Source of the DNA: Pseudolabrys sp.
GTDB lineage: Bacteria; Pseudomonadota; Alphaproteobacteria; Rhizobiales; Xanthobacteraceae
Assembly: GCA_026125895.1 (NCBI GenBank)
Contig: JAHCKG010000003.1
Span: 209,101-273,100, forward strand
DNA: 64,000 nucleotides
Reading direction: 5' to 3'
Positions 1 through 64,000 of this stretch are shown piece after piece. The notes beneath the pieces are model-generated. The model was not told the origin of the DNA and ran no database searches. It saw only the letters and a program-made list of their open reading frames with translations. Position numbers and translations under genes: made by a program. The stretch's first letter is position 1. Each line of letters starts with the position of its first letter.

Positions 1-562
1 ATTCGATACCTCGACCACGACCATCACCGCCGTGGCGCTGATGTTCATGCCCGGCATCGGCATCATGACGTGGAAGGAGGCGCAGCCGAAGATTCCGTGG
101 GGCACGGTGATCCTGTTCGGCATCGGCATCTCGCTCGGCACGGCGCTGCTGCAGACCAAGGCCGCGACCTGGCTTGCTGATATCGTCGTCCTGGAATTCG
201 GCCTGAAGAACGCCACCGCGCTCTTCATCCTCGGCGCCATGAGCCTGTTCCTGGTGGTGATCCATCTCGGCTTCGCCAGCGCCACGGCGCTCGCTTCCGC
301 GATGATCCCGATCGTCATCGCCGTGCTCAAGGGCGTGGCAACGCCGGGCATCAACGTCATCGGCATGACCATGCTGCTGCAGTTCGTCGTGTCGTTCGGC
401 TTCATCCTGGTGGTAAACGCGCCGCAGAACATGGTCGCCTACGGCACCGACACCTTCACGGCGCGCGACTTCGTCCGCACCGGACTGGTGCTGACGGTCG
501 TGGCGCTCGCTCTCGTCATGCTGCTCGGGGCCACCTATTGGCGCTGGCTGGGTTACGTCTGA
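1..562 (+). CDS. DASS/SLC13-family anion transporter, C-terminal part (partial)
   Basis: The frame is open from the first bases of the window (frame 2), so this is the 3' end of a longer gene. The visible part, about 186 residues, contains four to five hydrophobic segments and the ending NAPQNMVAYGTDTFTARDF, followed by a last membrane helix and the tail YWRWLGYV. That ending is typical of divalent-anion:Na+ symporters of the SLC13/DASS group, which import di- and tricarboxylates or sulfate across the inner membrane. The next gene starts 14 bases after the stop, so it is probably co-transcribed with the 2-oxoacid oxidoreductase genes. A dicarboxylate or 2-oxoacid substrate is therefore attractive, but this is inference. 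The N-terminal half and the true start lie outside the window. Confidence 0.8.
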   Translation, partial: FDTSTTTITAVALMFMPGIGIMTWKEAQPKIPWGTVILFGIGISLGTALLQTKAATWLADIVVLEFGLKNATALFILGAMSLFLVVIHLGFASATALASAMIPIVIAVLKGVATPGINVIGMTMLLQFVVSFGFILVVNAPQNMVAYGTDTFTARDFVRTGLVLTVVALALVMLLGATYWRWLGYV

Positions 563-576
563 GCGGAGCCGTCGTC

Positions 577-2295
577 ATGCCGCGCCGTTCCATCGCCGTC
601 GTCTTTGCCGGAAGCGGCGGTTCGGGCGCCATGACGGCGGGCGCTGTCTTCCTGCGCTCCGCGGCGCGGGCGGGCTATTTCGGCATGATGACGCAACTGT
701 TCGGCGCGCAGGTGCGTGGCGGCGAATCGGCGGCGCTGGTGCAGATCGGCGTCGATCCGGTCGAGGCGCAGCCCGACCGTTTCGACGTCTTCGTCGCGCT
801 CGACTGGGACAAGGTGGAGCAGTTCGCCGCCGAAATCCCGCTGGACGAGACGAGTCTCATCCTCGCCGATCCGGCCAGCGGCCCGGTGCCGCCCGGCATC
901 GCCAAATCGAAGGGCCGCGTCGTGCCCTTGCCGATGAGCGACGGCGGCGAGAGCAAACTCGATCACGCGCTGCTCGGCAAGCGCGTCAACATGTTCGCCG
1001 CCGGCTGCATGGCCGCGCTGTGCGGCCTGCCGGAGGGCGACATCGGCGGCGCCGTCGAAGCCATCTTCGGCGAAAAGGGCAGGGACGTCGCCGCCGCCAA
1101 CACGGCGCGGGCGCTGGCCGGCGCGCAGGCCGCTCCGGCTCTCGGCCTCGATCTCAAGCTCGCGCCGCCGGCGCAAAGCCCGCGCTGGCTGATCAGCGGC
1201 AATCAGGCCGTCGCGCTCGGCGCGCTGCGCGGCGGCGTGCGCTTCGTCGGCTGCTACCCGATCACACCGGCGACCGATCTGGTCGAATGGCTGGCGCCGC
1301 ATCTCATCAAGCTCGGCGGCCGGCTGGTGCTCGGCGAGGACGAACTCGCCTCGATCAACTTTGCCCTCGGCGCTTCCTATGGCGGCGTGCCGGCGATGAC
1401 GGTGACGTCGGGCCCCGGCTTCTCGCTGATGGTCGAGAGCCTGGGTCTCGCGATCGCCGCGGAAATCCCGCTGCTACTCGTCGATGTCATGCGCGCCGGG
1501 CCGTCCACCGGCATCGCCTCGAAGACCGAGCAGAGCGACATCAACCTCGCGATCTACGGCACGCACGGCGATGCGCCGCGCGTCGTGCTGGCGCCGCTGT
1601 CGGTCGGCGATTGCGCCGGCACCACCGAATACGCCGTCTATGTCGCCGAGGCCTTGCAGGTGCCGGTTATCGTGCTGTCCGACCAGTTGCTCGGCCAGGC
1701 GACCGCGGCCATCGATCCGGTGTCGGATCGTCCGCCGCCGCAGCGGCGCAAGACCGACGGCGCCGCCGCCGGCCAGCCGTTCAAGCGCTACGCGACCGGC
1801 GGCGATGCCGTCACGCCGATGCCGCGGCCGGGAACGCCGGATCGCGAATGGGTCGCCGAAGGCCTGACGCATAACGAAGCCGGCCTGCCGGCGAGCGGCG
1901 CGGCGGTGCATGCGGCGCAGATTCACAAGCGGGCGCGCAAGATCAGGGAGTTCGACGCGGGCGAACACTGGGGCGAGGTGACGGGCGAGGGTGACACCGC
2001 GATCCTCGCCTTCGGCTCGACCGTCGGCGCTGCGCGCGAAGCGGCGCGCCGTCTCGGCGAGGCGGGACGCAAGGTGCGCGTCATCGCGCTGCGGCTGCTG
2101 TCGCCGTTGCCGGTGAAGCAATTGACGCAGGCGCTCAGCGGTGTGCGCCGCGTCGTCGTCATCGAGCAGAACGATTCCGGCCAGCTCTATCGCCACCTGC
2201 TCGGCCACAAGGCCGTGCCGGTGGACGCCGAAAGCGTGGCGCGGCCGGGCCCGCTGCCGTTCCGTCCATCGGAGATCGTGAACTATGTGGCGTAA
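577..2295 (+). CDS. korA: 2-oxoacid:acceptor oxidoreductase, fused gamma-alpha subunit
   Basis: A 572-residue subunit of a thiamine-diphosphate enzyme that oxidatively decarboxylates a 2-oxoacid to its acyl-CoA and reduces ferredoxin. Residues about 5-185 form the gamma domain (AGSGGSGAMTAG near the start, then QVRGGES). Residues about 200-390 form the alpha domain with the pyrimidine-binding motif YPITP near residue 227. A transketolase-C-like domain ends the protein. The gamma-alpha fusion is the usual architecture of KorA. ATG 577 is preferred because the protein then starts at MPRRSIAVVFAG, where the family begins; the frame stays open upstream into the transporter gene. korB follows after a repeat-filled gap. 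2-Oxoglutarate is the likely substrate, but other 2-oxoacids cannot be excluded. Confidence 0.88.
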   Translation: MPRRSIAVVFAGSGGSGAMTAGAVFLRSAARAGYFGMMTQLFGAQVRGGESAALVQIGVDPVEAQPDRFDVFVALDWDKVEQFAAEIPLDETSLILADPASGPVPPGIAKSKGRVVPLPMSDGGESKLDHALLGKRVNMFAAGCMAALCGLPEGDIGGAVEAIFGEKGRDVAAANTARALAGAQAAPALGLDLKLAPPAQSPRWLISGNQAVALGALRGGVRFVGCYPITPATDLVEWLAPHLIKLGGRLVLGEDELASINFALGASYGGVPAMTVTSGPGFSLMVESLGLAIAAEIPLLLVDVMRAGPSTGIASKTEQSDINLAIYGTHGDAPRVVLAPLSVGDCAGTTEYAVYVAEALQVPVIVLSDQLLGQATAAIDPVSDRPPPQRRKTDGAAAGQPFKRYATGGDAVTPMPRPGTPDREWVAEGLTHNEAGLPASGAAVHAAQIHKRARKIREFDAGEHWGEVTGEGDTAILAFGSTVGAAREAARRLGEAGRKVRVIALRLLSPLPVKQLTQALSGVRRVVVIEQNDSGQLYRHLLGHKAVPVDAESVARPGPLPFRPSEIVNYVA

Positions 2296-2301
2296 CTCCC
2301 C

Positions 2302-2394
2302 GTCGTCCCCGCGAAGGCGGGGACCCATACGCCGCAGCCTATCGAGGGACTGCGGAGTATGGGTCCCGGGCCTCGCTGCGCTCGCCCGGGACGA
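2302..2394. repeat. Palindromic intergenic repeat, class A variant
   Basis: Outer arms GTCGTCCC and GGGACGAC bracket inner inverted pairs (CCCCGCGAAGGCGGGG; GACCCATAC with GTATGGGTC). It fills most of the gap between korA and korB, so it would be transcribed and fold as a hairpin within the operon mRNA. Its CCCGCGAA core resembles the other class A copies at 12467, 13167, 14593, 30973 and 36371. Confidence 0.75.
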
Positions 2395-2415
2395 CAATGA
2401 GGGTTGATTGATCCC

Positions 2416-3270
2416 ATGACCGACACGCTCGTCACGCAAACCACGGACCCTCAACACTGCGTCTACACCGCCAAGGACTTCGCCTCCGGCGCGCATCCGG
2501 TGTGGTGCCCCGGCTGCGGCGATTTCGGCGTGCTGGCCGCGCTCGAGCGCTCGCTCGCCGGCTACGGCCGTCCGCCGCACGAGGTCGTGCTGGTCTCCGG
2601 CATCGGCTGCTCGTCGCGCCTGCCGGGCTACATGAGCACCTACGGTTTTCACGGCGTGCATGGCCGTGCGCTCGCCGCCGGCACCGGTTTGAAGCTGGCG
2701 CGCCCGGATCTCGAAGTCATCGTCGTCGGCGGCGATGGCGACGGCTATTCGATCGGCGGCAACCACTTCATCCATGCCTGCCGGCGCAATCCCGACATGC
2801 TCTATGTCGTGATGGACAACCGCGTCTACGGCATGACCAAGGGTCAGCCGTCGCCGACCACCGAGCCGGATTGGGATTCCGACATCGCGCCCGGCGGCAT
2901 CGGCCTGCGGCCGTTCAATCCGCTCGCGGTCGCCATTGCCGCCGGCGCCAACTACGTCGCGCGCGGCTTCTCCGGCGATCCGAACGGGCTCGCCGATCTC
3001 ATCGTCGATGGCCTGAAATGGCCGGGCTTTGCCTTCATCGAAGTGCTTAGCCCCTGCATCACCTTCCGTCCCGAACAGCGCGAATGGAAGAAGATGGTGC
3101 GGCCCTCGACCCTTTCCGTCGAACAGGACCGCGCGGCAGCGACCGCGCTGGTGCTCGCCGACGACGGCTTCAGCCTCGGGGTGCTCTATCGCGGCGACCG
3201 CGCATCGATCGCGCCGCCGCTCAAACCCGAGATCACGATGGGCGACGTCGAGCGGGAATTTGCGCCGTAG
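2416..3270 (+). CDS. korB: 2-oxoacid:acceptor oxidoreductase, beta subunit
   Basis: A 284-residue beta subunit that binds thiamine diphosphate and the 4Fe-4S cluster. WCPGCG at residues 30-35, the later GCSS, and Cys in LSPCITF give the four cluster cysteines expected in KorB. GGDGDG near residue 105, followed by MDNRVYG, is the Mg-thiamine-diphosphate motif. Length matches the short KorB type that has no extra ferredoxin domain. ATG 2416 is chosen over the in-frame TTG at 2404 because GAGG lies about a dozen bases upstream and the family starts close to this point. It pairs with korA 120 bases upstream. Electrons would go to ferredoxin. Confidence 0.88.
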   Translation: MTDTLVTQTTDPQHCVYTAKDFASGAHPVWCPGCGDFGVLAALERSLAGYGRPPHEVVLVSGIGCSSRLPGYMSTYGFHGVHGRALAAGTGLKLARPDLEVIVVGGDGDGYSIGGNHFIHACRRNPDMLYVVMDNRVYGMTKGQPSPTTEPDWDSDIAPGGIGLRPFNPLAVAIAAGANYVARGFSGDPNGLADLIVDGLKWPGFAFIEVLSPCITFRPEQREWKKMVRPSTLSVEQDRAAATALVLADDGFSLGVLYRGDRASIAPPLKPEITMGDVEREFAP

Positions 3271-3328
3271 CTCGATTTCTTTTCTGACGCGCGGCGCACG
3301 GCGCACCGCGATTTGAAGGAGGAAGACC

Positions 3329-3868
3329 ATGAAACTCAGTCACGCGATCGCCACCACGCTGTTGATCGCCAGCCTCGCAACGCCGGCGGCGCTGGCGCAG
3401 CCGGCCGGTCCCGGTCCCGGCCCCGGCGCTGGCCCAGGTCCCGGTGCCGGTTCCGGACCGGGGTGGGGCCCGGGCATGATGATGGGCCCCGGCATGATGG
3501 GCCGTGGCGGCGGCCGCGGCATGGGCTGGATGTGCTCGCCGCAGAGCGCCGGCCTTGCCGAGTGGCGCAAGGAGCGCATCGAGCGGCTGGTGAAACCGAC
3601 CGAGGCGCAACGCAAGGCGCTCGACGACCTGCAGGCCGCTTCGGCGAAGGCCGCGCAGATCGTGTCCGACGCCTGCCCGAAGGATTTTCCGGCAGGCGCT
3701 CCGGCGCGGCTTGAGCTGATGGAGAAACGGATGGAAGCCATGCTCACCGCGGTGAAAACGGTGCGGCCGGCCTTCGACGCTTTCTACGCCACGCTCACCG
3801 ACGAGCAGAAGGCCGCCCTGAACTCGCGCGGCCCGCGGCAGGGGGGCTGGCACCGCTGGCGCAACTGA
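3329..3868 (+). CDS. Spy/CpxP-like periplasmic protein with LTXXQ motif and Met-rich segment
   Basis: A 179-residue exported protein. Residues 1-23 are a signal peptide ending ALA-QP. Residues about 24-68 are a low-complexity Gly/Pro stretch that turns Met-rich (PGMMMGPGMMGRGGG). Residues about 75-170 are helical and carry two Spy-like signatures, PTEAQRKAL and LTDEQKAAL. Spy/CpxP relatives are periplasmic chaperones or envelope-stress and metal sensors. The Met-rich segment suggests copper or another soft metal, which is inference. A strong Shine-Dalgarno sequence (AAGGAGG) lies 7 bases before ATG 3329. A rho-independent terminator follows, so it appears monocistronic. Confidence 0.75.
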   Translation: MKLSHAIATTLLIASLATPAALAQPAGPGPGPGAGPGPGAGSGPGWGPGMMMGPGMMGRGGGRGMGWMCSPQSAGLAEWRKERIERLVKPTEAQRKALDDLQAASAKAAQIVSDACPKDFPAGAPARLELMEKRMEAMLTAVKTVRPAFDAFYATLTDEQKAALNSRGPRQGGWHRWRN

Positions 3869-3895
3869 TCGCGAACCGTCAATCGCTCAAAAAAG

Positions 3896-3921
3896 AACCC
3901 CGGCGCGAGCCGGGGTTTTAG
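3896..3921. terminator. Rho-independent terminator, possibly bidirectional
   Basis: A perfect 9-bp stem AACCCCGGC / GCCGGGGTT with loop GCGA, followed by TTTTA on the plus strand and preceded by an A-run that would serve the minus strand. It lies between the convergent Spy-like gene and ompW and can end both transcripts. Confidence 0.85.
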
Positions 3922-3961
3922 TTGGCATCGTTGGGGAGGACCCCCGCACGATCTCTTCAAT

Positions 3962-4666
3962 CTAGAACTTGTAGGTGACGCCGGCGCCGATCAGCCACGG
4001 ATCGAGGTTCACCTTGCCGGTCAGCGGACCGGCATTGCTGTCGCCGTCCCAGCTCGGCCGCAGCCACAGCTTCTTGACGTCGACGTTGAAGCCCCAGTGC
4101 CGGTCGATCATGTAGTCGAAGCCAACCTGGAGGGCCGGCGACCACGAATTATGCAAGTGGCTGCGGGTGACGATGACGCCGGCGCCGTTCGGCGTATTGC
4201 CGGCGGTCTGGCTGAAGAACACGGTGTAGTTCACGCCGGCGCCGATATAGGGCTTGAAAGCGCCGAAATCGGTGAAGTGATACTGGAAGGTCAAGGTCGG
4301 CGGCAGCAGCCAGGCTTTGCCGACATCGAGGCCATCGGTGAGCGCGACACCGGTGCCGGTCACATGATGCTTGGTGACGCCGAGAATGAGTTCGGCGGCG
4401 ATGTTGCGGGTGAAGAAGTAAGTGATGTCCAGCTCGGGCACGATCGCGTCGCTGGTGGTGAGGCCGGAGCCCGCGACCTGATCGACCACGCCGGAGTTGC
4501 GCGTGACGACGCCCAGAGCGCGCAGGCGGATCATCCACGGGTTGAACATATCGACGACCGGCGCCTTGTAGACCGGCCTGGCCGGCATGTCGGCCGCCAC
4601 GGCGGGCGCAGCCGCGAGACCAACGAACGCCGCGACGAGCGCCGGCGCGATTGCACGCAACTTCAT
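3962..4666 (-). CDS. ompW: OmpW-family outer membrane beta-barrel protein
   Basis: A 234-residue protein with a signal peptide (MKLRAIAPALVAAFVGLAAA, cleavage after AVAA). The mature part alternates polar and aromatic residues, contains PYIGAGVNYTVFF and ends GAGVTYKF, a C-terminal Phe typical of barrels inserted by Bam. This matches OmpW, an 8-stranded barrel thought to pass small hydrophobic compounds. The start is placed at 4666 because the signal peptide begins there and GGGG precedes it; the frame extends upstream without coding character. A FixK/FNR-type box lies about 86-100 bases upstream, matching the known FNR control of ompW in enterobacteria and suggesting microaerobic expression. 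Confidence 0.85.
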   Translation of the reverse strand: MKLRAIAPALVAAFVGLAAAPAVAADMPARPVYKAPVVDMFNPWMIRLRALGVVTRNSGVVDQVAGSGLTTSDAIVPELDITYFFTRNIAAELILGVTKHHVTGTGVALTDGLDVGKAWLLPPTLTFQYHFTDFGAFKPYIGAGVNYTVFFSQTAGNTPNGAGVIVTRSHLHNSWSPALQVGFDYMIDRHWGFNVDVKKLWLRPSWDGDSNAGPLTGKVNLDPWLIGAGVTYKF

Positions 4667-4751
4667 GATTATCCCCTGATACCCCGTTCGAGAAATGCGG
4701 ATGCTCACGTCCGCTCGCAATGGATTCAACAAGTCGGTCACGCGTGTAAAC

Positions 4752-4765
4752 TTGACTTAGATCAA
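4752..4765. promoter_or_regulatory. FixK/FNR box upstream of ompW
   Basis: TTGACTTAGATCAA fits the FNR/FixK consensus TTGAY-N4-RTCAA at every conserved position. Its centre lies about 92 bases upstream of the ompW start. A class II activator arrangement would put transcription start near 4717, with TTGAAT (minus strand, 4724-4729) as a plausible -10. It lies in the 361-base gap 4667-5027 between divergent ompW and ccoN. Apart from this and the second box, nothing else was recognised in that gap. Confidence 0.75.
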
Positions 4766-4933
4766 TCTCATGAAATTCGTTCGGCGTGCTGCGGATATGT
4801 CACAGAATTTGGCAGCCCATTACCGGGCGCATTCACAGGCATGCGATCGCAAATATGCGGCGCGGCATTTGCGCCTGCGATACCGGCATCGCCCCGCAGC
4901 GCGACGGTGCAGTTGTACATCGCGGTCGCTCGC

Positions 4934-4947
4934 TTGATTTGAATCAA
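4934..4947. promoter_or_regulatory. FixK/FNR box upstream of ccoN
   Basis: TTGATTTGAATCAA is a perfect anaerobox (TTGAT-N4-ATCAA). Its centre is about 87 bases before the ccoN ATG. A class II start would fall near 4982, and GATAGT at 4970-4975 is at the right distance for a -10. This is the classic position of the FixK2/FnrL site controlling fixNOQP in rhizobia and relatives. Confidence 0.88.
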
Positions 4948-5027
4948 GGTTGCTCGTTGCCCCGTCGAAGATAGTGCGCTGCGGCTTTCTCGCCGCCGCT
5001 GCCATCTCTCCAACGGAAATTACCATC

Positions 5028-6677
5028 ATGGCGAACGCGCTCCCCTTACAAAAAAGAATGACACTCGGCGAAGGCGGTCTGTCGCTGGCCCTGATCGGCC
5101 TGGCGGGCCTGTCGATCGTGATCGCCGCCAAGGCCTATACGCCCGAGTACGCCTTCCACGCTTATCTGTTCACGGCGGCGAGCATCGCTGCGGTGTTCGC
5201 CATCTTCAATCGCTACTTCGAACGGCCGACGGAGCGCCCGGCGCTGGTCAACGCCGACGGCCGTCCCAACTACAATATGGGCCCGGTGAAGTTCGCCACC
5301 ATCGCCGCCGTGTTCTGGGGCATCGCCGGTTTCGCCGTCGGCCTCTACATCGCACTCGAGCTGGCGTTTCCCGGTCTGAACTTCGCGCAGTGGTTCAACT
5401 TCGGCCGCCTGCGTCCGCTGCACACCTCGGCGGTGATCTTCGCCTTCGGCGGCAACGTGCTTGTCGCGACCTCGTTCTACGTCGTGCAGCGCACCTGCCG
5501 CGCGCGGCTGGCCGGCGACCTCGCGCCGTGGTTCGTCGTTCTCGGCTACAACTTCTTCATCGCCATCGCCGGCACCGGTTATCTGCTCGGCATCACCCAG
5601 TCGAAGGAATATGCCGAGCCGGAGTGGTATGCCGACCTGTTCCTGACCGTCGTCTGGGTCGTGTATTTCCTGGTGTTCCTCGCGACCATCATGCGGCGCA
5701 CGGAGCCGCACATCTACGTCGCCAACTGGTTCTATCTCGCCTTCATCGTCACCATTGCGGTGCTGCATCTCGGCAACAACGCCACCGTGCCGGTGTCGAT
5801 CTTCTCGCCGAAGTCCTACATCGTCTGGTCCGGCGTGCAGGATGCGATGGTGCAGTGGTGGTACGGCCACAATGCCGTCGGCTTCTTCCTGACCGCCGGC
5901 TTCCTCGCCATCATGTACTACTTCATCCCGAAGCGGGCGGACCGGCCGGTCTATTCCTACCGGCTGTCGATCATCCACTTCTGGGCGCTGATCTTCCTCT
6001 ACATCTGGGCCGGTCCGCACCACCTGCATTACACGGCGCTGCCGGACTGGGCGCAGACGCTCGGCATGACGTTCTCGATCATCCTGTGGATGCCGTCATG
6101 GGGCGGCATGATCAACGGCATCATGACGCTGTCCGGCGCCTGGGACAAACTGCGCACCGATCCGGTGCTGCGCATGATGGTGGTGTCGGTGGCGTTCTAC
6201 GGCATGTCGACCTTCGAAGGTCCGATGATGTCGGTGAAGATCGTCAACTCGCTGTCGCATTACACCGACTGGACCATCGGCCACGTGCACTCCGGCGCGC
6301 TCGGCTGGGTCGCCTATATCTCCTTCGGCGCGCTGTATTGCCTGGTGCCGTGGCTGTGGAATAGGCGGCTGTACTCGCTCAAGCTCGTCAACTGGCACTT
6401 CTGGATCTCGACCATCGGCATCGTGCTCTACATCACCGCGATGTGGGTATCGGGCATCCTGCAGGGTCTGATGTGGCGCGCCTACACCTCGCTCGGCTTC
6501 CTCGAATATTCCTTCGTCGAGACCGTCGAAGCGATGCACCCCTTTTACGTGATCCGGGCGCTCGGCGGTTTCCTGTTCCTGTGCGGCGCGCTGATCATGG
6601 TCTTCAATCTCTGGAAGACCGTGACCTCGACGACCGTCGCCAGCGAAGCCGAACTCCAGCTCCAGCCCGCCGAATAA
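5028..6677 (+). CDS. ccoN: cbb3-type cytochrome c oxidase subunit I
   Basis: The 549-residue catalytic subunit of the high-affinity cbb3 oxidase. It is an inner-membrane protein with about 12 helices that binds haem b and the haem b3-CuB centre and reduces O2 to water. Signatures include [17 protein letters not shown] (haem b ligand region), [18 protein letters not shown] at about residues 329-335 (CuB histidines) and [12 protein letters not shown] (haem ligands). ATG 5028 is chosen: the product starts [17 protein letters not shown], as in relatives, and the open frame upstream is leader sequence. First gene of ccoNOQP; ccoO follows after 12 bases. A FixK box precedes it. Confidence 0.96.
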
Positions 6678-6689
6678 ACGAGGACGACA

Positions 6690-7424
6690 ATGTCTGTCTG
6701 GCAAAAACACGCCATCCTTGAGAAGAACTCGATCGTTCTCGTGATCGGCATTCTTCTCGTCATCGCGATCGGCGGTCTGGTGGAGATCGTGCCGCTGTTC
6801 TACCTCAAGAACACGATCGAGAAGGTTTCGGGCGTGCGGCCCTATACGCCGCTCGAACTCGCCGGCCGCAACATCTACGTCCGCGAGGGCTGCTATCTCT
6901 GTCACTCGCAGATGATCCGTCCGCTGCGCGACGAGGTCGAACGCTACGGCCACTACTCGCTGGCGGCCGAGAGCATGTACGACCACCCGTTCCAGTGGGG
7001 CAGCAAGCGCACGGGTCCGGATCTTGCCCGCGTCGGTGGCAAGTATTCCGACGCTTGGCACCGCGACCACCTGCGCGATCCGCGCTCGGTGGTGCCGGGA
7101 TCGGTGATGCCGGACTACGGTTTCCTGGCGCAGACCGACCTCGACTACAAGCACGTCGCCGCCGACATGAAGGTGCAGGCGCTGCTCGGAACGCCCTACA
7201 CGCCGGAGATGATCGAAGGCGCGGACAAGGACGTGCAGATCCAGGCCTCGACCGACAATCCCGACGCCGCCGAACTCACCAAGCGCTATCCGAACGCTGT
7301 GGCGCGCGACTTCGACGGCAACCCGGCCCGCGTGACCGAAGCGGATGCGCTGATCGCGTATCTGCAGATGCTCGGCACGCAGGTCGATTTCAAGATGTAC
7401 GACGACAAAGCCAATATCCGGTGA
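6690..7424 (+). CDS. ccoO: cbb3-type cytochrome c oxidase subunit II (mono-haem cytochrome c)
   Basis: A 244-residue membrane-anchored c-type cytochrome. One N-terminal helix (residues about 14-34) anchors a periplasmic domain with a single haem c motif CYLCH at residues 68-72. [16 protein letters not shown] and the ligand Met in GSVMPDY are characteristic of CcoO. It passes electrons from CcoP to the CcoN active site. The length is normal for the family. It lies between ccoN and the small ccoQ gene in the usual order. Confidence 0.96.
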
Positions 7425-7430
7425 CCTGAC

Positions 7431-7586
7431 ATGGATCCGACCTATCGAGCCGCTGCCGAGTTCGCCCAGAGCTGGGGACTCGTCTACTTCGTCGCGATTT
7501 TCTCGCTGGTTTTGATCTACGCGCTGTGGCCTTCGCGCCAGAAGCAGTTCGACGAAGCCGCGCGCATTCCGCTCCAGGAGGACTAA
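7431..7586 (+). CDS. ccoQ: cbb3 oxidase small subunit CcoQ
   Basis: A 51-residue reading frame fitting exactly between ccoO (6 bases upstream) and ccoP (3 bases downstream). It encodes MDPTYRAAAEFAQSWGLVYF, then a single membrane helix (VAIFSLVLIYALWP) and a short charged tail SRQKQFDEAARIPLQED. Size, topology, the WPSRQKQFDEAAR tail and position identify CcoQ (FixQ), which stabilises the cbb3 complex. The end of this gene carries CCAGGAGG, the ribosome binding site for ccoP. Confidence 0.93.
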   Translation: MDPTYRAAAEFAQSWGLVYFVAIFSLVLIYALWPSRQKQFDEAARIPLQED

Positions 7587-7589
7587 GTC

Positions 7590-8462
7590 GTGGCTGAAGA
7601 ACACAAACATATCGACCCGATCACGGGCACCGCGACCACCGGTCACGAATGGGACGGTTTGCGTGAACTGAATACGCCGCTGCCGCGCTGGTGGCTGTGG
7701 CTGTTCTATCTCACCATCGTCTGGGCGATCGGCTACTGGATCGTCTATCCGGCCTGGCCGCTGATCAACAATTCGACGCAGGGCCTGTTCGGCTATCATT
7801 CGCGCAACGCCGTGGTCGAGGATCTCACCGCCTTGCACGCGCAGCGCGGCCCGATGATGGTCAAGCTCGCCAATGCCAGCACCGCCGAAATCCTGGCCGA
7901 TCCGCAGCTTCTCGACTTCGCGCGGGCGCAGGGCCGCGTCGCCTTCGCCGACAACTGCGCGCCGTGCCACGGCGCCGGCGGCGGCGGCGCCAAGGGCTAT
8001 CCCAACCTCAACGACGACGACTGGCTGTGGGGCGGCAAGCTCGCCGATATCGAGCAGACCATTCGCTTCGGCGCCCGCGCCGGCAACGACAAGGGCCGTC
8101 AGGGCAACATGCCGCCGTTCACCGGCGTGCTGACGCCGGCGGAAATCGCCAACGTCGCCGACTATGTGCGTTCGCTGTCGGGCCTCTCGACCGAGGCGGG
8201 GGCCGACCTTGCGGCCGGCAAGAAGGTGTTCGCCGACAACTGCGCCGTCTGTCACGGCGAGAACGCCAAGGGCAACCGCGAGCTCGGCTCGGCCAACCTG
8301 ACCGACCGCATCTGGCTCTACGGTTCCGACAAGGCGGCCATCGTCGAGGGCATCGAGAAGGGCCATGGCGGCGTCATGCCGACCTGGGAAGGCCGTCTCA
8401 GCGAGCCGGTCATCAAGTCGCTGGCGGTTTACGTCTACAGCTTCGGCGGCGGCGAGAAGTAG
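7590..8462 (+). CDS. ccoP: cbb3-type cytochrome c oxidase subunit III (di-haem cytochrome c)
   Basis: A 290-residue di-haem c subunit. The cytoplasmic start contains GTATTGHEWDGLRELNTPLP, the conserved CcoP leader, followed by a membrane helix (about residues 34-55) and two periplasmic cytochrome c domains with CAPCH (C123-H127) and CAVCH (C218-H222). It accepts electrons from soluble cytochromes c. The start is GTG 7590, with CAGGAGG 7-13 bases upstream; no ATG fits the conserved leader better. Last structural gene of the oxidase; the assembly genes begin 223 bases later behind a repeat and a second FixK box. Confidence 0.96.
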   Translation: MAEEHKHIDPITGTATTGHEWDGLRELNTPLPRWWLWLFYLTIVWAIGYWIVYPAWPLINNSTQGLFGYHSRNAVVEDLTALHAQRGPMMVKLANASTAEILADPQLLDFARAQGRVAFADNCAPCHGAGGGGAKGYPNLNDDDWLWGGKLADIEQTIRFGARAGNDKGRQGNMPPFTGVLTPAEIANVADYVRSLSGLSTEAGADLAAGKKVFADNCAVCHGENAKGNRELGSANLTDRIWLYGSDKAAIVEGIEKGHGGVMPTWEGRLSEPVIKSLAVYVYSFGGGEK

Positions 8463-8500
8463 CTGATCTTACTTCGCCTCCCCCTTTTGGGGGCTCCGGT

Positions 8501-8613
8501 CCCGTCATCCTGAGGTGCGAGGCAACGCAGTTGCCGAGCCTCGAAGGGCGACGGGACCGGCCCGGTCCTTTGAGGCTCCCGTGCTTCGCACGCTCGCTCC
8601 TCAGGATGACGGG
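8501..8613. repeat. Palindromic intergenic repeat, class B
   Basis: Arms CCCGTCATCCTGAGGTGCGA and its complement near 8595-8613 (CTCAGGATGACGGG) enclose GCCTCGAAGG-type inner segments. Same class as 10748, 21715 and 32387. It separates ccoP from ccoG and could fold in readthrough mRNA. A small extra hairpin, CCCCCTTTTGGGGG, lies just before it. Confidence 0.8.
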
Positions 8614-8618
8614 CGGGG

Positions 8619-8632
8619 TTGACCCACATCAA
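8619..8632. promoter_or_regulatory. FixK/FNR box upstream of ccoG (fixG)
   Basis: TTGACCCACATCAA matches TTGAY-N4-RTCAA fully. It is centred about 60 bases before the ccoG ATG; a class II start would be near 8667, with TAAACT at 8654-8659 as a suitable -10. The assembly genes therefore appear to have their own oxygen-responsive promoter. Confidence 0.83.
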
Positions 8633-8685
8633 GAACCCAAAGCTGCCCGGCTCTAAACTACCCCGGTAATTCCGGCGGACATCCA

Positions 8686-10194
8686 ATGACCCAACTCGAA
8701 GAACTGGTGCGGCAATCCGAAGTGAAACCGGCCGCGCCGCCACCGCCGCCCGCCGACGACGAGATCGACGACATCCCGCTCTACGCCGCGCGGCGCAAAA
8801 TCTATCCGCAGAGCGTCCGCGGCACCTTCCGCCGCATCAAGTGGGCGGTGCTGCTGGTCACGCTCGGCATCTACTATTTCCTGCCTTTCGTGCGCTGGGA
8901 CCGCGGCCCGAACGCGCCGTCGCAGGCGGTGCTGATCGATTTCCCGAACCGGCGCTTCTATTTCTTCTTCATCGAGTTGTGGCCGCAGGAGGTCTATTAC
9001 CTCACCGGCCTCCTCGTGCTCGCCGCCATCGGCCTGTTTCTGATGAACGCGCTCGCCGGCCGCGTCTGGTGCGGCTATCTGTGCCCGCAGACGGTGTGGA
9101 CCGATCTCTACATGGCGATCGAGCGCTTCACCGAAGGCGATCGCCGCGAGCACATGAAGCGCGAAGCGTCGAAGTGGACGCTGGAGACTTATGCCCGCAA
9201 AGGCGCCAAACATTTCCTCTGGCTGATGGTGGCGTGGTGGACCGGCGGCGCCTGGGTCCTGTATTTCGCCGACGCGCCGACCCTGGTGAAGGAGCTCGCC
9301 ACCGGTGAGGCGCCGCTTGCCGCCTATGCCTGGATCGGCATTCTCACCGTCACCACCTACGCGCTCGCCGGCCACCTGCGCGAGCAGGTCTGCCTCTACA
9401 TGTGCCCGTGGCCGCGCATCCAGGCGGCGCTCACCGACGAATACGCGCTCAACGTCACCTATCGCTACGACCGCGGCGAGCCGCGCATGTCGGTGAAGAA
9501 GGCCGAGCAGGCCAAGGCGCATGGCCAGCATGCCGGCGATTGTGTCGATTGCCTGCAATGCGTCCATGTCTGCCCGACCGGCATCGACATCCGTCAGGGC
9601 TCGCAGCTCGGCTGCATCCAGTGCGGCCTGTGCATCGACGCTTGCAACGTCGTCATGGCGAAGCTTAACCGCCCGCGCGATCTCATCGCTTATGATACCG
9701 ATCTCAACATCAAGGCCCGCCAGGAAGGCCGCGCGCCGTCGTACAAATTGATCCGGCCGCGCACGTTGCTATACGCCGCCATCATCGCGATCGCCGGCGG
9801 CATCATGCTGTACACTTTGGCGACGCGCGGTTCGGAAGGCATCAGCGTCATCCACGACCGCAACCCGATGTATGTGCGCCTGTCGGACGGTTCGTTGCGC
9901 AATGGCTACACGATCCGCATCGTCAACAAGCAGCTCAAGTCGCGCGACTTCATCATCGCCGCCGAAGGTCTGCCGTCATCGCTCGTCGATTTCGTCGGGC
10001 TGCCGCCGCGTGCCGACGGCCGCCAGCTTGTGTCGGTCGGCCCGGATCAGACCAAGGAAGTGCGCATCCTGGTCACCGATTACAGCGACACGCCGCCGGC
10101 GGCCTCGACGACCGTGCTGTTCAGCCTGATCGATGCCGAAACCGGCGCGGTGGCGCAGATGCGCGATCACTTCTTCGGCCCCGAAAGGAAGTAG
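8686..10194 (+). CDS. ccoG: cbb3 oxidase assembly iron-sulfur protein CcoG/FixG
   Basis: A 502-residue inner-membrane protein needed for copper delivery to cbb3 oxidase; it reduces Cu(II) and hands copper to the insertion machinery. The cytoplasmic N-terminus is rich in Ala/Pro and is followed by several membrane helices with the conserved RVWCGYLCPQTVWTDL. A ferredoxin-like segment from C286 (CVDCLQCVHVCP, then CIQCGLCIDACN) binds two 4Fe-4S clusters. Another helix and an Ig-like periplasmic C-terminal domain complete the normal FixG architecture. First gene of ccoGHIS; fixH follows after 2 bases. A FixK box lies 54 bases upstream. Confidence 0.95.
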   Translation: MTQLEELVRQSEVKPAAPPPPPADDEIDDIPLYAARRKIYPQSVRGTFRRIKWAVLLVTLGIYYFLPFVRWDRGPNAPSQAVLIDFPNRRFYFFFIELWPQEVYYLTGLLVLAAIGLFLMNALAGRVWCGYLCPQTVWTDLYMAIERFTEGDRREHMKREASKWTLETYARKGAKHFLWLMVAWWTGGAWVLYFADAPTLVKELATGEAPLAAYAWIGILTVTTYALAGHLREQVCLYMCPWPRIQAALTDEYALNVTYRYDRGEPRMSVKKAEQAKAHGQHAGDCVDCLQCVHVCPTGIDIRQGSQLGCIQCGLCIDACNVVMAKLNRPRDLIAYDTDLNIKARQEGRAPSYKLIRPRTLLYAAIIAIAGGIMLYTLATRGSEGISVIHDRNPMYVRLSDGSLRNGYTIRIVNKQLKSRDFIIAAEGLPSSLVDFVGLPPRADGRQLVSVGPDQTKEVRILVTDYSDTPPAASTTVLFSLIDAETGAVAQMRDHFFGPERK

Positions 10195-10196
10195 CC

Positions 10197-10688
10197 ATGA
10201 CCCAAAAGAAATCTCGCGAGCTGACGGGCTTCGCCGTCCTCATGTGGTTCGTCGGCTTCTTCGGCTTCGTCTTCGCCGTCAACGCGGTGATGGTGAAGGC
10301 GGCGAGCTCGACCTTCGGCGGCGTCGAGACCAGCAGCTCGTATCAGGCCGGCCTCAAGTTCAAGCAGACGGTGGCCAACGCGGAGAAGCAGGCCGCCCTG
10401 CATTGGCAGGTGGACGGCAAGCTCGGCCGCGATAAGGCCGGTGAGGCCGTGCTCGACATCGCGGTGCGCGACGCCAGCGGCGTGCCGGTGTCCGGGCTGA
10501 CCGCGGTGGCGCGGCTCGAGCATCCCGCCGATTCACGGCGCGATCACAACGTGACACTCGCCAATATCGGCGCCGGCCGGTTTCACGGCGTCGCCGAGGC
10601 GCAAGCCGGACGCTGGGAACTGATCATCGATCTCATGCGCGACGGCCAGCGCGTTTTCCTGTCGCGCAGCCGGGTGACGTTGAACTGA
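10197..10688 (+). CDS. fixH: FixH-family cbb3 oxidase assembly protein
   Basis: A 163-residue protein with one N-terminal membrane helix (GFAVLMWFVGFFGFVFAVNA, about residues 12-31) and a periplasmic beta-rich domain. The helix is followed by the FixH hallmark of a short linker and SSYQAGLKFKQ. FixH (CcoH) associates with CcoI and CcoP during maturation of the oxidase. It starts 2 bases after ccoG, so translation is probably coupled. A class B repeat then separates it from ccoI. Confidence 0.93.
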   Translation: MTQKKSRELTGFAVLMWFVGFFGFVFAVNAVMVKAASSTFGGVETSSSYQAGLKFKQTVANAEKQAALHWQVDGKLGRDKAGEAVLDIAVRDASGVPVSGLTAVARLEHPADSRRDHNVTLANIGAGRFHGVAEAQAGRWELIIDLMRDGQRVFLSRSRVTLN

Positions 10689-10747
10689 ATGAGCAGAGCC
10701 GCAATGTGAAGCGGTTGATGAAATGCCGTTATATCGCCAGCATCAGA

Positions 10748-10868
10748 CCCGTCATCCTGAGGTGCGAGGCAACGCAGTTGCCGAGCCTCGAAGGACGACG
10801 GCCGGGGATTTGTCGCCGGGGGCCGTCGTCCTTCGAGGCTCGCTGACGCTCGCACCTCAGGATGACGG
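10748..10868. repeat. Palindromic intergenic repeat, class B, long inverted arms
   Basis: The most extended palindrome of the window. The left arm (10748-10802) reads CCGTCATCCTGAGGTGCGAG, then CGAGCCTCGAAGGACGACGG. The right arm (10822-10868) is its near-perfect complement, interrupted only by small internal loops. It lies inside the ccoGHIS operon between fixH and ccoI, 28 bases before the ccoI start, and could affect mRNA processing or ccoI translation. Confidence 0.85.
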
Positions 10869-10895
10869 ATCGAGTCCGTGCATCGGGGTGTCATC

Positions 10896-13268
10896 ATGAC
10901 CGCTGCCGACACACTCGACATCTCGCCTTACGTCAAGCCAGAAGCCGACGGCACGCATGGCATGGATGTCGCGGTCGAAGGCATCACCTGCGGCGCCTGC
11001 ATCGGCCGCATCGAGCATGCGGTGAAGAGCCTGCCCGGCGTCACCGAGGCGCGCGTCAACTACACCAACCGCCGCCTGCACGTTGCCTGGTCCGACGCGC
11101 TCGACGAGCCCGGCCGCATCTTCGACACGCTCGCCGCCAACGGCTATCGCGGCCATCCTTTCGTGCCGCTGCGCGCCGAGCAGGAGGAGGCGGCCGAAGC
11201 GCGCCAGCTCACGCGCTGCCTCGCGGTCGCCGGCTTCGCGGCAATGAACGTCATGTTGCTGTCGGTGTCGGTGTGGTCGGGCAATGTCACCGACATCACG
11301 CCGGAGACGCGCGATTTCTTCCACTGGGCCTCGGCGCTGATCGCGCTGCCGGCGGCAGTCTATGCCGGGCAACCGTTCTTCAAGAGCGCCTTCGCGGCGC
11401 TGCGCGCGCGCCAGCTCAACATGAACGTGCCGATCTCGCTCGGCGTCATCCTGGCGCTCGGCATGTCGGTGGTGGAAACCGCCAACCACGCCCGGGAGGC
11501 CTATTTCGATTCGGCGCTGATGCTCTTGTTCTTCCTGTTGGTCGGCCGCGCGCTCGACCACGCCATGCGGCGCAAGACGCGCGCCACCGCCGGCAATCTC
11601 GCCGCGTTGCGCGCCGACATGGCGCACCGCTTCGATGGCGGCGAACTGGTGCGCGTGCCGGCGTCCGCGCTCAAGGTCGGCGACCGCGTGCTGGTCAAGC
11701 CTGGCGAGCGCGTGCCGGCCGACGGCGAGGTCGTGGGCGGCGTGTCGGAGATCGACGAAAGCCTGATCACCGGCGAGACCGAACGCCGCGCGATCGCGTC
11801 CGGCGCCAAGGTCTATGCGGGCAGCCTCAACTTCGCCGGCACTTTGACCTTGCGCGTCACGGCGGCCGGCGGCTCGGCGCTGATCGACGAAATCGAGAAG
11901 CTGCTGGAGAAGGCGGCCAGCGCCAAGTCGCACACGCGGCGGCTCGCCGACCGCGCGGCGCGCGTCTACGCACCGGTGGTGCACGCCACCGCGGCGCTGA
12001 CCTTGACCGGCTGGCTGATCGCGGGCGCCTCGGCGCATGATGCCATCATCACGGCGATCGCGGTGCTGATCATCACGTGCCCTTGTGCGCTGGCGCTGGC
12101 GATCCCGGCGGTGCAGGTCGTCGCCTCCGGCGCGCTGTTCCGGCGCGGCATCATCCTCAATGCCGGCGACGCCATCGAGCGCCTCGCCGAAGCCGACACC
12201 ATCGTCTTCGACAAGACCGGCACGCTCACGCTGCCGGAGCCGCGCGTCGTCAATGCCGCCGACATCGATGCGGCGCTGCTGCAGGCGGCGGCGCGACTGG
12301 CGCAATCGAGCCGCCATCCGCTGGCGATGGCGCTGGCCAAGGAAGGCGCCAATGCGACGCCGTTCGAGGCGGTGACCGAAGAGCCGGGGCAGGGCGTGCG
12401 CGCCATTGTCGATGGGACGGAGATGCGGCTGGGCAGTTTTGCATTCTGCAATACGTTGCCTGACACTCCGCTCATTCCCGCGAAAGCGGGAATCCAGGAG
12501 TCACAAACACATTCTTCAGACCTTGGCCTCTGGACCCCCGCTTCCGCGGGGGTGAGCGGAGAAAGTGTCTCGCACATCTATTTCCGCCACGGCGACCGCA
12601 CCGCCGCCTTCGCCATCGCGCAGAGCCTGCGGCCCGATGCCGTCGAGATTGTGCAGGCGCTGCGCGATCTCGGCTTCGACCTGCACATCCTGTCCGGCGA
12701 TCGCAACGAAGCGGTGGCGCCGGTCGCGCAAGCGCTCGGCATGTCGCAATGGCGCGGCGGCGTCGATCCGGCGCAGAAGATCGCCTTCATCGAAGCGCTG
12801 AAAGGCCAGGGCCGCCGCGTGCTGATGGTCGGCGACGGCCTCAACGACGCGCCGTCGCTCGCCGCCGCGCATGTGTCGCTATCGCCGATCTCGGCGGCCG
12901 ACGTCACGCAGGCGCAGGCCGATGCCGTGTTCCTCGGCGAACGGCTGAAGCCCGTTGCCGACGCGGTGACGATCGCGCGCAAGGCGCGCCGTCTCATGGT
13001 CGAAAATCTGTGGCTCGCCGCCATCTACAATCTCATTGCCGTGCCGGTGGCGATCGCCGGCCTGGTGACGCCGCTGATCGCTGCGGCGGCGATGTCCGGC
13101 TCATCGCTGCTGGTGACGCTCAATGCGCTGCGCGCCAATATTAAGGAAACGGAGATTGCACCGAACTCCGCTCATTCCCGCGCAAGCGGGAATCCAGCAA
13201 CTGGGTCCCCGCTTTCGCGGGGACAAGCGGAGAATGTCGAGCTGCCCGCGGAAACGAGCATGACATGA
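10896..13268 (+). CDS. ccoI: Copper-transporting P-type ATPase CcoI/FixI, carrying an in-frame repeat insertion
   Basis: A 790-residue P1B-type ATPase that supplies copper to cbb3 oxidase. The N-terminal HMA domain has GITCGAC (C32, C35). The membrane metal site is CPC (C395-C397). The phosphorylated Asp is D439 in DKTGT, and GDGLNDAP contains D647. Residues about 524-555 are encoded by a class A palindromic repeat inserted in the nucleotide-binding domain, and most of the tail (residues about 758-779) comes from a second copy. The protein is longer than usual FixI proteins because of these. All catalytic motifs are intact, so the enzyme may still work. ATG 10896 is chosen over GTG 10878. Its stop overlaps the ccoS start. 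Confidence 0.93.
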   Translation: MTAADTLDISPYVKPEADGTHGMDVAVEGITCGACIGRIEHAVKSLPGVTEARVNYTNRRLHVAWSDALDEPGRIFDTLAANGYRGHPFVPLRAEQEEAAEARQLTRCLAVAGFAAMNVMLLSVSVWSGNVTDITPETRDFFHWASALIALPAAVYAGQPFFKSAFAALRARQLNMNVPISLGVILALGMSVVETANHAREAYFDSALMLLFFLLVGRALDHAMRRKTRATAGNLAALRADMAHRFDGGELVRVPASALKVGDRVLVKPGERVPADGEVVGGVSEIDESLITGETERRAIASGAKVYAGSLNFAGTLTLRVTAAGGSALIDEIEKLLEKAASAKSHTRRLADRAARVYAPVVHATAALTLTGWLIAGASAHDAIITAIAVLIITCPCALALAIPAVQVVASGALFRRGIILNAGDAIERLAEADTIVFDKTGTLTLPEPRVVNAADIDAALLQAAARLAQSSRHPLAMALAKEGANATPFEAVTEEPGQGVRAIVDGTEMRLGSFAFCNTLPDTPLIPAKAGIQESQTHSSDLGLWTPASAGVSGESVSHIYFRHGDRTAAFAIAQSLRPDAVEIVQALRDLGFDLHILSGDRNEAVAPVAQALGMSQWRGGVDPAQKIAFIEALKGQGRRVLMVGDGLNDAPSLAAAHVSLSPISAADVTQAQADAVFLGERLKPVADAVTIARKARRLMVENLWLAAIYNLIAVPVAIAGLVTPLIAAAAMSGSSLLVTLNALRANIKETEIAPNSAHSRASGNPATGSPLSRGQAENVELPAETSMT
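12467..12560. repeat. Class A palindromic repeat inserted in frame within ccoI
   Basis: TCCGCTCA at 12467-12474 and TGAGCGGA at 12553-12560 are the inverted ends. Inside are ATTCCCGCGAAAGCGGGAAT and GACCCCCGCTTCCGCGGGGG. It is the same element as the intergenic copies at 14593, 30973 and 36371. Translated with ccoI it reads through as LIPAKAGIQESQ to WTPASAGVSGE without a stop, and the conserved sequence resumes at IYFRHGDRTAAFAI. Confidence 0.9.
13167..13231. repeat. Class A palindromic repeat forming the ccoI 3' end
   Basis: TCCGCTCATTCCCGCGCAAG at the left and CCCCGCTTTCGCGGGGACAA at the right, ending GCGGAG. It is translated as part of the ccoI tail (SAHSRASGNPA), about 11 codons before the stop. 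Conserved FixI sequence ends just before it, at LVTLNALRANI. Confidence 0.85.
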
Positions 13269-13411
13269 ACGTCATCATCTATCTCTTGCCGCTGGCGCTC
13301 GGCCTTGGATTGCTCGGCCTGTTCGGCTTCCTCTGGGCGCTCAAGAGCGGCCAGTACAGCGACATGGACGGCGCGGCGTATCGCGTGCTGTCGGATGACG
13401 ATGTGGAGTGA
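13265..13411 (+). CDS. ccoS: cbb3 oxidase maturation protein CcoS
   Basis: A 48-residue protein starting inside the ccoI stop (ATGA overlap). One membrane helix (IIYLLPLALGLGLLGLFGFL) is followed by WALKSGQYSDMDGAAYRVL, the CcoS signature WxxKSGQxxDxxGxxxRxL, and an acidic tail. CcoS is needed for correct cofactor insertion into cbb3 oxidase. The overlap implies translational coupling to ccoI. Too short for many gene finders but clear from motif and position. Confidence 0.92.
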   Translation: MNVIIYLLPLALGLGLLGLFGFLWALKSGQYSDMDGAAYRVLSDDDVE

Positions 13412-13418
13412 GTTTCTT

Positions 13419-13542
13419 ATCCCTCCCCGCTTGCGGGGAGGGTCCGGCGCGCAGCGCCGGGGGTGGGGCCGTGTTCAACGGTCATGCTCACCCCACCCGG
13501 CTCGCTAACGCTCGCCACCCTCCCCCTGCGGGGGAGGGATAA
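13419..13542. repeat. Palindromic intergenic repeat, class C
   Basis: Ends TATCCCTCCCC and GGGGAGGGATA are inverted. Inner hairpins CCCCGCTTGCGGGG and CCCCCTGCGGGGG flank a central GGCGAGCG-like pair. It lies between ccoS and the convergent cupin gene. Other class C copies are at 15441, 28114, 35731, 38821, 50780 and 54194. Confidence 0.8.
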
Positions 13543-13549
13543 GGGAGCC

Positions 13550-14050
13550 CTACTTCTCCAGCATCACCGTCTTGAACTCCGCCGGCAGCACGATCTCCAG
13601 CAATTCGCAGTCGTCGGAATAGCCGAGCACGGTGTGCTTGATCTTCGGCGGCTGGATCCAGCACGCGCCGGCGTGAAAGGTGTGCACGCCTTCGCCCTCG
13701 AACTCGGTCTTGTACCAGCCCTTGAGCACGTAGATCAGTTGCAGATCGACGTCGTGGTAATGCGGCTTGGCGACCTCTTCCGAAACGAAGGGCGGGATAA
13801 AGCGGATGACGTGGCCCTGCACCAGCCCGTCGGTCGCCGGCGCCAGGCCGAGGTCGCGGTACTTGGCGTAGGTGCGCAGGCCCTGGTCGAAGGCCGCTTC
13901 ATCCGGGTGGCTGACGTGGAATTTCTGCTTCGGCCGCTTCTTGGCCCGGGTCTTGGCGGAGACGGCGCGCCGGGCATTCGGTTTGGCCGGTTTGCGGGGA
14001 TGCACCGGTTTTGTCGGCTTCTTCCTTGTTTTCGTTGTCTTTTTGGCCAT
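13550..14050 (-). CDS. Cupin-domain protein with Lys/Arg-rich N-terminal tail
   Basis: A 166-residue protein. Residues 1-45 are strongly basic and Ala/Pro-rich (MAKKTTKTRKKPTKP onwards), resembling disordered nucleic-acid-binding tails. Residues about 60-160 form a single cupin barrel with the metal-binding pattern KPHYHDVDLQLIYVLKGW in motif 1 and a His in PPKIKHTVLGYS in motif 2. The function is unknown; such small cupins can be dioxygenases, isomerases or sensors. The start at 14050 is the only ATG that begins the basic tail; the frame runs on upstream without coding features. It is divergent from the UPF0178 gene, with only 33 bases between the two starts. Confidence 0.75.
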   Translation of the reverse strand: MAKKTTKTRKKPTKPVHPRKPAKPNARRAVSAKTRAKKRPKQKFHVSHPDEAAFDQGLRTYAKYRDLGLAPATDGLVQGHVIRFIPPFVSEEVAKPHYHDVDLQLIYVLKGWYKTEFEGEGVHTFHAGACWIQPPKIKHTVLGYSDDCELLEIVLPAEFKTVMLEK

Positions 14051-14083
14051 GAATGCCTCCCGGACGTCCCGCCCGATTGGATC

Positions 14084-14584
14084 ATGGCTGAAGAATTCAT
14101 GGAAGAGCCGCCGGCCCCCGTAACCCGCATTTTCGTCGATGCCGACGCCTGCCCGGTCAAGAACGAGGTCTACCGGGTGGCCGAGCGCTACGGCCTCAAG
14201 GTCTTCATCGTCGCCAACGCCTACATGAACGTGCCGCGCAGCGACCTGATAGAGCGGGTCATCGTGCCGGAGGGGCCGGACGTCGCCGACGGCTGGATCG
14301 CCGAGCGGGCAGGGGCGCTCGATATCGTCATCACCGCCGACATTCCGCTCGCCAGCCGCTGCGTCAAGAACGGCGCGACGGTGCTGTCGCCGACCGGCAA
14401 GCTGTTCGACGACGATTCGATCGGCATGGCGCTCGCCGCGCGCAACCTGATGGCCGATCTGCGCAGCGCCGGCGCGGTGACGCGCGGCCCGCCGCCTTTG
14501 TCGCGGCAGGACGTGTCGCGGTTTCTCAGCGCGCTCGATCTGGCGGTGGTCAGGGTGAAGAGGAAGGTGGGAGGTAAAGCGTAG
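14084..14584 (+). CDS. UPF0178 (YaiI/YqxD, DUF188) family protein
   Basis: A 166-residue protein with the family signature FVDADACPVKNEVYRVAERY near its start, then VITADIPLASRC and a C-terminal segment that includes SRQDVSRFL. DUF188 proteins are small PIN-nuclease-like proteins of unknown function found in many bacteria. ATG 14084 gives a short acidic leader (MAEEFMEEPPAP) before the conserved core; the later in-frame ATG at 14099 is an alternative. It is divergent from the cupin gene. A class A repeat separates its end from the convergent pyrE gene. Confidence 0.85.
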   Translation: MAEEFMEEPPAPVTRIFVDADACPVKNEVYRVAERYGLKVFIVANAYMNVPRSDLIERVIVPEGPDVADGWIAERAGALDIVITADIPLASRCVKNGATVLSPTGKLFDDDSIGMALAARNLMADLRSAGAVTRGPPPLSRQDVSRFLSALDLAVVRVKRKVGGKA

Positions 14585-14592
14585 CGGCAAAC

Positions 14593-14667
14593 TCCGCTCA
14601 TTCCCGCGAAAGCGGGAATCCACTTCTTTGTAAAGTCTGGACCCCCGCTTTCGCGGGGGTGAGCGGA
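14593..14667. repeat. Palindromic repeat, class A
   Basis: The cleanest class A copy. TCCGCTCATTCCCGCGAAAG at the left and CCGCTTTCGCGGGGGTGAGC at the right, inverted ends TCCGCTCA/TGAGCGGA. It occupies almost the whole 87-base gap between the convergent UPF0178 and pyrE stops, where it may act as a shared transcription end. Confidence 0.88.
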
Positions 14668-14671
14668 AGGA

Positions 14672-15370
14672 TTATTCGGCGGCAGTTGAAACGCCACCAT
14701 GAGCCTTCGACCATCCGGCCGGGTCGTCGATGAACTTCTCGACCTCGGACAGCATCTTGGGCTCGAAGCGATCCATCTTCTTGGCCACCGCCAGCACGTC
14801 GCGCCAGGTGGTGAGGTAGTGCAGCTTGACGCCGAGATCGCCGAGGACTTTCTCGCCCTCCTTGTAGATGTTGTAGAAGAAGATCACCGCGCAGTGGTCG
14901 CAATGGCCGTCGGCGTCGCGGATCGCCTTGACGAAGTTGACCTTGCTGCGGCCGTCGGTGGCGAGATCCTCGACCAGCAGCACGCGCTGGCCCGGCTTGA
15001 GTTCGCCTTCGATCTGTGCGCCGCGGCCGAAGCCCTTGGGCTTCTTGCGCACATATTGCATCGGCAGGTGCATGCGGTCGGCGACCCAGGCGGCGAAGGG
15101 GATGCCGGCGGTCTCGCCGCCGGCCACGGCGTCGATCTTGTCCCGGCCGATGTCGCGGTCGATGGCATTGACCATGTAGCCCATGATCGCCGAGCGCACG
15201 TCGGGAAAGGAGATCAGCCAGCGCGAGTCGTTATAGACCGGGCTCGCCCAGCCGCTGGTGAAGATGAACGGCTTGTCCGCCATGAAGCGCACCGCGCCGG
15301 TGTCGAGGTACATCCGCGCGGTGAGCTCGGCGATGGTGTTGCGGTCGAGAAAGTGGGCGTCGGTGGTCAT
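14672..15370 (-). CDS. pyrE: Orotate phosphoribosyltransferase
   Basis: A 232-residue cytoplasmic enzyme converting orotate and PRPP to orotidine 5'-phosphate in pyrimidine synthesis. The PRPP-binding loop is VLLVEDLATDGRSK; substrate-binding signatures FIFTSGWASPVYNDSR and AVAGGETAGIPFA match the alphaproteobacterial PyrE form. Start 15370 (MTTDAHFLD) has AAGG 6 bases upstream; an in-frame ATG at 15385 would add MDKAP. It appears monocistronic, with repeats on both sides. Confidence 0.9.
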   Translation of the reverse strand: MTTDAHFLDRNTIAELTARMYLDTGAVRFMADKPFIFTSGWASPVYNDSRWLISFPDVRSAIMGYMVNAIDRDIGRDKIDAVAGGETAGIPFAAWVADRMHLPMQYVRKKPKGFGRGAQIEGELKPGQRVLLVEDLATDGRSKVNFVKAIRDADGHCDHCAVIFFYNIYKEGEKVLGDLGVKLHYLTTWRDVLAVAKKMDRFEPKMLSEVEKFIDDPAGWSKAHGGVSTAAE

Positions 15371-15440
15371 GGGGGCCTTATCCATTCTGTCCGGCCGATG
15401 GATAGAAGACGCTGTTGACCGGCACAAGCCGCAGTTTCTT

Positions 15441-15580
15441 CTTTCCCCTCCCCCCGCGAAGCGGTGGGGAGGGTCGGTGAGCGTCGCTTGCGACGCGAAC
15501 CGGGGTGGGGGGCTTTCGCGAGATGGCCCCCACCCCCGACCCCTCCCCACTGCTCGCTTCGCTCGCGGGGGAGGGGAGAA
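15441..15580. repeat. Palindromic intergenic repeat, class C
   Basis: Starts CCCCTCCCCCCGCGAAGCGG and ends GCGGGGGAGGGGAGAAG. The two halves are inverted and enclose GGTCGGTGAGCG- and GACCCC-type pairs. It lies between the livF stop and the pyrE start, with its edge 8 bases from livF. Confidence 0.8.
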
Positions 15581-15588
15581 GATTGCGC

Positions 15589-16300
<712 letters not shown>

Positions 16301-16308
<8 letters not shown>

Positions 16309-17056
16309 GTTTGCGCGTCCCGAGATACACTTCGCGCACGCCGGGATCGGCGGCGATCTCGGCCGGCGAGCCCTGCGTGAAGATGCCGCCACCGACCAGC
16401 ACGATGATGTGCGTGGCGAAGCGGAACACGACATGCATGTCGTGCTCGATGAACAAGAGTGTCAGATCGTCGGACAGGCCGGCGACGACTTCGAAGATCT
16501 CGCCGGATTCCTCGTGCGGCACGCCCGCCGCCGGCTCGTCGAGCAGCAGCACCTTCGGCTTCGTCGCCAGCGCCAGCGCGATCTCGAGCAGACGCTGGCG
16601 GCCGTAGGGCAGTTCGCGCGTCGTCTGATACGCCGCGTCGCCGAGCTTGAGCCGGGCGAGGATGTCGTAGGCTTCCTCGATGGCGTCCTTGTTGCCGGCG
16701 ATGTTCTGCCAGAAACGATCAGCGATGCCGCGCCGCTCGCACACGGCGAGCGTCACCGCTTCGAGCGGGTTGAGGCCCGCAAACAAGGTGTTGATCTGGA
16801 ACGTGCGCGCCAGCCCGCGCTTGACGCGCGCCTGCGGCTTGAGCGCCGTGACGTCCTCGCCGCCGAGCGTGATGCTGCCGGCATTCGGCACCAGCAGGCC
16901 CGTCATCAGGTTGATCAAAGTCGTCTTGCCGGCGCCGTTCGGCCCGATCAGCGCGTAGCGGGCGCCGACCGGCAGATCGATGTCGATGTCGCGCGCCACG
17001 ACCAGCGAGCCGAAGCTCTTCTGCACGCCGCGCGCACTCAATGCGACGGTGCTCAT
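16301..17056 (-). CDS. livG: Branched-chain amino acid-type ABC transporter ATPase (LivG)
   Basis: A 251-residue ATPase partner of the LivF above. Walker A GPNGAGKTT, LivG-typical GLARTFQINTLF, a degenerate signature ELPYGRQRLLEIALAL and Walker B VLLLDEPAAG. It ends with the family tail PGVREVYLGTRKHG, the segment GVREVYLG being characteristic of LivG. It overlaps livM by 4 bases and livF by 8, so G and F are made stoichiometrically with the permeases. The signature LPYGRQR in place of LSGGQ is normal for several LivG proteins. Confidence 0.9.
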
Positions 17057-18042
17057 GCGCGCCTCCAGCGCTTCATGAGTTTGGATAAGCCGCCGAGAAT
17101 GCCGTTCGGCAGCAGCATCACCACGACGACCAGCAGGATGCCGATCCAGAAATACCAGAACTGCGGCGCGATGCCGGAGAACTGATCGCGCGCGATCATG
17201 AACACGGCGGCACCGATCAGGCCGCCATAGAGCCGCCCGGCGCCGCCGAGCACCAGCATCACCAGCACGTCGGCCGAGCGCTCGAAGCTCAGGACCTCGA
17301 GCGACACGGTCTCGGTGGTCTGCGCCAGCACCGCGCCGGCGATGCCGGCGATGATAGCGGCGATCGTGTAGATCTTGCGGATATGGGCGCGGCTGTCGGC
17401 GCCGATCGCCGGCATGCGTACGAAGTTCTCGCGGATGCCGCGCAGCGCCAGGCCGAACGGCGAATTGATCAGCCGCCGCGTCGCAAGAAACACCACGAAC
17501 AGCACGCCGAGCGCGTAGCCATAGGCGGTGTGGCCGTAGAGATCGAACTTGAAGATGCCGAATACCGGCCGCACATCGATGCCCTGCAAGCCGTCGGAGC
17601 CGCCGGTCAGCCAGCCGGCGCTGTTGGCCGCTTCATGCAGCAAGAGGCCGAGACCGAGCGTGATCATGATCAGCGTCAGGTGGCGGAAGCGCGAAATGAT
17701 GAAACTCGACGCATAGCCGACCAGCCCGGACAGCGCCGCGGCCACCAGCAGGCCGCTGAACGGCTCGCCCCAGACGAACTTGCTGAACAGGCCGGCGGTG
17801 TAGGCGCCGATGCCGAAAAATGCCGCGTGGCCGAGCGAGACGATGCCGGCGTAGCCGAGGATCAGGTCGAGCGACAGCGCGAACAGTCCGGTGATGGCGA
17901 TCTGGCTGGCGAGCGACAGATAGGTCGGGAACAGCCAGAACGGCAGCAGCGTCGCCAGCCAGAACGCGATCTCGATTCCCCGCCAGCGGGTCTGGCGCTG
18001 CAGATAGCCTTGCGGGGTGAGGGTAGTGCTGACTTCACTCAT
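17053..18042 (-). CDS. livM: Branched-chain amino acid-type ABC transporter permease (LivM)
   Basis: A 329-residue inner-membrane permease with 8-10 helices. LivM signatures: DLILGYAGIVSLGHAAFFGI (about residues 60-79) and GGAGRLYGGLIGA before the last helices. The chosen start at 18042 gives MSEVSTTLTPQGYLQRQTRW; an upstream extension lacks coding character. It pairs with LivH to form the membrane channel. Separated from livH by 169 bases holding a repeat, although the operon order is conserved. Confidence 0.9.
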   Translation of the reverse strand: MSEVSTTLTPQGYLQRQTRWRGIEIAFWLATLLPFWLFPTYLSLASQIAITGLFALSLDLILGYAGIVSLGHAAFFGIGAYTAGLFSKFVWGEPFSGLLVAAALSGLVGYASSFIISRFRHLTLIMITLGLGLLLHEAANSAGWLTGGSDGLQGIDVRPVFGIFKFDLYGHTAYGYALGVLFVVFLATRRLINSPFGLALRGIRENFVRMPAIGADSRAHIRKIYTIAAIIAGIAGAVLAQTTETVSLEVLSFERSADVLVMLVLGGAGRLYGGLIGAAVFMIARDQFSGIAPQFWYFWIGILLVVVVMLLPNGILGGLSKLMKRWRRA

Positions 18043-18085
18043 CGGCGCCGCTCCAAACTCCAGCGGCACGCGCAATCTTCTCCGT

Positions 18086-18170
18086 CGTCATGGCCGGGCT
18101 TGTCCCGGCCATCCACGCCTTGCTTCCTGGCAGGAAGACGTGGATGCCCGGCATAAAGCCGGGCATGACG
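18086..18170. repeat. Palindromic repeat, class D, inside the liv operon
   Basis: CGTCATGGCCGGGCTTGTCC at the left; GCATAAAGCCGGGCATGACG at the right. Inner pair ATCCACGCCT/GACGTGGAT. Same class as 43337. It lies between livH and livM within the operon, so it is part of the message. Confidence 0.82.
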
Positions 18171-18211
18171 GCGAGTATGAGGTGCGGTTGGTGCGAAAAT
18201 CTGCATCCCCA

Positions 18212-19075
18212 TCACCGCCTCCCGAACAGGCCGGCGGGGCGCCACATCAGCACCGCCACCATCACCAGATAAATGAGGAAGGCGCCGAGCTCCGGCACGT
18301 AATACTTGCCGGCGATGTCTGACACGCCGATCAGGCAGGCGGCGGCAAACGAGCCGGCGATCGAGCCGAGGCCGCCGACCGAAACGATGATCAGCACATA
18401 GACCAGGTAGACGAAGGCGAATTGCGGGTCGAGGCCGACGATCTCGATCGCCAGCGCGCCGCCGAGGCCGGCGAGTCCCGAGCCGAGCGCGAAGGTGACG
18501 GCGAAGGTGCGATCGACGTCGATGCCGAGGCCGCGCGCCATGCGCTGGTTGTCCACCGCGGCGCGCACCTGGGCGCCGAAGCGCGTGTGCTCCAGCGTCA
18601 TCACCAGCAGCACGGTGACGGCGATCCCGACCGCGACCAGGAACAGCCGGTAGATCCCGAGATTGAGGCCGAGCACGCCGATCGAGCCGCGCAGATAGCT
18701 CGGCATCGCGATCGGCTGCTGCGTGGTACCGAAGAACCAGGCGGCGATGGCCACCGAGATGAAGGCCAGCCCGATGGTCAGCAGCACCTGGTCGAGATCG
18801 GTGGCGCGGTACAGCCGCCGATACAAGGTGCGCTCCACCGCGACGCTGACCAGCGCCGCGGCGGCAAAGGCGACCGGCAGCGTCAAGAAGAAATTCCAGT
18901 GATAGTCCTTCATCAGCACGACGGTGACGTAGGCGCCGAGCATGGCGAAGGCGCAGTGCGCCAGATTGACGAAATTCATCAGGCCGAGCGTCACCGACAT
19001 GCCGACCGAGAGCACGAACAGCAGCATGCCGTAGGCGATGCCGTCGAACAGGACGCCGAAGACGGGAGGGAGCAT
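18212..19075 (-). CDS. livH: Branched-chain amino acid-type ABC transporter permease (LivH)
   Basis: A 287-residue inner-membrane permease. LivH hallmarks are GLMNFVNLAHCAFAMLGAYV near residues 32-51 and IVSVGGLGSIAGSFAAA in the C-terminal half. It forms the translocation pore with LivM. ATG 19075 is preferred, although GTG 19078 directly before it is possible; no clear Shine-Dalgarno sequence is visible for either, unusual for a gene inside an operon. The binding protein lies 243 bases upstream on the same strand; no promoter was recognised in that gap. Confidence 0.88.
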   Translation of the reverse strand: MLPPVFGVLFDGIAYGMLLFVLSVGMSVTLGLMNFVNLAHCAFAMLGAYVTVVLMKDYHWNFFLTLPVAFAAAALVSVAVERTLYRRLYRATDLDQVLLTIGLAFISVAIAAWFFGTTQQPIAMPSYLRGSIGVLGLNLGIYRLFLVAVGIAVTVLLVMTLEHTRFGAQVRAAVDNQRMARGLGIDVDRTFAVTFALGSGLAGLGGALAIEIVGLDPQFAFVYLVYVLIIVSVGGLGSIAGSFAAACLIGVSDIAGKYYVPELGAFLIYLVMVAVLMWRPAGLFGRR

Positions 19076-19318
19076 CACAGCCGCGTTGCGTCCTTCATGG
19101 GTTCGCTTGTGTTGTTACCGTTGTCACGCCTTTCGGCGGCCGTCCGAATCCAGCCACGGAGGCCGTCAACGCCCATAGCAAAACTTCGCGGCGTTGGCAC
19201 TCGTTTCCAGCGTCGCGGGGCGCCGGCGGCCCGGTGTCGGCCCCATGTCCCGTCGTGCGAAAATGGGGCGACCGCCCGCGGCCGCCCCATCCGCAACGTT
19301 GCGTTGCGATGCCGGCTG

Positions 19319-20503
19319 CTACTGCTTCTTCATCGCCGCCTTCACCGGGTCCTTCACGTCGGGGACCTTGTCGATCTCGACATTGGCCAGCTTGCCGCCG
19401 ACCTTGTCGACCCGGCGGATGTAGATGGTCTCGACCGCATCGCGGGTTTCCGGATCGATCATCATCGGCCCGCGCGGGCTTTCCCACTTCATGCCTTTGA
19501 CCGCGGCGATCAGCTCCTCGCCGCCGAGCTTGCCCTTGGTCTTCTTGATGGCTTCGTAGATGACATGCATGCCGTCGTAGCCGCCGACCGAGAGGAAGTT
19601 CGGGTTCTCGTCCTTGGCGATCTTCCGGTAAGCGGCGACGAATTCGCCGTTCATCTTCGATTTGTGATTGTGATCGTAGTTCCAGGCGGTGATGATGCCG
19701 GCGGCGGCATCGCCCATCTGGTGCAATGCGGCTTCCTCGGTCAGTTCGCCGGTGCCGAGCACGCGGGTCTTCGCCGCGTTCAACCCGCGCTCGGCGAGCG
19801 CCTTGCCGAAGGCCGCCGGCTGCGCGCCGGCCGGCACGAAGACGAAGATCGCCTGCGGGTCGAGGTCCTTGGCGCGCTGCACGTAGGCAGAGAAGTCAGG
19901 GTTCGCGACCGCCATGCGCACCGAGCCGACGATCTCGCCGCCGCCCGCCTTGAAGGCGCGAATGAAGCCCTGTTCGGCGTCGTGGCCCGGCGCGTAGTCG
20001 GACGCCATCGTGTAGGCCTTCTTGATGCCGTTCTTGGCCGCCCAGGCGCCCAGCGTTTCGGTCACCATCGGCAGCGTGAACGAGGTGCGCGTGCAATAGG
20101 GCGACTTCTCGGTGATGATCGAAGTCGCCGCGTTCATGATCACCATCAGTTTCTTGGCCTCGGCCGAAACGCCGCAGGCGGTGATCGCGTTTGGCGTCAG
20201 CACGAAGCCGGCGAGAACGTCGATCTTGTCACGCACGATCAGCTCTTCGGCGAGCCGCTTGGCGACCGGCGGATTGATGCCGCCGACGTCCTTGCGGATG
20301 ATTTCGATCTTGCGGCCGGCGACGCTGTCGCCGTGCTTCTGCATGTAGAGTTTGATGCCGTTATCGATCTGCGTCGCGGTTTCGGCGAACTGGCCCGAAT
20401 AGGGCAGGATGACGCCGATCTTGATGGTCTCCGCGGCCTGGCTTGCACCGGTCGTCAGCGCCAGCGCGCATGCGGCAACGCCGGCTTGAAACAGCCTCCT
20501 CAT
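19319..20503 (-). CDS. ABC transporter substrate-binding protein (periplasmic, HAAT type)
   Basis: A 394-residue type I periplasmic binding protein of the Leu/Ile/Val family. The signal peptide MRRLFQAGVAACALAL ends near SQA-AE, and the mature protein begins ETIKIGVILPYSGQFAET, the family opening. Cys pair positions (ITACGVS, SPYCTRT) suit a disulfide in the first lobe. GGGAGGAT lies just upstream of start 20503. It heads the liv operon and sets its specificity. The ligand is not deducible; lobe residues such as NAATSIITEKS resemble aromatic- or acid-binding members more than true leucine binders, a weak inference. Confidence 0.88.
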   Translation of the reverse strand: MRRLFQAGVAACALALTTGASQAAETIKIGVILPYSGQFAETATQIDNGIKLYMQKHGDSVAGRKIEIIRKDVGGINPPVAKRLAEELIVRDKIDVLAGFVLTPNAITACGVSAEAKKLMVIMNAATSIITEKSPYCTRTSFTLPMVTETLGAWAAKNGIKKAYTMASDYAPGHDAEQGFIRAFKAGGGEIVGSVRMAVANPDFSAYVQRAKDLDPQAIFVFVPAGAQPAAFGKALAERGLNAAKTRVLGTGELTEEAALHQMGDAAAGIITAWNYDHNHKSKMNGEFVAAYRKIAKDENPNFLSVGGYDGMHVIYEAIKKTKGKLGGEELIAAVKGMKWESPRGPMMIDPETRDAVETIYIRRVDKVGGKLANVEIDKVPDVKDPVKAAMKKQ

Positions 20504-20531
20504 TGGTATCCTCCCATGTCGATACTTGTTT

Positions 20532-20580
20532 GTTCTGAACTTGTCGTTTCGAACGTGTCGTTCTGAACTTGCCGTTTGAG
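20532..20580. repeat. Short imperfect tandem repeat upstream of the binding-protein gene
   Basis: GTTCTGAACTTGTCGTTT at 20532 recurs as GTTCTGAACTTGCCGTTT at 20560, a period of 28 bases, with GTCGTTTCGAACGTGTC between. It sits 29-77 bases before the binding-protein start, where a promoter or operator is expected. The rest of the 290-base gap 20504-20793 holds nothing recognisable. Confidence 0.5.
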
Positions 20581-20793
20581 GGCTTGGCGTATCGTTGCGG
20601 CTGCGAGAATGCCTCAGCTCTCCGCCAGGAGGAAGCCCGCGCAAGAGCGACCGCATGCGACATGCGTAGCAATGCCGCACCGCATCGCGGTACGGCCAGT
20701 CACTTGGTAGGTTGCCGAGGCGGGCGCCCGGCCGCGTCGCGGCCGGGACGCTTCGATAAGTTTGTTTTGCGCTGCGAAGCGCGCGGAAGTCAC

Positions 20794-21666
20794 CTAGGAC
20801 AGCGACAACGTCGCCTTCTCGTATTGCCCATTGCCCATCCCGCCTTCCGGGAAGATGCCGTGGGCAGCGATCCACTCGAAGGATTCCTCGTACACTTCCT
20901 TGGTGTAGGGCTCGAACACCAGGCGCTCGCCGGGGCCCCAGCGCCGCGTGTCCATCTTGGCGTGGAAGCGGTCGGGGAACTCGTTCTTGTAATAGTGCGT
21001 GTAGAGCTCCGGCCGCAGGTCGATGTCGCGCTGCGCCTTGCGCAGGGCGCGGAAGAACTTGCGCAGGTCCTCCGGGTCCGGATCGCCGTGGATCATGGTC
21101 GAGATCATGAAGGTCGCGTCGATCACCTTACGGAAGCCGAGCTGCTCGGCGAAGTAATACGGCCCGTTGAACAGGTGCACCGCCGGCGCCGAACCTTCGA
21201 ACAAATGCTCCATGCGCTTGAACAGCATGCCGGTCTCGTAGCGCAGGTTGATCTGCTCGGGCTTGAGATACTGCTCGAGCGATTGCACCGTGGCGTAATG
21301 GCTGCCCGACTGGTAGCCGACCGAGATCGGCACGCCGGCGAGATCCTCCGGCGTTTTGATCTTGGAGTCCGGCGCGACGAAGATGCCCGCGGTCGCCACC
21401 GAATAGACGTCGGTCAGCATGCGGCCGTGGCCGTTCGAGGCCGCGACATTGACGGTCCAGTGGCATGCGCAAGAGACGCTGGCCTTGCGGCCTTCCTCGA
21501 ATGACTGGAAGGCGCCGACCTTGTCGCCCTTGTCGTGAATCTTGCCGTCGCTGGCGCGCATCAGCTCGCGGAATTCGTAGTCGAGGCCTTCGTCGATGAA
21601 ATAACCCTTCTCGTCCGCCACCCACTCCTGCAGGCGGAAATGCGGTTCGATGATGAATTTGGCCAT
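20794..21666 (-). CDS. NMT1/SsuA-like substrate-binding protein without signal peptide
   Basis: A 290-residue protein with the type II periplasmic-binding fold of the NMT1/THI5-like group. Its start FRLQEWVADEKGYFIDEGL matches the FKAAxxxGYFKDEGL opening of that family, and PEDLAGVPISVGYQSGSH is the domain-linking motif. The protein begins MAKFIIEPHF with no signal peptide or lipobox, and no in-frame extension upstream supplies one. It may act in the cytoplasm, as a sensor or an enzyme of this fold. The GntR regulator gene lies upstream on the same strand, separated by a class B repeat. Confidence 0.7.
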   Translation of the reverse strand: MAKFIIEPHFRLQEWVADEKGYFIDEGLDYEFRELMRASDGKIHDKGDKVGAFQSFEEGRKASVSCACHWTVNVAASNGHGRMLTDVYSVATAGIFVAPDSKIKTPEDLAGVPISVGYQSGSHYATVQSLEQYLKPEQINLRYETGMLFKRMEHLFEGSAPAVHLFNGPYYFAEQLGFRKVIDATFMISTMIHGDPDPEDLRKFFRALRKAQRDIDLRPELYTHYYKNEFPDRFHAKMDTRRWGPGERLVFEPYTKEVYEESFEWIAAHGIFPEGGMGNGQYEKATLSLS

Positions 21667-21714
21667 GCGTTTTCTCCCGTTTTGTTTGCTTCTTTGACTT
21701 GGTCGTAAGCCAGA

Positions 21715-21853
21715 CCCGTCACCCTGAGGAGCGAGCGAAGCGAGCCTCGAAGGGCGACGGCCGAGGGGTCTGGGCCGTTCATCCTTCGAGGGCCGCCGTC
21801 AGCGCGTTTACGCGCGTCTTTGACGCGCGATGGCGGCCACCTCAGGATGGCGG
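21715..21853. repeat. Palindromic intergenic repeat, class B
   Basis: CCCGTCACCCTGAGGAGCGA to CACCTCAGGATGGCGG, with inner GCCTCGAAGGGCGACGGCC and CATCCTTCGAGGG. It also has an internal GCGTTTACGCGC / GACGCGCGA hairpin not present in the other copies. It fills the gap between the NMT1-like gene and the GntR gene. Confidence 0.8.
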
Positions 21854-21873
21854 AGAACGGTTGGTCGTCGGCG

Positions 21874-22677
21874 CTAACAACATGAGCCCTTCTCCTCCTC
21901 ATGCTCATGCGACCCGTGCTCGGCAACGCGCCGGGCGCGAATCATCTTGACGTGATCGTTCATCAGCGCGCGCGCCGCAGAGGCGTCGCGCAGCTCGATG
22001 AGATCGACGAGCTTTGAGTGAATTTCGAGGATGTGCTGCGCGAGCTTCGCCGTCGCCGTGACGTTGCGGCGCGGCCAGGAGATGTGTTCGAGCGACATCA
22101 ACTGCACGACGATGACGCGGTTGTGCGAGGCTTCCGCCACGGCAAGATGAAAGTCGCGCGACAGGCGCGTGAAGAGGTCGAGGTCGTCCATCGCCGCTTC
22201 GGCGTCGGCGAGCAACTGGCGCAACTTGGCGATGTCGGCGGAAGTGGCGTGCTCGGCGGCGAGTTCGGCGCCGAGCGTTTCGATGGCGCGCTGGACATCC
22301 ATGATTTCGGCGGCGGAGACGCCGGTGAGATCGAGCTGCACGGCGAGCGCCTCGGCGAACAGCCGCGGATTGCCGTGGGCGATGCGGGCGCCGCCGCCTT
22401 TGCCCATGCGGATTTCGACAATGCCGAGCGCCTCCAGCGTGCGCAGCGCGTCGCGGGCGACGATGCGGCTGGTGCCGAAGCGGGCGGCGAGATCCTTCTC
22501 GGTGCCGAGAAAGTCGCCGGGCTTGAGCGTCTTGGCGAACAGTTCGTCGCGCACCTGGGCGACGATCTGCGCGGAGAGGGAAGAGGAGCGGCCGGCGAAC
22601 ATGATGCGCGCGGTGAGCTGGCCGCTCATCGCGACCGGCACTCCCAGAGCCGTTTTAGCCTTGCTGCTGCGCGGCAT
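21874..22677 (-). CDS. GntR-family transcriptional regulator (FadR/FCD type)
   Basis: A 267-residue DNA-binding regulator. Residues about 35-105 are the winged helix-turn-helix (KDLAARFGTSRIVARDALRTL). Residues about 115-245 form the all-helical FCD ligand domain, with metal/ligand residues in RDFHLAVAEASHN and ILEIHSKLVDLI. FCD regulators usually respond to small carboxylates. The tail is odd: EHGSHEHEEEKGSCC carries three His and a Cys pair. Two palindromes in its upstream region are candidate autoregulatory operators. Likely targets are the adjacent NMT1-like gene and perhaps the liv operon. Confidence 0.85.
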   Translation of the reverse strand: MPRSSKAKTALGVPVAMSGQLTARIMFAGRSSSLSAQIVAQVRDELFAKTLKPGDFLGTEKDLAARFGTSRIVARDALRTLEALGIVEIRMGKGGGARIAHGNPRLFAEALAVQLDLTGVSAAEIMDVQRAIETLGAELAAEHATSADIAKLRQLLADAEAAMDDLDLFTRLSRDFHLAVAEASHNRVIVVQLMSLEHISWPRRNVTATAKLAQHILEIHSKLVDLIELRDASAARALMNDHVKMIRARRVAEHGSHEHEEEKGSCC

Positions 22678-22762
22678 CGGCGGTCCTCCGTGCGTCCGCG
22701 GGGCCGGCCTCTTCGGACCGGCATCTCACCGAACGCCCCTGGAGTATGTCAGCACCGGATAC

Positions 22763-22798
22763 GATAGTAAAGATACTATCTTATGTCGGCCCGACATA
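22763..22798. promoter_or_regulatory. Two adjacent palindromes upstream of the GntR gene
   Basis: GATAGTA-AAGA-TACTATC (22763-22780) is a perfect 7-4-7 palindrome. Directly beside it, TATGTCGG-C-CCGACATA (22782-22798) is a perfect 8-1-8 palindrome. They lie 86-121 bases upstream of the GntR start in AT-richer DNA between two divergent genes. Operator function is inferred from symmetry and position. Confidence 0.6.
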
Positions 22799-22854
22799 GG
22801 TAATTCAGTAGGTTTCAGGTTGTAAAGATAATTTATCTGCTCTTCTCTCTTTGA

Positions 22855-22869
22855 TAGATATTATATCTA
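22855..22869. promoter_or_regulatory. AT-rich palindrome just before a small orphan gene
   Basis: TAGATA-TTA-TATCTA is a perfect 6-3-6 palindrome, 22 bases before ATG 22891, within an AT-rich run that also resembles a -10 region (TATATC). A repressor bound here would block the gene at 22891. Confidence 0.55.
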
Positions 22870-22890
22870 TATCAGAAACGGAGAGTCGCC

Positions 22891-23298
22891 ATGAAAACTG
22901 TAGCTTTAGAAACAGATACCTTTGCTGCGGTCTGGGCCGATCGGCGCCCGGGAGAAGAAACCGAGGACGCAATTATTCGCCGTAAGTTCGGGCTGAAGTC
23001 TGACCATTCCGAGAAGGTGCCGCGAACAGAAGTTGTCGGTTGGACTGATTTGCGAACCGGGACCTCCGTTCCTGAAGGCTTTGAAATCTTCCGAACTTAT
23101 AAAGGCACGGAGTATCGGGCCAGAGCAGGCAACAGCGGATGGCTTCTGAAGAACACCGGAATTTTTTATCCGTCGCTGAACCAACTGAGTCGGGCTGTCA
23201 GTGGCAATGTCGAGAACGCTTGGAATAATTGGTATTTCAAAAACTCGGCCGGAGTGCGCGAACTCATCACCAAACTTCGAGATCGTCCGACCGTCTAA
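22891..23298 (+). CDS. Small protein with DUF2924/RAMA-like C-terminal region, function unknown
   Basis: A 135-residue protein with codon use and base composition lower in GC than its neighbours, suggesting recent transfer. Residues about 57-120 show a pattern of a Thr/Tyr-rich strand (FRTYKGTEYRARAG), then FYPSLNQLSRAVSG, then a Trp-rich segment (NAWNNWYFKN). This layout (strand, Y-x-S-L, helix, G, W) resembles the DUF2924/DUF4357/RAMA class of small domains, often attached to DNA-modifying enzymes or found near recombinases. Assignment is by eye and uncertain. Shine-Dalgarno GGAGAG lies about 6 bases before ATG 22891. No restriction or recombinase gene is adjacent. Confidence 0.6.
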   Translation: MKTVALETDTFAAVWADRRPGEETEDAIIRRKFGLKSDHSEKVPRTEVVGWTDLRTGTSVPEGFEIFRTYKGTEYRARAGNSGWLLKNTGIFYPSLNQLSRAVSGNVENAWNNWYFKNSAGVRELITKLRDRPTV

Positions 23299-23387
23299 GG
23301 AACTCAACGTGCTTCCTTCCCCTTTCCGCTTGCGGAAGACGGCGGCGAGCCCGAAGGAGAGCACAAGCAAATAATATTCCTAGGATA

Positions 23388-23417
23388 TTGACTTTTTGCT
23401 CGCTCTGTTTCTATATT
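23388..23417 (+). promoter_or_regulatory. Sigma-70-type promoter before a structured non-coding element
   Basis: TTGACT (23388-23393) and TATATT (23412-23417) with an 18-base spacer; an AT-rich stretch (AATAATATTCC) lies upstream. Predicted start near 23424. No protein gene begins within reach; a stable helix begins at 23427. Confidence 0.65.
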
Positions 23418-23423
23418 CCCAGT

Positions 23424-23885
23424 CATCCCGCCCCAACTTACGAGGGGCGTTTGATCAGCGTCATCAGATGCTGGGGCGGGGAGCGGTGGTGGCCTGAGGC
23501 GTCGGAGATGCGGCGCTACGTACTCAGGTCACGGTCCGAGCCGCTCGCTCCCGGCGCGCCAGCCGCGCGTCACTGGGGCAAAGGCGCTTGCGCCAAAGGG
23601 AAACAAGCATCGGCCCGCCGAAGAGAAGCCCTGTACAAGGGTTTTTCGAAAGCCGCCCGATGGGGACGTCCTGGCGGTGCCTGTGCCGGAGCCCCGCAGC
23701 GGTGGATAGCAAGGTACGTCCACCGGGGGTCGAGCGGAGCAAACCTATAAACACCGCGCGCGGGACGCCGGGGATCCGGCAATTCCGTGGTGACTAACTC
23801 GTGTGAATCTCACTCACACGCACACGAGGCTGCGGGGTCGTTTGGACCCCGGCGTTCCGCGCGCCCTCGTTATCGGAGGCGTAGA
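23424..23885 (+). ncRNA. Candidate promoter-driven structured RNA / dispersed element
   Basis: No convincing protein is encoded here, but several strong helices are. CCCGCCCCA (23427-23435) pairs with TGGGGCGGG (23472-23480). GGCGC (23583) pairs with GCGCC (23590). GGTGGA (23701-23706) pairs with TCCACC (23719-23724). A terminal 18-bp helix joins 23756-23773 to 23847-23864 with one G-U pair, and inside it CTCGTGTG (23798-23805) pairs with CACACGAG (23821-23828). Several frames are open by chance because the segment is GC-rich. I recall similar intergenic segments in Bradyrhizobium and Rhodopseudomonas genomes, giving spurious small proteins; this is memory, not a search. The flanks (23299-23387, 23886-24060) hold only a TTCCGC-TT-GCGGAA hairpin and half of a class C-like repeat. 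Confidence 0.5.
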
Positions 23886-24060
23886 TGGAAATGCGAACTT
23901 GGAATGCGGCCTGCCCGGGGCCGATCAAACAATGCGGGCGATGACGCACGTCTATTCTTCTTATCGTCCCCACAAGGGGGAGGGTGAAGAAGCGGTCCCT
24001 TCGCCAGGCGCATACCCAGCCTTGCCGAACCGCGCATTGCCGCGGCGGGCGGCATCGATC

Positions 24061-24843
24061 ATGGTCGCCGCCCTTACAGTGAAAGGCCGCACTTTGGATG
24101 TGACGCCGGTTTCGTTTCTGCTGCTCATCGCCGCCATTTTCATCGTCGCCGGCCTGGTGAAGGGCGTCATCGGCATGGGACTGCCGACGGTGGCGATCGG
24201 CCTGCTCGGCCTGATGATGTCGCCGGCGCGTGCCGCCGCGATCCTCATCGTGCCGTCGCTGATCAGCAACATCTGGCAGGCCGCGGTCGGCGGCCATTTC
24301 CGCGAGCTCGTCGCGCGGCTGTGGCCGTTGTTCATCGGCATCGCCATCGGCACGGCGCTCGGCGCGCTCTATCTGCCGCACAGCAACAGCGGCGGCGCGA
24401 CCATCGGCCTCGGGGTTGCGCTCGCGATCTATGCGCTGCTCGGCCTGCTGCGCATCGAATTCAAGGTGCCGTCGCGGCATGAGCGCTCGATCGGCTTCGT
24501 CTGCGGCATCGCGACCGGCGCCATCACCGTGGCGACCGGCGTCTTCGCCATCCCGCTGGTGCCCTATGTCACCGGGCTGCACATGGACCGTCACAAGCTG
24601 GTGCAGTCGCTCGGCCTCGCCTTCATCAGTTCGACGGTGACGTTGGCGCTGGCCCTGCAATATGCCGGCGAAATTCACGGCGCGTTGCTGGTGCCGTCGG
24701 CGGTCGCGCTTGTCGCCGTGCTCGCCGGCATGGGTCTCGGGCAATGGTTGCGCGGCCGCATCAAGCCGGAAACTTTCCGGCTGTGTTTCTTCATCGGCCT
24801 CCTGGCGCTCGGCGCGCATCTGGCGCTGCGCTCGCTGCTTTGA
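24061..24843 (+). CDS. TSUP-family (TauE/SafE) membrane exporter/permease
   Basis: A 260-residue inner-membrane protein with about eight helices in two similar halves. The first contains GLVKGVIGMGLPTVAIGLLG, the TauE/SafE signature, and the second GAITVATGVFAIPLVPYV. Members move sulfite, sulfoacetate, sulfolactate or other organic acids. ATG 24061 is chosen because membrane-protein character begins there; the open frame further upstream overlaps the structured element and half-repeat and is not protein-like. The Shine-Dalgarno sequence is weak. It stands alone before the hydrolase gene, which has its own promoter. Confidence 0.82.
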   Translation: MVAALTVKGRTLDVTPVSFLLLIAAIFIVAGLVKGVIGMGLPTVAIGLLGLMMSPARAAAILIVPSLISNIWQAAVGGHFRELVARLWPLFIGIAIGTALGALYLPHSNSGGATIGLGVALAIYALLGLLRIEFKVPSRHERSIGFVCGIATGAITVATGVFAIPLVPYVTGLHMDRHKLVQSLGLAFISSTVTLALALQYAGEIHGALLVPSAVALVAVLAGMGLGQWLRGRIKPETFRLCFFIGLLALGAHLALRSLL

Positions 24844-24930
24844 GCGCGCCGTCGCCGGCCCGCTTCATCCTGCACTGCAAAAAGGCGGCGCCTGCCCAAC
24901 ATTCCGCCGCACTGCCGCAACGAATCCGGC

Positions 24931-24960
24931 TTGCCGGAAATTCATTTGCGTGCATATAAT
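24931..24960 (+). promoter_or_regulatory. Sigma-70-type promoter for the alpha/beta hydrolase gene
   Basis: TTGCCG (24931-24936), an 18-base spacer and a perfect TATAAT (24955-24960). Expected start near 24967, leaving a leader of about 33 bases with CAGAGG before ATG 25000. Confidence 0.6.
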
Positions 24961-24999
24961 TTTTCCCAAGCACGGTGAGGGCTTCAGAGGTCTGAGATC

Positions 25000-25857
25000 A
25001 TGTCGCAGATCACGACGCGCGATGGCACCCGGCTTTACGTGGAAGAGGCGGGGCAGGGCACGCCCATCGTCTTCGTTCACGAATATGCCGGCGACTACCG
25101 GACCTGGGAGCCGCAGATGCGGTTCTTCTCGCGCTCGCACCGCTGCGTCACTTATTCGCAGCGCGGCTACCCGCCGTCCGACGTGCCGACCGATCCGAAG
25201 AAATACGGCCAGGATATCGCGGTTGACGACGTCATCGCGGTGATGGATGCGCTCAAGATCGACAAGGCGCATGTCGTCGGCCATTCGATGGGCGCGCTGA
25301 CGGCGCTGCTGGTCGGCGTCAGATATCCGGAGCGCTGCCTCAGCGTCACCGCGGCCGGCTGCGGCTACGGATCGAGCCCGGACGAGAAGATCGTCGAGCA
25401 GACGCGCGAAGCCTCGCGCGAAACCGCCAGGATGTTCGAGACCGTCGATTTCCCGACGGCGGCGGCGCGCTATGCCGACGGCGCGACGCGCCAGACCCAC
25501 AAGCACAAGGATCCGCGCGGCTTCGCCGAATTCGCCAGGATGCTGGCCGAGCATTCGCCGGTCGGCCATGCGCTGACCATGCGCGAATTGCAGGCCAAGC
25601 GGCCGACGCTCTGGCACATCCAGGACGAGCTCAGGAAATTTACGCCGCCGCTGCTGGTGCTGGTCGGCGACGAGGACGACTGGTGTCTCGAGGCCAGCGT
25701 CTTCCTCAAGCGCACGGTGCCGACCGCGGGGCTCGTCGTCATCCCGCGCTCGGGTCACACCATCACCAGCGAGGAGCCGGCCGCGTTTAATGCCGCGCTT
25801 GCCGATCTTATCGCCAATGCCGAGGCCGGGCGCTGGATGTCGCATCGCGGAATTTAA
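25000..25857 (+). CDS. Alpha/beta-fold hydrolase
   Basis: A 285-residue cytoplasmic hydrolase. The nucleophile elbow is GHSMG with Ser96, the acid is in GDEDDW (residues 224-227) and the His is H253 in SGHTIT. An oxyanion-hole strand FVHEYAGDYRTW precedes, with HE in place of the usual HG. The full triad makes it an esterase, lactonase or C-C hydrolase; the cap region (about residues 125-195) is short. The SDR gene follows 41 bases later and the ABC binding protein after that, so the three may serve one catabolic route. ATG 25000 has AGAGG upstream. Confidence 0.85.
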   Translation: MSQITTRDGTRLYVEEAGQGTPIVFVHEYAGDYRTWEPQMRFFSRSHRCVTYSQRGYPPSDVPTDPKKYGQDIAVDDVIAVMDALKIDKAHVVGHSMGALTALLVGVRYPERCLSVTAAGCGYGSSPDEKIVEQTREASRETARMFETVDFPTAAARYADGATRQTHKHKDPRGFAEFARMLAEHSPVGHALTMRELQAKRPTLWHIQDELRKFTPPLLVLVGDEDDWCLEASVFLKRTVPTAGLVVIPRSGHTITSEEPAAFNAALADLIANAEAGRWMSHRGI

Positions 25858-25898
25858 GTCGAAACAACGCGCATCGTCGCGCGCAATGGAGAAGCACG

Positions 25899-26717
25899 AT
25901 GGACCTGAATCTGAAAGGCAAGACCGCGCTGGTGACCGGCGGATCGGAAGGCATCGGCAAGGGCATCGCGCTGGCGCTGGCCAAGGAAGGCGTCGATGTC
26001 GCCATCTGCGCGCGCCGCATGGAGCCCCTGAAGGCGGCAGCCGACGAGATCGCCAAGGCGACCGGCCGCAAGATCGTGCCGATCACCGCCGACCTGCGCT
26101 CCGACAAGGAGGCAAAGAATTTCGTCGAGCAGGGCCACAAGGCGCTCGGCCGTGTCGATATCATGGTCAACAATGCCGGCTCGGCCGCCGGCGGCGTCAT
26201 CGAGCACTTGACGGAAGACGACTGGGAAAAGGGCCTGCAGCTCAAATTTATGGGCTATGTGCGCTGCCTGCGCTACGTGCTGCCGATCATGCGCGCGCAG
26301 GGCGGCGGCCGCGTCGTCAACCTGATCGGCAATGACGGCGTCAAGCCGTCCTATTGGGAGATCTGCCCGGGCGCGGCCAATGCCGCCGGCCAGAATCTCA
26401 CGCTCTCGCTCGCCGGTCAGTACGGCAAGGAGAACATCTCCTTCGTCGCCGTCAATCCGGGCCCGGTGCGCACCGAACGCTGGGCCGGTCTCGTCGATGC
26501 CATGGCGCGCGACATGAAGATCCCGCGCGAGGAAGCCGACAAGCTGGCACCCGCGTCGATTCCTCTCGGCCGCATCGCCGAGGTCGAGGAAGTCGCCAAT
26601 CTGGTCGTCATGCTGGCATCGCCGATGATGCATATGGTGAATGGCACCATGATCGAAATCGATGGCGGCCAGGACAAGCCGCTGATGGATCGCTTCCGCG
26701 ATCGCCCGAGAGGCTGA
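25899..26717 (+). CDS. SDR-fold oxidoreductase with non-canonical active site
   Basis: A 272-residue short-chain dehydrogenase/reductase. The cofactor motif TGGSEGIGKG (about residues 14-23) and the structural NNAG (in IMVNNAGSAAGG) are intact, and the protein ends with the usual MIEIDGGQDKP. The catalytic Ser-Tyr-Lys set is not: where VNxSS...YxxxK is expected the protein reads VVNLIGNDGVKPSYWEIC then PGAANAAG, with Gly for Ser and no Lys in the YxxxK position. It may be a binding protein, use another mechanism, or belong to a divergent SDR branch. It is downstream of the hydrolase in the same direction. Confidence 0.85.
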   Translation: MDLNLKGKTALVTGGSEGIGKGIALALAKEGVDVAICARRMEPLKAAADEIAKATGRKIVPITADLRSDKEAKNFVEQGHKALGRVDIMVNNAGSAAGGVIEHLTEDDWEKGLQLKFMGYVRCLRYVLPIMRAQGGGRVVNLIGNDGVKPSYWEICPGAANAAGQNLTLSLAGQYGKENISFVAVNPGPVRTERWAGLVDAMARDMKIPREEADKLAPASIPLGRIAEVEEVANLVVMLASPMMHMVNGTMIEIDGGQDKPLMDRFRDRPRG

Positions 26718-26780
26718 GGAGTTGCCGATCGAGCTATCGCGAATTCATGCCGTGATGGTGCTGACAGGGTGGGAAGGCGG

Positions 26781-26813
26781 CCGGATCGTTTGCACGCACG
26801 CAAACTAATCCGG
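26781..26813. promoter_or_regulatory. Extended dyad upstream of the second ABC cassette
   Basis: CCGGAT-C-GTTTGC-ACGCAC-GCAAAC-TA-ATCCGG is a two-part palindrome of 33 bases, 68-100 bases before the binding-protein start. No T-run follows, so an operator is more likely than a terminator. A TTGACC at 26831 is a possible -35, but no good -10 was found. Confidence 0.55.
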
Positions 26814-26880
26814 CTGAAAAGAAGTCACAGTTGACCTCGGGGGCGTGTATGGTGCGCGCCGCAACGCATGGAGTCATACG

Positions 26881-28089
26881 ATGAAAGCCCAGGCTTACCT
26901 CTACTCGCTCGCTTTCGTCCTCGCGGCCGGCCTCATCGCGCCGGCGGCCGCCCAGGACACGATCAAGATCGGTGAACTGAACAGTTACAAGGCGCAGCCG
27001 GCCTTCCTCGATCCCTACAAGAAGGGCATGGAGCTGGCGCTCGAAGAGGTCAACAGCAAGGGCGGCGTCAACGGCAAGAAGCTCGAGCTCATCATCCGCG
27101 ACGATGGCGGCAATCCCGGCGAAGCGGTGCGCGTCGCCGAGGAACTGGTGACGCGCGAGGGCGTCGTCGCTCTGTCCGGCACCTTCCTGTCGAATATCGG
27201 CCTCGCGGTCGCGAACTTCGCCGGCCAGAAGAAGGTGTTCTTCCTCGCCTCCGAACCGCTGACGGACAAGATCACCTGGGCGGAAGGCAACAAGTACACC
27301 TATCGCCTGCGCGCCACGACCTACATGCAGACGGCGATGCTGATGCCGGCGGCGATCGCCGCCCATGCCAAACGCTGGGCGCTGGTCTATCCGAACTACG
27401 AATACGGCCAGTCGGCGGTCGCGACCTTCAAGGAGATGATGAAGAAGGCGCAGCCCGACGTCGAATTCGTCACCGAGCAGGCGACGCCGCTCGGCAAGCT
27501 CGACGCCGGCGCGGTGGCGCAGGCGATCGACGACGCCAAGCCGGACGCGATCTTCAACGTGCTGTTCGGGCCCGACCTCGCCAAGTTCGTGCGCGAAGGC
27601 AACACCCGCGGCGTGTTCAAGAACCGCACGGTGGTGAGCCTGCTGTCGGGTGAGCCGGAATATCTCGATCCGCTCGGCGCCGAGACGCCGGTCGGCTGGA
27701 CCGTCACCGGCTATCCATGGGACAAGATCAAGACGCCGGAGCACGTCGCCTTCCTCACCGCCTATCAGAAGAAGTACAGCGACTATCCGCGCCTCGGCTC
27801 GATCGTCGGCTACACCACGATCAAGTCGCTCGCCGCCGGTCTTGCCAAGACCAAGGCGCTCGATGCCGACTCGATGGTGGAAGCCTTCAAGGGTCTCTAC
27901 GTGCAGAGCCCATTCGGCCCGTTCCAGTATCGCGCCAGCGATCATCAGGCGACGATGGGCGCCTATGTCGGCAAGCTCGCCCTCGAGAAGGGCAAGGGTA
28001 CGATGGACGACTTCAAATATGTCGACGGCGCGTCGGTGCTGCCGAGCGATGCCGAAGTCGCCAAGCTGCGCCCCGCCGGCGCGAACTGA
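26881..28089 (+). CDS. ABC transporter substrate-binding protein (periplasmic, HAAT type)
   Basis: A 402-residue type I periplasmic binding protein. Signal peptide MKAQAYLYSLAFVLAAGLIA ends APAAA-QD; the mature start DTIKIGELNSYKAQPAFLDP and GMELALEEVNSKGGVNGKKL are family hallmarks. Start 26881 is fixed by the signal peptide. It heads the cassette binding protein-livHM-livG-livF. It lacks the Cys pair seen in the 19319 protein and is only distantly related to it, so a different ligand is likely. The 206-base gap to the permease is filled by a class C repeat. Confidence 0.88.
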   Translation: MKAQAYLYSLAFVLAAGLIAPAAAQDTIKIGELNSYKAQPAFLDPYKKGMELALEEVNSKGGVNGKKLELIIRDDGGNPGEAVRVAEELVTREGVVALSGTFLSNIGLAVANFAGQKKVFFLASEPLTDKITWAEGNKYTYRLRATTYMQTAMLMPAAIAAHAKRWALVYPNYEYGQSAVATFKEMMKKAQPDVEFVTEQATPLGKLDAGAVAQAIDDAKPDAIFNVLFGPDLAKFVREGNTRGVFKNRTVVSLLSGEPEYLDPLGAETPVGWTVTGYPWDKIKTPEHVAFLTAYQKKYSDYPRLGSIVGYTTIKSLAAGLAKTKALDADSMVEAFKGLYVQSPFGPFQYRASDHQATMGAYVGKLALEKGKGTMDDFKYVDGASVLPSDAEVAKLRPAGAN

Positions 28090-28113
28090 ACTTGCTTATT
28101 GCTCACGCTTGCT

Positions 28114-28287
28114 TTCCCTCTCCCCGCGATTGCGGGGAGAGGGTGGCGAGCGAAGCGAGCCGGGTGAGGGGCTGTTTATTTGACCTTGTCTGCGCTGCGG
28201 CCCCTCACCCGCCTCGTTCGCTTTGCTCACTCGGCACCCTCTCCCCGTAAGAACGGGGAGAGGGGAAAGGCGAACGGGGAGGGATAA
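28114..28287. repeat. Palindromic repeat, class C, inside the second ABC operon
   Basis: TCCCTCTCCCCGCGATTGCG at the left; GTAAGAACGGGGAGAGGGGA at the right; GGTGGCGAGCGAAGCGAGCC and its partner in between. The right end GGGGAGGG lies 12 bases before the livHM ATG and may contribute to its ribosome binding. Confidence 0.8.
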
Positions 28288-28295
28288 GAGAAGCC

Positions 28296-30194
28296 ATGAC
28301 CCTCAGCGCTTTCCTCTTTCAGGCCGTCAACGGCCTTTCGACCGCCTCCGGCCTGTTCTTCATCGCGGCCGGCCTGTCGCTGATCTTCGGCGTCACCCGC
28401 ATCGTCAATATCGCGCACGGGTCCCTCTATATGCTGGGGACCTACATCGCTTATTCGCTGGCGACCAAGATCGGCGGCGCGCTCGGCTTCTGGGGCGGCA
28501 TTGTCCTCACCGCGCTGATCGTCGGCGCCATCGGCGCGCTGATCGAGATCGTGCTGCTGCGCCGAATCTATCGCGCGCCCGAACTGTTCCAGTTGCTGGC
28601 GACCTTCGCGCTGGTGCTCGTCATCAACGACGCGACTCTGTGGCTGTGGGGCCCGGAAGATTTGCTCGGCCCGCGCGCGCCGGGCCTTGCCGGCGCCGTC
28701 GAGATTTTCGGCCGCCGGCTGCCGAGTTACGATGTGTTCCTCATCATCATCGCGCCGGTGGCGCTGATCGTGCTGCATTTCGGGCTGGCGAAGACCCGCT
28801 TTGGCCGGTTGATGCGCGCCGCGACGCAGGACCGCGAGATGGTCGGCGCGCTCGGCGTCAATCAGGCGGTGCTGTTCACGTCCGTTTTCGCGCTCGGCGC
28901 CATGCTCGCCGGCCTCGGCGGCGCGCTGCAGGTGGCGCGCGAGCCGGCCAATCTCGCGACCGATCTCGCGGTGATCGGCGACGCCTTCGTCGTCGTGGTG
29001 GTCGGCGGCATGGGCTCGATCACCGGCGCCTATCTCGCCGCCATCATCATCGCCGAGGTCAAGGCGCTGTGCATCGCCGTCGGCGTCGTCGATCTCGGCT
29101 TCGTCACCGTCAACTTCTCCAAGTTCACTCTGGTCGCCGAATTCATCGTCATGGCCATCGTGCTGATCGCGCGGCCATACGGCCTGCTCGGCAAGCCGCA
29201 GGGCGTGGTGCGTTCGGTCGCCGAGCCGGAAGACCCGATCCGCCCAGCGACGCCGCTGCTCAAGGTGCTCGGCGCCGTCGTTCTCGTGCTGCTGCTGGCG
29301 CTGCCGGTACTGGCGCAATCCTCGCCCTATCTCCTCGTGCTCGGCACCGACGTGCTGATCGCGGTGATCTTCGCGACGTCGCTGCACTTCATCATGGGGC
29401 CGGGCGGCATGCACTCCTTCGGTCATGCCGCCTATTTCGGCCTGGGGGCCTATGGCGCGGCGCTGCTGATGAAACTCGCCGGCTTCCCGATGCTGGCGGC
29501 CTTGTTCACGGCGCCGCTGCTCGCGCTGCTCGGCGCGCTGCTGTTCGGCTGGTTCGCGGTGCGGCTGTCCGGCGTCTATCTCGCCATGCTGACGCTCGCC
29601 TTCGCGCAGATCGTCTGGGCGCTGGTGTTCCAGTGGGAAGGCTTCACCGGCGGCTCCAACGGCGTCATCGGCGTCTGGCCGGCCGCGCCGTTCAACAAGT
29701 CGTGGGCCTACTTCCTGCTGGCGCTCGCCTTCACCGTTGTCGCCATTCTGCTGCTGCGCCGCTTCTTGTTCGCGCCGTTCGGCTACGCCATGCGCGCCGG
29801 CCGCGATTCACCGCTGCGCGCCGAAGCCATCGGCATCGACGTCAAGCGCATCCATTGGCTCGGCTTCGCGATCGCCGGCTGCGTCTGCGGCATTGCTGGC
29901 GGCCTGTTCGCCTTCGCCAAGGGCTCGATATCGCCGGAGGCGATCAGCGTCACCCGGTCGATCGATGGCCTCGTCATGGTGCTGCTCGGCGGCATCCAGA
30001 CTCTCGTCGGCCCGGTGGTCGGCGCCTCGGTCTATGCGGTGCTGCAGGACACGGTGATGCGGCAGACCGAATACTGGCGAGCGCTGCTCGGCGTCATCAT
30101 CCTCGTGCTGGTGCTTGCCTTCCCGCAAGGCATTGCCGGCGCGCTGTCGTCGCTCACCCGCAAGCTCGGGCGTAAGCCGGGAGGCGCGGCATGA
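28296..30194 (+). CDS. Fused LivH-LivM permease of a HAAT ABC transporter
   Basis: A 632-residue inner-membrane protein that joins both permease subunits. Residues about 1-295 are LivH-like (GVTRIVNIAHGSLYMLGTYI; VVVVGGMGSITGAYLAA). Residues about 330-630 are LivM-like (GPGGMHSFGHAAYFGLGAYG; MVLLGGIQTLVGPVVGA). A linker with DPIRPATPLL joins them. Such fusions occur in some proteobacterial HAAT systems. There is no stop or frameshift between the halves. The 3' end overlaps livG by 4 bases (ATGA), giving coupled translation. Confidence 0.9.
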   Translation: MTLSAFLFQAVNGLSTASGLFFIAAGLSLIFGVTRIVNIAHGSLYMLGTYIAYSLATKIGGALGFWGGIVLTALIVGAIGALIEIVLLRRIYRAPELFQLLATFALVLVINDATLWLWGPEDLLGPRAPGLAGAVEIFGRRLPSYDVFLIIIAPVALIVLHFGLAKTRFGRLMRAATQDREMVGALGVNQAVLFTSVFALGAMLAGLGGALQVAREPANLATDLAVIGDAFVVVVVGGMGSITGAYLAAIIIAEVKALCIAVGVVDLGFVTVNFSKFTLVAEFIVMAIVLIARPYGLLGKPQGVVRSVAEPEDPIRPATPLLKVLGAVVLVLLLALPVLAQSSPYLLVLGTDVLIAVIFATSLHFIMGPGGMHSFGHAAYFGLGAYGAALLMKLAGFPMLAALFTAPLLALLGALLFGWFAVRLSGVYLAMLTLAFAQIVWALVFQWEGFTGGSNGVIGVWPAAPFNKSWAYFLLALAFTVVAILLLRRFLFAPFGYAMRAGRDSPLRAEAIGIDVKRIHWLGFAIAGCVCGIAGGLFAFAKGSISPEAISVTRSIDGLVMVLLGGIQTLVGPVVGASVYAVLQDTVMRQTEYWRALLGVIILVLVLAFPQGIAGALSSLTRKLGRKPGGAA

Positions 30195-30961
30195 GCGTGC
30201 TCTCGGTCCAATCGCTGTCCAAGGCCTTCGGCGGCGTCCGCGCGGTGGACGACGTGTCGTTCGACATCGGCAAGGGCGAGTTCCTGGCGCTGATCGGGCC
30301 GAATGGCGCCGGCAAATCGACCACCTTCAACATGATCAACGGCCAGCTCGCGCCCGACTCCGGCGACATTCGCATCGGCGACAGGAGCATCGCGGGGCTA
30401 GCGCCGCGCGACATCTGGCGGCTCGGCGTCGGCCGCACCTTTCAGGTGGCGGCGACCTTCGGCTCGATGACGGTGGTCGAGAACGTGCAGATGGCGCTGA
30501 TCTCGCACGCCGGCCGCATTCTCAACCTTTGGCGGCCGGCGGCCTCGCTCCATCGCGAGCGCGCGCTCGAATTGCTGGCGCAGGTCGGCATGCGCGATGC
30601 CGCCGACCGGCCGAGCCGCGAACTGGCCTATGGCGACGTCAAGCGCATCGAACTCGCCATCGCGCTGGCCAACGAGCCGCAGCTTCTGTTGATGGACGAG
30701 CCGACCGCGGGTATGGCGCCGCGCGAGCGCAACGATCTCATCAAGCTCGTGAAGGCGCTGGTCATCGAGCGCGGCATCTCGGTGCTGTTCACCGAGCATT
30801 CGATGGACGTGGTGTTCTCCTACGCCGACCGCATCATCGTGCTGGCGCGCGGCCGGCTGATCGCCGACGGCGACGCCGCGGCCATCCGCGACAACGCCAA
30901 GGTACGCGAGGTGTATTTCGGCACGGGGAAGACGTTTGCGACAGATCGGGTGTCGCCATGA
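30191..30961 (+). CDS. livG: HAAT ABC transporter ATPase (LivG)
   Basis: A 256-residue ATPase. Walker A GPNGAGKST, LivG-type GVGRTFQVAATF, signature ELAYGDVKRIELAIALA (Asp replaces the second Gly region of LSGGQ), Walker B LLLMDEPTAG and the switch His in FTEHSMD. It ends with the LivG tail KVREVYFGTGKTF. It pairs with livF 124 bases downstream; the gap holds a class A repeat, whereas livG and livF overlap in the other two cassettes. The degenerate signature is shared with other LivG proteins. Confidence 0.9.
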   Translation: MSVLSVQSLSKAFGGVRAVDDVSFDIGKGEFLALIGPNGAGKSTTFNMINGQLAPDSGDIRIGDRSIAGLAPRDIWRLGVGRTFQVAATFGSMTVVENVQMALISHAGRILNLWRPAASLHRERALELLAQVGMRDAADRPSRELAYGDVKRIELAIALANEPQLLLMDEPTAGMAPRERNDLIKLVKALVIERGISVLFTEHSMDVVFSYADRIIVLARGRLIADGDAAAIRDNAKVREVYFGTGKTFATDRVSP

Positions 30962-30972
30962 TGAAGTCTCCA

Positions 30973-31065
30973 TCCGCTCGTCCCCGCGAAAGCGGGGACC
31001 CAGGAGCGGAACATGAGGAATCTTGCGTGTGGCTCCGGATTCCCGCTTTCGCGGGAATGAGCGGA
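30973..31065. repeat. Palindromic repeat, class A, between livG and livF
   Basis: TCCGCTCGTCCCCGCGAAAG at the left and TCCCGCTTTCGCGGGAATGA then GCGGA at the right. Inverted ends TCCGCTC/GAGCGGA. An in-frame upstream start for livF would lie inside the repeat and is rejected in favour of 31086. Confidence 0.87.
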
Positions 31066-31085
31066 GTTTGGGGAGCCGCCTCGCC

Positions 31086-31811
31086 ATGAGTGACGTGATG
31101 CTCTCCGTCGAAGGGCTCAAAGCCTGGTACGGCGCGGCGCAGATCCTGCACGACGTGTCGTTCAATGTCGGGCGCGGCGAGGTGGTGGCGCTGATGGGCC
31201 GCAACGGCGCCGGCAAGACCACAACCATGAAGGCGCTGATGGGCCTGGTTACACGGCGCGGCGCGCTGCGCTTCAACGGCAAGGATATTGCCGGTTTGCG
31301 GCCTTACGAAATCGCGCGGCTTGGTCTCGGCTTCACGCCGGAAGATCGCCGTATTTTCTCCGAGCTCACCGTGCTGGAAAACCTCGACATCGGTCGTCAG
31401 CCGCCGCGGCGCTTCGCCGACGGCGCGGCCGCGCCGGTGTGGACGCCGGCGCGGCTGTTCGCGCTGTTCCCCAATCTCGGCGAAATGCCGAACCGGGCAG
31501 GCGGGCGCATGAGCGGCGGCGAGCAACAGATGCTCACCGTGGCGCGCACGCTGATGGGCAATCCCTTGCTGGTGCTGCTCGACGAGCCCTCGGAAGGCGT
31601 GGCGCCGCTGATCGTCGAGCAGATGGCCAACACCATCATCGAGCTGAAGAAAGAGGGCCTGTCGATTCTGCTGTCCGAGCAGAACATCCATTTCGCGAGG
31701 CTGGTGTCGGACCGCGTCTATGTGCTGGAGAAGGGCGGCATTCACTGGCAGGGCAGCATGGCGGAACTGGCCGGGAATCTCGACGTCCAGCGGACCTACC
31801 TGACGGTCTGA
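31086..31811 (+). CDS. livF: HAAT ABC transporter ATPase (LivF)
   Basis: A 241-residue ATPase. Walker A GRNGAGKTT, LivF-type LGFTPEDRRIFSELTVLENL, signature RMSGGEQQMLTVARTL, Walker B LVLLDEPSEG and a switch region LSEQNIHFARL where the usual His is replaced by Asn (EQN), as in many LivF proteins. GGGGAG lies upstream of ATG 31086. It completes the second transport cassette; the MarR regulator follows 81 bases later in the same direction. Confidence 0.9.
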   Translation: MSDVMLSVEGLKAWYGAAQILHDVSFNVGRGEVVALMGRNGAGKTTTMKALMGLVTRRGALRFNGKDIAGLRPYEIARLGLGFTPEDRRIFSELTVLENLDIGRQPPRRFADGAAAPVWTPARLFALFPNLGEMPNRAGGRMSGGEQQMLTVARTLMGNPLLVLLDEPSEGVAPLIVEQMANTIIELKKEGLSILLSEQNIHFARLVSDRVYVLEKGGIHWQGSMAELAGNLDVQRTYLTV

Positions 31812-31892
31812 TTTACCGGGAAAAAGACTTTCGCTTGTGCCGGTTCCCGGTCATGCTCACGGCCTGACGGCTCACCAGGAAGCGATTGAAGA

Positions 31893-32354
31893 ATGACGCG
31901 CAGCAAACTCAGTGTCGCCGCCGTGGCGGACGAAAAGCCCGCCGGCGGCTATGCGCTCGACGAGCAGGTCGGCTTCCTGATGCGCGTCGCCATGCAGCGG
32001 CATACCTCGATCTTCACCGCAAAGATGATCGACGGGCTGACACAGACGCAGTTCGCCGCGCTCGCCAAGCTGTATGAGGTCGGGCCATCGTCGCAAAACC
32101 ACCTCGGCCGGCTGATCTTTCTCGACGCCGCGACCATCAAGGGCGTCGTCGATCGCCTGAGCATTCGCGGCTTCGTCACCGCGCTCAGCGATCCGAAGGA
32201 TCGACGCCGCCGCGCCGTGGCGCTGACCGACGAAGGCCGCCGCGTCACCGAGGCGGCGATGAAGGTCGCCGCCCGCATCACCGCCGAGACCCTGACGCCG
32301 CTGACGGCTGCCGAGCAGCGCACGATCGCGGCGTTGCTGAAGAAGCTGGGGTGA
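31893..32354 (+). CDS. MarR-family transcriptional regulator
   Basis: A 153-residue winged-helix regulator. The DNA-binding core (about residues 48-110) has LTQTQFAALAKLYEVGPSS, then helix-turn-helix NHLGRLIFLDAATIKGVVDR and the wing SDPKDRRRRAVALTDEG, the MarR signature. It acts as a dimer and usually responds to phenolic or CoA-type ligands. Its position after the ABC cassette and facing the molybdenum hydroxylase operon suggests control of one or both. No operator could be assigned with confidence. Confidence 0.88.
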   Translation: MTRSKLSVAAVADEKPAGGYALDEQVGFLMRVAMQRHTSIFTAKMIDGLTQTQFAALAKLYEVGPSSQNHLGRLIFLDAATIKGVVDRLSIRGFVTALSDPKDRRRRAVALTDEGRRVTEAAMKVAARITAETLTPLTAAEQRTIAALLKKLG

Positions 32355-32386
32355 TGCCGGCCTTTGCGAGAGCACGCAGCCTAAAT

Positions 32387-32562
32387 CCGTCATCCTGAGG
32401 TGCGAGCGAAGCGAGCCTCGAAGGATCGACGGCCCGGGATTCACTGCCCGTCGCCCCCGGATATCGGGCTTGCCCGATATCCGCTTTTGGAAGCGCAAGT
32501 CGGCCAAGGCCGACTTGCGAGGGCTCCCTCCGCTTCGCGGAGGTCGCACCTCAGGATGACGG
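32387..32562. repeat. Palindromic repeat, class B, with three perfect inner hairpins
   Basis: CCGTCATCCTGAGGTGCGAG at the left and GCACCTCAGGATGACGG at the right. The loop holds three consecutive perfect hairpins: 32459-32482 (11-bp stem on GGATATCGGGC, loop TT), 32494-32519 (12-bp stem on CGCAAGTCGGCC, loop AA) and 32527-32543 (7-bp stem on CCTCCGC). It lies between the convergent MarR and amidohydrolase genes. Confidence 0.85.
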
Positions 32563-32569
32563 TTCGAAA

Positions 32570-33406
32570 TCAAAACCCGTACAGCTTCGCCGGATTATCG
32601 ACCAGAATCTTCTGCCGCGTCTTCTCGTCGGGCACCCAGTCGAGCAGCATGTCGAGCGTCCAGGCGTCCTTCGGCGTCTTGGCGCCGGCCATCGGATAGG
32701 GCCAGTTCGACGCCCACAGCCCGCGCTCCGGCGCGGCCTTGACCAGGAGCTTGGCCAGTTTGCCGACGTCGTCGTAATAAGGCGGGCCGAGCTTCGACGT
32801 CTCGTAGGGCGCGGCGAGCTTGTACCAGACCTTGCCGGTGTCGAGGAGGCGCAGCAGCGCCTTGAAGCCCGGATGATCGGGCTCGACCGGCTCGAGGAAC
32901 TTGCCCTGATGGTCTATGGTCACCGTGGTCGGCAGCGCCTTCAGCCGCGCCTCGTGATCGGCAAGGTCGCGGCCGTCGCACTGGAAGTTGATGGTCCAGC
33001 CGAACGGCGCGACGCGCGCCGCCATGGGCTCTAACAGCGACAGCGGCAAAGGCGCGCCGGCCAGCATGAAGAAGCGGATGCCGCGCACGCCCAATTTGGT
33101 GAGGCGGTCGAGCTCTGCGTCTGTGACGCTGTCATCGACGACGACGATGCCGCGGGCGCGCGAAGGTCCCATCGTCGCCATGTCACGCAGCAACAGCCGG
33201 TTGTCCTTGCCATAGGCCGAGGCCTGCACCAGCACGGTGCGCTCGATGCCCATCTTGGCGCACATTTTCAGATAATCGCCGACCGCCGCATCCGGCGGCG
33301 TCACCACTGCGGTCGGCGCGGTGGGAAAGGTGTGGTCGTAAGTATGGATATGGCAGTCGCAGGTGCCAGCCGGCGCCTTCAACTGCGGCACGCTGCCGTC
33401 GCTCAT
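32570..33406 (-). CDS. Amidohydrolase-superfamily TIM-barrel protein, PDC-lactonase-like
   Basis: A 278-residue protein of the amidohydrolase_2/COG3618 group, which includes 2-pyrone-4,6-dicarboxylate lactonase. The barrel entry motif is CDCHIHTYD (H-x-H, residues about 18-26), followed by GIVVVDDSVTD and GVRGIRFFM. Near the C-terminus LWASNWPYPM has Asn where metal-dependent members carry Asp. It would hydrolyse a lactone or cyclic acid. GGGAGGAAC precedes start 33406, and the protein is the last gene of the minus-strand Mo-hydroxylase operon, 32 bases after the preceding stop. The exact substrate is unknown. Confidence 0.82.
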   Translation of the reverse strand: MSDGSVPQLKAPAGTCDCHIHTYDHTFPTAPTAVVTPPDAAVGDYLKMCAKMGIERTVLVQASAYGKDNRLLLRDMATMGPSRARGIVVVDDSVTDAELDRLTKLGVRGIRFFMLAGAPLPLSLLEPMAARVAPFGWTINFQCDGRDLADHEARLKALPTTVTIDHQGKFLEPVEPDHPGFKALLRLLDTGKVWYKLAAPYETSKLGPPYYDDVGKLAKLLVKAAPERGLWASNWPYPMAGAKTPKDAWTLDMLLDWVPDEKTRQKILVDNPAKLYGF

Positions 33407-33438
33407 CGTTCCTCCCGCGAGCGCCTGGCGCCCGTTTG

Positions 33439-35709
33439 TTATTTCCTGCAAATCGCGCGAAGGCGCTGCGGCGTCACCGGAAGGGTGAGGATCGCGCCCG
33501 GCCGTTGCAAGGCGTCATCTATAGCAGAGGCGATTGCCGCGCCAACAGGGTTGGTGCCGCCTTCGCCGGCACCCTTGAGGCCGAGCGGATTGAGCGGGCT
33601 GGGCGCGTCCTCGGTGATCAGGATCGAGGAGGGCGGCACTTCGCGCGCCGTCGGCATGAGATAATCGGCGAAGGTGACGGATAGCGGCTCGCCGCTCTCG
33701 TCGTAGACAAACTCCTCGTACAGCGCGCCGCCGATGCCCTGGGCCAGGCCGCCGGCAATCTGGCCCTCGACCAGCGTTGGATTGACGGCGCGGCCGACGT
33801 CGTAGGCCATCACGTATTTTTCGATTGAAACGCCGCCGGTCTCGGCATCGACGCGCACCACGGCGACATGGACACCGTAGGGATAGACCATGTGCTTCGA
33901 CTCGAAGGAATCCTCGGCGATCAATTCGCCGGGCTTGGCCTTCGCCAGATCGGCGAGCTTCATCGACGGCCCAGCGCCATCGGTGCGGACGATTTCGCCA
34001 TCGACGATGTCGAGCTGTTGCGCGTCCGCCTGCATCAATTCGGCGGCGAGCATCAGGGCCTTGGTCCGCAGCCTGTCCGCGGCGCGGCGCGTCGCTTCGC
34101 CGGTCATCACCGTGACGCGCGAGGCGAAGGCGCCGAGGCCGCGGCCGATGCGGTCGGTCTGGCCGTGCACGACATTGACCGTCGCGTAATCGACGCCGAG
34201 CGTCTCGGCGCAGATCTGCGCCATCGCCGTCTCGATGCCCTGGCCGACCGAGGCGGACCCGGTAACGAGTTCGATGCCACCATCGCCCTTCACTTCGAGG
34301 CGCACATCGTCGAACGGGCCGAGGCCACTCTTCTCGACGAACATGGCGACGCCGGCGCCGACCTTCTCGCCATTGGCGCGGCGCTTGGCGATCTCCTTCT
34401 GCAGCTTCGGCCAGCCGGCGCGCTCCAGCGCCTTGTCGAGCAGCAGCGCGTAATCGCCGGAGTCGTAGACGATGTGCGTGCCGAGCGTGTCGAGGTTGAG
34501 CGCATAGGGCATGGCGCTTTTGGGTAGCAGGTTGCGCTTGCGGATCTCGACCTTGTCGACGCCGACATTGGCGGCGATGGCGTCGATGAGGCGCTCGCGC
34601 ACGAAGGTCGACTCGTAGCGGCCCGGTGCGCGATAGGTGCCGCAGGGCGTCTTGTTGGTCAGCCGGATGTGCCCGGTGGCGCGATAGGCCGGCACGCGGT
34701 ACGGCCCCGGCAGCATCGCCGCGGCGAGGTCCGGGACCGTCGCGGCATGCGTGCGCATATAGGCGCCGTTGTCGTGGAAGAATTCGTCGTCGATGGCGAG
34801 GATGCGGCCCTGGCGATCGATGGCGGCGCGGATGCGGTGCGTCTGCTGGCGCGAGTGATTGGCGGCGATCAGGTGCTCGCGGCGATCCTCGATCCACTTG
34901 ATCGGCTTTTTGAAGTGCAAAGCCGCGGCGCAGACGATGACGTCCTCGGGATAGATTTCGCCGCGAATGCCGAAACCGCCGCCGACATGGCCCTCGAAGA
35001 GCTGGAAGTCGTCACGCGTGCGGCCGAGCATGCGGCCGATGGTGTCGCGATTCCAGTGCGGCACCTTGGCGGCGCCGTGCATCTCCAGCCGGCCGAGCGC
35101 CTCGTTGTAGAAGCCGATGGCGCCGCGCGTCTCCAGCGGCACGCCGGAATGGCGGCCGACCGAGAGTTCGAGCGTGACGATGGAGTCGGCTTGTTTGAAC
35201 GCCGCCTCGACGTCGGCGTAGTTTTTGACGATGACGCCCGGCTCGGTCTTCTTGCTTTCGTCGAACGGCCCCGGTTCGTCGGTCGCCTTCATCACCGGCG
35301 GCAGCGGCTCGATGTCGAGTTCGACCGCCTCGGCGGCGTCCTCGGCGATATAGGCGTCATCGGCGAACACCACGGCGACCGGCTCGCCGACATAGCGCAC
35401 ATAATCGCTCGCCAGCACGCGCTGCTGATAGGGCTCGAGTTCGACGAGACCGGTGAGGCGGAACGGGATCGGCGAAATATGCGCGACGTCGGCGAAGGTC
35501 CACACCGCTTGCACGCCGCTCATCGCCAGCGCGGCGGAGGCGTCGATGCCCTTGAGCCGGCCATGCGCGACCGGTGAACGCACCACGCGCATCGCCCACT
35601 GGCCGGGGAAATTGACGTCGGCGGCAAAGCGGCCTTGGCCGGTGAGCAGCGGCCGGTCTTCGAGGCGCGGCACCGAGCGGCCGATGAATTTCGCTTTAGT
35701 GCTGTGCAT
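33439..35709 (-). CDS. Molybdenum hydroxylase large subunit (xanthine dehydrogenase family), copy 1
   Basis: A 756-residue molybdopterin-binding subunit. It opens with [20 protein letters not shown], the family start. The Mo-site motifs [29 protein letters not shown] and [16 protein letters not shown] are present, and the catalytic Glu lies in [14 protein letters not shown] near the end. The active-site loop TYRAPGR differs from the AYRCSFR of form I CO dehydrogenase. It hydroxylates an unknown N-heterocyclic or aldehyde-like substrate. It stands downstream of the 2Fe-2S subunit in the operon, after a class C repeat, and shares the operon with a second large subunit. Confidence 0.9.
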
Positions 35710-35730
35710 CGCCGTGCCCCGCAGCAGACA

Positions 35731-35857
35731 CCCTCCCCCCTTGAGGGGGAGGGTTGGGGAGGGGGGTATTCTTGGAACTTGTGCCGAAAGACACCCCCCT
35801 CCCGCTCGCCTTCGCTATCGCTGCGGCGAGCGACCTCCCCCTCAAGGGGGGAGGTGA
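35731..35857. repeat. Palindromic repeat, class C, inside the Mo-hydroxylase operon
   Basis: CCCTCCCCCCTTGAGGGGGA at the left and CCTCCCCCTCAAGGGGGGAG at the right, with a GGCGAGCG-type pair between. It fills the gap between the 2Fe-2S subunit and large subunit copy 1. Confidence 0.82.
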
Positions 35858-35883
35858 AGAAGAAAGCGAGTGGCGCACGCTCC

Positions 35884-36360
<477 letters not shown>

Positions 36361-36370
36361 GGCATCATCC

Positions 36371-36466
36371 TCCGCTCACCCCCGCGAAAGCGGGGGTCCA
36401 GAAGCGGAAATTGCAAGCGCTTCATATTGGGCCTCCTGGATTCCCGCTTTCGCGGGAATGAGCGGA
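36371..36466. repeat. Palindromic repeat, class A, overlapping a gene end
   Basis: TCCGCTCACCCCCGCGAAAG at the left and TTCCCGCTTTCGCGGGAATG then AGCGGA at the right. The right part (36422-36466) is the coding end of large subunit copy 2. The left edge yields TGAGCGGA on the minus strand, which merges into the Shine-Dalgarno sequence of the small subunit. Confidence 0.88.
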
Positions 36467-38809
36467 GTTTGTGGCGTTTCGTAAAAGCGCTCTGATGCGC
36501 TGCGGGGTGGCCGGAATGGTGTCGATCTCGACATCGAACGGCGTCAGCGCGTCGTTGATGGCGTTCACGATGGCGGCAGGCGGCCCGATGGTGCCGCCTT
36601 CACCGAGGCCCTTGGCCCTGGTGACCGACTGCGTCGATGGCGTTTCCATGTGATGCAGTTCGATCGGCGGCACTTCATGCGCGGTCGGCGGCATGTAGTC
36701 GGCGAGGTTGGCGGTGAGGATCGCGCCGCTCTCGTCGTAGATGATCTCTTCCAGCAGCGCATTGCCGATGCCCTGCACGACGCCGCCATGCACCTGGCCG
36801 TCGGCGATCATCGGATTGATGATGCGGCCGGCATCTTCCGCCACCAGATAGCGCTCGACCTTGACGTGACCGGTTTCCGCATCGAGCCGCACGATGGCGA
36901 CGTGGCAGGCGTTGGAGAAGGTGCCCGGCGGATCGTAGGTGCCGCTCTCGGTGAGGCCCGGCTCGATATCGCCCTTGAAACGATGCGTCTGCGTATAGGC
37001 TTCGCGCGCCATAGCCGCGATCGTCACCTCGCGGTCGGTGCCGGCGACCTTCGCCTTGCCGTCTTCGAGCACAATATCGGTTTCGGCCGCTTCCAGCATG
37101 TGGCCGGCGATCTTGAGAAGCTTGGCCTTGATCTTCCGCGACGCGATCAAGGTGGCGCCGCCGGAGATCACCAGCGACCGGCTGGCGAAGGTGCCCCAGC
37201 CATAGGGCGCCGTGTCGGTGTCGCCGTGCACGACCTTGATCATGTCCGGCGTCACGCCGATTTCTTCGGCGATGATCTGCGCCAAGGTCGTGCGCAGGCC
37301 CTGACCGTGCGGCGAGGAGCCGATGCGCGCCTCGACGAAGCCGGACGGATCGACGGTGACATGCACCGTCTCCCAGCCCGGCGTGATCGCCATGCCGCGC
37401 GCGGCAAAGGCGGGCGAGCCGTAACCGGTGCGCTCGGAGAAGGTGGCAAAGCCGATGCCGAGATACTCGCCGCGCTCGCGCGCTGCCCGCTGGCGCGCGC
37501 GGAACGCCGGCACGTCGATGGCCTCGACCGCCATCTCCATGGTCTCGCGATAGCTCGCCTCGTCGTATTCGAGGCCGGTCGCCGACTTGTAGGGAAAGGT
37601 TGCGATCAGGTTCTTGCGGCGGATATCGACCGGATCGATGGCGAAGGCCTTGGCTGCCTTGTCCATCAGTCGTTCCAGCGTGAAGGTGATGACCGGTCGC
37701 GACACGCCGCGATAGGCCGCCATGGTGCAGGTATTGGTCAGCGCGCCGCGCGCCAGGCACTGATACTGCTGCACGTCGTAGGGGCCCGGCATTTCCGCCA
37801 TCGCCATCAGCGGCTCGACGCCGGAGGTGGTGGGAAAGCAGGAATAGGCGCCGACATTGGACAAGACGTCGGCGCGCAGCGCCAGCAGCTTCGCATCCTT
37901 GTCGAAGGCGCCCTCCAGCGTGATGTACTGGTCGCGGGAGTGGAACGAGGCGATGAGGTTCTCGCGGCGATCCTCGGTCCAGCCGACCGAGGATTTCAGA
38001 TGCCGCGCCAGCCAGGTCACCAGCACATATTCGGTGCAGAGCGACATCTTCTGGCCGAAGCCGCCGCCGACATCGGGCGCGATGACGCGAAGATCGCTCT
38101 CCGGCATGCCGATGCAGTCGGCGATCGCCGTGCGCATCAGGTGCGGCATCTGCGTCGTGCAATGCAATGTGACGCGACCGGTGATCGGATCATAAGTCGC
38201 ATGCGCGGCGCGCGCTTCCATCGGCGTCGCATTCTGCCGGTTGGAGCGCGCGTCGATCTTGACGATCTTCGTCGCGCTCGCCCACACCTCGTCGAAACCC
38301 GGCGTCTTTACTTCGCCCTTGAGGATGACGTTGGCGGGCGCTTCGGCATGGATCTGCCGCGCGCCGGCGGCGATCGCAGCGCGGCTGTCCACCAGCGGCT
38401 CGGCGTCGTCGATGTCGATCTCGACGAGATCGGCGATATCCTCGGCTTCTTCCTCGCTTGCTGCCACCACGGCGGCGACGGCTTCGCCGACGAAGCGCAC
38501 TTCGCCGTCGGCGAGAATAGGCTGGCCGACCGGCCGGTACTCGAACTTGTGCAGCATCGGCGTGATCTTCTTCACGCCCGCAAGGTCAGCGGCGGTGATC
38601 ACTGTCGCGCCGTCTGGCGCGGAGATGCCCTTGATCTTGCCCGCGGCATTCGGGCTGCGCACGAAGCGCACCCAGTGCGCGGCCGGCAGGTCGCCGGTGA
38701 AGCGTCCGCGGCCCTGCACCAGCGCCGGGTCTTCGAGGCGGCGGATCGAGCGGCCGATCCACTTCATGCCGGCGCCACCGGAGCCTTTGGTGTGCGAATG
38801 ATCAGCCAT
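36422..38809 (-). CDS. Molybdenum hydroxylase large subunit (xanthine dehydrogenase family), copy 2
   Basis: A 795-residue molybdopterin-binding subunit, paralogous to the 33439 protein but clearly diverged. Motifs: KWIGRSIRRLEDPALVQGRG at the start, PDVGGGFGQKMSLCTEY, AAYRGVSRPVITFTLER, GSSPHGQGLRTTLAQI, and the catalytic Glu in KGLGEGGTIGPPAA. The loop AYRGVSR is close to the AYRGAGR of form II CO dehydrogenase-like proteins, which do not necessarily oxidise CO. The last 14 or so residues (from SAHSRESGNP) come from a class A repeat. A His-rich N-terminal leader MADHSHTKG is unusual. Confidence 0.9.
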   Translation of the reverse strand: MADHSHTKGSGGAGMKWIGRSIRRLEDPALVQGRGRFTGDLPAAHWVRFVRSPNAAGKIKGISAPDGATVITAADLAGVKKITPMLHKFEYRPVGQPILADGEVRFVGEAVAAVVAASEEEAEDIADLVEIDIDDAEPLVDSRAAIAAGARQIHAEAPANVILKGEVKTPGFDEVWASATKIVKIDARSNRQNATPMEARAAHATYDPITGRVTLHCTTQMPHLMRTAIADCIGMPESDLRVIAPDVGGGFGQKMSLCTEYVLVTWLARHLKSSVGWTEDRRENLIASFHSRDQYITLEGAFDKDAKLLALRADVLSNVGAYSCFPTTSGVEPLMAMAEMPGPYDVQQYQCLARGALTNTCTMAAYRGVSRPVITFTLERLMDKAAKAFAIDPVDIRRKNLIATFPYKSATGLEYDEASYRETMEMAVEAIDVPAFRARQRAARERGEYLGIGFATFSERTGYGSPAFAARGMAITPGWETVHVTVDPSGFVEARIGSSPHGQGLRTTLAQIIAEEIGVTPDMIKVVHGDTDTAPYGWGTFASRSLVISGGATLIASRKIKAKLLKIAGHMLEAAETDIVLEDGKAKVAGTDREVTIAAMAREAYTQTHRFKGDIEPGLTESGTYDPPGTFSNACHVAIVRLDAETGHVKVERYLVAEDAGRIINPMIADGQVHGGVVQGIGNALLEEIIYDESGAILTANLADYMPPTAHEVPPIELHHMETPSTQSVTRAKGLGEGGTIGPPAAIVNAINDALTPFDVEIDTIPATPQRIRALLRNATNSAHSRESGNPGGPI

Positions 38810-38820
38810 GGCGCGCTCTT

Positions 38821-38925
38821 ACCCTCCCCCTTGTGGGGAGGGTCGATGCGCGAAGCGCATCGGGGTGGGGGTAGTCGATGCTGTCTAAAGTGGACCCCTG
38901 ACCCCTCCCCACAAGGGGGAGGGGA
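38821..38925. repeat. Palindromic repeat, class C, inside the Mo-hydroxylase operon
   Basis: ACCCTCCCCCTTGTGGGGAG at the left and CCCCTCCCCACAAGGGGGAG at the right, with GATGCGCGAAGCGCATC as a central hairpin. It lies between the FAD subunit and large subunit copy 2, starting 11 bases upstream of the latter. Confidence 0.83.
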
Positions 38926-38962
38926 AAAGAGAGCGGGCGGTGAGCGGAGGAGAGGTGTGCCG

Positions 38963-39820
38963 TCATGTCAGCGAATGCTCCAGCGCACGGCGCACGACGA
39001 CTTTCACCAGGTCGCGGCGATAGGCGGCATCGGTCTGGTGATCCTCCAGCGGCTCGATGACGCGAGCGGCGGCTTCGCCGGCGGCGCGGAAGGCGGCATC
39101 GCCCGGCGTCTTGCCGTTGAGTTCGGCTTCCGCTTCCGGAATGCGGCGCGGCGAGGCTTCGGCGCCGCCGAGCCCGACGCGCGCGTCGATCATCTTGCCG
39201 CCGTCGAGCCGGTAGGTGACGAGCGACGCCGACATGGCGAAATCGCCGGCGCGGCGCGAGAATTCATAGAAGCCGAATTTGGCATCGGCCGGCAGCAGCG
39301 GCAGCCGCACCTCGGCGAGCAGTTCGTCTTCCTTCAAGTGCGTGGACATGATGCCGTCGAAGAACTCGGCCGCCTTGATCTCGCGCGTGCCCTTGATGCT
39401 TTTCGCCACCATCACGGCATCGAGCGTCGCCGCGGTCAGGCACCATTCCGACGACGGATCGGCGTGCGCGAGACTGCCGCAGAACGTGCCGCGCATGCGG
39501 ATCGGATAATGCGCGATGTGCTTTGAGACGTAAGCGAGCAGGGCACCGAGCGGATTGGCGGTGACCGGCTTGTGAAACGCGGCGTGGCGGACGCGGGCGC
39601 CGATGGTCAGCGTCTTGCCGTCGTCGGTGAGCTTGTCGAGGCCTTCGACCTCGTTGATGTCGACGAGATGCGCGGGCTTGGCCAGCCGGAACGCCATGAT
39701 CGGCACCAGGCTCTGCCCGCCGGCGAGAATGCGGCCGTCATCGCCGGCGACCTCGGCCAAAATCTTCAGCGCCTCGTCGAGGCTGCGCGGGACATGGCGG
39801 ACGAAGGGCGCGGGCTTCAT
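38963..39820 (-). CDS. Molybdenum hydroxylase medium subunit, FAD-binding (CoxM type)
   Basis: A 285-residue FAD protein. The FAD loops are RILAGGQSLVPIMAFRL (about residues 30-46) and TFCGSLAHADPSSEW (about residues 111-125), the latter a variant of TIGGNLAHADPA; a C-terminal CO_deh_flav_C domain follows (DARVGLGGAEASPRR). It passes electrons from the 2Fe-2S subunit to the acceptor. First gene of the minus-strand operon FAD subunit, large 2, small, large 1, amidohydrolase. The 173-base gap upstream is AT-richer around 39898-39920 and probably holds the promoter; no motif is firm. Confidence 0.9.
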   Translation of the reverse strand: MKPAPFVRHVPRSLDEALKILAEVAGDDGRILAGGQSLVPIMAFRLAKPAHLVDINEVEGLDKLTDDGKTLTIGARVRHAAFHKPVTANPLGALLAYVSKHIAHYPIRMRGTFCGSLAHADPSSEWCLTAATLDAVMVAKSIKGTREIKAAEFFDGIMSTHLKEDELLAEVRLPLLPADAKFGFYEFSRRAGDFAMSASLVTYRLDGGKMIDARVGLGGAEASPRRIPEAEAELNGKTPGDAAFRAAGEAAARVIEPLEDHQTDAAYRRDLVKVVVRRALEHSLT

Positions 39821-39993
39821 GCCAGGTTTTCCTGCCGGTCTTCCTTCACGCGATGCGATCCGGAAAATCTACCGCTTTTCCGGCGATCGGGCGCTCCGAG
39901 ATTGTATGTATGCTAATGATCGGCCGGACGGAGTCAACGGCCCGCCAAGCGGGTCGCCAAGCCGATAGGCAGAGCCGGTCGCCCCCGCTGCCG

Positions 39994-40311
39994 TCAGGGC
40001 TTGGCCGGCTTCGCGCGCGTCCGCACGACCGTGTCCGGAACGCCGTCGCCGTTCATGTCTTGGGTGCTGATCGTCGCGCCGCGCTTGCGAGGCTTCGGCT
40101 TTATCTTGGGCTGCGGCGTGGCCACGGTGTCGGGCGTGCCGTCGCCGTCAATGTCCTGGCTGTCCACATTCACGCCGGACTGGCTGTTCTTCTTCACGGT
40201 CTTGCGCACGACGTGGTGCCGGGATTTCGGCCCCGGTTTGGCCTCGGCCACCGGCGCGGCGATCACGCCCATCGAAATCAGGCAGGCGAGAGCAAGAAGA
40301 CCCGTTTTCAT
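39994..40311 (-). CDS. Small exported protein with two EF-hand/dockerin-like Asp loops
   Basis: A 105-residue secreted protein. The signal peptide (MKTGLLALACLISMGVIAAP) ends near AEA-KP. The mature part is very basic (RHHVVRKTVKK, KIKPKPRKRG) and carries two near-identical loops, SQDIDGDGTPDTV and TQDMNGDGVPDTV. These D-x-D/N-x-D-G-x-x-D segments resemble calcium-binding loops of EF hands, dockerins and thrombospondin type 3 repeats. The function is unknown. It is the last gene of a minus-strand group with the hydratase and dehydrogenase genes, 22 bases after the hydratase stop. Start 40311 is set by the signal peptide. Confidence 0.7.
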   Translation of the reverse strand: MKTGLLALACLISMGVIAAPVAEAKPGPKSRHHVVRKTVKKNSQSGVNVDSQDIDGDGTPDTVATPQPKIKPKPRKRGATISTQDMNGDGVPDTVVRTRAKPAKP

Positions 40312-40333
40312 CGATGCGGATTCCCAAGTGACA

Positions 40334-41125
40334 TCATTTGCGGCCGCGGAATTGCGGCTTTCGTTTTTCCATGAAGGCGCGCACACCCTCGGCGTAATCC
40401 GGCAACATCACGGCTTCGCGCTGGAGGTCGCGTTCGAGGTCGAGTTGTTCGTCGAGCGAGTTGGTCGGCGACGCGTCGAGCGCGCGCTTGATCAGCGCCA
40501 GGCCTTGCGTCGGCGCGGCGGCGAATTGCGCGCACAACGCGGTCGCTTCCGGCATCAACTGATCGTCGGCGACGCAGCGCCAGATCATGCCCCATTCGGC
40601 CGCCTGCGCGGCCGGCACCGGCTGCGCGGTGAGCATCAGCGCGCGGGCGCGCGCCTCGCCGATCAGTCGTGGCAGGAGGTAGGTGCCCCCGGAATCCGGC
40701 ACGAGGCCGATGCGGGCGAAAGATTGCGTGAAGTTCGCCGACTGCGCGGCAATGACGATATCGCAGGCCAGCGCGATGTTGGCGCCGGCGCCGGCGGCGA
40801 CGCCATTGACGGCGCCGACGACGGGGAAGGGCAGCCGCCGCAGCCTGCGCACCAGCGGATTGTAATATTTCTCCAGCGACTCGCGCGGCACCGGCTTCTC
40901 GCCGGGCTTGAGCAGGCGGTCATTGAGGTCCTGTCCGGCGCAGAAGCCGCGCCCGGCGCCGGTGATCATGAGCGCGCGGCAATCTTCGTCGGCTTTGGCC
41001 GCGTCGAGCGCCGCGCGCAGTTCCTCGTGCATCGCATCGGTAAAGGCGTTGAGCCGCTCCGCCCGGTTGAGCGTGACGATGCGAAAGCCGGCTTCGCGCG
41101 TGACGAGGATCGTTGGTTCGGACAT
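40334..41125 (-). CDS. Enoyl-CoA hydratase/isomerase, PaaG-like
   Basis: A 263-residue crotonase-fold enzyme acting on a CoA thioester. Oxyanion-hole segments are GAGRGFCAGQDLND and NGVAAGAGANIALACD; RIGLVPDSGGTYLLPRLIG follows and is strikingly PaaG-like (ring-opening 2-(1,2-epoxy-1,2-dihydrophenyl)acetyl-CoA isomerase), with Asp in the catalytic position of PDSGG. No other phenylacetate genes (paaABCDE, paaZ) are in view, so a related CoA isomerase is possible. Start 41125 begins MSEPTILVTREA; 7 bases separate it from the upstream dehydrogenase stop, indicating an operon. Confidence 0.85.
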   Translation of the reverse strand: MSEPTILVTREAGFRIVTLNRAERLNAFTDAMHEELRAALDAAKADEDCRALMITGAGRGFCAGQDLNDRLLKPGEKPVPRESLEKYYNPLVRRLRRLPFPVVGAVNGVAAGAGANIALACDIVIAAQSANFTQSFARIGLVPDSGGTYLLPRLIGEARARALMLTAQPVPAAQAAEWGMIWRCVADDQLMPEATALCAQFAAAPTQGLALIKRALDASPTNSLDEQLDLERDLQREAVMLPDYAEGVRAFMEKRKPQFRGRK

Positions 41126-41132
41126 GGCGCTG

Positions 41133-41972
41133 TTATCGCTTGAGGAATTGGTCGAGTACAGCGGTTTCCCGGTTGTCGCCCGCCACATCCGCGGCGATGG
41201 TTTCATAGAGCCGCGCCGACGCCGACAGCATCGCGCTTTCCGGGCGGTCGGCGCCGACGAAGGCGGCGATCTCGTCGAGTTCCGCCACCCAGCGATAGGC
41301 CTTTCCGTACATCGACGGCACCATGCGTTCGAAAAAGCTCAGCAGCCCGGCCTGGCTCTCGGCGAGTTCGGCGTGCAACGCTTCGGCGGAACCGCCCCGC
41401 GCGGCGGCGAGCATCATGGTGGCGCCCAGTGCCGTGAGCCCCTTGGTGATGCCGGCATAGGACATCTTCAGCGACGAGGCGGCTGTGAGCGGCCCGTCGA
41501 GCGGGCGGACGATCAGGCCGAAATCGTTCAGCGTGGCGAGATCCCGGGCCTGCGGGCCGGAGGCATAGAATTTCGTACTCGTCGTGCCGGGCCGCGGCGG
41601 CGGGCCGATGATGCCGGCATCGACGAAGCCCCAGCCGGTCGGCGCGATGACGTCGGCCACGATCTGCGCGGTCGGCGGCGATACGGCGTTGCAATCGACA
41701 AAGATGGTCTTGCGCCCGGCCGCGGCGAGCGTCGGCGCCAGCCGCCGGGCCAGCGCCACGGCTTCGCCCGGCGGCAGGATCGACAGCACGAAATCGGCCT
41801 CGGCCAAGGTCCGGTCGTCGGCGTCGTGCATCCCCGCCGCGGCCGCCCGTTTGACGCTGGCCGCGCTGCGGCCGGCGAGCGACGTCAGCACGGTGACGCC
41901 CCTTGCGGTCAGGCACTGCGCGACACCCGCGCCCATGGCGCCTGCGGCAATGATGGCAACGGTCGGTGGCAT
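41133..41972 (-). CDS. NAD(P)-dependent dehydrogenase of the 3-hydroxyacid type with DUF1932 domain
   Basis: A 279-residue protein. The N-terminal Rossmann domain (residues 1-160) starts TVAIIAAGAMGAGVAQCLTA, matching GxGxMG except that the first Gly is Ala. PPGEAVALARRL and FVDCNAVSPPTAQ are beta-hydroxyacid dehydrogenase signatures. The C-terminal half matches DUF1932, with SSLKMSYAGITKGLTALG containing the catalytic-type Lys. It likely oxidises or reduces a hydroxyacid. First gene of a minus-strand set with the hydratase and the small exported protein, divergent from the third ABC cassette. Confidence 0.83.
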   Translation of the reverse strand: MPPTVAIIAAGAMGAGVAQCLTARGVTVLTSLAGRSAASVKRAAAAGMHDADDRTLAEADFVLSILPPGEAVALARRLAPTLAAAGRKTIFVDCNAVSPPTAQIVADVIAPTGWGFVDAGIIGPPPRPGTTSTKFYASGPQARDLATLNDFGLIVRPLDGPLTAASSLKMSYAGITKGLTALGATMMLAAARGGSAEALHAELAESQAGLLSFFERMVPSMYGKAYRWVAELDEIAAFVGADRPESAMLSASARLYETIAADVAGDNRETAVLDQFLKR

Positions 41973-42119
41973 CGGCGGTCCTTTTCATCGTGCGGTGCGG
42001 CGCGCTCGCACCGCGGCCGGAAATATAGTTCAATCCAGTCTGCGGCCAAACGGCGGTAACATCAGGTATCCGTAGACGGTCCGGAGCAAACTCAGCTAGG
42101 TTATCCGTCGAAAGCAAAA

Positions 42120-42135
42120 TGGTCCGAAGTGACCA
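42120..42135. promoter_or_regulatory. Short palindrome before the third binding-protein gene
   Basis: TGGTC-CGAAGT-GACCA (5-6-5) lies just upstream of the strong ribosome binding site GGGGAGGAATT of the gene at 42152. Position suggests an operator or leader hairpin; support is symmetry only. Confidence 0.35.
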
Positions 42136-42151
42136 AAGGGGAGGAATTAAA

Positions 42152-43327
42152 ATGCGTAACGCGCTCCTGGCGGCCGGTGCCGTCGTCCTGCTCGCGGCCC
42201 AGCCCGCGCTGGCTCAGCAAAAATCCATCAAGATCGGCTTCGTCTCGACCTTCAGCGGTCCGACGGCGGTGATCGGCAACGACATGCGCAATTCCTTCGA
42301 ACTGGCGCTCGACCATATGGGCCGCAAGATGGGCGGCATTCCGGTTGAGGTGATCTACGAAGACGACGCGCAGAAGCCGGATGTCGGCAAGCAGAAGACC
42401 GAGAAGCTGATCGAAAGCGACAAGGTCGATTTCGTCACCGGTTACATCTGGTCGAACGTGCTGCTGGCCTCGCTCAAGCCGGTCATCGATTCCAAGACGT
42501 TCCTCATCAGCGCCAATGCCGGCCCGTCGCAGATCGCCGGCGAACTGTGCTCGCCGTTCTTCTTCTCGACCTCGTGGCAGAACGACCAGACGCCGCAGGC
42601 CATGGGCCTCTACATGAACCAGAAGGGCGTGAAGAGCGTCTTCCTGATCGGGCCGAACTACGCCGCCGGCAAGGACATGCTCGCGGGCGTCGCCTCGACC
42701 TTCAAGGGCAAGGTCGTCGGCCAGGAACTGACGACGTGGCCGTCGCAGCTCGACTTCTCCGCCGAACTCGCCAAGGCCAAGGCCTCGGGCGCCGAGTCGA
42801 TCTTCGTGTTCTATCCGGGTGCCGCCGGCGTGCAGTTCCTCAACCAGTACGCCGCCTCGGGCCTCAAGGGCTCGGTGCCGCTCTACACCGCCTTCACCAT
42901 CGACGAACTGTCGCTGCCGCTGCAGAAGGACAACGCGATCGGCGTGCCCGGCGCGCAGGAGTGGGTCAACGATCTGCCGAACGAGCAGAACAAGAAGTTC
43001 GTCGCCGACTATCGCAAGAAGTACACCGGCCTGCGTCCGACCTATTACGGCGCCCAGGCCTATGACGCGGCGCAGCTCATCAACTCGGCGGTCATCGCCA
43101 CCAAGGGCAACCTGTCGGACAAGGCGGCGGTGCAGAAGGCCATGGAAAAGGCCGACTTCAAGTCGCTGCGCGGCGGCTTCAAGTTCGGCAACAACCACTT
43201 CCCGATCCAGAATTTCTACCTGCAGGACGTGGTCAAGGATGCCGACGGCCAGCTCTCGCTCAAGACGGTCGCGACTATCGTCAAGGACGACCAGGACCGC
43301 TTCCACGACAAGTGCCCGATGAAGTGA
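42152..43327 (+). CDS. ABC transporter substrate-binding protein (periplasmic, HAAT type)
   Basis: A 391-residue type I periplasmic binding protein. Signal peptide MRNALLAAGAVVLLAAQPA ends ALA-QQ; the mature start SIKIGFVSTFSGPTAVIGND is typical. One Cys pair is possible (ELCSPFF and the terminal DKCPMK). The sequence resembles the aromatic/benzoate-type branch of HAAT proteins by eye (TGYIWSNVLLASLKP, NAGPSQIAGELC), a modest inference. The ribosome binding site GGGGAGG is strong. It heads the cassette binding protein-livH-livM-livG-livF. Confidence 0.88.
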   Translation: MRNALLAAGAVVLLAAQPALAQQKSIKIGFVSTFSGPTAVIGNDMRNSFELALDHMGRKMGGIPVEVIYEDDAQKPDVGKQKTEKLIESDKVDFVTGYIWSNVLLASLKPVIDSKTFLISANAGPSQIAGELCSPFFFSTSWQNDQTPQAMGLYMNQKGVKSVFLIGPNYAAGKDMLAGVASTFKGKVVGQELTTWPSQLDFSAELAKAKASGAESIFVFYPGAAGVQFLNQYAASGLKGSVPLYTAFTIDELSLPLQKDNAIGVPGAQEWVNDLPNEQNKKFVADYRKKYTGLRPTYYGAQAYDAAQLINSAVIATKGNLSDKAAVQKAMEKADFKSLRGGFKFGNNHFPIQNFYLQDVVKDADGQLSLKTVATIVKDDQDRFHDKCPMK

Positions 43328-43336
43328 TGCAAATGA

Positions 43337-43424
43337 CGTCATGCCCGCGCTCGTCGCGGGCATCCACGTCTTTCTTTAATTGCTGAAGAAGGCGTGGATG
43401 GCCGGGACAAGCCCGGCCATGACG
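43337..43424. repeat. Palindromic repeat, class D, followed by a T-run
   Basis: CGTCATGCCCGCGCTCGTCG at the left and GGACAAGCCCGGCCATGACG at the right, inner pair GCATCCACG/CGTGGATG. The right end is followed by TTTTTT, so here the repeat could work as an attenuating terminator between the abundant binding protein and its permeases. Confidence 0.82.
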
Positions 43425-43472
43425 TTTTTTATTGTCGGTGGACTTGCACGCGAATTGCATGAATAGAGCCCC

Positions 43473-44387
43473 ATGACCCTTTTCATCGAGCAATGCCTCA
43501 ACGGCCTGCAATTCGGCCTGCTGCTGTTCATGCTGGCGGCGGGGCTGACGCTCGTGTTCGGCATCATGGATCTGGTGAATCTCGCGCATGGCTCGCTCTA
43601 CATGCTGGGCGCCTATTTCGCCGCCACCTTCGCTGCCTTCACCGGCAGCTTCGTGCTCGGCGCCGTGCTGGCGATGCTGGCGACCTTGCTGGTCGGCATG
43701 GTGGTGGAGGTCGTCGCCATGCGGCGATTGTACGGTCGCGACCATCTCGACCACGTGCTCGGCACCTTCGGCCTGATCCTGTTCTTCAACGAGGCGGTGC
43801 GGCTGATCTGGGGGCCGGCGGGCCTGGCGCTGCCTTTGCCCGGCTGGCTGCAGCAACCGATCTCGATCCTCGGCTTCCAGTACTCGGCCTACAAGTTCTC
43901 CATCATCGTCGTGTCGCTGATCGTCGCCGGCGGGCTTTACGCGCTGGTGATGCGCACGCGCATCGGCATGCTGATCCGCGCCGGTGCCTCGAACCGTGAG
44001 ATGGTCGGCGCGCTCGGCGTCAACATCAAGCTGCTCTATACTTTGGTGTTCGGCCTCGGCGCGGCGCTGGCCGGCCTCGCCGGCCTGATGCAGGCGCCGA
44101 TCCTCACCGTGCAGATCGGCATGGGCGAGAACATCCTCATCCTCGCCTTCGTCATCACCGTGATCGGCGGCATCGGCTCGATCCGCGGCGCGCTGGTGGC
44201 GGCGCTGCTGGTCGGCTTCATCGACACGCTCGGCCGCTCCTATCTGCCGGACATGCTGCGCGAGGTCTTGAGCCCGGCCGCAGCCTCGACGCTCGCCCCG
44301 GCGCTGTCGTCGATGCTGATTTATCTCCTGATGGCGGTGGTGCTGATCGTGAAGCCCGAAGGCCTGTTCTCGGCGGGGCAGCGCTGA
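43473..44387 (+). CDS. livH: HAAT ABC transporter permease (LivH)
   Basis: A 304-residue inner-membrane permease with about eight helices. GIMDLVNLAHGSLYMLGAYF near residues 30-49 and FVITVIGGIGSIRGALVAA are LivH signatures. The stop overlaps the livM start (TGATG), so translation is coupled. It forms the channel with the LivM at 44387. It follows the binding-protein gene after 145 bases occupied mostly by a class D repeat. Confidence 0.91.
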   Translation: MTLFIEQCLNGLQFGLLLFMLAAGLTLVFGIMDLVNLAHGSLYMLGAYFAATFAAFTGSFVLGAVLAMLATLLVGMVVEVVAMRRLYGRDHLDHVLGTFGLILFFNEAVRLIWGPAGLALPLPGWLQQPISILGFQYSAYKFSIIVVSLIVAGGLYALVMRTRIGMLIRAGASNREMVGALGVNIKLLYTLVFGLGAALAGLAGLMQAPILTVQIGMGENILILAFVITVIGGIGSIRGALVAALLVGFIDTLGRSYLPDMLREVLSPAAASTLAPALSSMLIYLLMAVVLIVKPEGLFSAGQR

Positions 44388-45364
44388 TGCCGTCCGGATT
44401 TCCGCCGCTCACGCTCCGCAACTTCGTCGTCGCTCTGCTGCTGATCGCGCTGCTGCTGCTGCCGGTCTATTCGCAGCTCGCCGGCGACCGCTTCGCGCTC
44501 ACCTTGTTCACGCGCATAGTCATCATGGCGCTGGCGGCGGTCAGCCTCAATCTCATCCTCGGCTTCGGCGGCATGATGAGCTTCGGCCACGCGGTCTATC
44601 TCGGCATCGGCGGCTATGCCGTCGGCATGCTGGCGAAGGAGGGCGTCTATTCCGGCTTCGTGCAGTGGCCGGTGGCGATCCTCGCCTCGGCGCTGTTCGC
44701 GCTGGTGATCGGCGCGCTGTCGCTGCGCACGCGCGGCGTCTATTTCATCATGATCACGCTCGCCTTCGCGCAGATGGCCTATTACATCTTCGCCGGCATC
44801 GCCCGCTACGGCGGCGACGACGGCCTGACGATCTACAAGCGTAGCCAGTTCATCGAGCCGCTCAACCTGTCGGACAAGGTGCAGTTCTATTACGTCTGCC
44901 TCGCCATCCTGTTCGCCGCGATCTATTTCGTCTACCGGCTGATCAATTCGCGCTTCGGCATGGTGCTGCAGGGCGTGCGCTCCAACGAAGTGCGCATGCG
45001 CGCCGTCGGCTTCCCGACCTACCGCTACAAGCTCACCGCCTTCGTCATCGCGGGCGTGCTGTGCGGTGTGTCCGGTGCTTTGCTCGCCAACCAGGCCGAC
45101 TTCGTCTCGCCCTCGGTGATGTACTGGACGCGTTCCGGCGACCTCATCATCATGGTCGTGCTCGGCGGCATGGGCACGGTGGCCGGCCCGGTGATGGGCG
45201 CCATCGCGCTGCTGGTGCTGGAGGAGGTGCTGTCCGGCATCACCGAATACTGGCAGATCATTCTCGGGCCACTGCTGCTGCTGGTCGTGCTGTTCGCGCG
45301 CGGCGGCATCGACGGCCTGCTCGCGCTGCTGAGCGAGCGCCTTGGCGCGCGGAGGCCGTCATGA
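44387..45364 (+). CDS. livM: HAAT ABC transporter permease (LivM)
   Basis: A 325-residue inner-membrane permease. LivM signatures are LNLILGFGGMMSFGHAVYLG (about residues 51-70) and VVLGGMGTVAGPVMGAIAL. GVRSNEVRMRAVGFPTYRYK is the cytoplasmic loop that contacts the ATPases. It overlaps livH by 1 base and livG by 4 bases. The normal size and intact loops indicate a functional transporter. Confidence 0.91.
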   Translation: MPSGFPPLTLRNFVVALLLIALLLLPVYSQLAGDRFALTLFTRIVIMALAAVSLNLILGFGGMMSFGHAVYLGIGGYAVGMLAKEGVYSGFVQWPVAILASALFALVIGALSLRTRGVYFIMITLAFAQMAYYIFAGIARYGGDDGLTIYKRSQFIEPLNLSDKVQFYYVCLAILFAAIYFVYRLINSRFGMVLQGVRSNEVRMRAVGFPTYRYKLTAFVIAGVLCGVSGALLANQADFVSPSVMYWTRSGDLIIMVVLGGMGTVAGPVMGAIALLVLEEVLSGITEYWQIILGPLLLLVVLFARGGIDGLLALLSERLGARRPS

Positions 45365-46122
45365 GCGCGCCGTTGCTCGAGGTCGGCCATCTTGCCAAAC
45401 GGTTCGGCGGCATCGTCGCCACCGACGACGTCTCCTTCGCCATTCCGCAGGGCGAATTGCACGCGCTGATCGGGCCGAATGGCGCCGGCAAGACGACCTT
45501 GATCGCGCAATTGTCCGGCTCGATCTTCGCCGACGGCGGCGCCATCCATTTTGCCGGCGCCGACATCACGCGGCTGCCGATGCAGAAGCGCAGCCACATC
45601 GGTCTGGCGCGTTCGTTCCAGATCACGTCGCTGTTCCTCGATCTCAGCGTGCTCGACAATGTCGCGCTCGCCGTGCAGGCGCATGCCGGGCACTCGTTCC
45701 AGTTCTGGCGCAACGCGCGCAAGGAGGCCGAATTGCGCGAGCCGGCCCGCGCGGCGCTCACCCAGGTCGGCCTTGCCGACCGCGCCGACCGGCTGACCGC
45801 CTCGCTCAGCCACGGCGAACACCGGCTGCTCGAACTCGCCATGGCGCTCGCCGGCAAGCCGCGGCTGCTGCTGCTCGACGAGCCGATGGCCGGCCTCGGC
45901 CCGGAGGAATCGGCGCGCATGGTGCAGATGCTCAAGGCGCTCAAGGGCAGCTACACCATCCTGCTGGTCGAGCACGACATGGAGGCGGTGTTCGCGCTGG
46001 CCGACCGCATCTCCGTGCTGGTCTACGGCCGCATCATTGCCACCGGCGCGCCGGACGACATCCGCGCCAACGCGCAGGTGCGCGAAGCCTATCTCGGCGA
46101 TGCGGAGGCCGCGCATGGCTGA
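45361..46122 (+). CDS. livG: HAAT ABC transporter ATPase (LivG)
   Basis: A 253-residue ATPase. Walker A GPNGAGKTT, LivG-type GLARSFQITSLF, signature SLSHGEHRLLELAMALA, Walker B LLLLDEPMAG and switch His in VEHDME. LSHGEHR replaces LSGGQ, a variation seen in this subfamily. The tail QVREAYLGDAEAAHG matches the LivG ending. ATG 45361 overlaps the livM stop; the 3' end overlaps livF by 8 bases. Confidence 0.91.
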   Translation: MSAPLLEVGHLAKRFGGIVATDDVSFAIPQGELHALIGPNGAGKTTLIAQLSGSIFADGGAIHFAGADITRLPMQKRSHIGLARSFQITSLFLDLSVLDNVALAVQAHAGHSFQFWRNARKEAELREPARAALTQVGLADRADRLTASLSHGEHRLLELAMALAGKPRLLLLDEPMAGLGPEESARMVQMLKALKGSYTILLVEHDMEAVFALADRISVLVYGRIIATGAPDDIRANAQVREAYLGDAEAAHG

Positions 46123-46831
46123 TCCGAACGACGCGATCCTCAGCCTCGACGGCGTCGAGACCTGCTACGGTCAGAGCCAGGTGCTGTTCGGCGTGTCCTT
46201 CGCCATCCGCCCCGGCGAAATGGTGACGCTGATGGGCCGCAACGGCATGGGCAAGACCACCAGCGTGCGCTCGATCATGGGCCTGACGCCGGCGCGTGCC
46301 GGCTCGATCAAATTCATGGGCGAGGAAATCCGTGGGCAGCCGGCCTATCGCATCGCCCAGCGCGGCATCGGCCTGGTGCCGGAAGGCCGCCAGATATTCC
46401 CCAATCTCACGGTGCGCGAAAACCTCGTCGCCACGGCGGTGGCGCGCGACGGTGGCGAGTGGACTTTGGAGCGCGTGTTCGATCTGTTTCCGCGGCTCGC
46501 CGAGCGCACCGGCAGCATGGGCAACCAGCTCTCTGGCGGCGAACAGCAGATGCTCGCGGTGGGCCGCGCGCTGATGACCAATCCGCGCCTGCTCATCCTC
46601 GACGAGGCGACCGAGGGGCTGGCGCCGCTGATCCGCCAGGAAATCTGGAATTGCCTCGCCCGGCTGAAGAACTCCGGGCTGTCGGTGATGGTGATCGACA
46701 AGAATGTCGGCGCGCTGCTCAAGGTCGCCGACCGGCATTTCATGATCGAGCGCGGCCGTGTGGTTTGGTCGGGACTGTCAGCCGATCTCGCCGCCAATAC
46801 GGACGTGCAGCATCGATATTTGGGGGTTTGA
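46115..46831 (+). CDS. livF: HAAT ABC transporter ATPase (LivF)
   Basis: A 238-residue ATPase. Walker A GRNGMGKTT, LivF-type GIGLVPEGRQIFPNLTVREN, signature QLSGGEQQMLAVGRAL, Walker B LLILDEATEG (Ala replaces the usual Pro in DEP) and the switch MVIDKNVG with Asn for His, as in other LivF proteins here. Start 46115 (MADPNDAILSL) lies inside the livG end. Last gene of the third transport cassette; a low-GC lipoprotein gene follows 109 bases later. Confidence 0.9.
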   Translation: MADPNDAILSLDGVETCYGQSQVLFGVSFAIRPGEMVTLMGRNGMGKTTSVRSIMGLTPARAGSIKFMGEEIRGQPAYRIAQRGIGLVPEGRQIFPNLTVRENLVATAVARDGGEWTLERVFDLFPRLAERTGSMGNQLSGGEQQMLAVGRALMTNPRLLILDEATEGLAPLIRQEIWNCLARLKNSGLSVMVIDKNVGALLKVADRHFMIERGRVVWSGLSADLAANTDVQHRYLGV

Positions 46832-46940
46832 ACCCCACGGAAAGCATCGCGAATGTGTATTAACCATTCATCTCAAGTCAGGGTTGTCCGCGGCTGATCT
46901 TTATTCGATTATTCCTCCGGGTTACGGGGGAAGAGAAGAA

Positions 46941-47585
46941 ATGCGTATGTTTATCGCTGCGCTTGTAAGCGCAGTCGCGCTATCGGGCTGTGCGTACAAA
47001 GCAGATCCAATCGCGGCGCCGTCATACAACGTGGTTACCTCTTTCAGCAGCAAAATTCCTGGAAAATGGCTGCTGGCGGTTGACGGTGCGTCGTTGAATC
47101 AGACGGTAAAGCCGAGTGGCATGGCATGCGCCGCTCATAACTTTCCCCTAGAATTGAGGGACGCATTCAAATCCTCGATTTCCCAGACGCTAAAGAATGT
47201 CTTCGACGAGATTGAAGAAGTGCCGGAGCCGATCCCAGGGGACCAGGTTACACGTCGCGGCGCCCGCGGCCTCATTGTGGTTAGGGGTGAAGAGGCGAGA
47301 GGGAGGCTTGACGTCCAGCCAGGATTCTGGACGGCTAATATGAAGACCGAAGTGGTTATTGTTGCGTCGACATTTGTAGACGGTCCCTCGGGGCGCATCT
47401 TTGGAACGACCGTGGAAGGACACGGAATCGCGGACGCTGAAGCTGGCATGATGTGTGAAGGCGGAGCGAAATCGCTTGTCTCAGCAAGTTCGATCGCCAT
47501 GCGGGACGCGGTTCGAAAGGCGGCGGAAGCACTTGGAAATTCCGAGCGCCTCCGTAGCGCGGGAACTGTTGGGAAAAGACGGTAA
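46941..47585 (+). CDS. Hypothetical lipoprotein of low GC content
   Basis: A 214-residue lipoprotein. The signal peptide ends in a lipobox, ALSGC, with Cys17 as the lipid-modified residue. The mature protein has alternating beta-rich segments (GKWLLAVDGAS; TEVVIVASTFVDGPSG) and a Cys in MMCEGGAKS, but matches no family I recognise. AGAGAAG precedes ATG 46941. Base composition and codon use are clearly less GC-rich than the flanking liv and RND genes, suggesting horizontal acquisition. Its stop is 2 bases from the end of the convergent RND pump gene, with no terminator between. Confidence 0.65.
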   Translation: MRMFIAALVSAVALSGCAYKADPIAAPSYNVVTSFSSKIPGKWLLAVDGASLNQTVKPSGMACAAHNFPLELRDAFKSSISQTLKNVFDEIEEVPEPIPGDQVTRRGARGLIVVRGEEARGRLDVQPGFWTANMKTEVVIVASTFVDGPSGRIFGTTVEGHGIADAEAGMMCEGGAKSLVSASSIAMRDAVRKAAEALGNSERLRSAGTVGKRR

Positions 47586-47587
47586 CA

Positions 47588-50500
47588 CTACTCCGCCGGC
47601 TGAATGCTCGGCGCGTCCGGCGCCTGCGGCCCGCGCGGCCGCCGCTTGATGAAGCTCGGCAGCCCGCCGCCGAGGCGGTGATGCAGCCGGTCGAGCCAGA
47701 GATAGATCACCGGCGTCGTATAGAGCGTCAGGATCTGCGAGACGATCAGGCCGCCGATGATGGTGATGCCGAGCGGCCGGCGCAGCTCCGAGCCCGGGCC
47801 GGTGGCGACGATCAGCGGCACGGCGCCGAGAATGGCGGCGAGCGTCGTCATCAGGATCGGCCGGAAGCGGGCAAGGCACGCTTCGTAGATCGCCTGCACC
47901 GGCGTGAGGCCGCGCACGCGCTCGCCCTCCAGCGCGAAGTCCACCATCATGATGCCGTTCTTCTTGACGATGCCGATCAGCAGGATGATGCCGATGAAGG
48001 CGATCACCGTCAGCTCGGCGCCGGACACCTGCAGCGCCAGCAGCGCGCCGAGCCCGGCCGACGGCAGCGTCGAGATGATCGTCAGCGGATGCACCAGGCT
48101 CTCGTACAGCACGCCGAGCACGATATAGACCGCGATCAGCGCCGACAGCAGCAGCAGCGGCTGTGCCCCGGCGCTCTGGCGGAACGCCTTCACGTCACCG
48201 GCGAAGTCGGTGTTGATCGCATCCGGCATGTGCATCTCGGCCACCGCCTGCGTCAGCGCCGCGGTGGCTTCGGCGATTGGCACGCCTTCCTTGATATTGT
48301 AGGTGATGGTCACCGAGGGGAACTGGCCCTGATGGTTGACCACCAGCGGCGCGATGCTGCGCTCGATGGTCGCCACCGCCGACAGCGGGATCTGCGCGTT
48401 GCCGTTGCCGGGCACGTAGAGTGTCGACAGGTCGCTCGGGTCGCGGCGGAACTGCGGCGCCACTTCGAGGATGACGCGATACTGGTTGCGCTGCGTGTAG
48501 ATGGTCGAGACCTGGCGCTGCGAATAGGAGTTGTTCAGCGCGCTGTCGATATCCTGAATGCGGACGCCGAGGCGCGCTGCCGCCGCGCGGTCGATCTTGA
48601 TGTTGACCTGCAGGCCGCCTTGTTCGCGATCGGTGGTGACGTCCGTCAGTTCCGGCAATTGCTTGGCGCGCTCCACGACCTTGGGCACCCAGGCCTGCAG
48701 CGCGTCGATGTCGGCGCTCCACAGCGTGAATTGATAGGAGGAGTCGCTCGAACGCGCGCCGACGCGCAGGTCCTGCGCCGGCACCAGGAAGACGCGCAAG
48801 CCCGGAATCTGGCCGATGCGGTTGCGCAGGCGCGCGATCACCGCCGGCGTCGGCACGTTGCCGCGCGCCTCGAGCGGCTTGAGGCTGATGAACAGGCGGC
48901 CGCGGTTGACCGAGGCGTTGAAGCCGGAAGCGCCGACCGAGGAGCCGACGCCGGCCACCGCCGGATCGGCAAGCACGACGTCGAGCGCCTGGAGCTGCAG
49001 CTTCTCCATCGCATCGTAGGAAATGTCGGTCGAGGCCTGCGTGCCGCCGAAGACGAGGCCGGTGTCGTCCTGCGGGAAATAGCCCTTCGGCGTCTTGATG
49101 AAGAGCCCGACCGTGAGCGCGATGGTGGCAAAGAACACGATCAGCGTCAGGCCGCGATGCGCCAGCACGAAGAGCAGCGTGCGGTCGTAGAAGCGCAGCA
49201 GCACTGACAGTAGCCCCTCGACGCGGCGGTCGAGCCAGGTCTCGTTTCTGTCCGGCGGCTTGCGCACGAAATAGGCGCAGATCATCGGCGTCACCGACAG
49301 CGACACCACGGTGGAGACGGCGATGGAGAAGGCGAGCGTCACGGAAAACTCGCGGAACAGCCGGCCGACGATGCCGCCCATGAACAAGAGCGGAATGAAG
49401 GCGGCGATCAGCGACACCGAGATCGACACCACGGTGAAGGAAATCTGCCGCGCCCCCATCATGGCGGCGCGCAAGGGCCGGTAGCCCCGCTCCATGTAGC
49501 GGAACATGTTTTCGATCATGACGATGGCGTCGTCGACGACGAAGCCGATCGAGACCGCGAGCGCCATCAGCGACAGGTTGTCGACGGAGAAGCCGGCGAG
49601 CCACATCGCGCCGCAGGTGCCGGCGAGGCACAGCGGCACCGTGATGCCGGCGGCGATGGTCGCGGCGGCGCGGCGCAGGAAAAGGAACACCACCAGCATC
49701 ACCAGCAGCGCCGAGGCGGCGAGCGTGAGCTGCATGTCCTGCACGCTGGCGCGGATGGTCTGCGTGCGATCGGTGAGGACGTGGATCTCGAGGCCGGCGG
49801 ACAGCCACTGCTTGAGTTCCGGCAGCAGCGCGTAGATGCGATCCACCGTATCGATGACGTTGGCGTCGCCCTGCTTGGTGATGATCAGCAGCACCGAGGG
49901 GTCGCGGTTATACCAGCCGGCCGAGCGGGTGTTGCGCACGCTCGGCGTGATCCTGGCGACGTCGGACAGCCGTACGACATTGCCGTTGACGGTGCGCACC
50001 ACCAGCGGGTCGTATTCCGGCGCCTGACGGAGCTGGTCGTTGATGCCGACGGTGACCGCGCGCTTGGGACCGTCGAACGAGCCGAGCGGGCCCTGCGCGT
50101 TGGAATTGCGGATGGCGTTGCGCACCTGCTCCAGCGTCACGCCCATGCCGGCGATGCGGTCGGGATCGACGCGCACGCGGATCGCCGGCTGCTCGGAGCC
50201 GGCGACGCTGACCTCGGCGACGCCTTCGACCTGGCTCAGGCGCTGCGCGATCACGGTGTCGGCGGCGTCGTAGATGGCGCTGCCCGGCAGGTTCTTCGAG
50301 GTGAGCGCCAGGATCAGCACCGGCGCCGCGGCCGGGTTGGCCTTGCGGAAGCTCGGCACCGAGGGCAGGTCGCTCGGCAGATCGCTCAGCGCCGCGTTGA
50401 TCGCCGCCTGCACGTCGCGCGCCGCCGAGTCGACATTGCGCGACAGGTCGAACTGCACGTTGATGCGGCTGGTGCCTTGCGAACTGGTCGAGGTCAGTTC

Positions 50501-50734
50501 GGTGACGCCGGAAATCGTGCCGAGCTGCCGCTCGAGCGGCGCGGCGATCGTCGCCGCCATCGTGTTCGGATCGGCGCCAGGATAGGAGGCCGACACGCCG
50601 ATGGTCGGGAACGACACGCTCGGCAGGCTGGCGACGGGCAGGAAGTCGTAGGCCACCGCGCCGGTCAGAAACAGCCCGATCGCCAGCAGCGTCGTGCCGA
50701 TCGGCCGGCGGATGAAGGGCCAGGAGAAGTTCAT
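47588..50734 (-). CDS. RND-family efflux pump (HAE1, MdtC-like)
   Basis: A 1048-residue inner-membrane proton antiporter. The N-terminal start FIRRPIGTTLLAIGLFLTGA is typical of MdtB/MdtC. The TM4 proton-relay motif GFVVDDAIVMIEN (about residue 400) has the Asp-Asp pair of hydrophobe/amphiphile exporters, not the pattern of metal exporters. Two large periplasmic loops and 12 helices are in normal positions. It is the second pump gene, downstream of the MdtB-like gene, so the two probably form a heterotrimer as in E. coli MdtBC. Last gene of the operon. Confidence 0.92.
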   Translation of the reverse strand: MNFSWPFIRRPIGTTLLAIGLFLTGAVAYDFLPVASLPSVSFPTIGVSASYPGADPNTMAATIAAPLERQLGTISGVTELTSTSSQGTSRINVQFDLSRNVDSAARDVQAAINAALSDLPSDLPSVPSFRKANPAAAPVLILALTSKNLPGSAIYDAADTVIAQRLSQVEGVAEVSVAGSEQPAIRVRVDPDRIAGMGVTLEQVRNAIRNSNAQGPLGSFDGPKRAVTVGINDQLRQAPEYDPLVVRTVNGNVVRLSDVARITPSVRNTRSAGWYNRDPSVLLIITKQGDANVIDTVDRIYALLPELKQWLSAGLEIHVLTDRTQTIRASVQDMQLTLAASALLVMLVVFLFLRRAAATIAAGITVPLCLAGTCGAMWLAGFSVDNLSLMALAVSIGFVVDDAIVMIENMFRYMERGYRPLRAAMMGARQISFTVVSISVSLIAAFIPLLFMGGIVGRLFREFSVTLAFSIAVSTVVSLSVTPMICAYFVRKPPDRNETWLDRRVEGLLSVLLRFYDRTLLFVLAHRGLTLIVFFATIALTVGLFIKTPKGYFPQDDTGLVFGGTQASTDISYDAMEKLQLQALDVVLADPAVAGVGSSVGASGFNASVNRGRLFISLKPLEARGNVPTPAVIARLRNRIGQIPGLRVFLVPAQDLRVGARSSDSSYQFTLWSADIDALQAWVPKVVERAKQLPELTDVTTDREQGGLQVNIKIDRAAAARLGVRIQDIDSALNNSYSQRQVSTIYTQRNQYRVILEVAPQFRRDPSDLSTLYVPGNGNAQIPLSAVATIERSIAPLVVNHQGQFPSVTITYNIKEGVPIAEATAALTQAVAEMHMPDAINTDFAGDVKAFRQSAGAQPLLLLSALIAVYIVLGVLYESLVHPLTIISTLPSAGLGALLALQVSGAELTVIAFIGIILLIGIVKKNGIMMVDFALEGERVRGLTPVQAIYEACLARFRPILMTTLAAILGAVPLIVATGPGSELRRPLGITIIGGLIVSQILTLYTTPVIYLWLDRLHHRLGGGLPSFIKRRPRGPQAPDAPSIQPAE

Positions 50735-50779
50735 GTGAACCTCTCGTATGGCCCGTTAGCGTTCGGCATGCTCAGACCG

Positions 50780-50917
50780 TTCCCTCCCCCCATAGGCGAG
50801 CGAACGCTCGCCGTTCGGCGAGCTATGTGGGGGAGGGTTAGGGAGGGGGGTAGCTGCTGTGCTGTCACCGCGATCACTCCCACCCCCGACCCCTCCCCCC
50901 AAGGGGGAGGGGAGAAG
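50780..50917. repeat. Palindromic repeat, class C, between the two RND genes
   Basis: Contains CCCTCCCCCCATAGGCGAGC and its inverted end AGGGGGAGGGGAGAAG. Its first 72 bases (50780-50851) are identical to 54194-54265. A central hairpin GGCGAGCGAACGCTCGCC is present. It lies within the efflux operon. Confidence 0.88.
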
Positions 50918-50954
50918 ATCATCGTGTGCCGAAGCGGGAGCGCAACCATCTCCC

Positions 50955-53900
50955 TCACTCCGCCGGCTGCTGCGACGGCGCCGCGCGGCGCGGACGTGCG
51001 GGCGACAGATAAGCGCGCAGCTGCTCCATGTAGAGGTAGATGACCGGCGTCGTGTAGAGCGTCAGCAGCTGGCTGAGCAGCAGGCCACCGACGATGGTGA
51101 TGCCGAGCGGATTGCGCAGCTCCGAGCCGGTGCCGCTCTCCAGCGCCAGCGGCAGCGCGCCGAACAGCGCCGCCAGCGTCGTCATCATGATCGGGCGGAA
51201 GCGCAACAGCGCCGCCTGCACGATCGATTGCTCCGGGCTCATGCCCTGTTCGCGCTCCGCCTCGAGCGCGAAGTCGATCATCAGAATGGCGTTCTTCTTG
51301 ACGATACCCATCAGCAGCACGATGCCGATCAGCGCGATCACCGAGAGATCGTAGCCGGTCAGCATCAGCGCCAAGAGCGCGCCGACGCCGGCCGAAGGCA
51401 GCGTCGAGAGAATCGTCAGCGGATGGATGAAGCTCTCATACAGCACGCCGAGCACGATATAGATGGCGATCACCGCGGCGAGGATCAGCCACGGCTCGCC
51501 GGCCAGCGACTTGGCGAACTCGGCGGCATCGCCCGAATAGCTGCCCGACACCGAGGCCGGCATGCCGATGTCGCGCTGCGCGGCATCGATCGCCTTCACC
51601 GCGTCGCTCAGCGCGTAGCCCGGCGCGAGATCGAAGCTGATCGTCACCGACGGAAACTGCTCCTGATGCGCGATGGCGAGCGGCGCCGCGGTGTATTCGA
51701 AGCGCGCGAAGGCGGCGAGCGGCACCTGGTTGGAGCCAGTCACCGTGTTCGGCGTCGCCGACGTGTTGGTGCTGGTGATCCCGCTCGCTGTGTTGCTGGC
51801 GGTCGCCGTCGTTCCGGTCGAGGTGGTGGCCCCGGTGACATAGATCTTGCCCAGCGCGCTCGGGTCCTGCTGGTAGCGCGGCTGCGCCTCGAGGATGACG
51901 CGATACTGGTTGGCCTGGCCGTAGATGGTCGAGATCTGCCGCTGGCCGAAGGCGTCGTACAAAGTGTCGGTGACGCTCTGCATCGAGACGCCGAGGCGGC
52001 CGGCCTTCTCGCGATCGACATTGACCATGATGCGCGGGCCGCCTTCCTGCGCTTCAGAGGCGACTTCGCGCATCACCGGATCGCTGCGCAGCCTGGCCGC
52101 GAGCTTGTCGGCCCATTGCGTGACTTCGGCGGCGTCGCTGCCGGTCAGCGTGTATTGATATTGCGCGCGGCTGGCGCGCGTCGAAATCTGGATGTCCTGC
52201 GTGGCCTGGAAATACACCGTCATGCCCGGGATGCCGGTGACCTTGCCCTTGAGGCGCTGGATGATGGCCGCGACCAGATCGGTGCGCTCGCTGCGCGGCT
52301 TCAGGCTGATTGTCAGCCGCCCGGCATTGGGCGTGGCGTTGACGGTGGAGACGCCGATCACCGAGGCGACGCTGGCGACGTCCGGATCGGCGCGCACGAT
52401 GCCTTCGATCTGCGCCTGGCGCCGTGCCATCTCCTCGAACGAGACGTCGGTGCCGGCTTCGGTGACGGCGGTGATCTGCCCGGTGTCCTGCAGCGGCAGG
52501 AAACCCTTCGGCATCACGATATAGAGCGCCAGCGTCGCCGCCACGGTGAGGAAGGTCACGAACAGAGTGGCGCGGCGGCGCTCCAGCACCCATTCGAGAC
52601 TCTTGCGATAGCCCTCGATGGTGCGGTCGGTGTAATCCGAAAAGGCGCGCGTCAGCCGGTTGCCGGCGTTCTCCTTCTCGCGGCGCAGCAGCCGCGCGCA
52701 CATCATCGGCGTCAGCGTCAGCGACACCACGGCCGAGGCGACGACGGCGATGGTCAGCGTCAGCGCGAATTCGCGGAACATGCGGCCGACCAGCCCGGTC
52801 ATGAACAGCAGCGGGATGAACACCGCGATCAACGACAAGGTCAGCGAGATGACGGTGAAGCCGATCTCCTTGGCGCCCTTGAGCGCGGCCTCGAGCGGGC
52901 TCTCCCCGTCCTCGATATGGCGGACGATGTTCTCGATCATGACGATGGCGTCGTCGACGACGAAGCCGGTGCCGATGGTCAGCGCCATCAGCGACAGGTT
53001 GTCGAGCGAGAAGCCGGCGAAATACATGACGCCGAAGGTGGCGATCAGCGACAGCGGCAGCGCCACGCCGGCGATGACGGTGGCGCGGACGGTGCGCAGG
53101 AAGATCAGCACCACCAGCACGACCAGCGCGATCGACAGCACCAGCGTGAACTGCACGTCGTGGATCGAGGCGCGGATGGTTTCGGTGCGGTCGGTGACGA
53201 CGGTGAGGCGCGCGCCGGCCGGCAAGATGCGCTGCAACCGCGGCAGCTCGTTCTTGAGGCGCTGCACGGTCTCGATGACGTTGGCGCCGGGCTGGCGCTG
53301 CACGTCGATGACGATGGCCGGCTTGCCGTGATAGGTGGCGCCGACCTTGTCGTTCTCGAGGCCATCGACCACGTCGGCGACATCGGACAGCAGCACCGGC
53401 GCGCCGTTGCGATAGGCGATCACGGTGTTGCGATAGGCGGCGGCGCTGGCGAGCTGGTCGTTGGCGGCGATGGTATAGGATTGCTGCGCGCCGTCGAGCG
53501 CGCCCTTGGCGCCGGCGACATTGGCACCGACGATCGCCGAACGCAGATCCTCGAGCGCGATGCCGTAGGCGGCAAGCCGCGACAGATCGGCCTGGATGCG
53601 CACCGCCGGCTTGATGCCGCCCTGCACAGAAACGCGGCCGACGCCTGATACTTCCGACAGCCGCGGCGCCAGGATGGTGTTCGCCATGTCCGACAGTTCG
53701 CGCAGTGCGATGTTGTCCGAACGCAGCGCCAGCGTGATGATCGGCGTGTCGGCCGGGTTCACCTTCGAATAGACCGGCGGGTAGGGCAGGTTGGCGGGCA
53801 GCGTCGAGCGCGCCGACGAGATCGCCGCCTGCACGTCCTGCGCCGCGCCGTCGATGTCGCGGTCGAGATCGAATTGCAGCGTCACCTGGCTGATGCCGAA

Positions 53901-54155
53901 AGAGCTCGACGACGTCATCGTCTGCAGCGACGGGATCTGGCCGAATGAGCGCTCCAGCGGCGCGGTGACCAGAGCGGCCACGGCGTCGGGATTGGCGCCG
54001 GGGAGCTGCGTCGTCACCTGCACGGTCGGGAAATCGACCTGCGGCAGCGCCGACACCGGCAGCCACCAGTAGCCGAGCGCGCCGGCCAGCATCACCGCGA
54101 CGCCGAGCAGCGACGTGGCGATGGGGCGGTGAATGAAGGGCGAGGAGACGCTCAT
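50955..54155 (-). CDS. RND-family efflux pump (HAE1, MdtB-like) with Thr/Ser-rich loop insertion
   Basis: A 1066-residue inner-membrane pump. It starts MSVSSPFIHRPIATSLLGVA; TM4 reads GFVVDDAIVMIENIVRHIED with the proton-relay Asp pair. Residues about 772-809 are a Thr/Ser/Asn/Gly-rich insertion between GKIYV and VPLAAFARF, where other RND pumps have a short hairpin. ATG 54155 is preferred over the in-frame GTG at 54167. It is flanked on both sides by class C repeats that share 72 identical bases. Partner of the MdtC-like pump. Confidence 0.92.
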   Translation of the reverse strand: MSVSSPFIHRPIATSLLGVAVMLAGALGYWWLPVSALPQVDFPTVQVTTQLPGANPDAVAALVTAPLERSFGQIPSLQTMTSSSSFGISQVTLQFDLDRDIDGAAQDVQAAISSARSTLPANLPYPPVYSKVNPADTPIITLALRSDNIALRELSDMANTILAPRLSEVSGVGRVSVQGGIKPAVRIQADLSRLAAYGIALEDLRSAIVGANVAGAKGALDGAQQSYTIAANDQLASAAAYRNTVIAYRNGAPVLLSDVADVVDGLENDKVGATYHGKPAIVIDVQRQPGANVIETVQRLKNELPRLQRILPAGARLTVVTDRTETIRASIHDVQFTLVLSIALVVLVVLIFLRTVRATVIAGVALPLSLIATFGVMYFAGFSLDNLSLMALTIGTGFVVDDAIVMIENIVRHIEDGESPLEAALKGAKEIGFTVISLTLSLIAVFIPLLFMTGLVGRMFREFALTLTIAVVASAVVSLTLTPMMCARLLRREKENAGNRLTRAFSDYTDRTIEGYRKSLEWVLERRRATLFVTFLTVAATLALYIVMPKGFLPLQDTGQITAVTEAGTDVSFEEMARRQAQIEGIVRADPDVASVASVIGVSTVNATPNAGRLTISLKPRSERTDLVAAIIQRLKGKVTGIPGMTVYFQATQDIQISTRASRAQYQYTLTGSDAAEVTQWADKLAARLRSDPVMREVASEAQEGGPRIMVNVDREKAGRLGVSMQSVTDTLYDAFGQRQISTIYGQANQYRVILEAQPRYQQDPSALGKIYVTGATTSTGTTATASNTASGITSTNTSATPNTVTGSNQVPLAAFARFEYTAAPLAIAHQEQFPSVTISFDLAPGYALSDAVKAIDAAQRDIGMPASVSGSYSGDAAEFAKSLAGEPWLILAAVIAIYIVLGVLYESFIHPLTILSTLPSAGVGALLALMLTGYDLSVIALIGIVLLMGIVKKNAILMIDFALEAEREQGMSPEQSIVQAALLRFRPIMMTTLAALFGALPLALESGTGSELRNPLGITIVGGLLLSQLLTLYTTPVIYLYMEQLRAYLSPARPRRAAPSQQPAE

Positions 54156-54193
54156 ATCGTCATGCACTCGAAAGCTGCGGCAGACTCAGCGCT

Positions 54194-54340
54194 TTCCCTC
54201 CCCCCATAGGCGAGCGAACGCTCGCCGTTCGGCGAGCTATGTGGGGGAGGGTTAGGGAGGGGGGTCGTAGCGATGCGACGCGGCCGCTTCTTCAAATAGG
54301 ACCCCCACCCCCAACCCCTCCCCACAAGGGGGAGGGGAGT
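54194..54340. repeat. Palindromic repeat, class C, between the fusion-protein and pump genes
   Basis: Begins with the 72-base segment shared exactly with 50780-50851 and ends CCCCTCCCCACAAGGGGGAG. It is in the same orientation as that copy, so the two form direct repeats about 3.4 kb apart around the MdtB-like gene. Confidence 0.88.
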
Positions 54341-54369
54341 AGGCTGAGTTTGCGGAGCAGTGTTTCGCA

Positions 54370-55665
54370 TCATTGACCCCGGTTCGGTCTTTGCTGCCCG
54401 TTCGCCCCCGGTGCTCCGTTCTGTCGCTGTCCGCGTTGCCGCGGCGCCGTCGCTTCCGGCGCCGGCGTGCCGTCGCCCGAACTCACCTTCACCTTGCTGC
54501 CGTCGGTCAGGCGCGCGAAGCCGGTGGTCACCACCTCTTCCGGCGGCGTCAGTCCGCTCTTCACCACGGTCTGGGTCTCGTCCTGCTTCTGCACGACGAT
54601 CGGCCGCATGGTGACGGCGCCATCCTTGATCACATAGACGAAGGTGCCGTTCGGCCCGCGCTGCACCGCGCCGGTCGGAATGGTGACGACGTGCTGCAAG
54701 GTATCGACCAGCAGCCGGATGTTGATGAACTGGCCCGGCCATAGTTGCAGGGAGGCGTTGGGGAATTCGGCCTTCATCTTCACGGTGCCGGTCGTCGAAT
54801 CGACCTGGTTGTCGACCACGGTGAGCTTGCCGTGATCGACGATCGCATCGTTGTCGGAGCGTTGCGCATCGACCGCGAGCGGGCCCTTGGCGAAGGCGTC
54901 GTTGACGCGCTGCAGATCCTGCTGCGGAATGTTGAACTGCACCGAGATCGGCTTGACCTGGGTAATGACGACGATGCCGGTCGAATCCGAGGCGCGCACG
55001 ATGTTGCCTTCGTCGACCTGGCGGATGCCGGTGCGGCCGTCGATCGGCGCGCGGATGGTGGCATAGCCGAGCGTCGCCTGCGCGCTCTCGATCGAGGCCT
55101 GATCGGACTGCACCTGCGCCGTCAGTTGCGCGACCAGCGAACGCTGCGTGTCGGCCTGCTGCTTGTTGATGGCGTTGGTGGCGGCAAGCTGTTCGTAGCG
55201 CGCCAGATCGTTTTTGGCGTTGGTGAGCAACGCATCGTCCTGCGCCTTCTTGGCGATCGCCTGGTCGAGCGCGGCCTGGAACGTCACCGGGTCGATCTGC
55301 GCCAGCACATCGCCTTTCTTAACGTCCTGGCCTTCCTTGAAATTGACGCTCAGCAGCTTGCCGTCCACCTGCGGCCGCACCGTCACGGTGTTGAGCGCGC
55401 GCGCGGTGCCGACGGCGTCGAGATAGACCGGCACCTCGGAATATTGGGCGGTGGCGGCCAGCACCGGCACCGGGCCGTCGCCGGCGAAGAAGCGGCCGCG
55501 CCGCTGCTGCTGCTGGCCCGCGGTGCCGAACACATAATACAGCGCCGCGGCGACGCCGATCAGCACGACCAGATAGATCCCATAGCGCCGCCAGCGCGGC
55601 CGCGGCTTTGCCGGCGTTGTCACGACCTCCTTGCGGATATCTTTCTGCGGGACGTTGACGTTCAT
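54370..55665 (-). CDS. RND efflux membrane-fusion protein (MdtA-like)
   Basis: A 431-residue periplasmic adaptor anchored by one N-terminal helix (YGIYLVVLIGVAAALYYVF, about residues 29-47). GTARALNTVTVRPQVDGKLL and the lipoyl/coiled-coil region (residues about 85-210), then the DSTGIVVITQVKPISVQF barrel region, follow the HlyD/AcrA order. The tail after residue 400 is Gly/Gln/Arg-rich and probably disordered. It joins the RND pumps to the outer-membrane factor. It overlaps the TolC-like gene by 4 bases. Confidence 0.9.
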   Translation of the reverse strand: MNVNVPQKDIRKEVVTTPAKPRPRWRRYGIYLVVLIGVAAALYYVFGTAGQQQQRRGRFFAGDGPVPVLAATAQYSEVPVYLDAVGTARALNTVTVRPQVDGKLLSVNFKEGQDVKKGDVLAQIDPVTFQAALDQAIAKKAQDDALLTNAKNDLARYEQLAATNAINKQQADTQRSLVAQLTAQVQSDQASIESAQATLGYATIRAPIDGRTGIRQVDEGNIVRASDSTGIVVITQVKPISVQFNIPQQDLQRVNDAFAKGPLAVDAQRSDNDAIVDHGKLTVVDNQVDSTTGTVKMKAEFPNASLQLWPGQFINIRLLVDTLQHVVTIPTGAVQRGPNGTFVYVIKDGAVTMRPIVVQKQDETQTVVKSGLTPPEEVVTTGFARLTDGSKVKVSSGDGTPAPEATAPRQRGQRQNGAPGANGQQRPNRGQ

Positions 55666-57176
55666 TGCGGTTGGCTTTGGCTGTCCAGAGCGATCTGGGG
55701 TTTCGGCGACCAGCCCCCACCGAGTGCCTGATAAAGACTGACGATGGCCTGCATGCGGGCGAGGCGCGCCTGCACCAGGGAATCCTGCGCCGTGAACAAG
55801 GTCTGCTGCGTCTGCAGCACCGTCACGAGATCGACGGTGCCTTCGCGCAGGCGCTGCTCGGCGATGTCGAAGGCGCTCTGCGAGGCCGTCACCACGGCCT
55901 GCTGCAAGCGCTCGCGCTGCGTGCTGGTGCGGATGGCGCTGAGTGCGGTTTCGACGTCGGAGAAAGCGGAGATCACCGCCTGCCGGTAGTTCTGCAACAA
56001 CTCGTCCTGCCGGCCTTTTTGCAGATCGACATTGCCGGTGAGACGGCCGCCTTCGAAGATCGGCTGCGTCAGGCCGCCGGCGGCGCTGAAGAACACGGAC
56101 TCCGGCCGCGTCAGTAGCTTGAACACCGAACTTTGATAACCGCCTTCGCCGGTCAGCGCGATGCTCGGCAGAAGTTGCGCGCGCGCGTTGTAGACATTGG
56201 CGTTGGCGGCGGCGAGCTGCGCCTCGGCCTCGCGGATGTCGGGGCGCTGCGCCAGCAGTTCGGACGGCAGGCCGGGCGTCACGCGCGGCACGGCGATGGC
56301 GCGGAGCGAGCCGCCGCGGACATGGACGCGCTCGGGCGAGCGTCCCATCAGTACGGCCAGCGCGTTGCGGAATTGCGCCACGGTTTGCTCGAGCACCGGA
56401 ATGGCGGCGCGCTGCGTCGCCACCAGGCTCTCCTGCTGCGACACTTCGAGCGCCGAGGCGGTGCCGGCATTGACGCGCTGGCGGATCAGGCCGAGCACGC
56501 GCTCGGCGGCAGTGAGGTTGTTGCGCGCGACGCGCAGGCGGTCTTGCGCCGCCAGCACCTGAAAGTACGAATTCGCCGCGGTGGCAATGGTGGCGAGCGT
56601 CACCACTTCACGGTCGAAACGGCTGGCGACGGCCGATTGCTCGAGCGAGCGCAAGGCCGCGCGGTTCTTGCCCCAGAAATCGATCTCGTAGCTGGCCGAC
56701 AGCGACGCGGTCAGCGTGTTGCCGACGCGGAATCCGCTGTTGTCGACGAAGGCCCGGCCATTGCCGAGGCCGGTAGTCTTCGAGGACTGGCTGCGCACGG
56801 CGTCCCCGTTGAAGTCGATGGCCGGCAGCAGCGCCGAACCGGCGATGCGCGAATTGGCGTCGGCCTGGACGATGCGCGCGACCGCGGCGGCGATATCGAG
56901 ATTGTTCTCGCGGGCCTGTTCGACAATGTCGGTGAGCTCGCGCGAGCGGAAGCCGCGCCACCAGTCGAGCGTCGGCAGGGCGGCTTCGGCGATCTTCGGG
57001 TTGGCCGACGAGCCGCTATAGCGTGCGGGAATGTCGAGGCCGGGCTCCGGCTGCTGATCGGTCAGCAGGCAGCCGCCCAACGTCAACGTCAGTCCGGTTC
57101 CCAGAAGCATCATCGACAATCGGCGTCGTGCCGCCTTGTTCCCGACCGGCCCCCGCTCCGTATTCTCCGAACGCAT
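55662..57176 (-). CDS. Outer-membrane efflux lipoprotein (TolC/NodT family)
   Basis: A 504-residue outer-membrane factor. A lipobox LTLGGC marks the processing site near residue 35, so the mature protein is lipid-anchored. Two repeats of the OEP domain follow, with SYEIDFWGKNRAALRSLEQS in the first and PSIALTGEGGYQSS in the second, both NodT hallmarks. It forms the exit duct for the RND pumps. Start 57176 (MRSENTERGPVGNKAARR) is chosen; another in-frame start lies at 57218. The long basic leader before the lipobox is unusual but seen in this family. Confidence 0.9.
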   Translation of the reverse strand: MRSENTERGPVGNKAARRRLSMMLLGTGLTLTLGGCLLTDQQPEPGLDIPARYSGSSANPKIAEAALPTLDWWRGFRSRELTDIVEQARENNLDIAAAVARIVQADANSRIAGSALLPAIDFNGDAVRSQSSKTTGLGNGRAFVDNSGFRVGNTLTASLSASYEIDFWGKNRAALRSLEQSAVASRFDREVVTLATIATAANSYFQVLAAQDRLRVARNNLTAAERVLGLIRQRVNAGTASALEVSQQESLVATQRAAIPVLEQTVAQFRNALAVLMGRSPERVHVRGGSLRAIAVPRVTPGLPSELLAQRPDIREAEAQLAAANANVYNARAQLLPSIALTGEGGYQSSVFKLLTRPESVFFSAAGGLTQPIFEGGRLTGNVDLQKGRQDELLQNYRQAVISAFSDVETALSAIRTSTQRERLQQAVVTASQSAFDIAEQRLREGTVDLVTVLQTQQTLFTAQDSLVQARLARMQAIVSLYQALGGGWSPKPQIALDSQSQPQ

Positions 57177-57230
57177 AGACTGAACTCTCAAAGCAACAAA
57201 CAAAGACGAGGGCGGCAATATAAACTTGTT

Positions 57231-57704
57231 TTAGCGCTTGGCCGAGCGGTTGCGGCGCCAGTCCGCCAGAGCGGTGCGTCCGTTCTGCGACATCTGTTCG
57301 GTGGCGCTGGCGAAAGCATTCTGCACGGCGATGTCGAAAGCCTGACGCGCCGCGCGGGTGTCGTTCATCGCCGCGCGCATCGCGGCGGGGTCGAACGGCT
57401 CCTTGCGCAGGTTGTCGCGAATGCTCTCCTGCGCCGCGCGATAGGCGGTCTGCGTCTTCTCGATGGCCGGGCGGTTGGCCTCCATCTGCTTCAGCAAAAT
57501 GTCGCGGTCGGCTTGGGGCAGGCCTTCGGCCAGCCGCTCGGTGCGCACGAAGACGTCGCGGTCCCAGGTTCGCGGCGGCGGCGCCGGACGCACCGCCATG
57601 GCGATGGCGATGCCGATGAAGAACAGGTTGAGCGCCAGCGAGCCGAGCAGCAGCCAGCGCGTGGCCGGCCGCGTCGTCGCCGCCGTGAAGTGCGTCGCGG
57701 TCAT
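57231..57704 (-). CDS. Periplasmic sensor of the Metal_resist/Spy type
   Basis: A 157-residue membrane-anchored periplasmic protein. One N-terminal helix (LLLGSLALNLFFIGIAIAMA, about residues 18-37) is followed by a helical hairpin domain, FVRTERLAEGLPQADRDIL then AMRAAMNDTRAARQAFD. This matches the Metal_resist (heavy-metal sensor) group that includes CnrX. It contains no Cys and few His, so direct metal binding is not obvious. Its start overlaps the preceding anti-sigma-like gene by 4 bases. The likely role is to sense an envelope signal and release the sigma factor. Confidence 0.78.
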   Translation of the reverse strand: MTATHFTAATTRPATRWLLLGSLALNLFFIGIAIAMAVRPAPPPRTWDRDVFVRTERLAEGLPQADRDILLKQMEANRPAIEKTQTAYRAAQESIRDNLRKEPFDPAAMRAAMNDTRAARQAFDIAVQNAFASATEQMSQNGRTALADWRRNRSAKR

Positions 57705-58051
57705 GGACGTGCTCCGGACAGCGGTTCGGGATCGAACACGAAGAAGCCGGCGTCGGCGTTGCTGACGACGGTGGTCTGGTCGAGCTGGTCGATGGTGCGG
57801 TCGAGACCGGCGATGCCGATGTAGAAGCCGAGCAGGCCGCTGCAGGCGAGCGCCGCCATGCGCGACCACGACGGCGCGAACTGCCAGTCGAGCAGCACCG
57901 CGGGCAGCTTCCAGAATGGCACCTTCTGGCGCGGCAAAGGCGGCCGCAGCCGGTTCATCACGCGCGCTACCGCGGCGGTGTCCGTCTCGCGCGGTGCCGT
58001 TACGCGCTTGAGCGCGGCGTCGAGAAAATCAGGATCAAGTTTCTTGGTCAT
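57701..58051 (-). CDS. Probable membrane-bound anti-sigma factor
   Basis: A 116-residue protein with a cytoplasmic N-terminal half (residues 1-72: LDPDFLDAALKRV, RVMNRLRPPLPRQ), one membrane helix (MAALACSGLLGFYIGIAGL, about residues 75-93) and a short periplasmic tail. It has no zinc-binding HxxxCxxC motif. Size and topology recall CnrY-type anti-sigmas. It lies 16 bases after the ECF sigma gene and overlaps the sensor gene by 4 bases, so the three form one signalling unit. Anti-sigma activity is inferred from position and topology. Confidence 0.65.
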   Translation of the reverse strand: MTKKLDPDFLDAALKRVTAPRETDTAAVARVMNRLRPPLPRQKVPFWKLPAVLLDWQFAPSWSRMAALACSGLLGFYIGIAGLDRTIDQLDQTTVVSNADAGFFVFDPEPLSGARP

Positions 58052-58067
58052 GTCACGCGACCCCTCA

Positions 58068-58625
58068 TCAATCTTCGTCATCGGCGTTGTCGCCGAGCCC
58101 GCGCCGCAGGTTCTGCTTGGCGCGCACCAATAAAGTCTCGACCGCTGAAACGGTCGTCCCCATCACCTCGGCGACCTCGGCGTTGCTCATGCCGTCACCG
58201 TAAGTGAGCACAACGGCCGTCCGCTGCCGGTCCGGCAGTTTGCCGATCGCCTGCTGGACCAGGCGGTCGCGTTCGTTCTGTTCCGCGGTCTCGCCGGCGT
58301 CCGGCGAAGGGTCGGCGATTTCGCCGGCCTGGTCGAGATCGACCCAGGGCGCCTTGCGCTTGCGGTCGAGGCACAGGTTGACCACGATCCGCGTGAGCCA
58401 GGTGCGGAACGCCGCCAGAGGCTGCCAGCGCGGGGCGTGGGTCCAGACCCGGAGCATGGCCTCCTGGACCACGTCCTCGGCGTCCGCGGCGTTGCCGAGG
58501 ATGCGCCGGGCGAGCCCCAGCATCGCCCCGACATGACGGAGGGACAGGCTTCGGTACGCGGCCTCGTCCCCCTGCGCCACCCGCGCCATGAGGGCCAGAT
58601 CGCTGGCGTCGTCGTTATCGTCCAT
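58068..58625 (-). CDS. ECF-type RNA polymerase sigma factor
   Basis: A 185-residue sigma factor. The sigma-2 region (about residues 15-85) includes GNAADAEDVVQEAMLRVW and FRTWLTRIVVNLCLDRKRK. The sigma-4 region (about residues 125-175) includes LPDRQRTAVVLTYGDGMSN and AEVMGTTVSAVETLLVRAKQ. No C-terminal extension. It heads the seven-gene minus-strand run sigma, anti-sigma, sensor, outer-membrane factor, adaptor, two pumps, and probably activates its own operon. The 218 bases upstream (58626-58843) showed no recognisable ECF promoter. Confidence 0.92.
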   Translation of the reverse strand: MDDNDDASDLALMARVAQGDEAAYRSLSLRHVGAMLGLARRILGNAADAEDVVQEAMLRVWTHAPRWQPLAAFRTWLTRIVVNLCLDRKRKAPWVDLDQAGEIADPSPDAGETAEQNERDRLVQQAIGKLPDRQRTAVVLTYGDGMSNAEVAEVMGTTVSAVETLLVRAKQNLRRGLGDNADDED

Positions 58626-58843
58626 GTCGCGCCGGCGGCCGCCATCGGAAACACCACGTCATCATTGTCGGTCTATCCGATAAACGCATGACTGCGCCAA
58701 AACCTGTGGTGTCCCTGGGCCGCGGATACGGCATTCCACCCATCGCCCCGGAGACTAAGCTATTGAATTAATGCTGGTTTGCAAGATTACCCCGGTACGG
58801 CGATCCTGACCAAGCGGAAATTGCCGCCGTTTTTACGCCGCCC

Positions 58844-60091
58844 TCAGCCGGTGCGGCCGACATCCGCCAGCGCGAAGCCGGCGACGCGCTTGTAGCTGTC
58901 CGACAGCGCCTTGAGTTCGTCCTGGCTGATGTAGTCCTCGAGATTGTCGAACGGCCGGTCGCCGACCAGTTCCTCGACCTTGATGTTGATGAAATCCGGT
59001 GGCTGCGCGCGGTTGGTGCGCACCACTTGCGCGGCCGGTTCGGCGCGTGCCGTCTCATAGGCCTTGAGTGCGTCGCGCGGATCGGCGGCCTGGGCGCCGG
59101 ACTGGGCGGTGGCCTTGGCGAGGCAATCGGCCAGCGTCCGGGCGTCGATGGCGGCCTGTGCGCCGCCATTGGAGCCGCGCGGATACATCGGATGCGCGGC
59201 ATCGCCTCCCAGCGTGACGCGGCCGAAGGTCCACCGCGAGATCGGATCCTTGTCGACCATCGGATATTCAAGGATCTGGTCGGCGTCGCGGATCATCTGC
59301 GCGACGTCGAGCCAGTCGAAGCGCCAGCTTTCGTAGATCGGGAAGAAGTCGGCGAGATTGCCGGGCTTGTTCCAGTCGTTCTGCGCCCGCGCGTCGTCGC
59401 GCTTGATCTCGGCCATCCAGTTGATGAGCTGGTTGCCTTGCCCGTCGACGTTATCGACGATCGGATAAATCACCATCTTGCCGGTGTTGATCGAGCCGAC
59501 GCGCATGTAAGTGCGGCCGTCGAGAATCGGCTTGCGCCGCGTCACGCCGCGCCAGGTGTTGATGCCGGTGAAGACGACCTTGTCGTCGGGATAGAACTGC
59601 TTGCGGATCGCCGAATTGATGCCGTCGCAGGCGACGACGATGTCTGCGCGGACCGCCTCGCGATCCTTGAAGCGGACGGTGACGCCGGCCTCGTCCTGCT
59701 CGACGCCGGTACATTCGTGGCCGGTCACGACGGCGTCCTCGCCGAGCTCGCGGCACACCGCGTTGTACAAAATGAGGTGCAGCTTGCCGCGGTGGATGCC
59801 GACTTCCGGATAGGCGTAGCCGGCGAATTTCCCGCGCTCCTCGCGGTAAATGAGCTGGCCGAAGCGGTTGTAGAAGCGGCTCTCGCGGTTCTCGATGCCG
59901 GCGGCCAGCAGTTCCTCGCCCAGCCCGAGAGCGGAGAATTCGCGCATGGCGTGGGGCAGCAGGGTGATGCCGACGCCGAGCGGCTTGATCGTGGGAACGC
60001 GCTCATAGACCCGGGCGGCGATGCCGCGCTTTTTCAGGTGCAGGGCGAGCGAGAGCCCGCAGACGCCGCCGCCGATGATCGCTATCGTCAT
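58844..60091 (-). CDS. FAD-dependent monooxygenase, class A
   Basis: A 415-residue single-component flavoprotein hydroxylase. FAD motifs: IIGGGVCGLSLALHLKKRG at the start, the DG motif VVACDGINSAIRKQ, and the GD motif LGGDAAHPMYPRGSNG. It uses NAD(P)H and O2 to hydroxylate a ring or oxidise a carbon next to a carbonyl. The active-site region is PhzS/salicylate-hydroxylase-like by overall layout, but the substrate is unknown. Length is normal. It is monocistronic and divergent from the L,D-transpeptidase gene. Confidence 0.88.
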   Translation of the reverse strand: MTIAIIGGGVCGLSLALHLKKRGIAARVYERVPTIKPLGVGITLLPHAMREFSALGLGEELLAAGIENRESRFYNRFGQLIYREERGKFAGYAYPEVGIHRGKLHLILYNAVCRELGEDAVVTGHECTGVEQDEAGVTVRFKDREAVRADIVVACDGINSAIRKQFYPDDKVVFTGINTWRGVTRRKPILDGRTYMRVGSINTGKMVIYPIVDNVDGQGNQLINWMAEIKRDDARAQNDWNKPGNLADFFPIYESWRFDWLDVAQMIRDADQILEYPMVDKDPISRWTFGRVTLGGDAAHPMYPRGSNGGAQAAIDARTLADCLAKATAQSGAQAADPRDALKAYETARAEPAAQVVRTNRAQPPDFINIKVEELVGDRPFDNLEDYISQDELKALSDSYKRVAGFALADVGRTG

Positions 60092-60244
60092 GGTTGTTTC
60101 TTCTCCCGCGCCGATCCTGCCCGCCAGGTGGAACGGCCGTCTGCTTGACCGGCACAGGAAGCAATTGAGCCCGGCGTGTCAATTCGCCTGTTCCGCGAAG
60201 CAAATGCTCCGCTGGCCGGCCCGGGGCGGCCAGCGACCGTGGCA

Positions 60245-60260
60245 ATAACGCAACCGTTAT
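60245..60260. promoter_or_regulatory. Palindrome in the divergent monooxygenase/transpeptidase gap
   Basis: ATAACG-CAAC-CGTTAT is a perfect 6-4-6 palindrome. It is 110 bases upstream of the transpeptidase ATG and about 154 bases upstream of the monooxygenase start. Symmetry only; no further recognisable element in the 279-base gap. Confidence 0.4.
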
Positions 60261-60370
60261 GGCGCACGGGCAATATTGGCGATTCTGGTCTTGAATGTGC
60301 CTTGATCCGGGGGCAATCAGAGGCCGGATCGGCGGCCGGCGGGGCGGCCGACCCCTCTCAAAGGTGTTAG

Positions 60371-61417
60371 ATGGCTCGTCCTCTCGGCTCTCTTATTTTG
60401 TCTTTGCCGGTGGCCCTCGTTCTCGCGGTGCCGGCTGCCCAGGCTCAATCTTCGGCCGCGACCCGGAACAACTCGTTCGATCTGTTCGGCCTGTTCCAGA
60501 GCGGCGACGACAGCCGCGACGACGTCCGTCAGGTCCAGGCGCAGGTTCAGCCGTCGATGGGCGGCTCCAGCCAGATTCAGTCCGAAGGCCTGCCCCCGCC
60601 GGGTCTGGCCCCTGCCGACATGCCGGCCTCGAATGGCCTGCCGCCCGCCAGCGGCCCGGGCCCGGCGCCGATCGGTAACCAGTTCGGCCACCAGTTCGGC
60701 AACCAGCCCGCCGTTCAGAACGACCCGAATGCCATCGCCGTGGCCCGCCCGCCGGCCGCCCTCGGCGGCCGCTCCGCCGCGCCGGCCGCGGTGCCGAACG
60801 AAAGCGTCATGGCGCTGCCGCCCGAGGATCAGCCGGAGCAAGGTCAGCCCAAGGAACTGGCGCCGAACCTGAAGCGCCAGCTCGTCGATTACACGACCAA
60901 GGAGCCGGCCGGCACCATCATCGTCGATACGGCGAACACCTATCTCTATCTCGTGCTCGGCGGCGGCAAGGCGCTGCGTTACGGCGTACGCGTCGGCCGC
61001 GAAGGCTTCACCTGGACCGGCACCGAGCGCATCACCAAGATGGCGGAATGGCCGGACTGGCATCCGCCGGCGGAGATGATCGAGCGCCAGCCCTACCTGC
61101 CGCGCTTCATGGCCGGCGGCGATGGCAACCCGCTCGGCGCCCGCGCGATGTATCTCGGCAAGACCTTGTACCGCATCCACGGCACCAACCAGCCTTCGAC
61201 GATCGGCCACTACGTGTCGTCCGGCTGCGTCGGCATGCTCAACGAGGACGTGGAGGATCTGTTCAGCCGCGTCCAGGTCGGCACCCGCGTCGTGGTGCTG
61301 CCCGGCAAGGCGCCGGCCGCCGACACGGTGGCGCAGGGTCCGCAGCCGCCCGCCAATCCCATGGCGCCGCCGGCTCCGGCCAACCCCATGGCGCCGCCGA
61401 AGCCGGTCGCGCGCTGA
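60371..61417 (+). CDS. L,D-transpeptidase (YkuD domain), secreted
   Basis: A 348-residue exported enzyme that makes 3-3 cross-links in peptidoglycan or anchors proteins to it. The signal peptide (residues 1-25, ending AQA-QS) is followed by a Pro/Gln/Gly-rich linker to about residue 165. The catalytic YkuD domain (about 175-305) has HGTNQPSTIGHYVSSGC, with H270, H280 and Cys286 in the expected places. The tail is proline-rich with two NPMAPP repeats. A terminator 24 bases after the stop shows a single-gene unit. Confidence 0.9.
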   Translation: MARPLGSLILSLPVALVLAVPAAQAQSSAATRNNSFDLFGLFQSGDDSRDDVRQVQAQVQPSMGGSSQIQSEGLPPPGLAPADMPASNGLPPASGPGPAPIGNQFGHQFGNQPAVQNDPNAIAVARPPAALGGRSAAPAAVPNESVMALPPEDQPEQGQPKELAPNLKRQLVDYTTKEPAGTIIVDTANTYLYLVLGGGKALRYGVRVGREGFTWTGTERITKMAEWPDWHPPAEMIERQPYLPRFMAGGDGNPLGARAMYLGKTLYRIHGTNQPSTIGHYVSSGCVGMLNEDVEDLFSRVQVGTRVVVLPGKAPAADTVAQGPQPPANPMAPPAPANPMAPPKPVAR

Positions 61418-61440
61418 ACGGTTTCGCCGAACGACAATAA

Positions 61441-61469
61441 AAAAGCCGGGCCTCGCGCCCGGCTTTTTT
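61441..61469. terminator. Rho-independent terminator, bidirectional
   Basis: AAAAGCCGGGC pairs with GCCCGGCTTTT around loop CTCGC and is followed by TTTTTT. It lies between the convergent transpeptidase and chemoreceptor genes, with A- and T-runs that serve both strands. Confidence 0.92.
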
Positions 61470-61488
61470 CATGACGGCAGTTGCCAGA

Positions 61489-62931
61489 TCAGGCGGCGAC
61501 GCGCTTGAGGAAATCCGCGACCTCGTCGCGCAGTTCGGTCGCCGCCGCTTCCACGTCCTGCGCGGCGGCGAGCACGCTGTCGGCGGCGGCGGAGGTTTCC
61601 TGCGCGGCGCCGGCCACTTCGTTGAGCGTCGTGCCGATCGAGCGCGCGCCGGTCGCGGCGCTGGCGACGTTCTGCGAGATCTCGGAGGTCGCCGCGCTCT
61701 GCTCCTCGACCGCGGCGGCGACGACGGTGGCGTTGCCGTCGATCTCCTGCATGCGGCTGGCGATGCGGCCGATCGCGGCCGCCGCGCCGCCGATCGCCTT
61801 CTGCACCGCATCGATCAAGGTCGAGATATCGCCGGTCGCCTGCGCGGTCTGCACCGCCAGCGATTTCACCTCCGAGGCGACAACGGCGAAGCCCTTGCCG
61901 GCTTCGCCGGCGCGCGCCGCCTCGATGGTGGCGTTGAGCGCCAGCAGGTTGGTCTGCTCGGCGATGGTGCGGATGAGTTTGACGACGTCGCCGATCTTCT
62001 GCGCCGCTTCGGCCAGCGACACCACCTGCGCGTTGGTGCCGCGCGTTTCATCGACGGCGCCGCGCACGATGGTGGTGGTGACCGACAATTGCCGCGCGAT
62101 CTCGACGATCGAGGAAGCCAGTTCATCCGAGGCGATGGCGGCGGTTTCGACGCTGGTCGCCGCCTCGTGCGAGGTCGTGACCGCGCTGCCGGCGCCGCTC
62201 AAGGTGCGGCCGGAATTGGCGGACAAGGTCGTGGCCGTCGCGCGCATCGCCCGCGCGCTCTCGGTCACGGCGTGCAATTGCTCGTCGATATGCACGCGGA
62301 ACGCCGCGATCGCCGCATCGATGGCTTCGCGGCGCTTCGATTGAACCTGCAACGCCTCGCGTTCGCGCTCGGCCTCGCGCCGCGCGGTGATGTCTTCGTG
62401 GCTGCCGACCCAGCCGCCGCCGGGCAGACCCCGATTGCTGATCTGCAGCAGCCTTCCGTCGGGCGCCCGCACTTCGGCGGACATCGGCTTCATCTGCCGC
62501 ATGTCCTCGATCAACTGCCGGCGGAACTCGGTCGGGTCGTGCATGAACGAGCCATTGCCGGCGCGAAAGGCGAGGATGTCGCTCAGCGTGGCGCCGGGCC
62601 GCGCCAGATGTTCCGGCAGGCGATAGAGGTCGGCATAACGCTGGTTGCAGTAGGCGAGGCGCTCGTTGCCATCGAACACGCACAGCCCGAGCGAGATGCC
62701 GCGCAGCGCCCGCGACATCTGCGCGCTCTGCCGGCGCATGCGCCGCGCCAGGTCGAGCAGGGCGATGGTCATGGCGAGCGCCGCGGTGACGGCGGCGTTG
62801 ACCGCCGGCGATCCGACCGGCAGCACCGTCGCAAAACAGGTGTAGCTGACCGCGAACGCCGCGCCGCCAGCTGCCGCCACCAGAATGGCGTGCTGCGATG
62901 GCGCTTGGGCGGACGCGGTCTCGGCCATCAT
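61489..62931 (-). CDS. Methyl-accepting chemotaxis protein with PAS domain
   Basis: A 480-residue chemoreceptor. Two N-terminal membrane helices (residues about 14-58) leave almost no periplasmic domain. A PAS domain (about residues 75-190: [32 protein letters not shown]) follows. The cytoplasmic signalling domain (about 230-475) has the CheA/CheW-contacting tip [18 protein letters not shown] at about residues 325-342. Sensing is therefore internal, probably redox, energy or a small cytoplasmic ligand. No other chemotaxis genes are nearby, so it works with a distant che cluster. A CtrA-type site lies 71 bases upstream. Confidence 0.92.
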
Positions 62932-63001
62932 GGCTCCCGAATTCGTCTGCCAACTTAGGAGGCAATCGGTTTTTATGCCGTTAATGCGCGCGGTTAGATC
63001 G

Positions 63002-63017
63002 TTAAGCGACGGTTAAC
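63002..63017. promoter_or_regulatory. CtrA-type binding site
   Basis: TTAAGCGACGGTTAAC matches TTAA-N7-TTAAC exactly. It lies in the divergent gap between the chemoreceptor (start 62931) and the CAP-domain lipoprotein (start 63141). CtrA often controls motility and envelope genes in Hyphomicrobiales, which fits the chemoreceptor. Confidence 0.65.
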
Positions 63018-63140
63018 GGTTCCATGCCGCCGTGTGGGCTTTTCGCCGCGCGGATGTGGCCGCAACGCTTTACTCACCACCGTTCGGCCATGGTCGGCGG
63101 CCAGTTTCCTCGCCACCTCGATTCGAAAGATGAGTCCATC

Positions 63141-63656
63141 ATGATTTCAGCTCGCCTGAGCGCCGCGTTCCTCGTTCTGCTGGCGCTCGCCGGATGCACC
63201 GCCGACACTTACGTGCCGAAGGGCGAGCCGAGCATGTATCGCAGCCTGGCGCAGCCCGGCGCCCAACTCGACGAGGCGGCCGCGGCCTCGATGATCTCCG
63301 GCTATCGCGCCAATAACGGCCTGCCGGCGGTGACGCTCGATCCCGAGCTCACGCGCATGGCGCAAGGCCAGGCGGCGGTGATGGCGCAGCGCGACAAGCT
63401 CGACCACGCCGCCGGCAAGCCGTTCAACGTCCGCCTCAAGGCCGCGGGCTACGACGCCAAGGTCGCGGCGGAAAACATCGGCGCCGGCTACCACACCTTG
63501 GCGGAAGCCTTCTCCGGCTGGCGCGATTCGCCGCCGCATCGCGCCAACATGCTGCTCAAGGGCGCGACGCGCCTGGGCATCGCCGCGGTCTATACGCCGA
63601 AGTCGAAGTACAAGGTCTATTGGGCGATGATCATCGCCCAGCCGGACGACAAGTAG
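63141..63656 (+). CDS. CAP/SCP-domain lipoprotein
   Basis: A 171-residue exported protein. The signal peptide ends with lipobox ALAGC (Cys19). Residues about 48-165 form a CAP (cysteine-rich secretory/antigen 5/PR-1) domain with the family pattern YRANNGLPAVTLDPELTRMA, KLDHAAG and GWRDSPPHRANML, whose two His and Glu residues form the cavity. Bacterial CAP proteins lack the disulfides of animal ones, as here. The role is unknown; lipid or metal binding is typical. The start at 63141 is set by the signal peptide. Confidence 0.87.
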   Translation: MISARLSAAFLVLLALAGCTADTYVPKGEPSMYRSLAQPGAQLDEAAAASMISGYRANNGLPAVTLDPELTRMAQGQAAVMAQRDKLDHAAGKPFNVRLKAAGYDAKVAAENIGAGYHTLAEAFSGWRDSPPHRANMLLKGATRLGIAAVYTPKSKYKVYWAMIIAQPDDK

Positions 63657-63681
63657 CGACAACCGAAGCTGAAGCGAGCGC

Positions 63682-64000
63682 TCACGCCGCGGTCGGCGGC
63701 CACGGCTGGTCGGGCCGGTAAAACACCGCCAGCCGCAGGCTTTCGGCGATGCGCGCCGCCTTGGCGTTGAACACGGCGGCCAGCGCGGGCTCGAACAAAT
63801 CGCGTGCCGTCTCGCCGAACAGCGCCAGCCAGCGCTCGAACAGGTCGTAGCTGATGCCTTCGACCTGGCGATGCTTCATCACCGGGTTGCCCTTGTAGCG
63901 GCCGCTGGTCAGCATCACCGACGACCAGAAATCGCGCATGGTCGCGAGGTGAGGACCCCAGTCGTTGATGGCGTTGGCGAAGACCGGGCCGAGCGCGGCG
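63682..64000 (-). CDS. Group III truncated haemoglobin (partial)
   Basis: The frame runs off the right edge of the window, so the N-terminal part of the protein is missing. The visible 105 or so residues include PVFANAINDWGPHLATMRDF, then SGRYKGNPVMKH with the haem-ligating His, and a final helical segment containing RWLALFGETARD. These are hallmarks of group III truncated haemoglobins, small haem proteins associated with oxygen or NO chemistry. The stop at 63682 is 26 bases from the CAP gene end. It fits the microaerobic theme of the window, but no FixK box is visible in the part shown. Confidence 0.88.
   Translation of the reverse strand, partial: AALGPVFANAINDWGPHLATMRDFWSSVMLTSGRYKGNPVMKHRQVEGISYDLFERWLALFGETARDLFEPALAAVFNAKAARIAESLRLAVFYRPDQPWPPTAA

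What the first reader, a model, noticed from the sequence alone, without database searches (positions are those of the whole stretch)
23388..23885. Promoter-driven, strongly folded non-coding element of about 460 bases
A TTGACT-N18-TATATT promoter ends 9 bases before a 9-bp helix (23427/23480). A terminal 18-bp helix with a G-U pair (23756/23847) encloses a second, 8-bp helix (23798/23821), and other perfect hairpins lie between. Conserved pairing and lack of a plausible protein suggest a large structured RNA. Similar segments, from memory, recur in Bradyrhizobium-group genomes and give spurious small ORFs, but I know of no assigned function. This is the best candidate for an undescribed system in the window.
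Basis: partly seen in the sequence, partly recalled or inferred. Interest (0 to 1): 0.75.

Follow-up and report, generated by a model that had tools for sequence, protein, structure and literature searches.

The report
Multicopy large folded RNA family
The window carries one copy of an apparently unnamed folded RNA of roughly 530 bases that Pseudolabrys-like soil bacteria and their relatives often keep in several to dozens of copies, possibly switched by a relative of the LexA repressor; what the RNA does is unknown.

Summary
The finding is real, and larger than reported. Window 23375-23952 (+) looks like a gene for a structured non-coding RNA: dyad TATTCCTAGGA, sigma70-type promoter, about 530 nt with long-range helices and a 3' pseudoknot. 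Its family matches no Rfam 15 family at gathering score but occurs in 248 of 391 genomes of the bacterial family, 1-34 copies in 30 positive genomes, in 8 genomes of other families of the order, and in no other genome of a class sample of 289. Covariation supports the fold in the genus and in 35 distant copies not used for the model. No frame is conserved, and copies evolve in concert. A second class shares dyad and pseudoknot and sits at the window's own locus in three other species. Of 45 exact dyads in two scans, 43 front such RNAs or remnants and one a LexA/CI-like S24 gene; 29 of 42 S24 orthologues carry ATTCCTA upstream. But many RNA genes lack an exact dyad. Best reading: an S24 autorepressor controls many interchangeable large-RNA genes. 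Transcription, binding and function are untested.

The parts
23375..23385 (+). Operator-like dyad TATTCCTAGGA, just upstream of the -35
   Evidence: Only match in the window with up to 1 mismatch, expected 0.09; 25 of 25 exact matches in 3 genomes precede large-RNA genes or remnants, judged by eye
23388..23417 (+). Promoter TTGACT-N18-TATATT
   Evidence: similar promoters in most paralogues
23424..23952 (+). Class I structured RNA gene, about 530 nt; both ends inferred from conservation and promoter spacing
   Evidence: Alignment A1 of 32 copies, covariation, z -6.62
23427..23480 (+). 5' domain: helix 23427-23435/23472-23480 with inner hairpin 23458-23462/23467-23471
   Evidence: Helices 1 and 3: 99.6 and 100% of cells paired, but no pair with changes on both sides
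23483..23757 (+). Long-range helix 23483-23488/23752-23757 closing the central, highly variable multibranch domain
   Evidence: Helix 4: 99% paired; 2 of 6 pairs vary, on one side only
23756..23864 (+). 3' domain: 18-bp terminal helix enclosing hairpin 23798-23805/23821-23828; model R1 matches 23734-23870
   Evidence: Helices 13 and 14; helices 2 and 3 (6 of 14 and 9 of 9 pairs with changes on both sides in distant copies)
23908..23939 (+). 3' H-type pseudoknot: stem 1 23908-23911/23919-23922, stem 2 23913-23917/23935-23939
   Evidence: Helices 16 and 17 (1 of 4 and 2 of 5 pairs with changes on both sides); variants of both classes
22891..23298 (+). Neighbouring 135-aa ORF, not part of the RNA
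   Evidence: no Pfam or NCBIfam match
21874..22677 (-). Flanking GntR/FCD regulator gene, used to find the same locus in other species
   Evidence: Pfam GntR and FCD
24110..24843 (+). Part of the flanking TauE/SafE gene (ORF listed as 23803-24843; true start not determined), used to find the same locus
   Evidence: Pfam TauE

Best explanation
The element is a gene for a large, self-standing structured RNA, one of many interchangeable copies per genome. SHOWN by sequence: a promoter, a conserved fold, no coding, positional conservation with within-genome homogenisation, a sister class with the same dyad and 3' pseudoknot. INFERRED: a LexA/CI-like S24 repressor binds ATTCCTA/TAGGA sites at its own promoter and at RNA promoters; when it is inactivated (as its structural relatives are, by RecA-stimulated self-cleavage after DNA damage, recalled) many copies are derepressed at once, giving a burst of folded RNA. 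GUESSED: the RNA acts as a structural or scaffold RNA, alone or with proteins, comparable in mode to GOLLD, whose level rises during phage lysis; since copies are homogenised and the classes swap loci, total dose would matter more than any one locus.
For: RNA: on A1 97.1% of cells pair (35.0-50.3% when slid) and 147 cells have double changes (at most 42 slid; shuffled mean 40.0); in 35 distant copies not used for the model 136 double-change cells in 20 of 30 pairs (at most 13 slid). No frame: domain lengths fall in all three classes modulo 3. Family: 248 of 391 genomes, 27 of 47 genera. Concerted evolution: mean identity 0.594 for 8 same-locus pairs, 0.745 for 61 same-genome pairs, 0.58 for 427 other pairs. 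Dyads: ATTCCTAN{0,4}TAGGA gave 20 sites in 4 of 10 genomes (8 for the reversed control): 18 RNA genes, remnants or an interrupted copy, 1 S24 gene, 1 unexplained (L146 and L151 judged by eye). TATTCCTAGGA gave 25 sites in 3 of 5 genomes (control 3): 25 of 25 at RNA genes or remnants by eye, none in the RNA-free G015. S24: 29 of 42 orthologues have ATTCCTA within 150 bp upstream of the matched start, six permuted 7-mers 0 of 42 each. Ser136, Lys173 and Gly98 invariant, Ala97 nearly so, in 23 aligned; top Foldseek hits LexA and lambda CI.
Against: No transcript or protein-DNA data. Many RNA genes lack an exact dyad: G180 has 8 listed class I and 9 listed class II matches but no TATTCCTAGGA; G147, G232, G104 and G178 have the RNA but no ATTCCTAN{0,4}TAGGA; in G077 only 5 of 10 class I matches have one. 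13 of 42 S24 orthologues lack ATTCCTA, among them 5 of 8 in genus g41. Some RNA promoters of g39, g40, g55 and family f3 carry ACTTATCC-type sequence instead. G326 has 34 RNA matches but no S24 match; nor have the less complete G000 and G002. S24 also stands in G015, which has neither class, so it is not dedicated to the RNA. Half-site spacing and position relative to the promoter vary, unusual for a dimeric repressor. The S24 model is moderate (mean pLDDT 71.6, pTM 0.46). Copies and orthologues are related, so counts are not independent. Nothing here addresses what the RNA does.
Confidence: 0.57

Rival explanations
1. A selfish, non-autonomous repeat: the copies are relics of a mobile element whose folded RNA serves its own spread, with no host function.
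For: Up to 34 copies per genome; truncated or internally deleted copies (L345, L349, L352, L353); copies at contig ends; presence and absence at one locus.
Against: Same-locus copies shared between species; no direct or inverted repeat at the ends above control in 31 copies (means 6.7 against 6.4 and 6.6 against 6.6); selection on pairing over many genera; no match in phage or plasmid collections (records very near the window's genome may be left out there).
Confidence: 0.25
2. The shared dyad belongs to some other regulator, and the S24 gene is merely another target of it.
For: Motif sharing does not name the binder; G326 keeps 34 RNA matches without an S24 match.
Against: In G077 the 13 exact dyads are 11 RNA genes (one, L151, unclassified and judged by eye), one RNA copy interrupted by an insertion element, and the S24 gene; autoregulation is usual for S24 repressors (recalled).
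Confidence: 0.25
3. A cis-regulatory leader of the downstream gene (here TauE/SafE).
For: In the window the RNA lies upstream of TauE on the same strand.
Against: No two of the 40 loci from one genome shared a flanking ORF of 90 aa or more; class I, class II, a remnant or nothing stands before TauE in different species.
Confidence: 0.04
4. A divergent group II intron, IscB/IsrB or TnpB guide RNA, or bridge RNA separated from its protein.
For: Large fold, pseudoknot, multiple dispersed copies.
Against: No Rfam match at gathering score in the window or 20 loci; no shared neighbouring gene within a genome.
Confidence: 0.05

Closest known systems
GOLLD and ROOL large ornate RNAs
   Same: Large, pseudoknotted RNAs; no protein partner known for ROOL, and GOLLD expression rises during phage lysis (PMC12286853, abstract and passages)
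   Different: No Rfam match; here chromosomal, often many copies per genome, a LexA-like operator candidate, no hit in the phage collection
OLE and raiA large ornate RNAs
   Same: Large structured bacterial RNAs (recalled, and OLE in PMC12286853 abstract)
   Different: No Rfam match; multicopy and, in the samples searched, confined to one alphaproteobacterial order
Br-REP1/Br-REP2 repeats and BjsR sRNAs of Bradyrhizobium (PMC5082802, abstract and sections 10, 12, 15)
   Same: Multicopy intergenic sequences of the same bacterial group; Br-REP-like palindromes flank some copies
   Different: The printed Br-REP consensus strings are short palindromes unlike this RNA; BjsR sequences were in figures not held, so they were not compared
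SOS regulon of LexA
   Same: S24-fold repressor with Ala-Gly, Ser and Lys conserved, and a motif at its own promoter
   Different: Different operator (alphaproteobacterial LexA site recalled as GTTC-N7-GTTC); the dyads found front non-coding RNAs, not repair genes
rRNA gene family
   Same: Dispersed loci at conserved positions, homogenised within the genome
   Different: No Rfam rRNA match at gathering score; highly variable central region

Membership tests
GOLLD, ROOL, OLE, raiA (as Rfam families) | Match to the family covariance model at gathering score | tested here: not met
   (4227 families; whole window and 20 loci). Below threshold: 23756-23864 gave MIR1437 at 31.6 bits (cut-off 168), E 0.0021, and five weaker ones; class II gave MIR4374, MIR918 and BjrC68 below cut-off
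GOLLD, ROOL, OLE, raiA (as Rfam families) | Homo-oligomer or nanocage | not testable with these tools
   Needs cryo-EM or mass photometry
Group II intron or IscB/TnpB guide RNA | Match to Rfam models, or a cognate protein gene beside the copies | tested here: not met
Br-REP repeats | Consensus palindromes given in PMC5082802 | tested here: inconclusive
   Compared by eye with the consensus strings only
LexA/CI-like S24 repressor (the proposed regulator) | Peptidase S24 domain with Ser/Lys dyad and Ala-Gly site | tested here: met
   PF00717 E 2.4e-24; residues; Foldseek LexA and CI
LexA/CI-like S24 repressor (the proposed regulator) | N-terminal helix-turn-helix | tested here: inconclusive
   No Pfam HTH match; five N-terminal helices in the model; weak hits to the C.BclI control protein, E about 0.02
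LexA proper (TIGR00498) | Curated NCBIfam cut-off | tested here: not met
   28.8 bits against 110.95
SOS-controlled gene | Induction by DNA damage | not testable with these tools
   No expression data available here

The most novel reading that the evidence does not exclude
A LexA-like switch whose detectable targets are almost only non-coding RNAs: on repressor cleavage, many interchangeable copies of two large structured RNA classes fire together and build an RNA or RNP assembly that protects the cell, or counters phages, during DNA damage. The copies are kept uniform by gene conversion, and the classes can replace each other at one locus.
Probability: 0.28. Interest if true: 0.92.

Novelty: new variant of a known kind. 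Interest (0 to 1): 0.8.

Why it matters
Few classes of large structured bacterial RNA are known and most lack a function. This one is common in a group of soil bacteria, often present in many copies per genome, and comes with a candidate regulator, so its inducing condition and deletion phenotype can be tested directly. It may also account for some short hypothetical proteins annotated in these genomes (only one translation was looked at).

Tried and rejected
Shared neighbouring gene: none between loci of one genome among 40 loci. Phage or plasmid carriage: no match. End repeats: none above control in 31 copies. Reading frame: none conserved. Clean empty site: of 43 genomes searched for the window's flanks ten were inspected; the two without RNA (G001, G015) are too diverged to show a junction, G073 holds a remnant, G130 showed no RNA by eye.

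What was dropped: RNAalifold's pairs 351-352/359-360, 630-633/778-781, 738-739/744-745 and 753/759 were left out of the structure and the pseudoknot put in, so that structure was chosen on the same alignment; one search is the more independent test, though its alignment is fitted to the model and covers the 3' domain only. A6 held 3 antisense matches among 38; the search was repeated at 1e-8 to give A7 with 35. A1 used 32 of the 41 aligned sequences (left out: L042, L045, L047, L056, L060, L066, L070, L071, L075, truncated or poorly aligned). A2 used 28 of those 32, A3 17 of the 21 class II stretches, A5 23 of 42 S24 loci (24 gave an ORF; L326 left out). In one search the promoters of L113, L121, L123 and L131 had no 5' anchor, and the anchors of some others were wrong (L118, L120, L122, L124, L125, L136). 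The three weak partial S24 matches L184-L186 were not counted among the 42. In one search some matches outside the family are weak (E up to 8e-5); the loci of G465, G543 and G599 were not read.

Literature: ten searches listed no paper that I recognised as being on this RNA; two of them returned nothing at three or four terms. Seen: PMC5082802 abstract, part 1 of 7 of the text, sections 10, 12, 15; PMC4842269 and PMC11109978 passages by search terms only; PMC12286853 abstract and passages; all others as listings. Supplements were not available. PDB sequence search with the S24 protein: no hit.

Full report
What was checked. The + strand folds far better than shuffles (z -6.62, 0 of 100 as low); the - strand does not stand out (z -1.41, 7 of 100). 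Rfam 15 has no match at gathering score in the window; the best below threshold is a plant-type miRNA model on the 18-bp helix, far under its cut-off.

A dispersed family. BLAST gave 9 matches in the window's own genome (several are pieces of one copy or remnants) and matches in 16 of 40 genomes, its own included, all in its own genus. Thirty-two full copies were aligned. A covariance model of the 3' domain (R1) matched 248 of 391 genomes of the family, 27 of 47 genera, and gave 1 to 34 matches in each of 30 genomes chosen because they had it. In an order-wide sample 18 of 297 genomes matched, 8 of them outside the family; in a class-wide sample only the window's own genome of 289. Samples of over 40 genomes are scored with stricter filters, so these are lower bounds. 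A 23-base pattern from the terminal helix was found in records named Pseudolabrys, Afipia, Rhodopseudomonas, Tardiphaga, Bradyrhizobiaceae, Xanthobacteraceae, 'Rhizobium sp. Q54' and unassigned Rhizobiales (80 loci listed of at least 118). Equal contig lengths suggest that the window's genus is Pseudolabrys (G073 = Pseudolabrys sp. Root1462) and that G232 is Afipia clevelandensis.

Structure. On the genus alignment 97.1% of cells pair (slid versions 35.0-50.3%), 29 of 90 pairs have changes on both sides, and 147 cells do (slid: at most 42). In 35 copies from other genera and families, none used to build R1, 95.9% of cells pair, with 136 double changes in 20 of 30 pairs (slid: at most 13). The 5' helices are nearly invariant and so say little. 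The 3' pseudoknot occurs as CCCG/CGGG, GCCC/GGGC, CCCC/GGGG and, in one copy, UCCC/GGGA. Lengths of the 5' and 3' domains fall in all three classes modulo 3 and open runs vary widely: no sign of a protein.

Evolution. No two of the 40 loci from one genome shared a flanking ORF, but loci of different species often did. Yet same-locus copies are hardly more alike (0.594, 8 pairs) than unrelated ones (0.58, 427 pairs), while copies within a genome are (0.745, 61 pairs). This is concerted evolution, as in rRNA genes. No insertion footprint was found in 31 copies.

A second class. Searching for the dyad led to other RNA-like loci, 402-516 bases as cut, with the same dyad or a variant of it, a similar 5' domain and the same 3' pseudoknot but a different middle and terminal helix. 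Its core covaries (6 of 23 pairs with double changes). A model of that core (R2) matched 84 of 391 family genomes, 25 of 47 genera; the window has no match. Between the GntR and TauE genes that flank the window's copy, G000, G004 and G109 carry class I, G008, G002 and G257 class II (R2 matches), G073 a truncated remnant, G001 and G015 none, and none was seen in G130. So the two classes stand for each other at one locus.

A candidate regulator. ATTCCTAN{0,4}TAGGA occurs 20 times, in four of ten genomes (reversed control 8), 13 times in G077 (control 1). Those 13 are 4 class I RNAs, 6 class II RNAs, 1 unclassified RNA-like locus (L151, by eye), 1 class I copy with an IS1595-type transposase gene between promoter and 3' domain, and 1 gene for an S24-domain protein. 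Of the other 7, G000 has 3 class II genes and 1 remnant (by eye), G018 2 class I genes, and G010 one site without an RNA. TATTCCTAGGA occurs 25 times, in three of five genomes (control 3), each time before a class I or II gene or remnant as judged by eye. G015, with neither class, has none, but nor has G180, which has both. Upstream of the S24 gene itself ATTCCTA is found in 29 of 42 orthologues, each of six permuted 7-mers in 0 of 42: in the window's family and in families f14 and f35, not in f3, f5, f13 or f20. By eye, in the S24 promoter the motif overlaps a -10-like sequence, in class II it lies in the spacer, in Pseudolabrys class I upstream of the -35, in G618 at the -35; so it is not simply a core promoter element. 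The protein resembles LexA and lambda CI and keeps the Ser/Lys dyad and the Ala-Gly site. No S24 match was found in the window's own genome, which is 82% complete.

What speaks against. Many RNA genes have no exact dyad; some in g39, g40, g55 and f3 have other promoter sequences; 13 of 42 S24 genes lack the motif; G326 has 34 RNA matches and no S24 match; S24 occurs without the RNA. S24 control is a hypothesis for part of the range. The RNA's function is open.

Verdict. Real, unmatched in Rfam 15 at gathering score and not met in the papers searched; a multicopy structured-RNA superfamily with a candidate LexA-like switch.

Noticed in passing
window 22763-22780: Palindrome GATAGTAAAGATACTATC upstream of the GntR/FCD gene, kept with some changes at the same place in L366-L370: probably that regulator's operator.
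   Followed up: no
L109, L137, L148, L152, L378, L379, L382, just 3' of the pseudoknot: boxA-like strings (GCTCTTTGAAAATT, CTGTTTGAAAATTGAATC or close variants), as in antiterminated rRNA leaders (recalled).
   Followed up: no
L039, L108, L112, L369: Br-REP-like ATTCCGG palindromes beside several RNA copies.
   Followed up: no
G326 (genus g41): 34 class I matches but no S24 match: possible loss of the repressor with expansion of the RNA.
   Followed up: no
L143 (G077): IS1595-type transposase gene standing between the promoter and the 3' domain of an RNA copy.
   Followed up: partly
L116, L122, L125, L128, L134, L316, L317: A different promoter motif (CTTATCC or TTTATCC followed by C-rich sequence) before RNA copies in other genera: perhaps a second mode of control.
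   Followed up: no
L151 (G077): RNA-like locus with the dyad and a 3' pseudoknot that neither R1 (E 0.36) nor the listed R2 matches cover: perhaps a third class.
   Followed up: no
L139 (G010): The one exact dyad without an RNA gene; it lies near a tRNA-like sequence.
   Followed up: no
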